Shown piece after piece: positions 1 to 64,000 of a DNA stretch of 64,000 nucleotides. Made by a program: the position numbers and the translations under genes. The notes under the pieces were generated by a model. That model ran no database searches. It had not been told where the DNA came from and worked only from the letters and a program-made list of their open reading frames with translations. Within the stretch, counting starts at the first letter, position 1; the number at the start of each line of letters is the position of its first letter. Where the stretch lies: the NCBI GenBank assembly GCA_014871385.1, contig CM026428.1:4054624-4118623 (forward strand), given 5' to 3'. This DNA is from Ceratodon purpureus (Eukaryota > Streptophyta > Bryopsida > Pseudoditrichales > Ditrichaceae).

Positions 1-318
1 GTTCCTAGACGTATGTCCTTTCCTCATATTGTTTAAAATGTATTCTTTTGTGTTGGTTGTTTAAAATGTGTTCTTTTGAATTGGTTGTTTAGGATGGTCA
101 ATGCCTCCATGCACATATGGCCAGTTTAATAGTGGAAAGGTGGTCAAAAGGTGTACTATGAAGAATCCATTGAGGATTTCAACAGCATTCATACAGGCTG
201 TTCTTAAAGCTACTTAACCTTCGTGAGAGTGCTTGGGTCCCAGGCCAAATTCTATTTCCCTTGCGCAAACACCACAAATATATATATTAGGAGCATGAAA
301 TTGGGTGGTCACTAGTAA

Positions 319-1392
319 GGGCCGGTTTACACTACGGTGGAGAAGGCCTCCGGTCGGTCAAGAATGCTTGGCCAAGACATGGTTATATGAGGCAAATGGT
401 GGATGTGACGGAGAAGAATTTAAGGCAATAAAATATTTCAAAAGGAGTCTTGACCGGTTGTAGTTTAAACACCTAGAGGAGAAGCTTAACGGACAAGTCC
501 ACCGGAAAAGTGTACCGGTGAAGAGAAACTCACCAAATAGTGAAGTTTTTTTTTGATAAAAATCACAATTCTCTACATTCACATTGTAACAAAAAATTTA
601 AACAAGAATTCTTTTCATAAAAAATGAATATGCATATGTATGACAATTTGACTAAACTTCAAAATTATTTTGTTATCAAATTATGCGGAAGAATAATATT
701 TTTTTTGATTGATTTTCACTTTTCATAATTAAAAAATATCTCATGGTAATATAATATTCAGTTTTAGTCAAAAAAATAATTAAAATTACCAAATTGCCAA
801 TTGTGAATTTTGGCCTATATATCAACACCTAATCAATATCAAAAATACCATTGGTACCCTACATGCTCATGTCTTAAAAAACATGATAAGAAGCCCAAGA
901 AATAAACTCTAAGCCTTCAAAATGGCTTTGAAAAAAAAATTACAGCATATAGAGCTAGAGTGAGAAGTGTATATATCCAATTTTAAGAAGATGGGGATAT
1001 AAGCAAAAGGTGGAGGTGGACCACGAGCCGTGGAGGCTTATCATGGCATTCATGAGGTACATGGTTCAAATCACGATGGTAGAATCCACGGCTCGGATTT
1101 GTTTTGAAAATTGATTTTTTATTAACTTGGGCTTCTCCGGAGGTGGAGTTTCTTCTCCGGCCTCTTGAGGCCGGACAAGAAACTTCTCCTCCGGAGAAGC
1201 CCAAGTCCAAAAAGTGCTGCCATGTAGGTGGCCATGTCATTTTATCATCCATGAGAAAACTTCACCACCATTCTTGTCTTCACCTAGTGTAAACACCTTC
1301 CGGTGAAGAGTTGCATTTTCGGCCAATCACATTTCACAAATGCCCTTTTTTTCATGACCGGTGGACTTCTCCACCGTAGTCTAAACCGGCCC
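319..1392. mobile_element. Tourist-like (PIF/Harbinger-type) non-autonomous DNA element
   Basis: The two ends are inverted repeats of about 27 bp. The left end reads GGGCCGGTTTACACTAC and runs on through GGTGGAGAAG; the right end is its complement with one base changed. The element is flanked on both sides by TAA (316-318 and 1393-1395). A three-base TWA target duplication with GGGCC-type ends is typical of PIF/Harbinger and Tourist elements. The roughly 1.07 kb interior has no credible coding region, so it would depend on a transposase from elsewhere. It carries a large internal hairpin at 1125-1206. A similar end-like sequence (GTAGTGTAAACCACCCC followed by TAA) lies near 1520-1542 and may be a remnant of a relative. 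Confidence 0.75.
1125..1206. repeat. 82-bp near-perfect palindrome (snap-back hairpin) inside the Tourist-like element
   Basis: The segment starts ACTTGGGCTTCTCCGGAG and ends with the reverse complement. The centre is CCTC-TT-GAGG at about 1165. The arms are about 40 bp with only a few mismatches. An RNA crossing it would fold into a long stem resembling a small-RNA precursor. It may be a smaller nested element or simply the fold-back core of the host element. Confidence 0.7.
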
Positions 1393-1395
1393 TAA

Positions 1396-4300
1396 GAGCA
1401 GTTTAATTGATAGAGAAGTTCACAAGAGAAGATATCATTTTAAATTGGCGCCATTTGTGATTGATTAGTTGACAAAAGCCAATCACACATTTTAGAGCTA
1501 TATGGGACAAGTTCTTGGTTTGTAGTGTAAACCACCCCTAAGTAACTTAGAGATGCTAAAATATGTGTTGATGACCAATATAAGGGCCATTTTTTGTGTA
1601 ATTAGTACACTTGATCTAATTTACCACCAGACGTATATGTATAACTACTATTGGCTTTGGGCAATATTTATAAAGAATTCTACGACCATTCAGACTTTCT
1701 CTACTCTTCTTGAAAACTAATATATATCATGTGGATATGCTTTCAAATGTCAGCGAAGGGTTGGTTTACATGTGAGTTCAAACTGGAGTTGAAGCTAAGA
1801 AGAAATTTAGTGGTGTCTTTACATGTGGAGTCAGCGTTGTCATACAATTAGATTTTTTAAATTCATCAAGTCTCAATTTTATTCCAAAACTTTATTGTGT
1901 AAAACAAATTCAACAAGCAAATGGATTTACTACTTTGGAGGATTATTGTTGGATGTTAAAGTTATGCTATTATATGAATGTCAACTAAAAGAACAAGAGG
2001 AAGACAACATTCATATATTTTATAACATGGATATATTGAATAATAAATGGTAAAAAATAATACCTTAATATGATGGAGTGATTGTAGCTTGAATAATAAA
2101 CATCTATAATTTATTTTTCATTCCAAAATAATGGAGCAAAATTAAAGTGAAAAATCAAGTTAATGAGGTTATTAACTTTAAAATCCATTTATTTAATATC
2201 ATTTCATGTCACAATGCTTGTATTTGTGGAACTAGATCCTACGTACTAATGTTTATGCTAAGGCTCCCCAATTAAAAATGAACTAAAATTTTGGTCATAT
2301 AAGTTCTTACTAATATATTCTTGTACGGACCACTCCACCACAAGATAGCCAAGGTACAGGGTATTATTGAAAGATGAACACCAATGGCTGTAGGGACCAA
2401 CATATAGGGTAACTTGAAGCCTACGGCCCCAAATTTATTAATAAAAAATAAAAAATAAAAAAATAATAATAAATAAAAACCAAAAAAAGATTCCAGGACC
2501 CCAAAACGGGGAGGGGCAGCAAAATGGAACCCACCGAGCCTAGCTACCGAACCAGCGGTTGTGGTTCGGTAGCACTTCTTGATGGGGGAAAATAAAGAGA
2601 CCCCTTATTCAACAACCATAGTATATGCCCGTAGAACAAACACCAGTAATAAAGAAATATGTGCCCCCTTGCAAGGATACTGGATGCTACCATATTATCA
2701 CAAAAAAAAACTCTCTCCCGAAGCATGATCACTCATGGAATAATAACAAAAATGCTCACGGGGCTGGTAATGGACACAGCTCATTCCACAGAGCTTACAC
2801 CTGCCCAACTAAGTTAAGCAAGCACAGCAGTGATACAAAATTGTCAAGGTAGTTGACAACACCTCCAAGTTTCATTGGATGCGGGCGGATTCCTCATGTT
2901 CAAAACATCCCAAAGTCTGCTCATCCATACATGTGTATAAATATCAAAGGAGATATCTATTTTATTCCCAAGTGTAGTATATTAAATTACCTGGTCGTAT
3001 AGTTTACAGACAAAAAATTAGTTGACTTGGAGATTGAAAAACCCGCCCAGATGGGAAACAGTGTTTCAGCCTTGCTGTGCAAAGAAAATATCGGTACGAA
3101 TTACGCAGCATCTCAAGTCAATTTCCAATGCTGAGGTGCCAAGTATAAAATTGTTAGGAGAGCTATTCAACATCCGTGATTTTGGTCCTTTTGTTTGGGA
3201 ATTAGCCGGGCTTAGTCTCCACGTAGCTCTGATTCATGAGCTTGTTGTGGGGGCACTTACAAACATCTCATGAACCAGGTGCAACCAGCTCACATTGACA
3301 TGGATTCTACAGTGAGAGGCTTCTGATATTGCTTGGAACAACAATGTCATATAATTTTAAATTGCCGTTGATCATTGCGCTTTGTTACACCCAGCCTGGA
3401 TATATCTGGGCACCTGGGGATGTCTCATTTGACCCAAAGAAAAAGGAAAGGATAGTAGACTATTATTTCACTCTCGAATCGGTATTACTTGTTCATATTC
3501 CTCTTTTCTTGCAAATTTGGTGAAGTGGAGGAGAAGTTTATTAGCATAAACTAGCACTGTAGGAGAGAGTGTTGAAAAATATGGCAAGTATATTTGTGTC
3601 AACAAATCCTGGAACGAAATAGATTTGAGAATCAAATGACCCATATACATTTTCATGGTTTTGACCTTGCTTCAGTGTATGGACAATATATTGATTGACA
3701 CCTAGAGGACTGAGAGGACCACTACAGTCCTCTGCGGATTTTGGGCGGGTACCTATGACTGTAATAGTTTTTTTCTTTTTCTGAAATTTGAAGCTAGATA
3801 GTTGTAGGCCTTTCAAACAAAATATTTATCATAAGCTCATGTAAATATTAAAATAATTATGAGTTTTTTAAGATTTCATACTGAATCAAGATAAAAAGGG
3901 TAGAGTTAAAAAAATATAAAATAGAACCATAATTATGTACATTTCCATGAATTTAAGAAGCTTTGATTCCTTGCATTTTGATAAGGCAAGTGGATGATAC
4001 AAAAACAATGTTTTTGTGGACACTTGCAAAAATTCATAACAAAAATAAAAAATAAAAAACTCTAAAGTTTCATCTTAAACTCAATTTCAACAACTTTAAA
4101 CTTAAATAACATAGAAATTAAATCAGTAAAAAAATATTTCAAATTAAAATTTGAAAATTTAAATTAAAAAAAGTTACAATTGATTCATATCACATTCTCA
4201 GCATGTGGGATCAAAATTAATGTATTTTATGTTGATATAATTAGTGATTTAGGTTTTACAATTATTTTATACCTTTATCTACCTTATGATTTTATTAAAG

Positions 4301-4551
4301 GCAAACATTGCGGTTTCTTCTTTTGGCTCATTTTTTTTTATCAATTATCAAGTCATTTACCTATCACAATACCAAATTTCTCAACTGAGAACGCATAGCC
4401 GTAGTTTTTGAAAATTAAAGGCTATAAAATTTTCAGCTTTACAAAGAATTAAGATTAGTTTGTTTATAAATTTTAGAGGATAAGATCTTCCAATTTATAT
4501 TATTCCTAACTTTAAATTTTGGAGATACACTCTTTTGCCATATTAACTACC
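1396..4551. other. AT-rich intergenic stretch, no supported gene
   Basis: Short open frames occur on both strands, but none has recognisable protein composition, domain or splice structure. There are poly-A and A/T-rich tracts, for example around 2440-2480. I see no RNA gene here. Confidence 0.5.
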
Positions 4552-4554
4552 GTA

Positions 4555-5484
4555 CTTTAGGGTCAGCTTCGTCAGAAAATAATTCCAAAAATAGATGTCG
4601 AAAATTTTAGAAAATTATTGGCATTTTTTGTCGAATTTAATGTCAATTATTTTTCAAAATTGCCGGAATGTAAAGAAATTTTACTTCACACTAGACATTT
4701 ACTTATATTAGAAGCATGTGTATATGGGGGAGAGACTGTGCTCCTTTTGTAATCAAGCTCACACACATTAGTTTACAAAGAATATGGGTTAAGAAGTAGC
4801 AAGAGTCTAGGTGAGGCTTTTCAAATGTGTTGTACAGAGATTTTTGGAGTCCAATTGAGCATAGAAGATGAAGTTTTATAGAATTGTGATTAAGTAACAA
4901 AAGTTGATAAATCAATTCTTCTTCCAGCTCCAACAAATTTTGTTTTAAAATAAGTCTTTATGCAAAAGATATGAACAAATCATTGCAGCCTTGTAAAGAC
5001 TAAAAAGATAGAATGGGTTTAAAACAGTTTTTCAGAGGTCATTTTTGCATAGAAGATTAACTTTTTTGAAATTTTGTTGGTCTAAAAAAAGTTTATAAAT
5101 CAAGTAATCTTTCATCTCCAACAAATTTTATGTCATTTGAAGATTATATGCAAAAGTTATGTGTGTTATAAAAAAGAAGACTAACTAAGTGCTTCACCTC
5201 AAAGTTCACATTTCCCATATGGATTGTTGGACACAACTCCACTCTACTTGCATAAAGCAAAGAGCATTCTCAACTCTCATTAAAATCTATCTAGACATCC
5301 AATGCAAAAAAGATGTAGGCGATTGATACTTTAGTAGAATATTTAAATGAAGCATTAAGATGAATTTTTAAGAAATTAAAAAAAAAATTGTCGAAATTGA
5401 GAATATACTTTTTCTAGGTGCCGGACATCAAAACTTGAAATTAATTAATTATTCGTCCGAGGGGGGATGAAGCTGACCCTAAAG
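4555..5484. mobile_element. TA-flanked inverted-repeat DNA element, non-autonomous
   Basis: The ends CTTTAGGGTCAGCTTC (from 4555) and its complement GAAGCTGACCCTAAAG (to 5484) differ at one nearby base and are flanked by TA on each side. This fits a Tc1/mariner or Stowaway-type insertion. The interior is AT-rich without a transposase. It contains two diverged direct copies of about 100 bp (about 4860-4965 and 5048-5155), both with a phrase like CTCCAACAAATTTT followed by TATGCAAAAG. Confidence 0.6.
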
Positions 5485-5489
5485 TACGA

Positions 5490-8400
5490 TATATGATCAT
5501 ACATTTGGATTTATTAAAAAATGTCACAATGTCAAAATAAATATCTTGCTTTACCAAGGGGTTTTTAGTGACACTTTTGAGGAGGAACCAATCTTAGTCC
5601 TTTATGGTTTAAAAGGCATGTCTAAGTAGAAAAGGTATATTTAAATGAATATGACAAGAATATTATGGAAAACACAAAAATATCAATCACTATATATTGT
5701 TTCTTGCACTCCACTTGCTCCATGTCCACATATTATATGCCTAATTTATACTAGTTGGATGCATTTTCCGTGTAGAAAAAAAATAAAATCCTTTTTATGA
5801 CGGAAAATCTTCTGAAAACAATTATTTTCCATGGTTTTCAAAGTTAGAGATGCACATGACAGTATGGAGTACAATGTACGTCAAATTATTTTGGGCATAC
5901 AATAGAAAAATATTTAAAAAATAGAATGAAGAAATTAGTATGAAAAATTGAACGAAATTCAATGGATATAGGGTACTACACTATCCATCCAAACTTTTCA
6001 AAAAATGATATTATATCTAGTATTAGATCAAAGAATGATTTGATCTAATTAGCCTTTTGTATGGCTCATAGAATACAAAAATATATGGCTCATAGAAGAA
6101 GTATACTTATCTATTAAACATTTATATGAAAGAACTAGAATCATCTTAGAGCACCTAAGACCATACTTGTTGCATATTATGTCATATCATTATATTGGGA
6201 GATTATGAACCTCTTAATTTAACACGTGTATTGCTTTGAGCTCTAAAATCTACCTAAAATGAAGATTTAGGTTGGGTCGAGCTAAATATGCATTAGATTA
6301 AAATCATGGATTTTTTCCAATATAACGAATATGGTGTTCAGTTAAAAGTATGGTTTTTGAATGATAAAGTTGTTGAAAATAGTAGCAATTTAGTGCACAT
6401 CTTAATGATGAATTTACTTGAATCCTTCACTATTACGTAGAATGTTTGTGAATAACCATGTATTTGAGACCATGTTGTAGACTTCTTCTACAACCACAAT
6501 TTATTATATCCAATATCATTACAAATATATACTAATATTATATCAAGTCAAAGGATTTTCACTTTCCTCATCCTTTGAAGACACATATCATTTGGAATAT
6601 ATCATCGCAGAATAAACATTTAATATGATACATGCCAAAGTATTGGAGGATTTTTTTATAAAGTCTATGAGTTTTGTAGACTATTCTAAGATATTTTGGA
6701 GGTTTAAATTCTTACATTCTCAATCTTGTATTTTTTTCATATTTTCATTTTAAGTTTTGAAGAAAAAATTGATTCTAATGTAAATACGGGATTAACACAT
6801 TATTTGATTGTATAGTGCTTAGAAACAAAATTTCTTTAGAATCTCTCAACAATTTGAATGTGTGTTTAACATGGAATAAGGTTAACCCCTAAAGGCGCCA
6901 GGTTTGTTGGATTTGAACCATTTTCAAAGATTTATTATAAAATTGATGGCTGAGACTTATTTAGGTTTTGATGGTCAAATAAAAGTTAGAGCTTCATATT
7001 CATAGGTCAAATCCATACGATTGGATTTATTATTGTTGTCACTAATTTTTCCATAAATTTTGAAACAAAAAATCCAAAAATCCTTCTAAATTAGGTTATG
7101 AAGAGAATATTCATGATTTTTGAGTAAATATTCATGGAATGGATTTGGAATGTGTGGATCTCACACCTATATTTCTGGAGATATTTTTCATTAACTCAAA
7201 CTAAGATCTCATTATTTTGATTGCCATTTTGAACTACAAATCAACCAACTCAACCTCTAACTTATATATATTCTCAAATTTTTATTGAATTATGCAATAG
7301 AGCAATATTAAATCCAACCGTTGACTAGTGAAATAAACTTGTCAATCTATCTTATAAAGAAAATCCAACCTAAAAAAATCTTGCATTAGGGAGTAACTGC
7401 TCTCTAGAAATGTCATTGATCCAAAACGAGCCGATTTGGTCTTTAAGGGTTAAAAAGAAATAATTAATCAATGATACATTATAATTTGTCGTGTAGGTTA
7501 TTGCAAGAATAGAGATTAGTATGACATACTTTCATTAGTAGAAAGCTTGTACTAGAGGACCAACAATACATCCAGAACTACACCCGATTTGGTGTTTGTA
7601 CCATAGTTTACTTAGAAAAATAGCTAGTGTAAAATGCCACTATACTAGACTTATGTAGATAGGTTAAAAAGCTAAGTTTAAATCATATTTATATTTGTAG
7701 CTGAGCACTATAGCAATTACCAAGTTGTATATCTAATTTGTAGTGAATTTTGTAGAAGTTGAATCTTGATTTTGAGGAATTTGTAAATAAAGGTGTTATT
7801 TAAAAATACCATTGAGTTCCATAATTCTCTACAAGATATGTTTGTATTTGGAGTTGTTTATTTTTGAAAGTATAATTTCCAATTGTTGATTAGCATAGAC
7901 ATAAGCAACAACAGAAAAATACTAACAAAACTGGATAAAACACATTCATTCTTATTACTCTATATACTTACTTACAAATCATTATGAAAATTGTATTTCA
8001 CATCTAATATGATCAAATTACACTTACAAAATTGAAACATCCAATGCAACTTTTGAAAACCTAGATTCAATAAAAATGATGGTCAAATACAAGATGGATA
8101 AATTATGTATTTGTGAAAAAGGTGAAAGCTAGAAACAACAAAAACATGCAAATACCGGTAGTAAGGTAGGGAAAAGAACTGAGTAAAGATAACATTAAAG
8201 ATCTTGATGGACTTATAGAGGTTAAACCCTTTATCTCATGATTGCATAATAAACTTAATTCTAATGTAATCACTTTGACCAAATATCATGCGCCTAAAAT
8301 TAGAAGACCAGGTCTAGTTTTTATTCATCTACAACTTTTTTGGATCTATAATGGTGTCTTGAGGTTATTTTGGTCTACAGTAATGTCTAGAGCTTATTTC

Positions 8401-10330
8401 ATGGTCTACAGTGGTTTATTTGACTTCAACATGGTGTACTTGACTGATAATGAAAGACAATTGATTGCTCTTTTCAAAAAGTACACAAGCCAACTCGTGT
8501 GCTATACTTGCTTGGTATATCCAAACCATGTTTCCACTAGTGTTTGGACATAGGAGAATCTACATAGTAATCAAGTGAGTGAATTGATTTGCTAAAACAA
8601 TTCTTCTTTTGTAGGAAAAATTAAGTTTCTATTTTAATACCATTGAAAAATAATGAAAATGATTTAATTAGGTGGTTTAGAAAAATCCTATGTTAATATC
8701 TATATTAATAATATCTACATTAATAGCAATCTTCTATATTGAAAAGTGATGGATAATAACATTTTTCTCTTAAACAAGGAATTACTTTGAATTATTCCAT
8801 TCACAGGTCAAAAGTAGCTTGAATACTGATGGGATTGGAAGAGATATCCAAGAGAGGTGGAGAGCCTTCATAGAATTAGAGTTAGAAATGAACACAACCT
8901 ATTGTCGCTTTAAATACCCGTACCCTCTGTCTAAAGAAAAAAACTTCAACTCTCAAAAAATGAATATATCAATTGTCATTGTTTAGAAAATAACCAAAAA
9001 AGAAAAGAAAAGGTTCCAATGGATTAGAAATAACCAAACATGAGTATGAACAACTTATTGTATTTCCATGTCTTCCCTAATAGAATTTCTGTTTTAGAAT
9101 TATTTTTACATGACCCAACAATGGTCCTATGGTATATCCCACACGGTACTAACCATCTGAGTGCACAGAATTTCAACCCATATCCAGCATATTACAGACG
9201 GTGTTTCGCATGAGACATCTAAATTTGCAAGCCATGAATCCATGAGCACATACATCATTATTTCCCAGTCATACTAATTGGAAAGCAAATCTCTCGGAAC
9301 TCATACACCTGGTCAAGGGAGGTCAACAAGCGACGTCACAGTCACTGCGGAATGTTACAGGCATCCTTGGAAGATGTATGCGGAACTCATACGTGGCCCC
9401 TGAAATATCAGACAGCGGTCAACTCGTGCAAACTTGGTGCCCACTGGGGTGCCTATCATACAAAGCAACCGCTCCGGCTCCACTGTAGAAAGTCCACATA
9501 TAATCATATGTCACTCCGCAACTTTGCAGTCCACCCAGCCAAGCCCCGCCCCCACCACCTGCTATGTTACGAAACCTTGAGATAGCCCTCCGATCAAGCA
9601 CATGTGCCCACCACGCCTCCCCCCGCAAAAAAAAAAAAAAACCCAACCTCTCCAATTCTTCTCTGGAAAGCTCAAATCTAACCTTCACTTTACATGATTC
9701 CATCCAAGAAAGGTAAACCAAACCATAGCATATTAGAGTTATGTGCAAACCCTTCTTGGTCATTTTTTTTCCAATGTATTTTATGCATTTTTTGATTATT
9801 TTTGATGAAGTCAAACAAGAATATGTACTCTAAAAGAAAAATGATTCTTGAATGGTTTATATTCAATCAATGTTCACCATGGTACTCAAGTACAACATGC
9901 AACTCAACATGCAAGTTGATAAATCATGAAAGGCCTAGGGGCTTTTAAAATTGAAATTCACAAACATAGATGTAAGTTGTATTCAATTTGATGATACGAC
10001 TTACACCTTTGATATGTTATAACGTGGAGTGCATGCAAACTCATTTTAAATTCATGATTGTATCAATTTTACATATGTGTGAATTCATTTATACATTTTA
10101 TACTTGTATAATATAATAAAATATTTTGAAATTAGATTATTTTTTGTCAAACAATATCTTTGGAAATAATGCACAATGGTTGCATTCCTATTATTGAATT
10201 TCATTCCATAAAATTTGAATTTGAGTAGTATGTCATGTACAGAATCGTTCTGTTAAATATTAACATAATTACTAATATAACAAACAATGATGAATACTCT
10301 AAGTATTATCAAACTTCTGTTGTTAATTTC
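5490..10330. other. Gene-poor AT-rich region
   Basis: I see no supported gene. Open frames are short and lack protein-like character, for example at 8242-8553 and on the minus strand at 9419-9814. A 15-base A tract occurs near 9626. Base composition rises in GC at about 10.3 kb, where the Dof gene island begins. Confidence 0.5.
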
Positions 10331-11287
10331 AAAAATCATTCTCCAAGAAAAAAACAAAAATCCCACACGCCTCTAAATCTCTAAACCACAACCCAAACAC
10401 CTCCTCCAGAAATGTCCAAAGCACCATAAACTCATTCAACCTAATCTCACACGCTCCATTCCTCCACGTCAGCCAAATTAAACTCCAACCCCCCCATCGT
10501 TGAAAAAAGTTCCATCCAAACCAAAAGTAAAAGCCCACAACACGCAAAACACTATCTACGACATCCCTACATTCGAGCCGAAAATCCACAAACTCGTAGA
10601 TGCAACACTAAAGCTCCCCAAATTAGCAGTCCACGCCGCCACGAAGAAAAGACTGCTCCAGTCCCCGGGCAGCGGTCACCCACTCGAAATCTCCCCCACA
10701 TGCATCTCCCTGCCGCCCTCCCCTGCCCGACCAAAATTCCAACCCCTGCCCGAGCCCTCCCTGCCCGACGCACGCTGCCCGGACAGAAGAAAAAGAAAAG
10801 TAAAAACCCGGAAGGCGCTCGCGATTTGGCTCAGTTGAGAACAGCTTAAGTTCCATTCAACTGGCTGCGGAGTGCAAAACAGAAGAGAAGACTTGGTTGC
10901 AGGAAGAAGCTTCATGCGCAGGCCATGGTGGAGAAGACGAAGACGAAGATGTGAATCCAGTTGCGGCGAGTCTCCAGAGGTAGTCTCCGGGTCCGTGTGA
11001 CAGTTTCAACGCCGTCGACCTGCGCACGAGTTCCTTCCTAATATTAGTTCCGCCTGGCGCTTGAATTCTACTTCCCGTGTGCTGCGTGGTTGTTGCGGTG
11101 GTGTTGTGATCGGTGCCGGAATTTGAAACGTGAACTGGCAGAGTGCATCGATTTCGGTATTGACGACTCGAGGTTTGTCGTGCCTGAGCGGGGGATGATC
11201 AGTTGTGATTAAGAAGAGGACTGGTGCGTTCGGAAGGAAGGTGAATTGGATTAGTTCTTGGTTGGAGTTTGTGTCGATCGTTCGAAT

Positions 11288-11526
11288 TGGAGTACTTGTG
11301 AAGGGAGGAGGAGGAAGAAGTGAGAGAGAGGAGGAGAGGAGGAGGAGGAGGAGGAGGAGGAAACGAGTGGTGCTGAGAGGGAGTGGAGGTTGGAGTGAAT
11401 AGTGTGGATATTTTGTTGTTTTTTTGTTTTGTAAATGCATTAGTAGGAGGAAGGCGAGGAGGAGAAGGAGAAGGAGAGGAGAGAGGAGGTTGAATTTGCG
11501 AGAGGAGGATTTGAAGGAGAGGAGCC
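11288..11526 (+). promoter_or_regulatory. Purine-rich (GGA/GAGA) 5' leader of the Dof gene
   Basis: This stretch directly upstream of the Dof start codon is dominated by GAG, GGA and AGG runs on the plus strand, notably at 11318-11362 and 11450-11525. GA-rich leaders are common in plant transcripts and can act as GAGA-factor or purine-rich untranslated elements. No clear TATA box was identified, so the transcription start is not placed. Antisense frames here are artefacts of the purine bias. Confidence 0.5.
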
Positions 11527-12771
11527 ATGCATTTGCCGTTGGCGCACCAGGCGCGATTAGCCGGGCAGTTTGAGGACGAGAATGAGGAGATTCATGCGCA
11601 GCTGCATGCGAATTCTGTGTCGCACTCGCATGACGACGATGGCTCGCAGTCGCAAGGGAGCAAGGGGAGCGGGGGAGGAGTCGGAGCGGACGGGAACGAC
11701 GGGAGTCTGACGAAGCCGCCGAAGGACTTGCCGTGTCCACGGTGCCAGTCCATGAATACGAAGTTTTGTTACTACAACAACTACAGTGTGAACCAGCCGC
11801 GGCACTTCTGCAGGAACTGTCAGCGGTACTGGACCGTCGGGGGTACGCTCCGGAACGTGCCGGTCGGGGGCGGGTCTCGGAAGAAGACGCGCACTAGGAG
11901 CCGCAGCGATCCTTATTATCGCCCCGGAAATGTGAATTCCCCTGCACAAGACCATAGCTCTGATGCGGAGACTGAGGCGCCGATGCATCCCGCTATGGCG
12001 ATGGAGTCTATGGAGGCTATGGCCGCCATGGCGGCCATGATGGGCATGGCTGGACCCGAGATGGCGGGGTTAGACGGGGCCTTGGGTGGATTCGAGGACG
12101 CGATGCCGGATTTTCCCTTCCATCCCTCACAGCTGTCTGCTATGCTGCAGTTGACGCTCATGCAGAACGCGGGGATGTATTCACAGTTCATGGACAGGCC
12201 GCCATTTCCCGTGGGGGCGCCAGAGGAGGCAGCGGAGTTTCAAGCGTTGTACGAGGCGCAATCTGCGAATTCCGGGTTTTTGAGCAGCGCGGCTGCTATG
12301 ATGTTCATGCCACAGCTTGAGCCCGCGCATTTGGACTTGATGCATAAGGCAACGCTGTGGGCAGAGGCGCAGCGGTTGCAGGCGGTCGCGCGGCGGCAGA
12401 GCCAAGCGCAAGCAGCTTCGGCATGGGCCTCGTCGGCAGAGGAGCGGGAATGCAAGCCGCAACAAGCGAGCACGCATATGCCGCACCGGCAGCATGCGGC
12501 TATGGAGGAGCTTCTGCAACGGCAGCAGGCCTCGGCGGGGAGGCATCACCGCCCGGGATTCTGGGAAACGGCTTTGATGCATAGCAGGCCGAGCAAGCGA
12601 GTTCCGGGTTGGAGCGAACCGAAACCATCGTCGACGACGCACGGTAGTGCGAGCACGGTCGAAGAGGAGGCTGGCAACCCTGCCAATGGAAGCTATTCCC
12701 ACGGTGGCTACGACGACTCTTCTTCCTGGGGTAGCGGCATGCCTGGGGCCTCAGACTTATACTACCCGTAG
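11527..12771 (+). CDS. Dof-type zinc-finger transcription factor
   Basis: This is a single-exon gene encoding 414 residues. The Dof DNA-binding domain spans about residues 66-120 and is complete, with cysteines at 70, 73, 95 and 98 (C-x2-C-x21-C-x2-C) and the family signatures KFCYYNNY and [17 protein letters not shown]. Dof proteins bind AAAG cores in plant promoters and act in the nucleus. The basic run RKKTRTRSR just after the domain (about 118-126) is a likely nuclear signal. The N-terminus is acidic and His/Ser-rich. Residues about 152-180 are Met/Ala-rich, and Ala/Gln-rich stretches follow, which may be activation regions. The ATG at 11527 opens the frame just after a GA-rich leader. 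Family membership is certain, but the subfamily and target genes cannot be read from this sequence. Confidence 0.95.
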
Positions 12772-15700
12772 ACGTGCGCATTGACAGAAATCTTCTCTCG
12801 AGCTGTTCTCTTCAACATCCTCCGCGTGCGCTGTGCACGACTGCGGCTCCCGTGCAATTCTCGACAGAGCATCAAGGCCGGGGTTGCCGAAGCGGTTGTA
12901 TATATCCATCTCGCTTGTACAAATACTTTTTTGCATCCATCAACACAGATCACAGTCAGCGCGTCCTCAACAAGACCATGAGCATGGCCATGCTGATGCT
13001 CTGCACCTCAGAGATACTTTCCAAAGAAATCAATCTACAACGGCGGTAAATTCTCGTTCACTCACAACCTGACGGACCACCAAAAGTAGCATATTATTCC
13101 CTGTGGCAGCAAGTGTGCACTAGGCGAGTGTAAGGTAGATCGCTGGATCATGCACTTCGGGACTCTTTTGTTTTCCCGGAAATTTTGATGATCTGTAGTC
13201 GACTATGTATCCCAATCTAGCTTCGTTACAACTTCAGGCCAACATTAAAAATACGGAACATTGTGGCGACGTTGTCAGTTGCAGTAAGATTGTGATTGAC
13301 GACGCTACCGTTGCTGCTGTTCGATGTGTGGGGATGGATCAATTGTTTAAACTGTGTTGTCCGCCAACTTTCAATCAACTCTTGTATTATCTGTGTTTCT
13401 TATATCATTTCTTTTGGCTAGTTTCTTAAATCTTTTCACGAATCGTGGGTAGCAGCCGCAGGCGGCAGTAGTGACTTCCGGATGGGGAAGGAATTGGTTT
13501 CCTTCTTCAACTCTCGAGTCAGTCTGTGTTGTTGTCTGGAGGAAGGGACCTCGTCTCTCTTAAATCTCTTGGACCTTGTTCCTTGAGGGTGGCTTCCAGC
13601 TGCTTGACTGTTCAACCTCCATGGACTTATACATTCAGTACTGTATGAGAAGATGGTAATATATTCAGTAAATCATGTCTTACATTGTGCTTGAATTCTC
13701 CTAAAAAGTTTGTGTCATAATACATATCAGCTGCTTGTTGATTAACACCCCTTTGTGAAGTTGCATCTTTGGCTGGTGTCACAGTGAGGCTCAGATTCAC
13801 TCAGCAAAGAATGAGGAGCCTCTCTCAACAACCCAGACGTGGTTCACGGCGGATAAGAAGATGGGATGTTCGGATATCTGGGCGAAATACACATTTGATC
13901 TTTTCCTTCGCAGAAGTAATCTGGGTAATCTATCAAAATATCCCCTAAACATTATACCAGATTCATTGACAAGGTCGCAGCGTCACTTTAAAGGGCGTCT
14001 CTGAACTTTGAAGAATGCTGCATTTTGGCAAAAATCACTCGTCACCAACCAGCAACCCTTCCGCCCACCCCCCCAAGAAAAAACAAAATTCTTACAATCT
14101 AGCACATTTAGAGACTGTTCCTAATCTCAGAGATCGCTCACTAGGAAAGTACAAATGCAATTACCTTCACAGAAACTTTCAATACTTTTCCCAACGCTTT
14201 TGATCACTTTCATCACCTGCAACACAAATTTCAGTACTATTTAGTACATTCAATAGAAAAAATGAGAACAGTACTGTGTAGTACAAACAATAGAAAAAGA
14301 ATAACCCATTTTCAGTACTCTTATCAATAAAAACTGCTCAGATACTCTATCAATACTGTATCATTTCCTTTTTGTCCAGTACTAAGAATCACACTGTATC
14401 AGTCATATCAATCCAATATGTGTACTATTTCCATTTTCTGATAAACCACTCCACCCTTTTAGCACTACTCCACAAATCACACCTTTTTTTTTCACAAAAC
14501 TTGTGTCCTTTCAAAACTATTTCAAGTGAGTTTAACCCAGAGTTTGGGAATTCAACAAAACTATAAAGTGAACATTTGGGTTATAATTTTATGGTAATGA
14601 AACTATTGGTAAATGATGGCACCATCTCTGATTGTGTGATATCATCATCAACTGTAACTGTGTAGATTGATGTACTGGTACAGTTTCTCCGTATTAAAGT
14701 ATGCCGTCGATTGCTCTCGACTGAGGGCTTAGACTTTTGGGTAGCTGTTTTGGTGGAAGGCATTTTGGAAAGTTATGTTCATTCCAGAGTGGGATGGCAG
14801 TGAAACCTGCAAGCTTTCGGAGAACAGATGTGCCAAGCTGCGTCGGAGAGCATTTTTATTCTCCCTTTTTTCTGTATCTGGACTTTAATATTTGAAATAG
14901 TTGAGCAGGCACCGATTTCCAAACCTTGAAAAGTTGACAATGGTGAACGAAGACCAACGGTTGTCCATGGATCAGGGCGTGTTTCTGTTCATTGGTTCGA
15001 GGAACGACCCCCAATATATGGAGTTATATTTTTTAATGTGGAATATAAGGATAGCAAAGAATTCGGTGCAGCACGGAAACATACCGAAAGTGGCCCACTG
15101 CAGGACGGTGTATCTCATTTCTAGTGCTAATGAATCAATTTCAGCAGTCCTGAGAGTTTTAGAAAGTTTGAAGTGGACTACTTCTACTGTGAGACTTATG
15201 AGTTTCTGATCCAGTTTCATGTTGAAAAAGTGGTCGATCTGGATTCAGGTTCATCTTGGTGCCGGGGTGGGCTTGAAGCAGAAAATCAAATGAGTTCGGC
15301 TTAATTCAAGCTGAGGAGACCGATGTGGTACTTCGTGTCCTGTTCTGTCAACAGCATTGACGTAGAACTGTAGCTTCGGGTCTACAGGCGGAATAGTCGC
15401 TGTAGGGGCTGCAATTTTCAATACGAATAATCGCTCCGCAGTTTCCTCGTTTTGACACCAACAGAAAAAGGAGTGGAGAAGTGATAGACACATGAAGGGA
15501 AGGTCTTTTACCAAACTAAAGCTAGGTGACGTCGTCAGTTGACGAACAGCGCCGTGCACAGAGCTGATGATCCCGATCCTTTTAAACTCAATAATTCCAG
15601 TCTATCTTCTAGCATATATACCGTGGCCTTCTTACTTCGAGCCTGGGTCTCACCGAACTTCAGAAAGAAGCTATCCTCGGATCATAGCAAAGGAGAAAAT

Positions 15701-18163
15701 CTTGCCTTAGACTGCATGTCTTGAACCCACGTGAACCTGCTTGTGTTCTGCATGGTGGACACCATGATAAACAGCAAGTGCCTAGTTGTGCGAAAAGAAA
15801 AAGAACATGATAAGTACCAATTTGCGGACAATCAAGTTAACCTCTGCAGTCTAAATTTATATGAGAAATTTTTAAACAATTAGCAATGTTACAATGGCGA
15901 TATGATCACGACGGAGTATGTACTTGAAAAATGACCATTATGGCTGGTATGGAAACTGATCAGCACTTGCTGTATCGTCCCAACGCTAGCAAGCGCTAGT
16001 GATGTTCATAAGATTCTGCTTAACTTCTGATTCATAACAAGATTCAGCAGTTCCAGCAAAAGCACTGTAGATGAATGACTTTGAAGCTCTACAAGTCATT
16101 TAAGTCTTCGATGGATCCTCCAGGTGTCAGGTGGGTTGCTCAATCTGTAAACCTTTGAGCACAGCGGCTACATGTGTTCCATGCACCCTGTTCTTCATAC
16201 TCCCAAAATAGTTGAATTCCAGCACAATATCATATCCAGAAGACCAAATGGGTGATGACTAATATTACACCATTGCCATATGAATTGGGTTACTTTCTTT
16301 TACAGATAATGACAAATTTAAAACTCGATTCAATTCTCATCTGATCGACAGTAGTACATGAATCACACAAGAGCCACATAAAACTAAAAAAAGACCAGTG
16401 AAAAAGGCTCCAGATTTTACGTCACCTGTAACTTAAAGCTAGTAGCTGTAACTAATCCAACAAGCTGCAAATTTCAGTTGCAATTATATATTACTGCCGA
16501 CTAAGACTTGAACTAAACCTCCAGCCAAAGCGACCAAGGGTCCATGCCCTCGCACGTCCGGCACAAGACTTCAACGCCCCGACTGCAAACACGTCACCGA
16601 ATATGCTCTTCCATGATTGCATCCAATGTCACCTTCAATTATTGAAGGACAAAATATTTCTAACATATACAGACACCGTCAACGCTGACCAGAAAGAAGG
16701 CGCTGTGAGAAAAGTCCCGTCGACCGTAACGCAGATTAGCTCCTCACACTTGCCATCGACACAATGAAAGCTGAGAAGAAGGTGACGACGCTCATCTCCA
16801 AGCCTGTAATCCCATGTCGACACTCAATACGTAAGAAAAACGTGCATACCGATTATCTTATTAATCTTAGCGTCGTATCCTAAACCTGATCTACAAGTTT
16901 CATATTCTCTGAAGAAGGTGAACAATTCCATCGATCATCGATCGTCACCATGTGAAGACGATGCTCATGTAACTCCATCGTCAAATTAATTTCGCCATGG
17001 CAGGTTCCATGCCACCGTCATCACAGATCATGTTGGCTTTATTATGGTGACCATTAATCTTTTTGCATCCTCCTTAAGGTAGATGGTGCTAAATCCCTGC
17101 ATGAGGTGTGAGCATAAAGAGCATGCACTACAAGACTCAGACCCAATCCAGTAGTGTTCGATCGCAAGTTGGATATACTCATAGTTGCAAGTAGGAAACA
17201 AAGTGGGTGAACAGTGTGTACTACGATGGCCAATTCTCACCTTGCTCTTGATTGTAATAGTGGCAGTAGGGCATGTCTATGGGGCATTTTGTTGATTTTA
17301 TTTTGAACATTTTACGTTGATTGAGGTGGTTTGATATGCTCATGTGTACGCTGCTTAACGAATCCTTTAATCCTTGCAAGTATGTGAAATTTTTACAATT
17401 ACTTGTGCTTGGAATCCTTTAATCCTTGCAAGTATGTGAAATTTTTACAATTACTTGTGCTTGATTCAAGCTGTTCAAATCCCTTAAGTGCATGGTTTAA
17501 GCACTATCTACCTTACTCCTCTTTTGAAGGGCATGGAGAACCGGGAGCTAGTTACAGAATGGCCAACTGATTTTACAAAAAACAGATCGACATTTAAAAC
17601 TTTATGCAAAAAATTGAAATAAAATATGTGGTACTTGAGTGATACCTACACAATTCTCAGACAATAACCGGATGAATTGGTAGTTGAGACAGGTTATTTA
17701 CAGAAATTATAGGATAATTACTGATTCTCTCATGTAACTCCCCGGACACTTTAACTGCTTTTGAATCAAGCTAGCTCTTGATCATGTTCCTGTTTTGTCA
17801 CTTCTGGGCTTCGCTTAGGCTTGATGTGAGCACAAATCTGTGGATTGGATTGGGCACATGCGTATCAGGATCCGATGCAATGAGCGCATATTCCAGGATC
17901 TTTGAGAGTGGCTAGCACGTTGTTGATTCAATCAAGAGGTGTGTGCTCTGTTGAATGTGTTTGTTGTGGTCTTCAGCTATGGTGCTCAGATGGGCCACTA
18001 TTGTGTGCATTATGAATTTGAGTATTAATCCTCAAAAGCTGCACCGTAATCCGTTTCTTACTGCAATGAGTGAAGGTTCTTTTGTTGGTGCTATATTCAC
18101 CATTGGACCAGTGCTCTTTGAGTGCAGCTTTTGAGTGAGGGTTTTGGGGACTTCACATTGAAG
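12772..18163. other. Dof 3' region and intergenic DNA, no further supported gene
   Basis: The first several hundred bases are probably the Dof 3' untranslated region. The rest contains only short open frames with no domain or splice support. A perfect 51-bp tandem duplication lies at 17361-17463. The interval ends at the left terminus of the large transposon. Confidence 0.5.
17361..17463. repeat. Perfect 51-bp tandem duplication
   Basis: A 51-bp unit beginning AATCCTTTAATCCTTGCAAG and ending TTACTTGTGCTTG occurs at 17361-17411 and again at 17413-17463, separated by one base. I see no difference between the copies, so the duplication is recent. Confidence 0.9.
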
Positions 18164-18199
18164 CATTAGGGGAAAAATGAGCTCTCCAACGGGCCTTGT
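18164..18199 (+). repeat. Left terminal inverted repeat of the 10.8-kb transposon
   Basis: This end pairs with 28962-28997 on the opposite strand. CATTAGG and TCTCCAACGGGCCTT are identical in both ends and equally spaced; the bases between them are partly different. Confidence 0.75.
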
Positions 18200-18200
18200 A

Positions 18201-18227
18201 AGGCAGCCCGGATTAGGTGGGCTGCCT
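18201..18227. repeat. Left subterminal hairpin of the transposon
   Basis: AGGCAGCCC (18201-18209) and GGGCTGCCT (18219-18227) form a perfect 9-bp inverted repeat with a 9-base loop, directly inside the left terminal repeat. The arms resemble half of the element-wide motif. A matching hairpin lies near the right end. Confidence 0.7.
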
Positions 18228-19041
18228 GCCCAAAACCCCCTCTGTCGCTGTCAGCAGGGGTCTGAAACGCTGCCCGAAGCGGACGGACGGGAGTTGCGTG
18301 GCCGGATTTTGCCTTGTTGGCGAGAGGGCGTGGCGGTGGTTGTTGAGCGCCAATCCTTGGGATTTATTGCTCGGCGATTAATGAAGTGCCTCGATCCGTT
18401 GCCTCGATCCACGGATTGTCAACTTCGAATTGCTGCCACAACGGTCTGGGCGCGATGGCGCCACCGGCTCTACGCCGTTCAGCACCAAGAAAACGAAGCG
18501 CCCTCTTCTGCTTCAAGCAAGTCGTTGTTGGCACTGTGGGACGCACAGTCGTATGTGATTTCCGGGAAAGATTCCGAGTGGCGATGGCGCCCCAGACCGG
18601 AGGAGCAAAATTGAGATTGCAATTCATTTCTTGGCAGCGTCCGCTGGCAGCGACGGCGGCGAGGGGTTGTTCTCAGTCGGCGACCAAGGTTTCAACGAAG
18701 AGATGAAAACTGATGTACTTGAAGGGAAGGTAAGTTAACCTAATTCGATAAACCTTTGTGGGGTGTTCAGGGGCTACTGGGTTTTTGAGCAATTTGAATT
18801 TCGATTTCATTAGCCCTTGCTGCCACAACGGCATAAGGCAATGTAGGTTTCGTGGTCGATAGCGCTTGTAGATGCCACGCAGGTCTATCGAATTAGGTTC
18901 GGAGTATTTGAGGTTGTGAATTCAGTTTTTCATTGGGTGTAGGAGGTGTCCGAAGATCAGAACAAGTTCTCTCGAATAACAGCAAATCACCAAGTGTGAC
19001 CAGGGGAGATTCAATCAAGATTACCGACTGTAGGGTCCACG

Positions 19042-22000
19042 ATGGCAGCAAGGGCTGAACGAAGCAATCAGTACATTCCCCACTTTGCACTGGACACACG
19101 CTATGCCCCGGTCATGAGACGAGGTTCTACGCAAGTGGAGCTGTGCATGAGGAGCTCGTTTCCAACACGGAGGTTGCGTGGAGACACGAACATTGACTTG
19201 TGGATCAATGGAGACATTTACCCTGTTGACCCAATGACAGGGAAGCCACCTCCAATCAAGTCGCTAAAAGAGTTTGTTGAATTCATATGTCATGGAGAGC
19301 AGGGTCTTCGCGGATATACGCACAGGCTGCTGGATCATTGTGTACATGGTTCTACAGAGGAGGAGACGCGGATCCAGTTGGCACAGTTGAGCGAAGAAGT
19401 GCTTCAGCTTAGAGGCGAAGCTCTGGCCAGCAACTCAAGGGCAGCCCAAGATGTCCAATTGGGGAGAATGCGTTGCCTTGAGTTAGAGAAGAAATGCAGG
19501 GATTTGCAAGCTGAATTACAGGCTGTCCGTGATTGCCATGCCCAAAGGGTGGAGCAATTGGAGCGCCATGGGCGGGGTCTCCAAGAAGACGTTGACCGCT
19601 GCCAGCGGAGGGCCAGCTTCGAGAAGGAGACCCCCATGGGCATGCGAAATAGGAGGAGGGCTCTCAGAGGGATTCACGAGTTAAAACCTGGATCAGGTGG
19701 ATCAAAAGCAAGAGTGAAGCTTGTGCGGACAGTGCTGCAACCAGATGTGGTGCAGTTTGTTGTCGAAAGGAACCGAGAGAACCGGAAGTGCTCTCGACTG
19801 CGGGGGGATAAAGAGTCCCAAAATAGGACTGCAGTAGCACTAGCTCGAATTTTGTCACGGCATGAAGGTGTAGCGCTCGCTTCTCAGCCTGCAATGGCAC
19901 ATGTTCAGTCAGATATTGCGAAAAATGTGCTCAAATCGATTGGTAAGAGTATTGGACCGGACAAAATTCTTGCTGCTTGCGACCAGGCAGGGGTTTCCCA
20001 TCGGGGATATGGTGCTCTCTACAAATCTGTGAAGGCTCCCATTGCTGCTCTGAACAAAGGAGTCTCCGGGAGTATTTTGCCGAGCCCCTATCACGTGAAA
20101 CTGCTTCGGCAGGAGTTAAATGCAAACCTGCCACAGTATATTGGCGAATACTACCATGCTGAAGGTCGACTTACGCTGCCAGCAAGTTCTAAGAAGAACA
20201 AGAAGTCCGAGGACATGGTAAAGGAAGTCGTTTTGACTGACAAGAATTCCCTATTCACAGACCTTGAGGTGGTCCAAAGGAGCATGGTGATCTTCTACGG
20301 CATCACGGAAGAAGGTAACGTAATCACCTCAGACTGTTGTTTTCAGAGTTTGCTGCCAGCAGGGTTAGTTATCAATTAACCGTGACTTACACATCCACTC
20401 GCCATGTTTCCACAGAGTTAAGAGGGGCACCGCTGGTATTTGTCATGAAATTGGACGAGGCCGAGATTGTCAATGGCAAGAAGTTTGAACGGGTCAGCAT
20501 CACATTGATGAATAGGGCGCTCGACCCAGACATTCAGAGAAACCATGCCCTGTTTTTCTCAGTCCAGTCGGAGCAGGAAATCTGGCCAGTGGCAACCTTT
20601 CAAGTGGAAAAAGAGTCCTACGAAGTTCTGTCGTGGATATTTGGGAAATCCAAATTTCCATCTGTGATTGCAGCACAGTCCAGTGGCGAGAAACTCACGG
20701 TCCCTGAAGTTGGAGAATTCCATGTGGAGTGGCATCTCGCTGCGGACATGAAGACGATCAAGTGTATGTACGGGCTTCAGTCGGGGCCGTCGTGTGCGAT
20801 GAACTGCATATACTGCGAGCAGAAGAGGGCTAAGCCTACCGTAGGGACAGCAAGCCAGGCGAGTGCTGCCATCAGAAAACGTGGGAAACCAAACTGGGTG
20901 GGGGGACTGTTTGCCAACTCTGTGGAGCCAGAACCATGTGACATGCGTGCACATACAAGGTGGAGGCCTATCTTGCCAATTCCGTTGCAAAGAGTGCACA
21001 TTTGTACACTTCACGCCCTAGTTCGCCTAGCGGAGAAGATTGTGCATCAACACATCATTTATGTCTGGAACATACAAGATCAAAGACTGAGGGCTACAGC
21101 CATAGAGCAAATGGAGAAGTCCTTGTCAGCTATCGGGGCTCACGGTGGCAATGTGGAGATTAGAAAGGATCCGAAACTGAGTGGCAGCACAGGGAATGTG
21201 CCACAGAAGCCATCTTTCAGTGGGGTTGTTGCTAGCAGACTATTTAAACCAAGCGTATGGTCAGGAAACGACAAGGCCTGGAAAGACATATGTCAAGCAG
21301 AGAGCAATAATAGTGGCGGCGGTGCACATCGTAGGGCAAGGGCTGCTATGTGGCAAGCCTTTGAAGAGGTTCTACCATATTTCAGCGGCTTGGTGCTGAC
21401 AGCAGAACAACGACTCCAGTTCAAAGGGAAGATAGAAACGTGGGGGAGAACATTTTTGGAGGCCTTCGGAGAGGAGCATGTGTCGCACTACATGGTGAGT
21501 TATATGAACGAGGTTTGGGATGAATTAGGGGTTGATGGCTGACCTCACTTTTGTCAATTCTCTATCCAGGACTAACCTTGGAGTGGCTGTTGACAGCATG
21601 TAATTGTCAGGCATGGCAGTTGGTTTGTGGAGGAATACGGTAGTCTGGCCGTATGGAGTTGCCAGGGTATGGAGAAATCCCATCATCAAGCGAAGGCAGC
21701 GAATCAAGCGCATACAGCTCACGGTGGTGGCAAAGAGCGCATCAGTGTTATTTTGCAACAATTCCAGCATTGGTACCGAAATATACAGCATCGGTATAAG
21801 AAGAAATTAGAGTCCACCAGGGTTCTCAATACCCCGGATGATGAGGCAAGATTGGAGGCTACGCGTAGAAGGCGAGAACAATGGCATCGATCAAATGCTG
21901 CCAGGGCTTTGGAGAATTGGCGGTCAAGGCGACGGCGTGTTGGCAAAGCTTGGGTGTGTGATAACACCGTTGGAGGTGATGGAGCCAACAATGATCAAGC

Positions 22001-22148
22001 AAGAGGATCTGCCAACGAAGATGACCCCGGGGAGGATGGCAACAATGTGGATCCTGAGGAAGGTCTCAACTCCAGTGACGGTGACGATGCTGGCAACAAC
22101 GTGGACAGCGATGACGCTGGCAGCGACCCTGTGACCCGTGTGAATTGA
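19042..22148 (+). CDS. Transposase-like protein of the 10.8-kb element (three exons)
   Basis: Exons are 19042-20314, 20416-21494 and 21597-22148, joined in frame to give about 967 residues. The introns are about 100 bp with GT-AG ends; the second ends TGTTGACAG|CA, a copy of the element motif. The N-terminal part opens with HFALDTRYAPVMRRG and is followed by a predicted coiled coil (about residues 110-195). The central part contains an acidic site in FVMKLDEAEIVNG, a second in HLAADMKTIKCMYGLQSG, and a zinc-type cluster CAMNCIYC. Further on are a histidine-rich RVHICTLHALVRLAEK and, in exon 3, CQGMEKSHHQ near the end. This order of D, D and E sites around a zinc cluster suggests an RNase-H-fold DDE transposase, but that is inference and I could not assign a superfamily. 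The tail is acidic. The first ATG itself overlaps a motif copy. A leader intron (donor at about 18730) probably precedes the start. Confidence 0.65.
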
Positions 22149-23139
22149 GTACAATGCGTTCTAAACTCATTGGATGGCTATTCTAGAATGTGACAAGTCC
22201 TTATTTAATTTTTTTTTTTTTTAATCGGAGTAGACAGTGGTTTTTTCTTGAACATGTTTTTTGGTTTATATTCTAGAATAGCCATTTACGAATAGATCTA
22301 TAAAAAAGATTCGGATTTTATCCAGGAATTGCCTAAAATGGCTTATCCATTGCTATGTTACTCTTGATAATTATTAAAGAGGCACCCATGGAGAAGGTAG
22401 TGATTCCACTGACAGTGAGGTCGCTGGCAGCAAGGAGGACAGTGACGATGCGAGCAATGGCCGTCTGTGACTTGGCCGCAATGTGTCTTGGTAATTATGT
22501 TATAGCTATGTAGAATGTGGCTGGCAACAATGTTTTTTTTGAATGAGTTAGACCATGTTTCTCCCCTAAACTTCTTTTGTGGTTATTTCACTAGAAAGAC
22601 CAATCCAAGGGATTATTAGTCTTCATAATGATGAATTCAATGAATGTGTCTTAGTAATCATACATGTTACTCACCCTTAAATTTTAATTTTAATTTCTAT
22701 GCCGGTTTTTCTTTAATCCACAACAAATGGGGAAGTGAGGTGTAAGGCCGTGGCAATGATTGGCAATTAAAGTCAATGTGAGGTTCCAACCAACTCCTTC
22801 AAAACCCCTTACTAAATGTTGCCTAAGGGTCACAACCCCCCTTAAAGCCTGCGCTGCCACGTGGCAGGACATTGACTCCAACATGAAGGACCGGAACTGT
22901 CTTCAACCTTGATCTCCTAACTCGTAAGGATAGTTGACTCCAGCGCGTGCTCCCAAGCAGGTCCTGCGGTCTTCAACTTGCTTACAGCAAGCGTCCCCGT
23001 GGTTGCACTTACAAGGAGGAGCTGTGGGCGCGGTGGGGATTTTTCGGGAGCGCTGCACCGACGCATCAAGCCGTTGAGGTGCACGGTAGGCGTAGACGAG
23101 GAGAGCCAGACTTGCGGAGGCGCAGAGGAGAGGAGGGAG

Positions 23140-23680
23140 AGGTGCGGAGGCGTACAGTTCCGCGGCTGCGGGGGAGCGCTGCGGGGTACAGCTGCGGGGT
23201 ACAGCTGCGCGGTACAGCTGCGGGGTACAGCTGCGGGGTACAGCTGTGGGGTAGAGCTGCGGGGGAGCGCTGCGGGGTACAGCTGCGGAAGGAGCTCGGA
23301 GGGAGCGCTGCGGGGGAGTTGCGGAGGGAGCATTGCGGGGGAGTTGCAGGGGGAGCGCTGCGGGGGAGCGCGGAGGGAGCGCTGCAGGGGACCGCTGCGG
23401 GGGAGCGCTGCGGGGGAGCTCGGAGAGAGGGAGACGCGGAGGGAGCGCTGCGGGGGAGTTGCGAAGGGAGCATTGCGGGGGAGCTTGGAGGGAGCGCTGC
23501 GGGGAGCGGGTACAGCTGCATTTGCTGCGGGGGAGCTCGGAGGGAGCTGCGAAGAAGTGGGGAGCGGGCGGAAGGGGGAAGTCGCAACGCAAGGAGCTGC
23601 GGCGCAAAGGAGTTGCGGCGGAAGGAGCTGCGGCACAAGTGAGCTGCGGCAGAAGGGAGCTGCGGCGCAAGGGGCAGCGA
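23140..23680 (+). repeat. GC-rich minisatellite upstream of the coiled-coil/RING-like gene
   Basis: Units of about 13 bp (GGGGTACAGCTGC, at least five copies near 23170-23260) pass into longer, less regular units built from GGGGGAGCGCTGC, GAGTTGCGGAGGG and GGAGCATTGC. A splice donor, CGAG|GTAAGT, follows at about 23719. An acceptor lies just before the next coding exon, so this repeat probably forms the promoter and leader exon of that gene. The long open frames on both strands here are low-complexity artefacts. Confidence 0.75.
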
Positions 23681-23925
23681 CCTGCATTTCTGATCGCGCC
23701 GATAGAGAAGAGCTCCGAGGTAAGTTTTCCGACCATTGCTTGTTTTCGTCAATTCTGCTTGTTCCAGTTGATTTGGAGCGTATTGGCAATGACAAAGTTG
23801 TGAGGGGTCATTCAGCCATGGCTGCGCAGGTCCTCTAAGCTGTGAGGATTTTTGGGTAAGAACTAAACTACAGTAATCCGCAAGAGTAATCCCCATTGCT
23901 TGTGGTCTTTCCTTTTTCAGCTGCC

Positions 23926-25915
23926 ATGCACGATCCTCCTTTCGTGAAACGTGTTGTTTTTGCACTACCAGCGCCAGGGATGTCGAGCCGTAGGAAGGGA
24001 AAGGAGGCCGTCGTGAAGAAGGAGGTGGTCGAGGTTGCTGACAGCAAGGAGGATGGCAACGATGTTGAGACGCCGTGGGATGACGCCTTCGACTTGGACG
24101 GCTTACCCCCTGCACTTCATGCACAGCTCCACCACCTCGCCCCATTTCTGCTGGGTAGGCACGCTGCGGATTACGATGAGGACTTCTTCGCCCGCACCTT
24201 GCAGCTCTCCAACAAGGGGCTCAAGTTCAGTGACCTCAGCGGCGACAAGCATTGCAGGAAGGCCGACTTCATCGACAGATGGCCAGAGCGTTCTTCTGGG
24301 CGGCACTACGTTGCTGACTGTGAGGATCCGGAGGCCCAGAGGAAATACTGCGAGATGTACCGGTGGACTTATGGAGGTGACCCCGACAACTGGGCATTCG
24401 GGACCTCCTTTCTTCGGGCTTGCCACCTCTACTTTGAGAAGGGCGTGGATGTCAACTTCGCCCAGAAGGCGGAGGCAATTGTGAAGGGGCGTGAGAAGCT
24501 GCCAGGGCGTAATCCGCAGAAGTTGACTCCCCCGGCCTTGAGGGAGCAGATTGAAGCCATTATCGACTTCCTCGCTGGCCACATCCCCGGTGCTGGCAGC
24601 AAGGGCAAGGGAGGAGGGGCGGAGTCGAGCGGAGGAGCCAAGCCACTTGGAGCCACCTCCAAGGCTTTGATCACGGCCGCGGAGGCGAAGAAGGTCAGGG
24701 GACCTAGATCCCTGCCCCCTCCTGCCAAGGCCGTGGCTGAGAAGAAGGCCGTGAAGGCCCTTGCTGCCGTTGCCATCAAGGTGCAGCCCTTGGTGGCAAC
24801 GGATCCGAAGCAGGTCCTGGAGCAGCAGCGCCTCAAGAAGAAGTCCTTGGAGGCGGCACTTCTGAAGGTGGAGGCCAGCCGGGACCGCGTGAAGGTCGAC
24901 CTTGCAACCCAGCGGGACTACATCAAAGCCAAGGAGGCCGAGGAGTCCAAGCTCTATGACGACATCTTCTCCGCCCGCGAGGCCTCCAAGAAGGCCGCGG
25001 CTGATGGCAACGACCAAGAGAAGAGGCGCTTTGATCACGCGGCCCGCTTAGGCCAAGACAAGCTGGGGCTTGCAAGCAAGGCACTGATGGAGGCCCAAGC
25101 CCGCATTGACAGGGTCTACAAGAAGTTGGAGGAGATGGAAGCCGATGAGCAGAGACGCCACGCCGAGGTCTCCGCGCTGACAGCGGAGATCTCGGCCTTG
25201 GAGTTGGCTTCAGCTTTCTTGCGCCCGAAGAAGGTGCTGGCTCGTTATCCATTGGAGTTCCAGGTGTTGCCAATAGCCCTGAACGACCCATGCCCCTTCT
25301 GCGAGCGTTACTTCGTTGACACCTGCTGCGTACCTTTGTTCTGCGGCTGCTTGGCACATCCCCATTGTATGTTTGAGGCAGTCTTCTCCCAGGACGCCCG
25401 GTGCCGTCGATGCGAGCGGGGGATGACTGGAGGGTGGCTTGGGCAGTGGGGCTTCGACCTTGACTCCAAGGCCGCGGAGGAACTACGCCTCACGGAGGAG
25501 ATCCTTCTGGCCGAGCCCGCTTCACCACGTGCTGGCAGCAAGAGGCCCGCTGCCCCCTCAGTGGCCGCGCTTCCGTGGAAGAAGGCCAAGGGCGACCAAG
25601 GTTTGTGGCCCCTCATCCCATCTACCCATTTCTTGTTGCCTGCCTTGCTGTTACATTTACATTTTCTTGTTTTCTAACTCTTGTTTGTTGCCAGCAACTG
25701 CAGAGGATGCTCTCCCCGACTCAGACTCCCTGGCGTTCGATCCCACGCAACGCTCTCCTCAGGAGACCCAGGCAGCCCTATCTGGAGATGGGAACAAGGA
25801 CTCATCCGCCACCACGCAAGGACCACCTGAAGCAGAGAAGAACGAGGACGACACCAACATGGAGGGACTGTCGAGCCTTGTTGAGGCAATTGCCACAAAC
25901 GCAAACGTGGAGTAG
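23926..25915 (+). CDS. Coiled-coil protein with RING-like zinc domain, transposon accessory gene
   Basis: Exons are 23926-25600 and 25695-25915, giving about 631 residues. The 94-bp intron ends TGTTGCCAG|CA, a copy of the element motif. The start ATG follows a splice acceptor at 23920. Order of parts: a basic N-terminus with MSSRRKGKEAVVKKE; a helical, Trp/Tyr-rich domain (about 45-195); an Ala/Lys-rich linker; a long coiled coil (about 295-435); a RING-like cluster starting DPCPFCERYF with VPLFCGCLAHPHC and CRRC (about 450-495); and an acidic Ser/Asp/Glu-rich tail. The same plan, including CPxC, VPLxCG and a distal Cys pair, occurs in the RING gene at 51.7-55.6 kb, so both belong to one diverged family. 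No catalytic transposase residues are seen. A role in DNA binding, ubiquitin ligation or element regulation is inference. Confidence 0.7.
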
Positions 25916-26118
25916 ATTCCCACCTTGGATAGTTTTGTAGGCCGGGTTAGGGGTTTGCTGGCAGCGACTTCTGGTCCGGACTTTTATGGGCCACCTTTCT
26001 TAAACTTTTCCGAACTTGAAAACAATTTGCCTCTGGACTGCCATGTCTCTTTGAAAGATATGGCATTCTTGTAACCCTTCCTTTTTATTCGCAACTGTAT
26101 TTCTTCTTTATTGTGGAC

Positions 26119-26850
26119 TGCTGACAGCAAGGGCTGCTCTTTAGCCGCCATTTTTTTTTTCTTCTTTCATTATTCGCCACCATGGTCCCTTTCAATTTTG
26201 GCCATTGTTGTTATTTACCATCTGCGACCTACTTCATCTCTTATGTACAACTGTTTTTTATTTTTATCTTGTTCTATTAGAATCGAGCGTGGTTCTTTTT
26301 TTATTCGCAACCTTCATTTTTTCGTCTTTGTTGGCACCAAGAGCTGCATTGTGCCCGCCGTTGCCAGTTCAGAGCACCAGGTTCACGAAGGAGCCAGCCT
26401 CTTCGGAGGAAGTAACAAACTTTACATTCCTTCCTAATTACTTCATAATTGTCAAGTGCCAAACTCCATTTTGTGCCTCTGAAGGGTCATGTGCTCTATT
26501 GTATGCAATTGTTTTTCTTTTCTTATTTTGCGCTGGCAGCAGGCTCCAGCGTCAATGGCGCCACCACAAGTTCGAAGCAATTTTGCGATTCAGACCCAGG
26601 CCCTCTGAAACCCCGGCCATTCTTCAGACTTCTTGTATTTTATTCTATTTTTCATTTTGCACCCTAGGATTCAGCACTGGTAATTGTAACTGTTTTTCTT
26701 TTCTATTTCCGCTGGCAGCACGAAGATCAAGGGTATTCACAAATTTGCCTCCATATAACACGTTAATACAGGATGTCCCACAGAAAGTCCTGAATGGTAA
26801 GCAAAACCACTACCTGAACTCGCTAACGACTTCGCGAAGAACCTAATGAC
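26119..26850 (+). other. Series of short 3' exon-like segments, each led by a pyrimidine tract and the element motif
   Basis: At 26119, 26531 and 26711 a T/C-rich tract runs directly into GCTGRCAG|CA, followed by 60-100 bases of more GC-rich sequence. The last segment ends near 26798 with a donor-like AATG|GTAAGC. A related but weaker junction lies near 26350. This looks like a chain of small, probably non-coding 3' exons of the upstream gene, or decayed duplicated splice acceptors. No reading frame through them is convincing. Confidence 0.4.
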
Positions 26851-27063
26851 TTCCCACATACTGTGACTACCCATCCCCGAAATCACTTTTCCTACAGCTC
26901 CACAATCTTCATCCTTTTGGGAACCGTGACATCCGCAGCTGTAAGGTGTCTCTCATGGCGCTGGTTGATCTGCATCCAACAAATCCTGTCATTTTCGTTT
27001 GCTGGCAGCAAGGAGCTCTGAACAGCCAATTCCCAACACATCAAAACGACTACATGAATTCGG

Positions 27064-28230
27064 CTAGACTCGTACCTTTTTCTCACGAACACCGTTTGCC
27101 TCTATCAAAACCAGGTTGTACTGCCCAGGCACGTCATCTCCAAGTGCCATTGCAATTTCGTGCCGCAGGTGGGATACTGGCCAACCCTTGCCAACTTCGA
27201 ATGTTGGCAGCAAGTTCCCCCTAAACATACAAGACACTTCCACCATCACCTCCTCTGGTAGGTGATCCAAGGCTTCCCACTGACTGTTGGCAGCCCCCCT
27301 ATACCTTGTATACATGAACCTGGTGTATAATGTTTGTCTTCCCACGTGATAGCGGAAAACAATGCTGGTCCTGTTGGCAACGCACTTGATGACATCTTGG
27401 CCAATGTGGAACTTCTCGTTCCACCCTGGGTTCATTAGACTGCTCAGCAGAGCCTCGGATGGACTACTCAAAACAAACAATGTAGGTGTCCGCCTAATGC
27501 TGTCAGCAGCTACCGCAAACAAATCAACCATAACATGGATTGGCATAAACCATTGCTGGTGGACGAAGCTGCTACCAGTTGTTGCTTTCATAGCATTTGC
27601 AAAATCGAGAGTGAGCTTTGTTCTAAACGCCTCAGATGTGTGCATGTCTGGCAAAGGCCACTCCACATCGTTGAACCCTGGAAGCGGGAGTGCTTCAACC
27701 TTCCCGTACAGCGTGTCACCTGTTGGAGGCAAATACAGACCACCAAGGAAGAATGTACCTATGTCCAGCAACTCCGCGTGGCTCTGTCGATTCCGTGTTG
27801 CCTCCCCAATCTCAACATGGAGCACAAGAATGGGACCAAGGATAGATGCGGGATGTACCCAATCCTCCGAAACCGACGCGTACAGGTAGTTTGCCATTCC
27901 CAATTTGGTTGCTGCCTCCGCAGGATCCAAGCGCAGATGCCTTGGTTGATATGCATGTTGCACAAGCACCTTATCGAGGTCGCATGCTCCATGCTCCGTG
28001 GAGATCCAAGAGAAATCTCTGATCTGCGCTTTGAAGGCCCCCCGAAAATTTTCTCCACCATGTCGCCTTGCCTCTCTACCCCAAGGCCCATCCGAAGCTG
28101 GTTGCAGCATAACCCATGAATCACGATCCACCTTCATGGGGATCCAGTTGCCCTCCAAGTCTTGAGTATTATGCAGAATGACACTCTGTACGAGGGAGTT
28201 TGGCCGTGAAGCCATACCACTAGAATGCAT
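27064..28230 (-). CDS. Unrecognised transposon gene with a C-terminal ubiquitin-like region
   Basis: One long exon starts at ATG 28230 and encodes about 385 residues, transcribed toward the other two genes of the element. I do not recognise the main body. The last 55 residues (EVSCMFRG, then LRHEIAMALGDD, then NLVLIEANGVREKK) have the strand-helix-strand spacing of a beta-grasp ubiquitin-like domain; this is inference. The exon probably ends at AAG|GTACGAG (about 27076) and splices over a ~70-bp intron ending TGCTGCCAG|CA, a motif copy on the minus strand, into a short last exon ending near 26890. Two donor choices give different tails, and the frame reading LTAADVTVPKRMKIVEL looks more protein-like. 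The exact C-terminus is therefore open. Confidence 0.55.
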   Translation of the reverse strand: MHSSGMASRPNSLVQSVILHNTQDLEGNWIPMKVDRDSWVMLQPASDGPWGREARRHGGENFRGAFKAQIRDFSWISTEHGACDLDKVLVQHAYQPRHLRLDPAEAATKLGMANYLYASVSEDWVHPASILGPILVLHVEIGEATRNRQSHAELLDIGTFFLGGLYLPPTGDTLYGKVEALPLPGFNDVEWPLPDMHTSEAFRTKLTLDFANAMKATTGSSFVHQQWFMPIHVMVDLFAVAADSIRRTPTLFVLSSPSEALLSSLMNPGWNEKFHIGQDVIKCVANRTSIVFRYHVGRQTLYTRFMYTRYRGAANSQWEALDHLPEEVMVEVSCMFRGNLLPTFEVGKGWPVSHLRHEIAMALGDDVPGQYNLVLIEANGVREKKVRV

Positions 28231-28890
28231 GAAATTTTCGACTGTGAACTCAAAAACTTACAAATGGTGTCGTCGCTGTCATCATCCGCCAGAACTACAC
28301 GCTGTCAACAAACCCTCCGCCATCACGAACGGCTGAAACCTGCGTCCACGGCCTCGCAACCAAGGTACGACCTACCCTAAAACCTCATCCCGAAACCCCA
28401 ATTCCCAACTCAGGTACTCTCTCCAACCTATGTGGATGGCAGACCGCTGGCAGCGTTGGAAGACCACTACAGCTAAACCCTAAATCTCTACTGCACAATG
28501 CGTGACCACCCACAACCCAAATCGAACAACTTCGCCCAGCCTTTGGAGGCCTCCACCGCTCCATCCTGCTTGACAACGCAACAACGACAACTCTCTCAGG
28601 GGAACGCATGAGGTTCGGAATGACCGTTGGCAGCATTTCGACATCAACACCTTGTGCACGTTGCATCTCAAAGGGGGAGCGGCAATTCGATTTCGGTAGG
28701 TGGCCTGTGGAGTCAGTTTCGCAGGCGTTCATAAAGCCCACCACCGCTGACACCCTTCTGCAATGCTCGAATTCCGTGCGCGAAGAGGCTCCGTTCTCGA
28801 CCTGCGGGACTACACGCGCGGGGGAGGGAAGCCTTCCTGCGCGACCATTGGCCGGACCCCCCCATTCGCGATTTGGCTCGCTTTTGGCGA

Positions 28891-28917
28891 CCTGCTGGCA
28901 CAGTTGGTGCCAGCAGG
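28891..28917. repeat. Right subterminal hairpin of the transposon
   Basis: CCTGCTGGCAC and GTGCCAGCAGG form a perfect 11-bp inverted repeat with a 5-base loop, 46 bases inside the right terminal repeat. Both arms contain most of the element-wide motif, so it could present two facing copies to a binding protein. Confidence 0.75.
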
Positions 28918-28961
28918 TAAAGTGCACGGGCATGCCCAAAACTTTGGCACGGAAAGCATGG

Positions 28962-28997
28962 AAAAGGCCCGTTGGAGACCCCAAACTGCTCCTAATG
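28962..28997 (-). repeat. Right terminal inverted repeat of the 10.8-kb transposon
   Basis: This end is the partner of 18164-18199. It contains AAGGCCCGTTGGAGA and ends CCTAATG, and is followed by ACTTGAATT outside the element. Confidence 0.75.
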
Positions 28998-29125
28998 ACT
29001 TGAATTTGTGTATTTTAATGTAATTTTTACAACCCAAGACTTTAGACTAGTCGTGAATCTACTTGGAAATTTGACATAAGAGTTCAAAATTTGTGTTAGT
29101 AGTGAAGTTGCAATGAGTTGTTTAT

Positions 29126-30098
29126 GTACAATACCCACCAACAAGTTTACTTTCCTAGCAGTAAGAGCTAATATACTTCCAATTTTCAATTAGCCACCAT
29201 GCCCTCAAAAGTAATCTAAATTGCAAAGTACAAATTACATAAGGAAGATAGTAGAATCTTCTTTACCAATATATAAAAAAAAATCCAAGAAGAGTGGAAA
29301 ATTATCTAATAACTTTAGCATATTTTGACATACTTTTTAGTATCTACCTTTTGCTGTTATGAAGGCCTTCATATGGTGAGATATGTTGAGAAAAAGAATC
29401 TTATTATCTCTTGAGAGACCTCTTTTGATGCCCTTTGTATAGATGTGACTCACACTGACAAATATTGAATCGAGTGGGCGTAATAAGCGTTGACGTGGTC
29501 CCTTGTGAAAAAGTAACATACACATTTTTGAGTGCAATGATTGCTAATGAAATTTCCTTATACATGTGGCTTGGATTAGCACATAAGAGATGGTTTTGAT
29601 GAAATTTACTACATTTTAGACAATTTGGTGTTAGTTTCATGAAATTTGGTCATTTGAGGTCATAGATATGATCATTTGAAGTTACACTTGTTTATGGGGA
29701 CACTTCAGTTAGAGTATAAAAGTCTAAAATTAAGTTTTTTTTGTAAGTATAATTCATATTTTTTTCTTAAAAGAAGTTACATTTATACAAAAAGAATTGG
29801 AAGAGCTCTCTATGAAGATGGTTGAAGTTCTCCTTTCTTGCATACCTCAACATAGGAAGCCCGTAATAAGAGCTAAGGATTAATAGTAGATACTACGTAA
29901 GGAAAATGGTACAATAGCACATATTTATCATTTTTTTGGGAAATCTTTGACATAATGGTATAAAGGACTCCATTATCTTTCCAATACACTTTGTAGTTGG
30001 CCATTTGGATCATTTTTGAGAACATGATGATTCTTTAAAAATTGAGAGATGTTCTCTTATTTGTGCTGTGAACGTAAACTTATTGGTGGGTACTATAC
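29126..30098. mobile_element. AT-rich inverted-repeat-bounded element, non-coding
   Basis: GTACAATACCCACCAACAAG at 29126 is matched by the complement of a sequence ending at 30098, with about 24 of 29 bases identical. The interior is AT-rich without a coding region. No clear target duplication was found. It is likely an old, diverged non-autonomous DNA element. Confidence 0.4.
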
Positions 30099-30275
30099 AA
30101 TGCCAAAAGTTAACCATGACTTAATTTTGATATATGAGAAAGAGAATTTGATTACTTAATCCCTAAAGGTTCAAGGCGTTTTTGGACCTCCAAAACCAAA
30201 AGCTGTGATTTTTGACAACCTTGTAGAAGTTGAAGTATGATTCTTTATTTTTTTAATTTTTTGATACATCCAACC

Positions 30276-30415
30276 GTAAGATCTTAAACCTAACTACCTG
30301 AACTAATACCATGTCAAATTTCAACGGTTGGATCTTTACCATTTGTAAGATCTTTAACCTAACTACCTGAACTAATACCATTTCAAATTTCAACGGTTGG
30401 ATCTTTACCATTTGT
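30276..30415. repeat. Two-copy tandem repeat, about 69-bp unit
   Basis: Each unit starts GTAAGATCTT(A/T)AACC and runs through CAACGGTTGGATCTTTACC. The copies, at 30276 and 30345, differ at only a few positions. Confidence 0.85.
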
Positions 30416-30419
30416 GAGA

Positions 30420-32575
30420 TTATAACGTTCAAAGTTTACTGTTATTTTTTTACTTCGCTTTGCGCGAAAGGCATACTCTAAATGGTGCCAAGGGAGACTT
30501 GATTATTGTTAACTCAAACATTCTGCTCATATTTTTTTCCACGTAGGTAACTAAGTTGAGCACTTCCATGCAAAATTTTAGAGTCTCATTACACTTTTCT
30601 GGCCTTCATGCAATTTATTTTCCACAAGAAGGTACAAAAACCACAATATGGTAAAACTTAAATGACGTGAAATGCTTTTGGTTTTTAAAAAAAGTGAACG
30701 GTTAAAAGTTACGTCCATGACTTTTTGAATTATTGAAAAAAAAAATTTGAAAAATTCCTAAATCTCAAATTCTGACAAATTTTGGAAAAAAAATTGTAAA
30801 ATTACCAAAAACTGTGAAGGTTGTTTCTGTGATTTTTGGAGGTTGCCCTTGTAAAATTGGTAAGCTTTTTGACTTAGGCCACTTTGAATTTTGAGTAGTG
30901 AATTGGTTATGAACACATTTTCAAAAAAAAATTCTAAAAAAACCTAATTTTAAACTGCCCATTTGGACTCGAAACCTAAAATTTCTAGATGAAGGTTCTA
31001 AAACTGAAATTTGGCTTCAAAACTTTAACCACATACACTTTGCCGTATAAGGAGCATCCAGTAAAATTCTTAGGCAAAAATGTCACTCTTAACCCCTTCA
31101 TCTAGGCTGCCTCAAACAGCCGAGAGCCATTTTGGATTTCCAGAACCTTTCGGATTAACAAGGTGTCTAGGTGTATAAAGTGGAGGTACCTTCATTTTCT
31201 TTGAAATCCTAATTTTGTGAATCCTCTTAGCCTCTCACTGGTGGCTATTTGTTTTTTCCTCTTATCATATGTGAGTCAAACTACTTTTCTTGCTCCATGA
31301 CGATAGAATAGAAAACTATTGGTTTAATCCCTTAAATGCACTATTGACCAATATGTGGTGGTAGGCAATTTAGGGCATGGTCCTACATGTTACACATAAT
31401 TACTAAGTTTTGAAATTCACTATGTAGATTCTTTTTATCTTTATTTACAAGGAAATTTTTGTTTTAAATTTTTTTGATATATGATGCAAAAGTTGTGAAC
31501 AATTGAAGGTTTTAATATTCATTGAGAGTAGCCCAAATTAATTCAATCATTTTTCTAAAAGTACTTGAAAGTATCCTCATGAAAGAGGCCCTAAGTTCTC
31601 GTACCTCCTTATCTGGAATGCACCTCGTTAGCACCTGTACACTACTAAGCTCTGTTTAACCTGGATGCTTCTGCTCATCCTTGTTAGCAACTATTCATCT
31701 TCGCCCGTCAAATGATGAAACCGCAGCCATTGATGTCCAGGTACAAAGCCCTCCTGGGTTCGGGTATCAATCTATGTTGTAACGAACATCTACGGCCAGG
31801 ACCTCAATCACTCAAAGACATGAAAATATGTGAATTTGTGAAACAATTCAGTTGGGACGATGCTTTCGACTCATCTCCGGCTCAAATCTAAGCCTGCATA
31901 TATCAACCTGACCATGATGATGCCCTTGTGAACATCCAAAATCAGTTACACAATATTGAGTGCATATAACACCAGTGAGCCAGAAGATGGTAAACATCTG
32001 CAACCGTTTAACATTGTTTGATTTATCATAGACGTCAAGAGACGCTAATATATGCCCATAATAATTTGAACATGCCAGCTGCAATACTATTGCTGGTCGA
32101 GCTCTAGGCTGTATGTAATTGTTTCCTTCATGTTGTACGAAGTAAACTAAGCTGTCTTCATGTGCACAGTGCAGGTGACAAGCAGTTCACGTTGTCATGG
32201 ACGTGAAGAGTTGGTTTGATTCAACGGTGGAGCATGCGCAATCCAGAAGTAATCAGAACCAACTTTGCAAAGCTCCGAATCATGCTTCCTCACTTCTGCT
32301 TCCTCAAATCTCAGAATGCATGCGCAATATGCACAAGGTGCATCAAAATGAGATGCTTAATATCTTGATCGTTAAAGAATGCCAAAAGCTGCCCAGTCCA
32401 CTGTCCGAGCATACAGTTCAGAGATGGCTTCGTATTCGGAAATTGATCGAGCATCCGGGTACTCGGGACCACCATTCACTTATTTACAGATGGTCATCAG
32501 CTTCAAGCTTAGACTGAATCACGTTAATTAGATCTGTGCCTCATCCCCAATGCATCCCGGCACAGTTTCGAGTTC
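30420..32575. other. Intergenic DNA, mostly AT-rich, no supported gene
   Basis: No RNA or protein gene is supported. A frame at 32197-32517 (+) has an ATG but no domain, biased composition or splice evidence, and it lies convergent to the small basic gene at 32578. Confidence 0.45.
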
Positions 32576-32577
32576 AA

Positions 32578-32850
32578 TTAATGATGCTGCTGCTGCATCT
32601 GATTCTTTTTGCACACCATCTTGGAGTGGCGGTCTTGCACCGACTCCAACCTACTCTTCTTCTTGAGGTGGAAGATCTTGAGCGCCAAGCGCTTGTGCAC
32701 GGATTTCTCCTCTTTTTTGACAGGCAGCGCATTTGGTGTGGGGCGTCGGATGAAGTCCATTGCAAGCGGTTCAGGGATCTTGACAAACACCCGCTTCTTT
32801 GCCTGGTTCTCCTTATCTGCTGCTGCAGCTGCTGCTGTGCGAGGAGCCAT
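32578..32850 (-). CDS. Small basic protein, function unknown (90 residues)
   Basis: The frame has an ATG at 32850 and a stop at 32578. The product starts MAPRTAAAAAADKENQAKKR and continues with VFVKIPEPLAMDFIRRPTPNAL and a Lys/Arg-rich second half (VHKRLALKIFHLKKKSRL). It is strongly basic with no signal peptide or membrane segment, which suggests a nuclear or nucleic-acid-associated protein. Just upstream, at about 32936-33005, the leader carries repeats of GCAAGAGAGC (CT-rich on the coding strand), as in many plant 5' leaders. I do not recognise a family. The frame is short, so it could still be a chance frame. Confidence 0.45.
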   Translation of the reverse strand: MAPRTAAAAAADKENQAKKRVFVKIPEPLAMDFIRRPTPNALPVKKEEKSVHKRLALKIFHLKKKSRLESVQDRHSKMVCKKNQMQQQHH

Positions 32851-32935
32851 AGCTTCGAGAATTCGAATGTGAAATTGAAATTGGAATTAATGGGAATTAC
32901 GAAGGAGCTGGGAGAAGGAAGTTGAAACACACAAA

Positions 32936-33005
32936 GCAAGAGAGCCGCAAGAGAGCAAGAGAGCCGCAAGAGAGCAAGAGAGCTGCTAGAGAGCATGAGA
33001 GAGAG
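32936..33005. repeat. Short GA-rich tandem repeat in the leader of the small basic gene
   Basis: The unit AGAGAGCCGCAAGAGAGCA is repeated about three times and then degenerates into GAGAGAG. On the transcribed strand it is a CT-rich leader. Confidence 0.7.
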
Positions 33006-33009
33006 AGGA

Positions 33010-35378
33010 GTTGTGAGCATGAGAGAATGGTGGAATGGAGGTTGGATAGAGGCTTTATGCCCATGCTCATTGCTCACTTTGCTTGGTAGACAAGTTAGTC
33101 TGGTTCCTACTTTTAGCGCCCCTTTTTCTAGTTTTGTACTTAATTTACCTCATTTTGCTCTAGAGTGTCCTCTAAGCTATTCTTCATGATTCTAGATGGC
33201 GGTGTGATCTAGAACATTCTCCACTGTGTTTTGTGGTAAGGGGAATGTGTGTGACTGTGTTGCCGTGTGTGTTGACAGCTTCTCCATGATAGACAAATTT
33301 TCTGGCGGGGTCTGCAGGGACGACTGTATCCGAATGAGTTCTTTTTTTATGAGCTTTTTTTTTAATTTTTTTTTATGTTGTTATGTGTGCATGTTTTGGT
33401 CGAAGGCTGCGATTTCTGGCATCCAGCATCTTTCGAAATATTTAAACTGCCACAGGTCTGAGCCTCGTCTATCATTTCACTTTGATATATACTTGGTGGT
33501 GGATGCTGGTGACATTAATTGGTTGAATGCTCACAGGTGAAGTTGTTTTGAAAGACTCTGAGTTAGTGCTGCTTCGACGTGCGTTAGTCGACTCACTCTG
33601 CTTAGATGATAGAACATTGAGATCATTCTCACGTCTTCTGATCGAAAGGTGCGGAATCATGTGTCTTGGTAGTGATCGGGCATGTGGATCTGTTTGGATC
33701 GGGATCACTTCGAGGCAGAATCATGTTCGATAATTTTGAGTCGGCATCAACTAGCAGCAGCAGTAAGCCAATGACTGCTAGACTTTTTTGAACAGTATCT
33801 CCATGTTCAACAAATAGTTTTGAGATGTTTGACATACCAGGGGGTTAAGAAATCGTCAAGAGTTCTAAATCTGGTTCGGTCATTTCTATGGCAGTATCTA
33901 AATTTTCAGTAAAAATCACTTGGATTGTGCACCTATTGCACGATGGGCTGTTGACAAGACTAATTTAACGTCGGCCTGTTGAATCTCACAGAGCGGATTC
34001 TTCTCACCGGATTAGAGATCATACCTCCATTTGCAATGTATCCGGGCGGCCTTTCTGAGTTTTCGCAGTACTCGTTCAAGTTGGCACATGTGACGAGGAA
34101 TGAACATAATTTCTAGATAATCCGTCTCAACTGCTGCATGTTGATATCCACTTTATTCTAGGTATTAGAATTAAGTCTTGGAAATCCTTGCCATGCACTG
34201 AGAGTTGTTGATCTTCTGATCTGGGGTCGGCCTCACTGAGGGCGAGAAGGGTATTAATTTGCGGAGGAGCAATCTCAACGATGAGAAGAATGATATGGCA
34301 TCAGACTTGCTGATCATCATCTCAGCTGTCGAATGGGTTGTGTATATTATGCTTCTAAACTGCAAGCTTCTTGGACCAAGTGGTGTGATAGTCATCTGAA
34401 AACGGAATCAGAAAGCATCCCCTGTTTGAAGTCTTGAATTTTAGAGGCAAGGACAAGGCCATGAATGGAGGACCAACTTGGTAGTGGTGCATATAATCTC
34501 GTCTCAATTTCAGGCTTGCGTGTTTGGGCTTGTAAAAGAAATAGTCTGTAAATCATTTTGGATGCTCTGTTAAGCTACTGCAAAGGTTTTGAAAAGAAAG
34601 ACACATTTTTTGAGTATTACTACAATTTTCTATGGATTTTCAAACCACTTAAGTATCAAGTGGCCAACCTATAGGGTCCTAGCTTTCATGAGACTTGGTT
34701 ATATTTTGAAAATAGTGCATTAATTGCACTCATGAAAAAACTCAACTTTTGAGGCATGGACGTAATTGAAACATTTTTGAATCCAAGGTTGGGTTGTTTT
34801 GGGACTGAGCTCATTAATCCTGAAGGTAGGAAATTAGGACTTGATTGAAATATGGACCATGACCTTTGGTACTAGAATCATCCTTTAAGATGAAATTGAT
34901 TTTTCATTTGAAACTAAAATTGAATATGTAATCATAGGATCTTGTATCTAGCTTATTTGAAAAGGTGAATACCAAATTTGAGTACAATTCACTATACAGA
35001 TTGTAAAATCATAAGGTTTAAAGTCACTATAAAAATGTTCTTGACACTGTCTTGAAAGTATATCTACGTTTTGATGCCACAAAAGAATACAAGGGAAAAT
35101 ACATTTGATTCATGGCAAATCATCAATTCTTGTAGGTATCATATTAAAGTATAATATTACAAACTTTGAGCCTCATACGGGCTTGAGAAGGAGTACATAA
35201 CCTTGATTTTGTAAAACAGTGTGTTGAAATTGCCTTGTATTCTCCAAAAGTAAAACTACCAAAAGGGTAATTTGATTGGAAATCAAAAAATATATATGTT
35301 CATGTCAATGAGAGAAAAAACCACAAAAAGTTTCAATGCCATTGGAGTAAAACTCATAAGTTTTAGAAATTTTTAAAG
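33010..35378. other. Intergenic DNA, no supported gene
   Basis: Open frames are short and overlap without a consistent frame. A T-rich stretch lies at 33340-33380. I saw no RNA gene or terminal-repeat pair. Confidence 0.4.
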
Positions 35379-35380
35379 TA

Positions 35381-36122
35381 TGGGGGAGAGCACAATAAAG
35401 TGGACCACAAAGTGCAAAATGTGACCACCAACAAGTGAATATGAAGTGTGCTGTTTTTTAAGGCTCAAAGCTGATTTTGAGCATTTTGGTGTAGTTTTTG
35501 AGCATTTTAGTCACTTTCTAGGGTGTCATAAGGTATCTTATATACATCTTCATAAAAAGAATATCTTCAATTGAAACTTAATTTGACCACTAGTTCTAAT
35601 TCATGAAAATGAACTTTTCCAAAGTCTTAATTTCTTCATTTGGAGCCATCTATTGTCTTTAGAGGATGTTTTTTTCAATTTGAAAAACAATGTTCGGTGA
35701 AAAAAAACGCACAAAAAGTACCGTGGAAGTGACCCTCTTAAAAAGTATCCTTGCGGTACTTTTGGAACCCTAAACCAATCAATGAGTATATTAATTGACT
35801 ATTTTAGAATATTTCTTAAACATATAGAGTGCACCGCGAAATTAAAAGTGATTTTGGACAAAACCCTAAACCGTTATGTTCACTTTTCCAAATGACGACC
35901 ATTCACTTTGCCTGACTTTGACATCTCCGTTTTCCATTGTAAACTCAATATCTTTTCTCGCAACTTTGGGAAGTTGAAGAAGATCAAGTCTACTTTCCGT
36001 ATTCCAAACTTAATTTTGCATCAACATAACGTAAATCCCACTTTCTCTAGTCTTTACAGAAGGGGCTGAAATTGGAAAAAAGATAAGCACTTTTGTGGTT
36101 CACTTTATTGTGCTTCCCCCCG
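35381..36122. mobile_element. 742-bp TIR element, copy A
   Basis: The ends are TGGGGGAGAGCACAATAAAG and the complement of CTTTATTGTGCTTCCCCCCG, flanked by TA on both sides (35379-35380 and 36123-36124). The interior has no coding region. A second copy lies inverted at 36547-37295. The TA flanks and short length fit a Tc1/mariner-type non-autonomous element. Confidence 0.6.
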
Positions 36123-36546
36123 TATAAATTGTATATTTCCCTTTAATTTCAAATGCCAATTTTGACAACAATGATTTTGAGGATGGACGTCATAGATATT
36201 GGATGAAATCCATTAATTTTCAATGAAAACAAACATTCAAGGATGTGAAAAGTTTATGTGGGTGGAAAAAATATTTTGGATGCAAAGGGAGTTATGGATG
36301 ATAACTATCATTTGAATGAAAAACAATTAGAAATTAAGACTCAACCTGGGAAGTTGGAACCCGTCTAGATAGAAACAGTTAGTTATATGAAAAATGTATA
36401 TGGCATGAAAATTGTCATCAATGTGAAAAATATTCATTGGGCCCATTATTTTGCAGGTGCCTACCTTTTGAAATGTGGTCTTGTCTTTTTCTGCCTTTAT
36501 GGATGACAGCTTGGCCAAAGAATGAGAGGTTCTGATTGACTTGCGA

Positions 36547-37295
36547 GTGTAAGCATGGTAAAGTGGACCAAAAAACTGCTTAACTATTTGTCAGTTTCAG
36601 CCCTTTTGCAAAAATTGCACAAAAGTGACGCAAAGATGTAATTGAAGTCAATTTTTTTTACTAATATGGATTCTCAACTTGTTTTTCTACAACTTGGAAA
36701 AGTTTTGTGCAAAGTAGACACTTTAAAGTTATTGTATGAAGGCTTTAAATCCAAGCAAAGTGAATGCAGTCATTTGGAAAAGTGAACATAACGGTTTAGG
36801 GTTTTGTCCGAAATCACTTTTAATTTCGCGGTGCCCTCTGTATATTTAAGAGGTATTCTAAAATAGTCGATTCATATACTCATTAATTGGTTTAGCGTTC
36901 CAAAAGTACCGCAAGGATGTTGTCTAAGAGGGTCACTTCCGCGGTACTTTTTGTCACTTTTTTTTCACCGAACATTATTTTTTAAATTGAAAAAAACATC
37001 CTCTAAAGACAACAAAGGGCACCAATTTCCAAATGAAGAAATTAAGACTTTAGAAAAGTTCATTTTCATGATTTACAACTAGTGGTCAAATTTAGTTTGA
37101 ATTCAGGATGTTTTTTTATGAAGATGTGTGTAAGATACCTTGGGACACCCTAAAAAGTGGCTAAAATGCTCAAAAACTACACCAAAAATTCAAAATGCTC
37201 AAAATCAGCTTTGAGCTTTAAAAAACAGCACACTTCATATTCACTTGTTAGTGGTCACATGTTGCACTTTGTGGTCCACTTTATTCTGCTTACAC
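36547..37295. mobile_element. TIR element, copy B, inverted relative to copy A
   Basis: The ends contain GTAAGCATGGTAAAGTGGAC and the complement of CCACTTTATTCTGCTTAC. Internal sequence matches copy A in reverse order, including GAGCATTTTGGTGTAGTTTT and the stretch around CCGTTATGTTCACTTTTCC. With copy A it forms a large imperfect inverted repeat around a ~425-bp spacer. Confidence 0.55.
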
Positions 37296-37299
37296 CCTT

Positions 37300-38036
37300 G
37301 CCCAAATTTGGAGCAGATTCTCCTAAAATTCATAACTTTGCATCATAACTCCAAATGCTTTGAAATTTGCGCCATTGAAAAGCTATTCATGAAAGGCTCA
37401 AGCCATGTGTAATAAAAAACTGAGAAAATATTTAAATTGTGAGACCTTAGAATAGCTTGTCGAGAAGTGCTGCAACCACAATGTCGTGGTAAAGGCCTTT
37501 AAGGATTAATATGAAGAAAGAAGGCTAAAGCTCTTTCAACTCCAGAAGAAGGAATTGATAGACTTATATGTTCCATGGTATGCGCATCCCAACGCAATGA
37601 TCGGGGAGATCCGGCAATTAGTTGTAAGTCACTTGAATGAAAGTGCCAAATTATCAATTTGATGTACCGTGGTTTAGAATTTTTTCCGGTTCACAACCTG
37701 AATCTCACCTAGGTATCACATTATTATCAATCAAGTATAATATTATAAATATCATACATAAATTACCAAATAATCTTAGACTTAAAAAGAAGATGATAGT
37801 TGGATGACCTCTGACACTTCCCGAACCTTGTTCCAACGTGGTTACACAAACCAACGTATTCTGAGCTCGATGTCCAAATACGTGATTCTCTATCCTAGCA
37901 TCGAGATGTGACTACAAAATTGAATTCGCAAATTTTCCAAATGATAAATTTGCAAATGTCTGCTTTCTGGAATCCTTGGAACAATCATGAGAACAAGTAG
38001 AGCATGCCGCTCTTAATTCATCTATACTATCCATGC
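37300..38036. other. AT-rich intergenic DNA, no supported gene
   Basis: Nothing beyond short unsupported frames is visible. Confidence 0.4.
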
Positions 38037-38038
38037 TA

Positions 38039-38311
38039 CCGTAGGCTACTAGCAGCTTAGGCAGAAAATAATTATTTTCAAATCTGCCTAAATTTTCTGG
38101 AAATTCTTGACTCTGCTTGCCCAACTTTGAGATATTATTACCTGATTTTGAGATATTGTTTGCCCGACTTTGAGATACTATTGCTCCATAATACTTTGAG
38201 AAATTTAAAAATGCCCAACTTTGAGATATTATTTTTTGAACTGCCTAACTACTTTTTGCAATTTAATTAATTATTGGGCAAAATAGTGTTCAAGCTGCTA
38301 GTAACCTACGG
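38039..38311. mobile_element. 273-bp Stowaway-like MITE
   Basis: The inverted ends CCGTAGGCTACTAGCAGCTT and the complement of AAGCTGCTAGTAACCTACGG differ at one base and are flanked by TA on both sides (38037-38038 and 38312-38313). The interior holds three to four imperfect copies of GCCCAACTTTGAGATATTATT (about 38118-38236). There is no coding capacity. Confidence 0.75.
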
Positions 38312-38319
38312 TATATGGA

Positions 38320-39900
38320 AGTATTCAAATGTTTCAATCAAAGCTTCAACAACTATTCTTCATCTTTTAAGCGCAATAATAGGGGAAACACTCTCAACAT
38401 GTTCATTTTGTCTCAATATAACAAATGTATGGTGTTGATTGTGGAGTTTGTTTTTGTCAAACATTGAAGCATGCCTCTACATTAAACTCATTTCACATAC
38501 ACCTTGCATAAGTTGGTAATTTTGATTTGGAATACATTACAATTAGGAAAGAAATCAAAATTATCTTAAAAAAATAAAATAAAAATTCCTACCCAAAATT
38601 GAAGAGAAACAAGGTTTGTCAATGAAGAAATTTCAAAAAATCCTCAATTCACCAAAAAAAACCATACAATTACTCTACAGTAAAACCCTTCTTCCCAAAA
38701 AAATTATAGTATAATAAATTAATTTTTGCTACTTCATCTTAGTAAGCTCTCCATGACTCTAAAACACAAATTGGATTGAAAAGAATCTTAGGCGCAAAAT
38801 CAAACAAAGTGATCTAGATTGAATTGAAGATGTATGCATTCTAATGCTATAAACAAAAAAAGAAAATAGTTCCATATGAAATTATCATTTTGATTTGCAA
38901 ATATAATTTTGAAGTCAAGATGATAATTATAAAAATTTTAGGAAAAATATAAAAAAGCTACAAATTTGAACTACAAATTTTCAACTCTGATTATGTAATG
39001 AATGTAACTAGCATAATCTCTTTTTTGAAATAAATGATTTTAATTATTTCAAGAATGTAATGAAATGTAAATTCAATATTTTGTTATATTTACCCCAAAA
39101 TTTTTGTCTTCTATTTTTTGATATTATATGAAAGATATCCTATGGTTCCTATAATAACTGTATTGTCATAATTCAATTTTGCAAGTCTTTATTATTATCT
39201 CAACAACATGAATCATTTATTTATTTTTTATTTTTTTTGGTGGAAATTTGTGAAATTAAAAAAAGGTTGAATTTTAATCAAGTAACAATTGCAGATTTCT
39301 ATTATCCAATTTCCCACTAAAATATTTAACCATCAATACGCATGCAGCATTATGGGGTGCGGTTCCTATCGGGGTTGCAAAAAGGAGTGTCTCCTAGGTT
39401 TGGTAGGGTAGAAGGACACTTTCAACCTTCTCCCAAAAATGTTTGAAGTTCACTTTGACTTGGGTATTTTTAATTTGTGTAAACTTAACATTTGATTAAT
39501 GAATACGAATCATTAGAATTTAATATGGATTCTTTTTATAAATCTTTTATGTCCTTTTGTCGAAATAAAGGAAATTGTCTTAATTCCTTTTTTGACAAAA
39601 AGGACATGAAACGGCAAGTTAAATATACCTTTTTGGGGTAAATTTTGGGGAACTTACATAAATGAAAGAATATAATACGAAAATGAAGTTGAAAACTAAA
39701 AAAACATATTACTCCTTCTAAAATGTCAAATTAAAAGGCCAAGTTTATATATTGCACATTTGTTATCATAAAATGTTTATTTTTATTTTTTTGAGAACCC
39801 ATTGTAATATTCTATGTCTAAGAATCCTATGTTCATGTGAAAGTAGCTTAAAATTAAATTAATATGTTAATTTTGCATAAGTGGTAAAATATCAATGTAA
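38320..39900. other. AT-rich intergenic DNA, no supported gene
   Basis: Long A/T tracts and no protein-like frame. No terminal-repeat pair was recognised. Confidence 0.4.
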
Positions 39901-40083
39901 AAGTCCTTCAAAGGACCCATGAAGGACTTGGACCTCCTTCATGGGTGTGAAGGGTGTGAAAAGTGTTATTTATGTCATCATGAAATGTAGAAAAGAGATG
40001 ACATGGACAATGTGGAGAAAGAGAAGGAGGGAGAAAGTGGAGGGAGAAAGTGGAGGGAGAAAGAATGAGCAGTTTGAAAGTTT

Positions 40084-40255
40084 GGGGGGCGAGGGTATCG
40101 GATGCGGCGAGGGTATCGCGGGGACGGGGTTGGTATCGTGAGGGGCGTGGGCGCGGTGGGTATCGGGAGGGGCGGGATGGGTATCGTGAGGAGCGGGGGC
40201 GACGGTATAGGGAGGGGCGTCGGCGGGTGAGTATCGTGAGGGGCGGGGGCAAGGA
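40084..40255 (+). repeat. G-rich minisatellite with GGTATCGnGAGGGGCG units
   Basis: Five to six units of roughly 24-27 bp repeat the phrase GGTATCG(T/G)GAGGGGCG followed by variable G/C. The plus strand has many GGG and GGGG runs and could form G-quadruplexes. Open frames on both strands here are products of the repeat. Confidence 0.75.
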
Positions 40256-40375
40256 AGTGACGAGTCAACAGAGATTGAGCTCCCGCCAATTATACAGGCT
40301 ACCTGGGATCGATCCTCGGCAGCGATAATATGTGCTGTTAACCAAATCTTTTTGAATTTGGACACTGCAGTGACT
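40256..40375 (-). mobile_element. Possible tRNA-related SINE fragment
   Basis: On the minus strand a TGGTTAACAGC box (40334-40344) is followed about 18 bases later by GGATCGATCCC (40305-40315). These resemble the A and B boxes of a tRNA-type Pol III promoter in order, though the spacing is on the short side. The cloverleaf is not intact and I see no clear tail, so this is tentative. Confidence 0.3.
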
Positions 40376-40499
40376 AAATTACTCGGATTAACTCAATAAA
40401 CGCATTTTATGATAAAAACATTTAAAAATTAAATTAAAGGAATTAAAAATCAAGATTAAAAATCTAACTTGATTGGATTAAGTGATTAATAATTTAAAT

Positions 40500-41290
40500 T
40501 AAATAATAATAAAAAACGAAGAGAGGTTAAAATAAAAGGGCTTTAATGGTAAATGAATATATTAATAGTTTCCAGGCTAAAAGCATGTTTAAACATGAAT
40601 CACTAAATAATATTAAAAAACGTGTTGTGGTGAAAATAAAAAAGGCGACAATGGGAAAATAATATCCAATAAAACGAGCTTTTAATTGTAAAGAGAAACC
40701 GGGAATTGGACAATTGATTATTCAATAAAATGGTAATTTAATTGTAAAAATAAAATAAAATAAAATAGGCTTTCAGTCCAAAACAATATAAAGATGTGAA
40801 AAGCATATTCAAACTAAATAAAAACAAATAACAAGGAGAGGTTAAAATAACCCAGAATTGGACAATTCATTATCCAATAAAATGGTCTTATAATTCTTAA
40901 AAAAAATATCAATAAAATGGACTTTTAATAAAAGGACTATAATATTCAACAAATGGACATTTAATTGTAAAAGAAATTAATAAAAGGGGCTTTCATTTGA
41001 AAAAATAATAATATTCTATAAATGAACTATTAATTGTTAAAAAATAATAATAATTGAAAAAAAATTAATTCATTCAATACAATGGGTTTTTTATGACAAT
41101 GGACTAATATTTAAAAAAGTTTAATTCATTCAATAAAATGGGTTTCAACTATGTAAATAACTCAAATTGAGAAACAAATTACTCAATTAAAATAACTCAA
41201 TGAAGAAATAACTCAATTGGTCGCACATTAATTTTCAAATAACTCAATTTAAAAGAGCAAATGAAATTATAAAATTAATTAAATCATATT
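40500..41290. repeat. Degenerate AT-rich repeat array with CAATAAAATGG(R)CTTTTAAT core
   Basis: The phrase CAATAAAATGG followed by TTTTAAT or TTAATTGTAAAA recurs many times with changing spacing, for example near 40668, 40725, 40877, 40910 and 41130. It looks like an old, decayed tandem array. There is no gene. Confidence 0.55.
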
Positions 41291-41595
41291 AGAAAAACAA
41301 TACTTCAATAAAAATAATGAAATGAAAACTGAATATATAGACAAACTAAATAAAATAAAAATTATCATTGAATGATCTCTACAAACAATGGAGAATACAA
41401 AAACAGATGAAAACCATATTATAATGATATTTAATAATGTTGCAAAGAAAGAAAAGAAATGAAAGGCATTAAATGATATTTAGAAAGATATACGAATTAT
41501 TTTAATAATGAAAGGCATTCCAAAAAATGATATTTTAAATAACAAGCAACCATTCCTCCAATTCATGCAACCTACTGAAGGCCGTGCATCTCAAA

Positions 41596-41766
41596 CCATA
41601 TAACCTATACCCTACACACTAGACCCTAGAAACCCTATACCCTATACCCTACACAGTAGACCCTAGAAACCCTATACCCTAGACCCTAGAAACCCTATAC
41701 CCTAGACCCTAGAAACCCTATACCTTAGACCCTAGAAACCCTATACCCTAGACCCTAGACCCTAGG
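41596..41766. repeat. Interstitial telomere-like array
   Basis: About 170 bp consist of CCCTAGA and CCCTATA blocks joined as CCCTAGAAACCCTATA, a degenerate relative of the plant telomere repeat CCCTAAA. There are roughly eight higher-order units. AT-rich DNA continues on both sides, so this is an internal site and not a chromosome end. Confidence 0.75.
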
Positions 41767-42324
41767 CTTAACATGCTATAGGTCACTTAATGTATATTTA
41801 ATATATATGTCTACATCGTAATCTCAATGATTACATTCACTTTTAAAATGCTCTTAATATATTCTACATGAGCTTCAATTAATTTCAATTAAGTCTGGAC
41901 TTTCAAATTACATTAATTTTTAATGAATGTAACGTGATGTTCAGGTATATTGATTGACCACATATATTTTAACCAAGTAATGTCTACTCATCTACGATGA
42001 ACTATGTTAATAGAATTGGTCAACAGATTGTGTCAATTATGCAACTATTTAAAAACTTTGTCAGTGAATACATTACATTAATTTATGCTCTTCATATATT
42101 CCACATAACCTTCATTTACATCCAGTTAAATTTAGAATTTGCAATTTACAATTAATTATAATCTGTTTTGCGACTTAATGTTTACGTAATATCATAAAGA
42201 TTAAATAATAGTAATTTGTACTTTTCTAAATTAAATGTGAATTTGAAACTGTTAAACAAAATGTTAAACTAAACTGATCAGTAAAACACAGTACAGCAAT
42301 AGCAACCCTCACAACAAACAGCAC

Positions 42325-42455
42325 TAGCAACCAATACCTACCCAATACCCTCCAATACTCACCCAATAACGACCGAACACCCCTCTAATAACCAACGAAT
42401 ACCCGCCCAATACCCTCCCAATACCCGCCCAATCCCTTCCCAATACCCGACACTC
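42325..42455. repeat. CCCAATACCC minisatellite
   Basis: About ten imperfect units of 9-13 bp (CCCAATACC, CCCGCCCAATACCCTC) lie on the plus strand. The complementary strand is G-rich (GGGTATTGGG). This phrase echoes the GGTATCG repeat near 40.1 kb. Confidence 0.7.
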
Positions 42456-42995
42456 ACGCTGCGAAATCCAACACCAAACAGTCAGAACGAAGACGACGAG
42501 GTACCTAAATTGCGCCAATTTTCTATATGCGCGTGGATTCCTAAAGCGGCATTTCCAAGATGTAGATGACGAAACTGGAATGTACCTGAAATGAAGATAC
42601 GGTTTTAGGGTCGCTTTCGAGGGTGATCATCGACGGCCGAGTAATGGACGGCTAGATGGGGCATGTAGGATGGAGTGGACGGGGAGGATTGTGTCTCTCT
42701 CCCTTCGTAGGGTTTCTGGCTGCACAGTTCAACTTCACTGCATTTTGTGCAACACAGGAGACAGTGAGTTCTTGATTCCGCACTGTTCCCGAGTTGAATT
42801 GGCGCAATTTTATCACCTCTTATTTTTGGAGAGATGGGGTCTGTGAATTCCTCTCTTAGTACTGTCGACATTTGATATGCATTACTAGGGCAGTCTGTCT
42901 CGGACTTCGGGTTGAACTTTACTTGCATGAGAGAGCGGTTCATGAGGATTGTGCAGGTTTAGAAGGCGTTGAAAGGAGAGAGTGTCCGGGTGGTG

Positions 42996-45189
42996 ATGAC
43001 GTCGTCTGTGGAGAGAGTAGAGCGGGGTCGGGGGATAGTTTCCTTGCGGGTATCCCAAGCAAGGCAAAAGAATACAGAGAGTAGACGAAGGAATAGGATA
43101 TTGGAGAGATTACGTAAGGATGCTCTTCAATCACTAGCGGCTTCTGTCGACAATTCGGAGTGTTTGCGCACAGCCCTGCTTCATAGGGCTGCTGCTGTTC
43201 ATGCCAAGAAGATGGCGACAATGATTTGTGAGGAAACAGGGCCGAGAGGTGAAGAATACCAGCGCGTCTTTATTCAAAAGTTGATAGAACAGCCACTTCT
43301 CGAAAATGTTATTCCAGATTACGTTTCCCAGAGGAAGAGCCTACAATTGTCGAAAGTGGTCTGTGATGGACTTGCGCATGCATGGTCGGGTTTGAAGTAC
43401 GGCCTTGGAAAGGATCGGACATTGGCGCGTAATGTAATAGAGGCTGCCGTGATTTCAATTGGTGATGAGAGATGCATGAGAGCTGCTGCAACTTGCGTGG
43501 GGATGAACAAGAAGACCATTCGCCGTGCAATAGAACGTAGAACCTTGCTCAACCGTTCTTCTGACGGGGAGGTCTGGGCTAGGCTGTACAGGCGGAAGAG
43601 AAAGGACGCATTCGAGCAGTGTATTATTGATCGAGTTGTGGCGTGGTGGACGGACGAAACAAGAGTGAGCCCCTGCAAGAAGGACGTAAGGGTAAAAAGA
43701 ATCGGGTACAAAAATAAAATAACTCATGCGACGCACTGGCTTGAGGAGAGTCAGGTAAGGGACCTTACTTGGTATTGTAATTTCTTTTCCTTCGGAGTAT
43801 GTGAGTCTGTGATTCTTTGTTTCGGACTATGAGAGTCCGTGATTTTGGTGAGTGCTTTATCGTTGTGCTCTTTCTTTGTTATTCAATGTTTGTGAAATAC
43901 CAGTCCAATGAGTCCTTACAAGCCAGTACTGAGGTCAAGGAAATTAATATTAATGTTACGTTGAAGGGTAACCAGTCCGGTGCTTTTTGAGTACTGACCG
44001 TGGTCTTCTGGGGTTTTCTAGTGATCCTGAGGTGATAGGCTTTAGGGAGGAACTCAGGTCCGGCAAGATTGAGCCAGTGTAGCATTCAGGAGTTCGGGTC
44101 CTGCTTAAGTATATTGCCCGGAGTGATTTCTTTTGCGTTGTTTTGCATTGTCCTTAAAAGAACCATGTGACTCCTGTAATGCTATGTAGAAATTCCGGAG
44201 TCAAGGGGTCAAGAGCCATGTTCGTCCTGTTTTCCTACATAGAAATTCCAGGACTCATGTCTATAGCTCAGAGTTTAAGTCCTCAATAGGAGTCAGGGGT
44301 TCTCCGTGAGGGGTTTCGTGTCCTTCGTAAGGGCTACTTATCAATTCCTTAGAAGTCCGTTACAGTTGGGGACTCCATGTCATTTGTACAGATCAAGGAC
44401 TATAGTAAACTGGAGCATCCGGACTGGAAAATGCGGTCCGTTTGAAATCCGGAATGAGCACTAGAGATCTGAACTACTCCGTTTAAGGTCCGTCCTTGGT
44501 ACTGTACTCCGTGGTAGAGAAGGACTGAGCACTGCTCCGGAGCCATAGTCCGGAGCCATAGTCCATTCGATGTAGTCCGGAGCCGGGGCCGGAGCAATGA
44601 TCCGGAGCCTGGACAACGACATATTAGAGTGCTGAAATTATTAGGGTGTCTTACATTGCTGAAATTAGAGTGCTACTAAATTGTTCAGTGGGTTTCGCAG
44701 TTGGATTTCTACACACGTTTCAGGGCAGCAAACCAAGACTTGGTTGTATCGTATGTGGTTTTCAAGAGGAATAAGCCCTTCTACGTCAAGCGGCTTATGG
44801 ATTTTGATAGTTGCTGTTGTAGATATCACCAGGAGATGCAGGAGATTACCCTCGGCTTCAACAATATGCGAATGGCCAAAGTACACATCCAATCGGGGGA
44901 AAGCAGTTGTGGTTGTTGGTGTGCTGGTGTGTGCACTAACTTGGGATCACGGCACGTAGCTGAAGGTATTGTCTCCTGTCAAGTTCAGCGGCATAAATTC
45001 AAGCGTAGCAGCGAACTTTGGCAGCAATCACTGTGTCCTAGAGAAGAGGGCAGCGACTGGCATTCCAAGAAATGCTTGAAAGGAGAGTGTTCATCCTGCG
45101 GGTTTGATTTGATTCCACTATGCAAAAGAGAGGTGGATCCCCTGAATACAAACATGATGACGTGGAGAACATGTACAAGGATGATATAA
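42996..45189 (+). CDS. N-terminal and central part of a transposase, truncated before its catalytic half
   Basis: Two exons, 42996-43754 and 44701-45189, join in frame (GAGAGTCAG|GTAAGG and TTCGCAG|TTGGAT). The ATG at 42996 is the first in frame; the open frame extends slightly upstream. Exon 1 ends with DETRVSPCKKDVRVKRIG and HATHWLEESQ. Exon 2 has KPFYVKRLMDFDSCCCRYH and a further Cys-rich segment ending HSKKCLKGECSSCGFD. From memory of the family these are the DNA-binding and zinc regions of large transposases whose C-terminal half carries DFAENYS and SDG motifs, as in the gene at 61.3-64.0 kb. Here the frame stops at 45189 and a phototropin fragment on the other strand follows, so the catalytic part is missing. 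The 946-bp intron is full of AGTCC and TCCGGA. Confidence 0.6.
43755..44700 (+). repeat. Intron with dense AGTCC/TCCGGA motif
   Basis: TCCGGA occurs at 44194, 44418, 44448, 44536, 44549, 44576 and 44601. GTCCGG occurs at 43975 and 44058. Many more AGTCC and GGACT pentamers are present. The density rises toward the 3' end. The same motif fills introns of both RING genes at 48.6-55.6 kb. Confidence 0.7.
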
Positions 45190-45314
45190 GAACAATTTTC
45201 ACCAATCCATTAATGTTATAATTTTCAACAATTCACATGCAAGCTTGTTCCTGCGCTGCTGAAACGCTACTCCAGAAAATAGAGATCCTCGAAAACAGTT
45301 GCCCAGTTTCCTCG

Positions 45315-45343
45315 AACCCTCGCACATACACACATCCTCGAAA
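45315..45343 (-). repeat. 29-bp direct repeat, copy bordering the phototropin fragment (3' side)
   Basis: The plus-strand sequence starts AACCCTCGCACATACACACA and ends CTCGAAA. It is identical to 46280-46308. It overlaps the point where kinase homology stops. Confidence 0.9.
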
Positions 45344-46240
45344 TAAGTGAGTTGCACATGTCCGCTCTCTGTGACCAAGATGTTCTCGGGTTTCAAGTCT
45401 CTGTACACAACCCCTGCACATTGAAAAGGTCCAAGGGCGAAGAAACGTGAGAACAGGGGACTAGATTGGTCACTTACCAATACTAAACAGCATTGCAATC
45501 AGGATCAGGGTCTCATCAACCCTAAAATAAAATTCATGTTTCAAGATTCGAAGGCAAAGAGCCTGAAGATAAGTCCTCTTACCCATACAATGCAGATATT
45601 CCAATGCCAGAACAACCTCCGCAGCATAAAACCTGCCATTACCCAAGAGGAGTATTATTTGATTAGTAAACCGATTTGCTATGTAATTTTATCAAAGACG
45701 CATGGCAGACTCAACAGACCATGGCGACGCACAAGCAATGCCATACCTGGCGGATTCTTCCTGAAAATGTTTCCTGGGCTGTCTTTCAAGAACCAAGAAA
45801 AGCTCGCCGCCAGGGCAGAAGTCCGTAATCAAACAGACGTGTGTCGCAGTCTGCAAACCAACGTTTCAAGTTCAATATTGCCCTGATGAGAACAAAAAAC
45901 CCAGAAAGAACAATCATTCACTCTCCAAATGGCATTCACAGTTCTTCGCTAGCCAAGGCCGGAGAGAAATTAGAATCATCGTGGGAGACAACGTTACCTG
46001 AAACGAAGCGTACAAAGTGGGCAGAAAAGGATGGTCCACGAGGTCCAAGATCAGCCTCTCAGCGCAAGCTCTGTGCACCTTGTTGCGATCCAGCATGACA
46101 GCCTTGTCCATGGCCTTCATTGCAAAAACCTGGCCAGAACCACGCAACTCCACCAAATGCACGCTTCCGGTATCGCCGCATCCCAGAGGCTTGATGGGCT
46201 TGAAGTTCTTCAATCCCAGCTTCTTCCCACCGCTCTTTGC
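45342..46240 (-). pseudogene. Captured phototropin kinase-domain fragment (AGC VIII)
   Basis: Four exons with intact splice sites encode consecutive kinase segments: 46240-45998 (GLKNFKPIKPLGCGDTGSVH, then FAMKAMDK with the ATP-site lysine), 45850-45747 (ATHVCLITDFCPGGELF), 45632-45583 (FYAAEVVLALEYLH) and 45413-45342 (GVVYRDLKPENIL with the catalytic Asp). Plant phototropins have exactly these sequences. The LOV domains are absent, and the reading ends at the DFD position, where LTYFED replaces LTDFD and unrelated sequence begins. Because introns are present, this is a genomic fragment and not a retrocopy. A 29-bp perfect direct repeat flanks it (45315-45343 and 46280-46308). It is a non-functional piece of a blue-light receptor gene, probably moved by a transposon. 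Confidence 0.85.
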
Positions 46241-46279
46241 CTGCAGACATCAGCTCACAGCCAGCAATACCTCAGAATC

Positions 46280-46308
46280 AACCCTCGCACATACACACAT
46301 CCTCGAAA
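46280..46308 (-). repeat. 29-bp direct repeat, copy bordering the phototropin fragment (5' side)
   Basis: Identical in sequence and orientation to 45315-45343, and 40 bp upstream of the first kinase exon. Confidence 0.9.
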
Positions 46309-46349
46309 ACAGTTTGCCGAACACCTATCCAACTCTAAACCTTGACACC

Positions 46350-46410
46350 TAAGACTCTATTCAAGACTCTAAGACATCAAGACTCTAAGACATCAAGACT
46401 CTACTCATCA
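46350..46410. repeat. Short tandem repeat of AAGACTCTAAGACATC
   Basis: About three to four imperfect 16-bp units lie just beyond the phototropin fragment. Confidence 0.7.
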
Positions 46411-46414
46411 AGGC

Positions 46415-48627
46415 GCAGCCAATGACTTCCACTACCAATCCTCTCCGAAAAACCCCGCTTCGCAAAACCCGACGATACTATACATCACCATGAAACCACA
46501 TTGCAGTTTACAATAATAACCCAGACGCTTAATCCCAGCTGCTGCATGATACCTGGCTCTGTCCTCCCCCATGAGCTCCAGTTCGTTAACCTCACGCCTC
46601 CTCAATCGACCGAACTCAACGCCAATAAAAACGACACCGGCACGTCAAGCATATGTACAAAGCTAGATAGCTAGCAGCTCGCTTAACTTACCGGACTGGT
46701 TAGTTTGAATTGCAATCGAGCTGATGATCGATGATCGATAATCGATGATCTGCAGAGTGCGGCATTAGTGGCTGCGGCGTCATTAGTGCACTCTCCGCGG
46801 AGGTTTAGATAATTTGATTACGGTAAAAGGCTGTTGACGGCCTTCATTACCACCCTCAACCACCAAAAGGCGACCTGTCTTATTACTCTCATACCCGTTT
46901 TAGCCCAATCTCTGAAGTCCATCTGAGCTGCCACCATGAGCTGCCCTTTGTACCACTTGCTCACATGTTGGAACTTCTGGAGAAGGATCCGAAACGTGGA
47001 TAAAAAAATTTAATTAAACTAAAAACGTTGAAAAACAAACATGTTGACTGATTGTTTTAGTTTGTTTTAGAAATATTATATGTATTTTTGTTGATTCATT
47101 TATTGAGGAATCGATATGTAAAGTGATGATCTTAACGATTGGTTGGGTATGAATATTTTCAGTTGAAGGATTAAATTATTGTTCATGTGTAGTAGTACGT
47201 AGAGCCTGATCTTTCCAGGGTGTGAGTTTGAGTTTGAGTTTGAGTTTGATACAAATGCTCCGGGATTTTGAGGATTTTTGTAGTTGTGTGATGATAATGA
47301 GTTTAGCCCTGTTTTGTGTGTATGAGAGGTGGAGGGATATGAATGATTTGTTGGTGAAAGGTAGAAATTCTCATGAGGTCATTGGCAGTGACCCACCATT
47401 TTCAAAGCAATTTCCTTCAACTTATATAATATGGTAAGAACAACAATAATATAGAACCCAAAAAATACACACTTTGAGAGCTACGTGGAGATTTCACAAT
47501 TAATGATGTTCTAAATGTTAGCTACAATGAGATAAATATCTTTAATGAATAAAGTTTAAGATTCTAATTCTCATCAAGAAAACAAAATATCTAACCATAG
47601 AAACAAATATTTGGTGAACACTTAAAGAGGCATGTGCTACTATCAATCCCCAAACATACAAATTTCAATAATGATTATTTGATTATATTTTTCCTAAATA
47701 CACATCACATTGTATTTTTTTGAAAAAATAAGAATTTTAAAATCAAAATATATATGATACACGTGTATTTTGCCATACAAATTTGGCATTCCCAAAGAAA
47801 CGTTTCAAATGAAATAAAGAGCCTTCCAAAATTCAAGGGTTGTTTATGAGTCTCAAATGTCAAGCACTCGTTGCTGATCTGTATGGATTTCTCTTGCGCT
47901 GCAACGTGTTTTCATATGTGCCTCAAAAAACTAAAAAATAAAAAATAAAATAAAAATATTAAAGATAATAATAAATAAATGCCTTCTCTGCTCCCTAAAA
48001 ACATTTTACACAAAGTATGGCTACCTTTTCAATCTGGAACCAGCCATAGTCTATTGTCAAACAGAAGCATTTCAAGAGCTGCAGCTTAGTGAGCTTGTAA
48101 CACTCAAAGCCACACTCCTCAACACCGTCAACCAGTCCTGAAAATTCAACAGCAAATCATATGTTCTAACTCTTTAACACAGAACTACTCACTATATATG
48201 GTAAATGTAGCAGACTGACTCTACAGCGTTTGCATAAAATCCGGCACTTGCACAACACTCATAAATCCCTTTAATGCTCACCGTAAACTCTACTGATAAC
48301 AAAAGCAACATTACATTCACTATTTCCATCCGGCACTTACACAACACTAAAAGCAACACTAAAATCCAGCACTTGTGCAACATTCATAAATCCCTTTGGT
48401 GCTCACCCTATACTCTACTGATAACAAAAGCAACACGAAAATCAATAATAACGAAATCAATACAAACATGACTCATTCATATTGAAAGTACCTTGCCCAC
48501 TGAGTACATTAAAAGAAATGGCCTATACAGCACGTAGGAAGCGTCAAGTCTTATTTAAAAAGGGAACTTGTTTAAAACACCTACGGGAATTCATTGCAGG
48601 TTCTGAACCATGCAAGACGCCAGCAAC
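46415..48627. other. Intergenic DNA between the phototropin fragment and the RING gene
   Basis: No gene is supported. Local repeats include a GATCGAT cluster (46721-46757), four TTTGAG units (47225-47250) and a ~75-bp duplicated block with a ~124-bp period (about 48237-48310 and 48361-48437) containing CATAAATCCCTTT and CTACTGATAACAAAAGCAAC. Confidence 0.5.
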
Positions 48628-51272
48628 CTAATCCCTGAATTTTGCCGGAACCGTCAACCTCACCTGATTAACCCGGAGCTTTTTGATGTTAGAGTCCTGG
48701 ATGCTTGGGGCGTTCTTTCCATCTCCTTTACTGTTGCTGCCCTGATACATAGGTGCCACCGTCAAAATCTCAGTCAGTGGCCGCTCAATCCTGCGTGTAT
48801 GATTTAGTGTTTCGACCTCTATAGACGGACTTTTTCGTTTCTTTGTGTACACCGCCGCTGACTTCTGTCCAGAAGCTTCCCCCTCAGAGGCAGTCGGTGT
48901 TTCCAAGCCCTTACTCCTTCGCCGACGTGTAAGGATCTTGAAACTTTCACTTTTGCACACACTCTGTGTTGCCACCTGTGCTTCTTCTCCTTCCGGTTTC
49001 TCAATTGGGCACTCTTGGAACTTCTCCCCAGGCGTCTCTTTGATCTCATTATCCGGCTCCTCTGGAATCTTCTCGGCTGCCAATACCGTAGATACCGTCC
49101 TCACCCCTCCCTGCGAGAACAAGTCATCGTCACACCAGTGCACGAGCCCATCTCCCTCCTCATCGTCGTCACTGCCCTCTGGTTCCGTTTCCTTCGCTAT
49201 GGCACCCCCATTTCCAAAAAGCAATGGCCGTGCATTGGTCTTCGGTGGGATAGGAATCCATCCTGCGATCCCACTATTGCACAGGGGACATTTGTCTATA
49301 CCTGAAATGCACTTGAAACAGAAACCACCATGTCCACAAATCTGCACGAGGAAAGTCACCGATATCATTAATTTCATTCTGAAATTATCATTTAAGAAAA
49401 ATCCAGATTCCACATATGACATCCAATATGGAAGAGATAGTGCCCAAATGAAACCAAAAATTCAGATCTTGAGTTCTTTAGAAAACTTGTAAAATCTAAA
49501 TTAAAAACAAAAAACAGAGCACGCAAGAGGCTTTACCGTAAGCTTCACTGCCGGAGGCTTGATCTTGCAGACACTACATACTTCTTCACCCTTACAATTC
49601 ACTGCAGCACATTCCTCCCAGATGTCGTTAGTCACACTAGACTGCGAGTGATGGAAAATATTATGCAACGCCAAGTCAGGCTCCGACGCAGAAGGTGGAT
49701 CACTGTCTACATTCAAATTTTCATCGGTCCTGTACAAAGATCCTTCGATTCGCTCTGAATTACAAGCTGTTGAAGTTGACGTACTCGGAGTAGCAGTCCT
49801 TGTCTCACGTGCTACACAGGCCTCATTTGCCAAGGAAGGCGACGAAGGCAGATTTCGCTTTATTCCTGGTACTGCAAGAGGCAAAACAAATTGTCAAAAA
49901 CATCCGAGTACTAGTATAACAAAGTTAGACAGAAGAATAGGAAATAAGGAATTTCCTCACAATTAAAGGAGTCCCGGATTGAATGGAAGGTCAAGAGTCC
50001 TTAGGTTGTACTGATTACTTTCCGTAATCCTCTAGAATTCCGTTCAGGAATGTAGTCCGTCGAGTTTTGATTCTATGTCCATGTTCCGGAACTGGTCAAG
50101 GAATGGACATGTCCGGAAATGTTATCCTTTACTCTACCTCTCTGTCCAGATTCCATTCCTGAAGCAGGTGACTCCTTTAAATGTCCGGAAATCAACCTCC
50201 ATTCTTCAGCACCTTTCAGATTCCATTCCGTCCAAGTCCCGAAGCTGGTACTCCCGGACGTGTCCTTAAATTTAAACCCTCACTTGACCTCTCCGTGCCA
50301 ATTCCGTTCCGTTTGAGTCCTGGAACTGTTCATCCTCGACATGTCCGGAACTAGACCCACCCTAAACCACGGACATTCCAGAATCTGTTCTCTACTAGCA
50401 ATGGACTCAAAAAAAATTTAAGGCACGGACTCAAACTGCCTATGTCCTGATTGTTCTACGGATTCAAACTGCCTATGTCCTAACATTTGCTACGGACTGA
50501 AATGTCTGATTAAGGCACAAACTCCAATGCATTGTTAAGGACTGAGGACTCATGCATTCCTCGACAGACTTTCCTCAAAGGACCGTAAATCCTATTTCTT
50601 TGAAATGACGGATTCTTGAACAACGAAAACATTAAACGTCTGATATCCTGAACTCCTTCCTGACTTGTTGACAAGAATTACTCAGAGACTGAATTAGACT
50701 TAAGGAACCGAGAGGAAGGACATTGTCAAGAACTTGGAAAGGGAAAATTATCGGAAGAGAAATGAATTAAAGTATTTCTTACCTAAGTTCTGTAGCCGCA
50801 ACGTCTCTCTCTGGGTGTCCTTTGAGCTGTCACCCTCGGTCTTGACAATGGAATTGATACTGCTTCGAGTCTCCCTAAACCGAATGCCAATGGACGCTAT
50901 GGACGATGGAGAGAATTCTTTACCACAGTCTTGAAAACAGCACGATGAAGATGACCTTGCATGCTGCAAAAGACAGAAGGGATGGTAGGTGTGTCCACAA
51001 CACACCGGGACAAAGTTGTTCTCCGTATACCAAAAACCGCAGACTGGACATGCGTTGAGTGTGTGGACAAAGGTCACTGGCTTCTGCGGATTGTTTGGTA
51101 GTGGCCTCGGAAAGAAAGCATAAGGGTGCGGGTACGCTTGGGGTACCCCGCCCCGGACATTCTGGAACTCCGGAACAGGACATCCACAACCACGTTCACC
51201 ATCAACATTGCGACTCATCATTCCTTCGCCGGACTGGAATGGCGGGAAACCCTGAGCAGTCTCCCGCGCCAT
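48628..51272 (-). CDS. RING-finger protein A (three exons)
   Basis: Exons are 51272-50783, 49871-49537 and 49341-48628, joined in frame to give about 512 residues. The start at 51272 (MARETAQG) is the first in-frame ATG. Exon 1 carries a degenerate RING-like cluster, NACPVCGFWYTENNF with CCGHTYHPFC and a later Cys group. The exon 2/3 junction forms a classical C3HC4 RING: VCSVCKIKPPAV, then ICGHGGFCFKC, then CPLC. The C-terminal half is acidic, then basic (ILTRRRRSK, TKKRKS), and ends RLTVPAKFRD. It is a diverged paralogue of the gene at 51657-55628, which shares intron positions and both zinc clusters. It lacks that gene's long coiled-coil N-terminus. The RING implies E3 ubiquitin-ligase activity. 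Intron 1 is rich in TCCGGA and AGTCC. Confidence 0.75.
49872..50782 (-). repeat. Intron 1 of RING gene A with dense AGTCC/TCCGGA motif
   Basis: TCCGGA occurs at 50085, 50112, 50184 and 50344. AGTCC, GTCCG and GGACT variants fill much of the rest between 49970 and 50730. Confidence 0.65.
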
Positions 51273-51656
51273 GTCTGCTTGCGTGGCCACCACCCCGCCC
51301 AACCATCTTGCGCCCCGCCATTTTCCAGATACAAAGTTTCTTTTGAGTCAGATTCTCCTTATCTTTCGCACAATCTGCCACGCATTGTACCCTCGCATTG
51401 AACTCGCATCGCGGATTTGTCAGGCTCCTTTAGCGCGGTAAGTTTAGGCAGCTTCTTGGAGGCTTCTTGTAGCTTCGTCAGTTTTTTTTTGTAGCTTCCT
51501 TCTGTTGTTGCTTGCTTGTTGTGTCGTTCTCTTTTCGGTGTCTCCAGGCTGTGAATTGTTGAGCTCTCCGAAACTTCTTGTTATGGTTTAGGTAGACTCT
51601 GTTTTGCGATCTTTGACAATGTTTTCTCTAAAGTACTATGTGTGCTTATCCTGTAG
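51273..51656. promoter_or_regulatory. Shared divergent promoter between RING genes A and B
   Basis: Only 384 bp separate the two start codons. A leader intron of gene B begins at a donor GCGCG|GTAAGT (about 51437) and ends CTGTAG immediately before its ATG, so transcription of B starts upstream of 51437 and both promoters must lie in about 160 bp. No TATA box is convincing. Confidence 0.55.
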
Positions 51657-54600
51657 ATGGCCGAGGTTTTTCCTATTAAGTCTGGTAAGGAGTCTTTGAG
51701 CCAGGATCCCGCTTTCGTAAAGTTCTCTTCAGTTCTCCCCTCCTCTGGTGCGATCGTAGACGAAATTCGCGACGAAATCCCGGAGTCTGTAGTGTCCTCA
51801 TATTTCGGGCCAAAGGCTTCGAAATCTGGCTGGAAATATGCGAAGCATACATCCGCAGAAGATGCCGCCTCCATTTTAGAGCTTTGGCAGAGGGTGTACG
51901 ATGACACCCACATGCCCAACAAGGAGATTTCGCTCCAGTTCGCTAGAGGTCTCATTTTGCAACAGACGCAGCCCGTCAATTGGGCCGAGTTCGCAGTCCG
52001 TAGGCAGCGATACAGAGAGCAGCTAAGAGAGTCGAAAATTAAGACCGGTAGCGTGAAGGTTGAGAAGAGTGGCGGTGAGATTCTTGGAGGGGTTCAAGTA
52101 CTTGGCAAGAGAAGGCTTCAGGTAGGGTCACCGAAGGAAGTGCCTTTGCCGGCGCTGAAACTCACCCTCAAGTCCGAGGTTGACGAGGACTGTGTGATGG
52201 GGAAGAAGGTCTTAGGGGCATCCAGAAAAGGCCTTACTGTAATCGCAGCTCCTCGTTGGGCGCAGACAGATCTGGAGGCCATGTCCGATGTGATTGCAAG
52301 AACCGAGACTCTGTTAGCAGGGTGTCGGGCAGAGCTCTCAGAGAGGTTAGTGGATGTCGAGGGATTAGAGGGTCAGTCGAGGAGGGCATCAATCATGTTG
52401 TCTGATCGGGTTGTAATGTTAGAGGAAAATGAACGTGAGTTGGCAAATTTGACGGAGCAGCATAGGCAGCTTCAAAGAAAAATTACAGAGAGGGAGTCGA
52501 TATTGTGTGAGGAAGAGAGCAGTGAAGATTTAGCGTCGACCCTCATTGCGGACAAGCTTCAGAGTGACGATCTTTCTTTGTCGATGACCCTTGCGTCCAA
52601 GACGGCTGCTCACTGTCGGATAATCGTGGCTGGATGTCGGGGGAATTTGGAATCAATTGAGGGTCGCTTGCGTGAGAGTTTAGAGAGGCAGGTGAATGTT
52701 CAGAGTAGGGTTCTTGGACTGGAAAGACTGCTCGTCGGCATGCAAGAACAATCAAAGAAGATGAGCGAGGGGACAGGGGTTGCTCTCTTTCCAAGACCGC
52801 TTGACAACAACCCCGACAAACCTTCCTCTACAATGCACCTGCTCAATGCATGCCCCGTTTGTGGGTACTGGTACATTGCGAATAATTTTGTTCCTTTATG
52901 CTGTGGGCACACGTACCATGGTTTTTGTTTGGCTCAGCACGCGGCAACATCTTCAACCTGCTGCTTCAAGAATTGTGAGAAGGAATTTTCTGTGGACAGC
53001 GTTACCTCAATAGGTATCAGGGTTTCGCAGGGCATTAGCAAGATCGGCAACAACGTCAAGGTTGAAGAGGCGGGTCAGTGCCGAAATTTGAAAACCAAAG
53101 GTGAGCGTGGGTACAGGGTTTTCTGGATTCTGATTGCCTTCTTGGAGTTCAATAGAAATGCTTTGTTGTGATTTGTTTCTGTTGGTTTTTTTCCTAAATA
53201 GTTTCGCTGTTGTGATTGCTCGAGCCTTGGTAGATTTCTTGGTTTCTTGAATTTCGTGATTAAAGCTACTGTGTATGATGAACGAATACTAAGCTGCTGC
53301 TCGAAGGTCTTTGTTGTGGGAGGCCGTAATTGAGTCTTTGTTGTGTGAGGCGTAATTCTTTACAATTTAGGGTGACAAAGGCAGACGAATTATGTTTCTT
53401 TCTGGGCCATGGCACGGGTTGAACGGGATTTTTTTTTAATCTGCCAGAAGGAACAGAACAGGAGCTAGGATTTGATTTCAGTCCGTTTAAGCCTTTTGTA
53501 ATCTACGATTTGTTTTGCTAAGTACTTCTGTACTCACTAGACTTGAAGTCCGGAGATGCCCTGTTTAATGTATGAGCAAGTTCTTTCAGTCCTTCCCTAG
53601 ACAAATTTAACTGACTCTGATATGGGAGTCCGAATGTGCTCTTGATGTGCTAATCAAGGTTCCGTGAGTCTGTTCCGTGAGTCTGTTCCGTGGGTCTCTT
53701 CCTTCAGTCTCTTCCTTGAATCTTTTCCTTGAGTCTGTTTCTTCAGTCTAGGATTTATGTCTATTCCTTGAGTCTGTTAGGATTCTAGTCCTTTCCTTGC
53801 GTCTGTTCCAATTCTCTCCCTTTCCTTGAGTTCCTGCTGATTCTAGTCCTTTCCTTGAGTTGATCCTTATGTCTGATCCTTTGGTTCCTTGAGTCTGGAA
53901 TGTCTGTCTATTCCTTGAGCCGGTTCCAGTTCTAGTCCTGACCTTTACTCAAATTCCTTATGTCTAATTCTTTGATCCTTAGGTCCGGTCTTTCCTCTCC
54001 AGTTATAGTCCTTTCCTTTACTAAAATTCCTTATGTCTAATCCTTTGATCCTTAGGTCCGGTCTGATCCTTTAGTCCGGACTTCCCTCGAACTACATACT
54101 GAAGAAGGCTGGAATTCATACGGACTGACGGAATGAGTAGTACTGCGTAGATAGGGTCCGTTCCGGAGCGGTTGAGGCTAGTCCGCTACTGTCCGTGTTT
54201 GGATTGATTAAGGACTTCTTGTAGGCCTAAAGGAGAGGATCTATAAGGAATTTTATAAGGATTTAACGGACACCAGGAATAGTTAATAGATCCGGGTTCA
54301 AAATGGTAGCAGCTCCGTTGTGGGTTGTAGTAGCAGTGAAGGTATAGGCTACTTTAGACTAAGGTGAGTTGTGTGTTGACAATTCTCAGCATGGAATTAA
54401 CTTTCGCTCAACCGGTGATTATGGCAGGAACAGGATTTAGGGTGAGTTTCCCGCAGATTTCCAGGCCAGCATTGCAAGAAGGTTTTCGAACACCAAGTAC
54501 CTCAGCATCAAGATCCCAAGACTCTGAACCTGGCAGTGAATCTTCTCAGAGAAGGGATGAGAACACGATCCATGTATCTGCAAGGAAGAGATCTCCACAG

Positions 54601-55628
54601 AGTGAACAAGTCGATAAACTGGCAGGGAGTGATAGCTCTAACATCCGCTTTTTTTCAGACCTGGCACAGACCGGCTTCAATCAGTCCCAATCTAGTGTTA
54701 GTGACGACAATGCAGGGAAAAACAAGGCATCAGATGAAGGAACGGAAGAAGTTTGTACCATGTGCAAGATCAAACCAGCAACAATGTCGCTCACGGTAAT
54801 TCTCCATTTGGATTAGATGAAATGCAGTATTTGCTTTCTTTGCAACACATCCACGTATGATCTTGTACTTTATTGTGATGTTGTACTATTTCTCTGCAGG
54901 CTTGTGGACATGAAAACTTCTGCTTTAAGTGCATCTCGGGTGTAGAGAAATGCCCCGTATGCATGAAGGACATTGCGGGCTGGTCTCGTATTACGAAGAA
55001 GTCCAGCGTGAGCCCATCTGTCGAGAAACTTGTGGCTGCCGCAGAAGTCGAACGTGCAGAACCAGAAGATAGCGATGACGAGGATATCAGAGGGCTTGTG
55101 CATTGGTGCGATGACGACTTGTTCTCCCAGGGGGGTATGCGGACAGTTGTGGGGACCGACGCTGTTGACGTCCCAGACATAGACGTCATTGAGGAGTCGC
55201 AGGTGAAGGAGAGGCCTGGGGAGGAGAGACCCCCGAGTGAAGAGGAAGAATCTCTAGACAATGCTGAGTGTCCAACGGAGACTCCCGAGCCTCACAGGAC
55301 ATTCAGTCGCCGTGCTAAGAGGACATCTGTTGCTGTGGAGGAGCCCGCGTTAGCTGATGCTGAATGTCAGCCTACGAAGCCAGCTGCAAGGTTGTCTAAG
55401 AAGCGTGGCCGGAAATTAGTTGGGCTGGATACTTTAAACCACACACGTGTGATGGAGCGGCCACTCACTGACATTTTGGTGGAGGCGCCACTAGCGGCTG
55501 AGCCTATTAGCAAAGACATGGGAAACAATTCAGATCCACCTTCGGCGTTTGTTGGTAAGAGGTTGCGTACAGGAGCCACGCGGGGCAGTCTTTGTCGGTT
55601 GACAGTCCCTGCGAAGTTTAGAGATTAG
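51657..55628 (+). CDS. Coiled-coil RING-finger protein B (three exons)
   Basis: Exons are 51657-53100, 54428-54795 and 54900-55628, in frame, about 846 residues. Order of parts: an N-terminal helical domain with Trp/Tyr residues (about 40-130); a basic linker; a long coiled coil (about 205-375); a RING-like cluster with NACPVCGYWY, VPLCCGHTYHGFC and CCFKNC (about 398-445); a Ser-rich linker; a classical C3HC4 RING made of VCTMCKIKPATM, ACGHENFCFKC and CPVC (about 589-626); an acidic stretch with GLVHWCDDDLFSQGG; and the terminal RLTVPAKFRD shared with gene A. The N-terminal half parallels the accessory protein of the 10.8-kb transposon. Biochemically it is likely an E3 ubiquitin ligase; a role in transposon regulation is inferred from its setting. 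Intron 1 carries the AGTCC/TCCGGA motif. Confidence 0.8.
53101..54427 (+). repeat. Intron 1 of RING gene B with dense AGTCC/TCCGGA motif and a TCCTT(C/T)CTTGAGTC array
   Basis: TCCGGA occurs at 53549, 54075 and 54162. Between about 53640 and 54060, imperfect 15-20-bp units such as TTCCTTGAGTCTG and AGTCCTTTCCTTGAG are tandemly arranged. The composition matches the introns of RING gene A and of the transposase at 43.0-45.2 kb. Confidence 0.7.
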
Positions 55629-55629
55629 T

Positions 55630-56090
55630 AGCTTCGAATTTTTGGATATTATTTTCCCATTTATCAGGTTGCAGAGGCGATGGAATGTACACGTAGATGT
55701 GATAATAAATTTTCAAGACTATGTTCAACATTAAAAATGAACGGAGTGATCGATTTTTTCCCGTTGAAAACCTGTGGAGTTTCTTCAGCTTACTGTTCTC
55801 AGTTCCTTTGATATTGAAAATTGTGACCATGGCCGTTCTTTGTATTTTGCTAATGGCATTTAATGACTGCCTCCCTATTCAACTTCAAATGTGGCTTTTT
55901 CTGTGTTCCAATCCAATGATGTATCTTGCTTTGCAGATTATTGATCAAAACTCTCTAGTTAGCAGACGCGGTATGTGAAGTTCGGGCTTTACTGGTTCAT
56001 GTTTCATGTTTTCCTACCTAGTCGGAAATCTGGTAGGTTGAAATTGCTGCAGTAGAACAGTCTACTTAACAATAAGTTTTCCAGTGACAT
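55630..56090. other. 3' flank of RING gene B, no gene
   Basis: The stretch holds the probable 3' untranslated region and AT-rich DNA. No supported frame. Confidence 0.5.
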
Positions 56091-56092
56091 TT

Positions 56093-56135
56093 AACCCATA
56101 CTGTTTGCTACACATCCGATGGTTTGATATAAATA
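56093..56135 (+). promoter_or_regulatory. Plant-type Pol III promoter of RNA gene copy 1 (USE + TATA)
   Basis: A USE-like AACCCATACTG (56093-56103) is followed after 24 bases by TATAAATA (56128-56135). This spacing matches plant Pol III snRNA genes such as U6 and not the wider Pol II spacing. Confidence 0.65.
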
Positions 56136-56164
56136 GAAGTCTCCTACTTAGTATTTCCAGTTAG

Positions 56165-56311
56165 AGCCGTGGTGGCTTGGTGATCCGAGGCTCCGGTCAG
56201 AGGCTGCCGTGGCAACCTCCGGGTGCTTGTGCCGGGCCTCAGACCACCCTCCGACACCCACCCCACCACCGCTATCCGACCCTCAACCTCCACTCCACCA
56301 CACTTTTTTTT
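56165..56311 (+). ncRNA. Structured Pol III RNA, copy 1 (unidentified family)
   Basis: The transcript is inferred to start near AGCCGTGGTGG and to end in a T8 run (56304-56311), about 140-147 nt. The predicted fold has a basal stem (GTGGTGG with CCACCAC), a middle stem (GGTG-A-TCCGAGG with CCTCCGACACC, one mismatch) and an upper stem (GGTCAGAGGC with GCCTCAGACC, one mismatch). These are capped by a conserved GTGGCAACC...GGGTGCTTGTGCC region. It does not match U6, U3, 7SL or tRNA as I know them. It is nearly identical to copy 2, including promoter and 3' flank, so the pair arose by segmental duplication. The exact 5' end is uncertain by several bases. Confidence 0.65.
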
Positions 56312-56627
56312 CTTTTTTTTAGTGTGATTTCCTTTACTTCTGTGTTCGACATAGTCTTACCGTACAATAGGAATTGGATGCATTAATTCAATCAGCACAT
56401 GTTGGCGCCATGATATGTGGATGAGGGAATGATCTCCACGAGGTTATTTATATAAAAACGCAGAGGGGATAACTCGGGTGTGGCTTGGTTACAGTCTTTA
56501 GAATTTTAGATTCATATGTTATCTCTTCATTTCAAAATCTGAGAGCATTACAGTAGAGGAACTCCAAATCATACGTTGCTCAAATAGTTCAAAGTGCGAA
56601 GTTGGGGAGCAGATCCAGTTGACATTT

Positions 56628-56670
56628 AACCCATACTGTTTGCTACTTATCCGATGGTCTGATATAAATA
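56628..56670 (+). promoter_or_regulatory. Plant-type Pol III promoter of RNA gene copy 2 (USE + TATA)
   Basis: AACCCATACTG (56628-56638) and TATAAATA (56663-56670) are separated by 24 bases, as in the other three copies. Confidence 0.65.
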
Positions 56671-56699
56671 GAAGTTTAGAATATGGTATCTCCAGTTAG

Positions 56700-56846
56700 A
56701 GCCGTGGTGGCTTGGTGATCCGAGGCTTTGGTCTGAGGCTGCCGTGGCAACCTCCGGGTGCTTGTGCCGGGCCTCAGACCTCCCTCCGACACCCACCCCA
56801 CCACCGCTATCCGAACCCCAACCCCCACTCCACCACACTTTTTTTT
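56700..56846 (+). ncRNA. Structured Pol III RNA, copy 2
   Basis: Starts near AGCCGTGGTGG and ends in T8 (56839-56846). The upper stem GGTCTGAGGC/GCCTCAGACC is perfect here, whereas copy 1 has one mismatch. The basal and middle stems are as in copy 1. The homology with copy 1 extends from about 56615 to beyond the T-run, which marks a recent duplication about 535 bp apart. Confidence 0.7.
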
Positions 56847-57641
56847 CTTTTTTTTGGTGAAATTTCCTTTACTTCTGATCTCGAGTAGCTGATGGACACT
56901 CAATTAGTCTTACGCAGTATACTCAAGCTGCTACTATTTACTCAATCCACACAACTTAGTTCTCTATTTCTAATTTTTGGTGTCAAATGATAGCTTGTTG
57001 GAATAAATCTTTCACTGGTTTCTTTTCAGAAACGCCTGTTTCCACATCTTGAATTCATGACATTTGAATGTTGATCATCACACTACAATGTTTTAACGCA
57101 AGTGACATCTTCACGAAATTGATCCTCATCGTGTGCCTGCAAAGCTCACAAATCCATATCAATTCTAAACCATAATCCAACCATATCAATCCTAAACCAT
57201 AATCCATGCTACAGAAAGGCAGTGAACTAGCCAGAATTCAACTCGACAGTCTAGTTCCAGAGATGTCTAGGCTGTAGGGTTCTAGATCAAGTAATTGCCA
57301 TGAACTATTAATCATATTGTCTCAAGAGGAGTAATTGGTGTCTCAGTACTTAAGCTTCTAGTCTGTCCATTCGAAGTTCTGTCTTGTGAGTCAATTATGT
57401 CCCCGGCAATGAGTGAATTATTATTTAACTCTTAGGACATCTAATCCTATTGAACTTAGCAACGTTCAGACACAGTACCAGTGCCTCGCCACGTGAAACT
57501 GCTTCCTACTGTAGAGGTCCAGGGCAGCTTCATCAGGTGGGGCGCAGAGTCTCTAAGTTCATTGTCTTTGAGCACCGGAGCTTGGAAGTATTTGTAAGCT
57601 GTCTAGGATCTCGACCGTGTTGGAGGGACTGTGTTAGAGCG

Positions 57642-59081
57642 ATGGCAGAAGCTGGAGGGAAGGGAAAGGAGATGGCAGGAGTAGTTGGGAAGGGGAAGGA
57701 ACAACAGAGAGACGAGGAGGGGAACGGGGCTGAAACCTCGGACGGAGTGAAGACTGAGCTCCGTCTTGTTGGAGACTACGAGCAGGGAGATTTAGAAGTT
57801 TGGAAGGGGTCGGCAGAGAGAAGAGGAGGGGAGTACCAACTACTTAGAGATGCACCAACTAACCTACCTTGCTTGCGGTGGTGGCTGAAGACGGTGGCAG
57901 AGTTCGTTGTCGTCACCGGGCTGGAGGTTCCCAAGCATGACAAAGTCCAGGAGATGCCGTCCGCAAGTTGGCGAGGTGCTTGGAAGATGAAGGCGTTGCT
58001 GCAGTTCCAAGCGGTGGCGCATGCCACAGGCATAATGCATCCACCGCGACCGCGACGACAGGGACCTCAACAAACTTGTGGGGAGCAGCGCGAAAATCAA
58101 CACCTCGGAAGCATCAGGTAAGTACCTGCTCACCAGTCTTAGCACCTTCTTAGAATAGTCTGAAAGCTTGGCTGGTGTTGTAGAACTTGTAGCCTGCAGG
58201 ATTGCATCATCCAGAAACTTGCGCAGTAAACCCGCGCAGTAATTATTTCAGTAAATCTCTAGCTTAGCATCCTTCTAGCTTAGTGTGGGTTGTAATTTCA
58301 GTGTTCTAGACTAGTTTCTGAATTTCGAGAACTTACTAGTGAACTTGCGGGTTCTTTTAATTCCGGGTTCTCATTGTCTGCTGTTAGAGTAGGATCTTAC
58401 ATGTAGTGCAAATCTTTAAATATTTATGCCCAAATTGGTCGGTTGTCTTTCATGTTGGTCTTTCTGTTAATTGTCTTGAAATAATCGTGAAATCAGCCAA
58501 GTTGTCGGGAGCAACGACCTTCCATCGCCTGGGAAGCATCAAGCAGAGGCTGTCAAACAGCCATCAACCGGGAAGGAGGTCGCGGGAGCATCGGGTGGGG
58601 TGCCGATCGAAGAAGCATCAGACGTGCCAGTGCCATCCCGTGGGAGTCCAACGGAACTACGACCAGTTCTAGCACTACCGGCGGTCACAAGAGAGAGAAC
58701 CACCGCTCGTCGCCGTCAGTCTACTGTAGGCGCCGCTGGAATGGCAAACACTCCGAACCTCGCGGGTTGGTGCCGGGCATGCAAAGCAAGGTACCGTGAC
58801 GGTCACATTCTCCATTGCCCATACTCAGTCCACGCGCCGCAGACTGCCCCAAGCGAAGTGGTACCTGTGATAGATCTGTCTTCCATTCCGAGCTCTCCCG
58901 ATTCGGACGACTTCGAAATCCTGGCTGAAATGGCGGCACTTGATTTCCTCAAGAACTCTAAAGGTATGTATGTAATCACTAACTGCATGTTTAATTTCAG
59001 TTCATTTGATACTTGATACCATTTTTCAAGATGTAACAACACATGTGGTGATATGTCGCAGGAAAAAAAGACAACAAATAG
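57642..59081 (+). CDS. Small protein with CxxC...HxxHC zinc motif and a SUMO-interaction-like motif (three exons)
   Basis: Exons are 57642-58117, 58497-58963 and 59062-59081, joined in frame (phases 2 and 1) to give about 320 residues ending KGKKDNK. The ATG at 57642 begins MAEAGGKGKEMAG. The N-terminal 160 residues are charged, with LPCLRWWLKTVAEF as the most ordered part. The C-terminal exon has WCRACKARYRDGHILHC, a compact Cys/His cluster likely to bind zinc, and then VVPVIDLSSIPSSPDSDDFE, a hydrophobic core plus acidic serines typical of SUMO-interacting motifs. I do not recognise the family. The in-frame splicing across three exons supports a real gene. Its place between RING gene B and the RNA gene cluster suggests it may belong to the same transposon territory, but its introns lack the AGTCC motif. 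Confidence 0.5.
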
Positions 59082-59470
59082 TCGCGATTGCGGGATTCTG
59101 ACTTACGGTGTGCAAGCTCGAAGAATGTAAAACGAACGTGAATATTCAAAACCGAGGGAATATTTTGTTAGGATGTAAAACACGAAGAATGGTCTACCGC
59201 AGTAGCAGGTCCTGAAGAAATCCGACAGTCACTTGGAAAGGGAGAAATCATGGTACCTTGCTCGGTACGTAATATTAGAGATGAAACGTGCCTTTTGTCT
59301 TTGCTGTGCACCTTGTTAAATCTGTCACGAGGATCATCGTACAAAACTCTGCCTTAATTCCGATGGAAACAAAAACTCTGCCGCGTCCACGGTGTTACTG
59401 TAAACATGGTCTCTGACGAACTACAGTACAGTAAAGTTTTTGTAAGTGAAACTGGTTCATGGCGGGACTT

Positions 59471-59513
59471 ATCCCATAGCGAATGGCATTGCACCTTTGG
59501 TCTGATATAAATA
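59471..59513 (+). promoter_or_regulatory. Plant-type Pol III promoter of RNA gene copy 3 (USE + TATA)
   Basis: ATCCCATAGCG (59471-59481) matches the plant USE consensus RTCCCACATCG at 9 of 11 positions. TATAAATA follows after 24 bases (59506-59513). Confidence 0.7.
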
Positions 59514-59543
59514 CTCTCACCGGGTAATTCTTCACTAGATGAC

Positions 59544-59668
59544 AGCCTGAAAGGGTCGGTGATCAGAGGTTGCGATTGTTTGGGGGGACACGTGGCAACC
59601 CGGTGCTTGTGTTAGGCCCCAAACTACCCTCAGACACCCACCCCGCCACGCTACTTTTGCACTTTTTT
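59544..59668 (+). ncRNA. Structured Pol III RNA, copy 3
   Basis: Starts near AGCCTGAAAGGG. A T4 run at 59655-59658 and a T6 run at 59663-59668 end it, giving about 112-125 nt. The upper stem is now GTTTGGGG with CCCCAAAC, still fully paired although it differs from copies 1 and 2 on both sides. The 5' AGC can pair with GCT just before the first T-run. The capping region GTGGCAACCCGGTGCTTGTG is conserved. Copies 3 and 4 form one subtype, copies 1 and 2 the other. Confidence 0.7.
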
Positions 59669-60174
59669 ACATTGGCATTTTTTAGGCTTCAGATCCCTGA
59701 GAAAAGAGTGGTGAACATCAGTCGACTGGCCTCATACCCCACATTTTAGCCTCAGAATCCCTTCTAACTTCCACTGCAAACTGTAGTACTACCGCGTAAG
59801 CGAAGATTAACAAAAATCCATCAAGTCTTACATCAAAGGCGTCGGATAGGAAGACACAGATAATAGAGTGCAATTTAAAATAATTCGCTAATCTCCAGGG
59901 CATTGAGTTCAAGACACAATCCGTTGTTCGTGACAGGGGTCAATGAGTTCGACAGAGTGAGGACTTCAATGTGATGATCGTAAAGGTATAGATGATGAAT
60001 TCGCTAACCTGTGCATAACTCCGTGGCCGTGACAGTGAGCCAACCCTGTGCAAAGCTGATACATGAAACTCTACATCACAGAAGCAGAACGAAAACTTTC
60101 AGTATTCAACAACCACAACATGAACTGCATCGAAGTGAATTACGTCTCAACGATCTAAGGATGTGTAGAAAAAA

Positions 60175-60340
60175 GAGTACCTGCACGACTTTAACAGGGA
60201 GAGGCTTCCCGCTAGGTCCGCGACCGTGCAAGTCAATGTACTTCTTGAGATCAGTATCCATGTACTCGAACACCAAGTAAAGCTTGGGCTTCTTGTTCTT
60301 CTCGACGTGCTCCACACACAGCAGCCTCCAGATCCAATGA
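60175..60340 (-). pseudogene. Captured CDKB (B-type cyclin-dependent kinase) exon fragment
   Basis: One exon-like segment encodes RLLCVEHVEKNKKPK, then LYLVFEYMDTDLKKYIDLHG, then PLPVKVVQ, followed by a splice donor CAG|GTACTC and intron-like sequence. This matches the plant-specific B-type CDKs just upstream of the catalytic loop. Homology begins abruptly at about 60338, and no other kinase exon is present, so this is a fragment and not a gene. The retained donor and intron show it came from genomic DNA. It lies between RNA gene copies 3 and 4 and, like the phototropin piece, inside transposon-rich sequence. Confidence 0.75.
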
Positions 60341-60398
60341 TATCCACTTCACAATTAACATCCAAACCCTCCTAAAAACCAGCGCACCCCAATGATAT

Positions 60399-60441
60399 CC
60401 CATACCGTTTGCATATGTATCTCTGGTCCGATATATATACC
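60399..60441 (+). promoter_or_regulatory. Plant-type Pol III promoter of RNA gene copy 4 (USE + TATA)
   Basis: ATCCCATACCG (60399-60409) matches the USE at 9 of 11 positions. TATATATA begins 24 bases later (60434-60441). Confidence 0.7.
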
Positions 60442-60471
60442 TTCGCGCGGATATATGTTTCCAGTTCACAG

Positions 60472-60591
60472 CCTGAAAGGGTTGGTGATTAGAGGCTCCG
60501 ATGGTTTGGGGCTGCCGTGGCAACCTCCGGGTGCTTGTGCCGGGCCCCAAACCACCCTCTAACACCCACCCCGCCACGCTAACTTTTTTGG
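60472..60591 (+). ncRNA. Structured Pol III RNA, copy 4 (best-formed copy)
   Basis: Starts near AGCCTGAAAGGG and ends in T6 (60586-60591), about 114-120 nt. The middle stem GGTG-A-TTAGAGG (60486-60497) pairs completely with CCTCTAACACC (60558-60568) apart from the bulged A. The upper stem GGTTTGGGGC (60505-60514) pairs perfectly with GCCCCAAACC (60546-60555). The ends AGC and GCT also pair. Relative to copies 1 and 2, several pairs changed on both sides, for example C-G to T-A in both stems, which argues for selection on the fold. Function unknown. Confidence 0.75.
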
Positions 60592-60611
60592 GATTTTTTC
60601 GTTTATTTCTT

Positions 60612-61335
60612 CTTTTATGAATGGCCATCTGCAAGTTAGCGGACCACTCTTAGGCCATGTATGAAAATCTGCAGAAGTGGGGTGCCTATCGTTATAATTG
60701 ATTGAAGAACTGATTCAATCTCACTTCCGCATACTTGTGTGCTTGTCCTCTGTATTTCAATCGTTTGTTCTTGCTTGTGTGACGATTGAACTGTAGATGA
60801 ACTAGTCTGCCGTATGTACTTGGAATTCATATGCTAATTGTGAAATAGTAGCACTAGTAGGATAGAATTGCCTAGAACAGAGCATATTTAAACTGAACCA
60901 ACACTAATTTTGGTGATATTCGCATGAAATAACCAGTTCCACCATTCATCATAATTTCACCGCATTTGCTTCAGAAGTCTGTAATATCACTCTAGAGGAA
61001 GCTTGCAGAATGACTACCGAAAAATACACTCTTTTACTTGAGAACAGGAACAATTAGTGGTAACCATTGAAAGATTAACAGACCCCGATGCATACAGTAA
61101 CACGAAGCTAAACAGATAATTACAACTAGACTCTGTCGATCGACACACACATACAAAAGACTCTGGAATGAGCACTCAATTCATTCCAAGTAGAGTTGTC
61201 ATTCAAAAATTAATCCAAAATAACTGTTCCACCAAAACTACTCTTCCCCTTCCAAATATTGTATCAACAAAACTCACACAGTGATCTAAAGAATTCAGGT
61301 AATAAGGGTCTTACAACACCCGTTGCTCCAGTCAC
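60612..61335. other. Intergenic DNA downstream of the RNA gene cluster, no supported gene
   Basis: Only short unsupported frames. It probably includes the 3' untranslated region of the minus-strand transposase gene to the right. Confidence 0.5.
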
Positions 61336-64000
61336 CTACTCGCCATCATCTGAGTCGCCAGAAGAGCTCTCCGAGTCCCCGCTATTCCCATCTTCAGAAT
61401 ATTCCTGTTCTGAATCTGAATCCAGATCCTCTTGTACTCGGCGACTCTCCAGAACTTCTTCGATATGCGATAAGGTACTGTCACTAAGCTGAAATACAGT
61501 TTCAGCTCCCTTCTGCTTGTATGGTGCTTGGGTCATAGTAAACTTACTTGCGCACACAAGATGGGAATAGACACGGGCAACTCCAGCTTCTCTCAGAAAG
61601 ACATACGAAGTCTTTCTTCTACCTCGCTGTCGGTAATAGTACCCCTCCAATATCTCATCTCCATCGTCAATCAACGTGTCCCAAGCGTCTCGTATAGATG
61701 GACCATGGTATACATGCATGGTCTTGGTGCATTGCAGCACATAGAACTCGGCACCATTGTCATCTAAGTTCTCTGGATCAGCAACTATAGCAAAGTGATC
61801 CCCTACCTCACACTCCGAAGCCAGTATATTCGTGCCCGTCTCAACTATCCAACTAGGGTCGGGATCCTCACTCTCTTGCACTGCATCGTTGCTCGATAGA
61901 GGGTGCAACGTCACTAACTCCCACGGATTTGCATGGGCAGCGTTTATACAAACTCCGGTGCCATGTCGAGCACACGCAGGGCAAAAGCACGAAAAGTCCC
62001 TACACTCCAGAAGCACATTGTTTGTGTGAGAAACAGACCTGATAGAGTGCATAGATCTACTTCCAGGAACCGTCTTGCATGCTAGTGGCTTATCTCGAGG
62101 AACATCTGTAAGACCAACTAAGTGGAAATGTCTGGAAACCTGTCGTCTAGCATTCGGGTAGGCTGCGTGAGGTAAGTTCATGTCGTCTCTCAAAAAGGAG
62201 ACCACATCCGCCGCATTCTGAAGTTTCACAGAATCCTCCTTAACCTGCTCCCTTCGAAGGGCTTGTTTCACACAAGCTCCGGCACCGTCGTGGGGACCCT
62301 TCCCGTGGCCGGATCCCCAGTAATTCCAGTCCAACTCGCACCCCGTGGGCAGCCTTTCACACGATGTTAGACTAGGATACCTGTAAAACAACACCAAGAT
62401 ACAGTTCTATGTCAGTATGTTGCATCTCTAACTTGCTAAAGAAGTTTTGAGATTAGCAGCACAAATATCCTAATAGCGCACCAAATCAACCAAGGCACAG
62501 AAACCCAAAAAATCAAAAATATTAAAAAAAAAGCACAGTAAAGAACGCTTACACTACTATAATCTCACTGTTCTCTGATTAATTCTACAGTGAACTTAAG
62601 ATCCAGAGAACGATATGACACACACATACGAAAGATACCGTATCAAATACAACACAGAAACAACACAGAAACAAAAATCATGATCTCGCCTAAACTACAT
62701 TTGAACTCACAGAGAACCAAAAATCATGCTTCATTAAACTGTTACCATAAAGTTTCTGCATCAATGGCAAATGGGAGTAGCAGCGCTATAGAAGTCGGAG
62801 TGGAGCTAACATGGCGTGCCACATTCGTATCCACTTTCCAGTTAACTATAATGGATCAACTAAAAAAAATGGAAAAATGGTTTGCCTCAGAAACTCCGCC
62901 TCTTAAGTTATTTTCTATCTCTGTTGTTCTACCAGCATTGTGAATCTCTTCTAGGATTCAATTCGAGGAGACAAGGAGTACAGCTTAGCTCAGCCTCATA
63001 AAGCAAACAGAACATTGAACTTTTTTAGCCATACAAGAACATAAAAAATAAAAATAAAACAGTGAATGCCCACTGGGCTACTGCATTTGTTATCGAGTAT
63101 GTTCCCCTTTCTCACAAATTCATGCAATGAAAACTTTCCTTTTAAGAAAACAATGCGTGACACATGCAGGTGTACTCTCGCGCTGTTCCAAGAAACAATA
63201 ATAATAAACAAAATCGAGGAAGATAAAATCAATCGTCATCTAATACCAACTATTCTACACTCAGCCCCTCCTTCACCTTTTGTAATATCCAATCCGCAGC
63301 TACTCAAAAACGTAGTGCAGAACCTTTTAATTAATCCAAATGAAATATCAAGACAAAAATGGAAAGTCCCGTGATATAAACAACTCACACGTTCCCAAGC
63401 CAGATATAAGTAACCATGAACCCGAGGTGATAGTACAAATTTCGAAATGGAAATATAAAACAGACATACCCTGGGCAACCAAGAGGAAAAGGACTTACTT
63501 AGCGACAAAAAAGAAAGCCTTTGCCCCCTTAAACTGGCTGGCACACCCGTCGCTCCACACAATGTGTCGAGTCGGGATCTTGTCTTCCTTGACCAATAAT
63601 GTCCAGTGCAGCATCAAACAGTGCTGCACATAAAGACTGTCATGAATCCGATCATCACTGATGTAGTAATGGTAATCCGTTTCCAACCTCTTCGAATGTG
63701 GGTCTTCTGGATCATGATTCTGGTTGACCCTGTAGGTGATATGCACCAAGATAGTACACTGGAAACTGAACCAGTGCTGGCTTTGTATCTCTGACTGTCC
63801 CTTGTAGCTGTAATTCTCTGCGAAGTCTATAAGGCTTAGAACTTCTCCCGCTTTCAAATCCTCGACTGACTGCCTGTACTTTGTATCTTGCCACCGTGCT
63901 ACAAATTGATGCCAGACGAACTGCTTCATCTTCGGTTTAGCGTAGTCCAGAAAAGCTTTCGGTATTGTGACCTTGTACTCAAGTCGAATGACCTGTTTGG
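61336..64000 (-). CDS. C-terminal half of a DDE-type transposase, runs off the right edge
   Basis: Two exons are visible: 64000-63499 (open at the window edge, in frame from IRLEYKVTIPK) and 62380-61336. They join in frame across a 1.1-kb intron (GCTAA|GTAAGT and TTTTACAG|GTATCC) to read FFFVAKYPSLTSCERL. Key sites are an acidic SLIDFAENYS, a second acidic VWSDGCASQFKG, and GSGHGKGPHDGAGACVK downstream. I recall this set from transposase-like proteins of several eukaryotes, with an RNase-H-like core; the superfamily name is not certain. The C-terminal region has a Cys/His cluster (CRDFSCFCPACARHGTGVC) and ends in a Ser/Asp/Glu tail. The left-hand gene at 43.0-45.2 kb looks like the N-terminal half of the same family. 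The intron lacks the AGTCC motif, so this is probably a different element. Confidence 0.7.

What the first reader, a model, noticed from the sequence alone, without database searches (positions are those of the whole stretch)
56093..60591. Cluster of four unidentified Pol III RNA genes with covarying stems
Four plus-strand copies each have a USE-like box, exactly 24 bases, a TATA box, a conserved ~110-150 nt body and a T-run. The 45-nt promoter block aligns without gaps in all four. The upper stem is GGTCTGAGGC/GCCTCAGACC in copy 2 and GGTTTGGGGC/GCCCCAAACC in copy 4, and both sides change together. The middle stem also keeps pairing (TCCGAGG/CCTCCGA, TCAGAGG/CCTCAGA, TTAGAGG/CCTCTAA). The 5' AGC and 3' GCT close the fold in copies 3 and 4. 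I know of no U6, U3, 7SL, MRP or tRNA with this sequence. Because the external promoter is copied too, the copies spread by DNA duplication and not by SINE retroposition. It may be an undescribed small RNA family.
Basis: partly seen in the sequence, partly recalled or inferred. Interest (0 to 1): 0.92.

Follow-up and report, generated by a model that had tools for sequence, protein, structure and literature searches.

The report
Undescribed plant Pol III RNA genes
Four neighbouring copies of a short gene in a plant-lineage genome carry the promoter and stop signal of a small structured RNA made by RNA polymerase III, and the RNA matches no catalogued family, so it may be a new kind of small plant RNA whose expression still has to be shown.

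Summary
Four plus-strand units each have a plant-type USE (7, 7, 9 and 9 of 11 matches), exactly 24 nt, a TATA box, an A in a YAG context exactly 31 nt after the first T of TATA, a 109-111 nt rod-shaped core and a T-run with no earlier TTTT. A Markov control gives 0.07 such promoters per 64 kb. Three of the four fold better than every shuffle; copy 3 does not. In the consensus rod 97.8% of cells pair, with four doubly compensated pairs. Copies 2 and 4 differ at six stem bases, which make three compensated pairs and no broken one (P 0.00075; 0.007 with a copy-4-only structure). Rfam, even at E<=10, gives only implausible hits, and motif checks argue against the known plant type-3 RNAs. Most likely these are Pol III type-3 genes for an uncatalogued structured RNA that acts as a protein-binding scaffold. 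Promoter and fold are shown by sequence; transcription, partners and function are inferred. No eukaryotic relatives could be searched, so breadth and novelty stay open. Retroposition is not supported.

The parts
56093..56103 (+). copy 1 USE (AACCCATACTG, 7/11 to RTCCCACATCG)
   Evidence: consensus from a passage of PMC9845283
56128..56135 (+). copy 1 TATA box, 24 nt after the USE
56159..56307 (+). copy 1 predicted transcript (start A at TATA+31; rod 56165-56273 closed by AGC/GCT; T-run 56304-56311)
   Evidence: start and end inferred
56208..56231 (+). copy 1 apical block (24 nt)
56628..56638 (+). copy 2 USE (7/11)
56663..56670 (+). copy 2 TATA box
56694..56842 (+). copy 2 predicted transcript (rod 56700-56808; T-run 56839-56846)
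   Evidence: start and end inferred
56743..56766 (+). copy 2 apical block (24 nt)
59471..59481 (+). copy 3 USE (ATCCCATAGCG, 9/11)
59506..59513 (+). copy 3 TATA box
59537..59668 (+). copy 3 predicted transcript (rod 59544-59652; T-runs 59655-59658 and 59663-59668, so the end may lie at either); weakest fold
   Evidence: start and end inferred
59591..59611 (+). copy 3 apical block (21 nt, three bases shorter)
60397..60407 (+). copy 4 USE (ATCCCATACCG, 9/11)
60432..60439 (+). copy 4 TATA box (TATATATA)
60463..60589 (+). copy 4 predicted transcript (rod 60470-60580; T-run 60584-60589)
   Evidence: start and end inferred
60516..60539 (+). copy 4 apical block (24 nt)

Best explanation
A small family of Pol III type-3 genes. 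The USE (the SNAPc site) and the TATA box 24 nt downstream recruit Pol III. Transcription starts at the A 31 nt after the first T of TATA and ends in the T-run, giving an RNA of roughly 122-150 nt with a U tail. The RNA folds into one long rod: a closing stem, a lower stem with a bulged A kept in all four copies, a covarying upper stem and a strongly conserved apical hairpin. The likely role is a protein-binding scaffold (a small RNP RNA), with the U tail bound by La and the apical hairpin and bulged-A stem bound by specific proteins. Copies arose by local DNA duplication. Shown by sequence: promoter anatomy, predicted fold, compensation, uneven conservation. Inferred: transcription, transcript ends, protein binding and function.
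For: Spacing of 24 in 4 of 4; 0.07 such promoters expected per 64 kb. YAG at a fixed +31 in 4 of 4, agreeing with TATA at about -30 (PMC9845283 passages). No internal TTTT in 4 of 4. Island conservation in the ungapped comparison: USE 8/11 and TATA 7/8 invariant, TATA-to-start 1/20 and 40 nt upstream 2/40. Copies 1 and 2 differ at 8/20 spacer against 4/120 start-and-body positions, Fisher 1.5e-5; spacer matches are no better than with shuffled letters in the three comparisons made (P 0.35, 0.37, 0.84). 133 of 136 cells paired, 4 doubly compensated pairs; slid controls 32-53% paired with 0-1 such pairs. Copy 2 against 4: 3 compensated and 0 broken pairs, P 0.00075. Three of 4 copies beat 200 of 200 shuffles. 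No plausible Rfam family. The copies score 114-136 bits with their own model, the 58 loci from pattern scans at most 17.1.
Against: No RNA evidence. Only 4 copies, effectively 3 lineages. In the column shuffle, 25 of 500 shuffles reach the 4 doubly changed pairs and 454 of 500 reach the count of further pair types. With a structure from copy 4 alone, 4-5 of 41 pairs break in the other copies and P is 0.0035-0.011. The spacer-body contrast is marginal for copies 3/4 and 2/4 (0.047, 0.053). Sequence 3' of the T-run, which should be free, is also 19/22 identical between copies 1 and 2, and with gaps their 60 nt above the USE still give 38 matches, 13 mismatches and 18 gap columns, so the contrast may partly reflect a local replacement. 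The USE of copies 1 and 2 matches the consensus at only 7/11. Copy 3 folds weakly. The scaffold role rests on analogy.
Confidence: 0.66

Rival explanations
1. Decayed or lineage-restricted duplicates: the family was once a Pol III gene but these copies are now mostly pseudogenes or transcriptional noise without a function.
For: Tandem-like clustering; copy 3 has lost part of the apical hairpin and folds weakly; copy 1 has an A.A mismatch in the upper stem; gene-fragment and TE-like surroundings (my reading by eye).
Against: Promoter islands, fixed +31 start, T-runs and compensated pairs are kept while neighbouring bases have diverged.
Confidence: 0.17
2. A very diverged member of a known type-3 RNA (telomerase RNA, 7SL/SRP, RNase MRP, U6, U6atac, U3) that covariance models miss.
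For: Same promoter class; Arabidopsis telomerase RNA was earlier described as the Pol III RNA AtR8 without its template being noticed (PMC6765143 passage).
Against: No hit to any of these at E<=10 in the two stretches searched (that Rfam holds models for them is recalled); no AAACCC template core, ACAGAG, box C, MRP/P, Sm-like or SRP word in 4 of 4 predicted transcripts, though the short box D word CTGA and an H-box-like word each occur in 3 of 4 (motifs partly recalled); a single unbranched rod.
Confidence: 0.06
3. A SINE-like or other mobile element that carries a type-3 promoter.
For: Four copies in a window with TE-like ORFs (by eye); a review says that USEs also occur in SINEs (PMC12133305, passage); an A-box-like word in copies 1 and 2.
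Against: Upstream promoter copied; no target-site duplication in 4 of 4; no B box in 4 of 4 and no A box in copies 3 and 4; all copies within 4.5 kb on one strand and none elsewhere in the 64 kb.
Confidence: 0.07
4. A hairpin precursor of regulatory small RNAs (siRNA or miRNA-like) made by Pol III.
For: Long well-paired upper stem in copies 2 and 4; an 11-base invariant run in the 3' arm.
Against: The apical part is as strongly conserved (20 of 24 columns invariant), which a miRNA loop need not be; the longest uninterrupted helix is about 12 pairs; the only miRNA model hit is on the opposite strand at 16.7 bits against a cut-off of 84.
Confidence: 0.04

Closest known systems
Plant type-3 Pol III RNA genes (U6, U3, MRP, SRP/7SL, telomerase RNA)
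   Same: USE and TATA with Pol III spacing, start about 30 nt after TATA, T-run terminator (PMC9845283, PMC12133305 and PMC6765143, passages; list partly recalled).
   Different: Body matches none of them in Rfam or by motif; copies clustered; one unbranched rod.
Dictyostelid class I RNAs
   Same: Multi-copy, often clustered small RNAs with an upstream element, many with a T-run, a stem joining the two ends, compensatory changes in the stem and a conserved sequence block (PMC7919456 passages).
   Different: 42-65 nt, no long rod, an 11-nt motif next to the 5' stem rather than at the apex.
Y RNAs / stem-bulge RNAs
   Same: Small RNA with U tail, lower stem with a bulge, upper stem and loop (PMC7281143 passages).
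   Different: No Rfam hit at E<=10; the bulge is an A, not the Ro-binding bulged C (recalled); that review says Y RNAs have not been identified in plants.
Vault RNAs
   Same: Roughly 100-150 nt Pol III RNA closed by its two ends (recalled).
   Different: Vault RNAs use internal A and B boxes (recalled); B box absent in 4 of 4 here.

Membership tests
Pol III type-3 gene (plant) | USE related to RTCCCACATCG | tested here: met
   7, 7, 9, 9 of 11; copies 1 and 2 are weak matches
Pol III type-3 gene (plant) | USE-TATA spacing of the Pol III rather than the Pol II class | tested here: met
   24 nt in 4 of 4; Pol III genes have the USE one helical turn closer than Pol II snRNA genes (PMC9845283 passage); the 23-26 nt figure is recalled
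Pol III type-3 gene (plant) | T-run terminator and no earlier TTTT | tested here: met
   4 of 4
Pol III type-3 gene (plant) | Pol III- and SNAPc-dependent transcript | not testable with these tools
   no RNA data
Telomerase RNA | template for the telomere repeat (CTAAACCCT in Arabidopsis) | tested here: not met
   AAACCC absent in 4 of 4 predicted transcripts
U6 / U3 / MRP / 7SL | match to the Rfam model | tested here: not met
   none at the gathering score in the window or at E<=10 in the two stretches that hold the copies
Y RNA | match to the Rfam model | tested here: not met
   no hit at E<=10 (presence of a Y RNA model in Rfam is recalled); only the general lower-stem-with-bulge layout is shared
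Y RNA | binding to Ro60 | not testable with these tools
   host genome not held, no protein data
Vault RNA | internal A and B boxes | tested here: not met
   B box 0 of 4; A-box-like word 2 of 4
Dictyostelid class I RNA | 42-65 nt with an 11-nt motif beside a terminal stem | tested here: not met
   predicted 122-150 nt; terminal stem present but the conserved blocks are apical and in the 3' arm; whether Rfam holds this family was not checked
SINE | target-site duplication | tested here: not met
   0 of 4

The most novel reading that the evidence does not exclude
An expressed, so far undescribed RNP RNA of streptophytes, working as Y, vault or dictyostelid class I RNAs do elsewhere: a rod-shaped Pol III scaffold RNA that would join the short list of plant type-3 RNAs and supply the missing plant counterpart of such scaffold RNAs.
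Probability: 0.33. Interest if true: 0.85.

Novelty: new variant of a known kind. Interest (0 to 1): 0.62.

Why it matters
The list of plant RNAs known to be made from USE/TATA Pol III promoters is short (my view, from the passages of PMC9845283 and PMC12133305 and recall). One of them, Arabidopsis telomerase RNA, was first described as a Pol III RNA of other interest, AtR8 (PMC6765143 passage). A covarying, multi-copy family with this promoter and no Rfam match is a concrete candidate for another, and it is directly testable by RNA-seq and pull-down. Y RNAs are said not to have been found in plants (PMC7281143 passage), so a plant scaffold RNA of this type would fill a visible gap.

Tried and rejected
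Homologues: a body pattern gave 1 IMG/VR and 18 GTDB matches, a second body pattern 1 IMG/VR match, a promoter pattern 38 IMG/VR matches. With the covariance model these 58 loci reach at most 17.1 bits against 114-136 for the copies (L001-L019 at E<=10; L020 at E<=10, no match; L021-L058 at E<=1, no match), so I treat them as chance. The window's genome is not held.

tRNA or tmRNA: none in the window. The bacterial promoter and terminator scan was at shuffle level and is not relevant to a eukaryote. A 3' extension in copies 1 and 2 looked like a repeat of the 3' arm but is not significant (P 0.13). Retroposition: no target-site duplication.

Literature: ten searches of the open PMC library; among the papers listed (titles and starts of abstracts; three listings, showed only 15 of 21, 15 of 41 and 12 of 66) I saw none that describes such an RNA. 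Most subscription papers are not held, and a 2021 paper on early plant telomerase RNAs was not found by its DOI, so this is weak evidence of absence. Passages were read in five papers: PMC9845283, PMC12133305, PMC6765143 (also its abstract), PMC7919456 and PMC7281143.

A claim dropped on checking: that the apical block is the longest invariant stretch. The 3' arm has an 11-base invariant run, the apical block two of 10.

Full report
What is there. The four units are at 56093-56320, 56628-56855, 59471-59668 and 60397-60589, all on the plus strand. A profile of the four finds no fifth copy in the window (next hit E 1.2). The covariance model finds the four at 114-136 bits and, apart from their own reverse complements (21-29 bits), nothing else in the window at E<=10. 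The window is from a plant-lineage eukaryote by my reading: it has a Dof zinc finger in the ORF at 11515-12768 (Pfam E 1.7e-32; that Dof is a green-lineage family is recalled) and a CDK-B-like exon by eye. The species is unknown and its genome is not held.

Promoter. All four have a USE-like 11-mer, exactly 24 nt, and TATAWATA. A Markov control gave 0.07 such sites per 64 kb on both strands (100 sequences, maximum 2); with USE matches of at least 9 of 11 it gave none. The thresholds were chosen after seeing the copies. The published plant consensus is RTCCCACATCG, with TATA about 30 bp before the start and the USE one helical turn closer to TATA in Pol III than in Pol II genes (PMC9845283, passages). 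In 4 of 4 copies an A preceded by C or T and followed by G lies exactly 31 nt after the first T of TATA, which is the most likely start. T-runs of 4-8 end each unit and no TTTT occurs before them. Compared without gaps, 8 of 11 USE positions and 7 of 8 TATA positions are invariant, against 1 of 20 between TATA and the start and 2 of 40 above the USE. Conservation is therefore in islands at functional sites. Copies 1 and 2 differ at 8 of 20 positions after TATA but at 4 of 120 from the start through the body (Fisher 1.5e-5), and the spacer matches are no better than with shuffled letters. The other two comparisons of spacer and body are marginal (0.047 and 0.053). Against this argument, the 22 nt below the T-run of copies 1 and 2 are 19/22 alike, and their 60 nt above the USE align with gaps at 38 matches, 13 mismatches and 18 gap columns, so not every unconstrained base has diverged.

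Structure. Each copy folds on its own into a rod of the same plan: AGC/GCT closing the ends, GGTG/CACC with a bulged A kept in all four, the GAGG/CCTC stem, the upper stem, and an apical hairpin. In copies 1, 2 and 4 the apical loop is C(UCCG)G, a UNCG-type tetraloop (name recalled), below it a second bulged A; copy 3 has a larger loop instead. Energies beat 200 of 200 shuffles for copies 1, 2 and 4 (z -3.1, -4.8, -4.3) but not for copy 3 (z -1.2; 28 of 200). The alignment consensus has 34 pairs, 4 of them with changes on both sides; 133 of 136 cells pair. Sliding the partners by 1-3 columns gives 32-53% pairing and 0-1 compensated pairs. In the same call's column shuffles, 0 of 500 reach the covariation score, the cells paired or the doubly changed cells, 25 of 500 reach the number of doubly changed pairs, and 454 of 500 reach the number of further pair types. 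Re-pairing the columns at random never reached the observed values in 20000 trials, a lenient control. Placing the same substitutions at random on stem positions gives P 0.00075 for copy 1 or 2 against copy 4, and 0.0077 for copy 3. With a structure predicted from copy 4 alone the values are 0.0035, 0.0071 and 0.0106 for copies 1, 2 and 3, and 5, 4 and 4 of 41 pairs break. The lowest stem is re-paired rather than covarying: copies 1 and 2 use GTGGTGG/CCACCAC, copies 3 and 4 use GGGT/ACCC. Conservation within the body is strongest in the apical block (20 of 24 columns invariant, in two runs of 10; the other four columns differ only in copy 3) and in an 11-base run of the 3' arm, ACACCCACCCC.

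What it is not. Rfam: no family reaches its gathering score in the window. At E<=10 the two stretches with the copies give four hits, three archaeal small-RNA models and one animal miRNA model (kinds partly recalled), all far below their cut-offs, two of them on the minus strand of a copy and two outside the copies. No tRNA. Predicted transcripts lack a telomere template core, the U6 ACAGAG box, box C, an MRP/P word, an Sm-like site and the SRP word, 4 of 4; CTGA and an H-box-like word each occur in 3 of 4 (motifs partly recalled). No B box in 4 of 4. No target-site duplications.

Mechanism. The best reading is a Pol III RNA that works as a protein scaffold: U tail for La, and the apical hairpin plus bulged-A stem for specific proteins, with the covarying rod as a spacer. 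The promoter and the predicted fold are shown by sequence. The rest follows from how small Pol III RNP RNAs work in general (Y RNAs: poly-U tail bound by La, lower stem with bulge, upper stem, loop; PMC7281143 passages) and is inference. Dictyostelid class I RNAs are the closest parallel in genetics: clustered copies, an upstream element, an end-closing stem with compensatory changes (PMC7919456 passages). Membership fails for each known RNA family tested, so I describe it as a new family within the type-3 Pol III class.

Limits. There is no RNA evidence, and no search of eukaryotic genomes was possible. The 58 fetched loci come from prokaryotic and viral collections and are treated as chance matches. 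Ten searches of the open library listed no description that I recognised; three of these listings were capped and the library lacks most subscription papers.

Noticed in passing
window 48628-55625: Two inverted two-gene units: RING-like proteins (sub-threshold Pfam match for the second) 48628-49461 (-) and 54879-55625 (+), 41% identical, and cysteine-rich proteins 50748-51347 (-) and 51657-53168 (+), 64% identical over 95 aa.
   Followed up: partly
window 60190-60348 (-): An isolated CDK-B-like exon reading (label recalled; no Pfam hit) ends about 50 nt from the USE of copy 4; no further exon was recognised by eye in the flanking ORFs.
   Followed up: no
window 41604-41765: Degenerate CCCTA-rich tandem array that looks like an interstitial telomere-type repeat.
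   Followed up: no
window 56445-56486 (-): A fifth USE-like site (7/11) with 23 nt and TATAAATA on the opposite strand between copies 1 and 2, without a copy of the RNA body below it.
   Followed up: no
window 23165-23679: GC-rich tandem repeats with 12-115 base periods, open in several frames.
   Followed up: no
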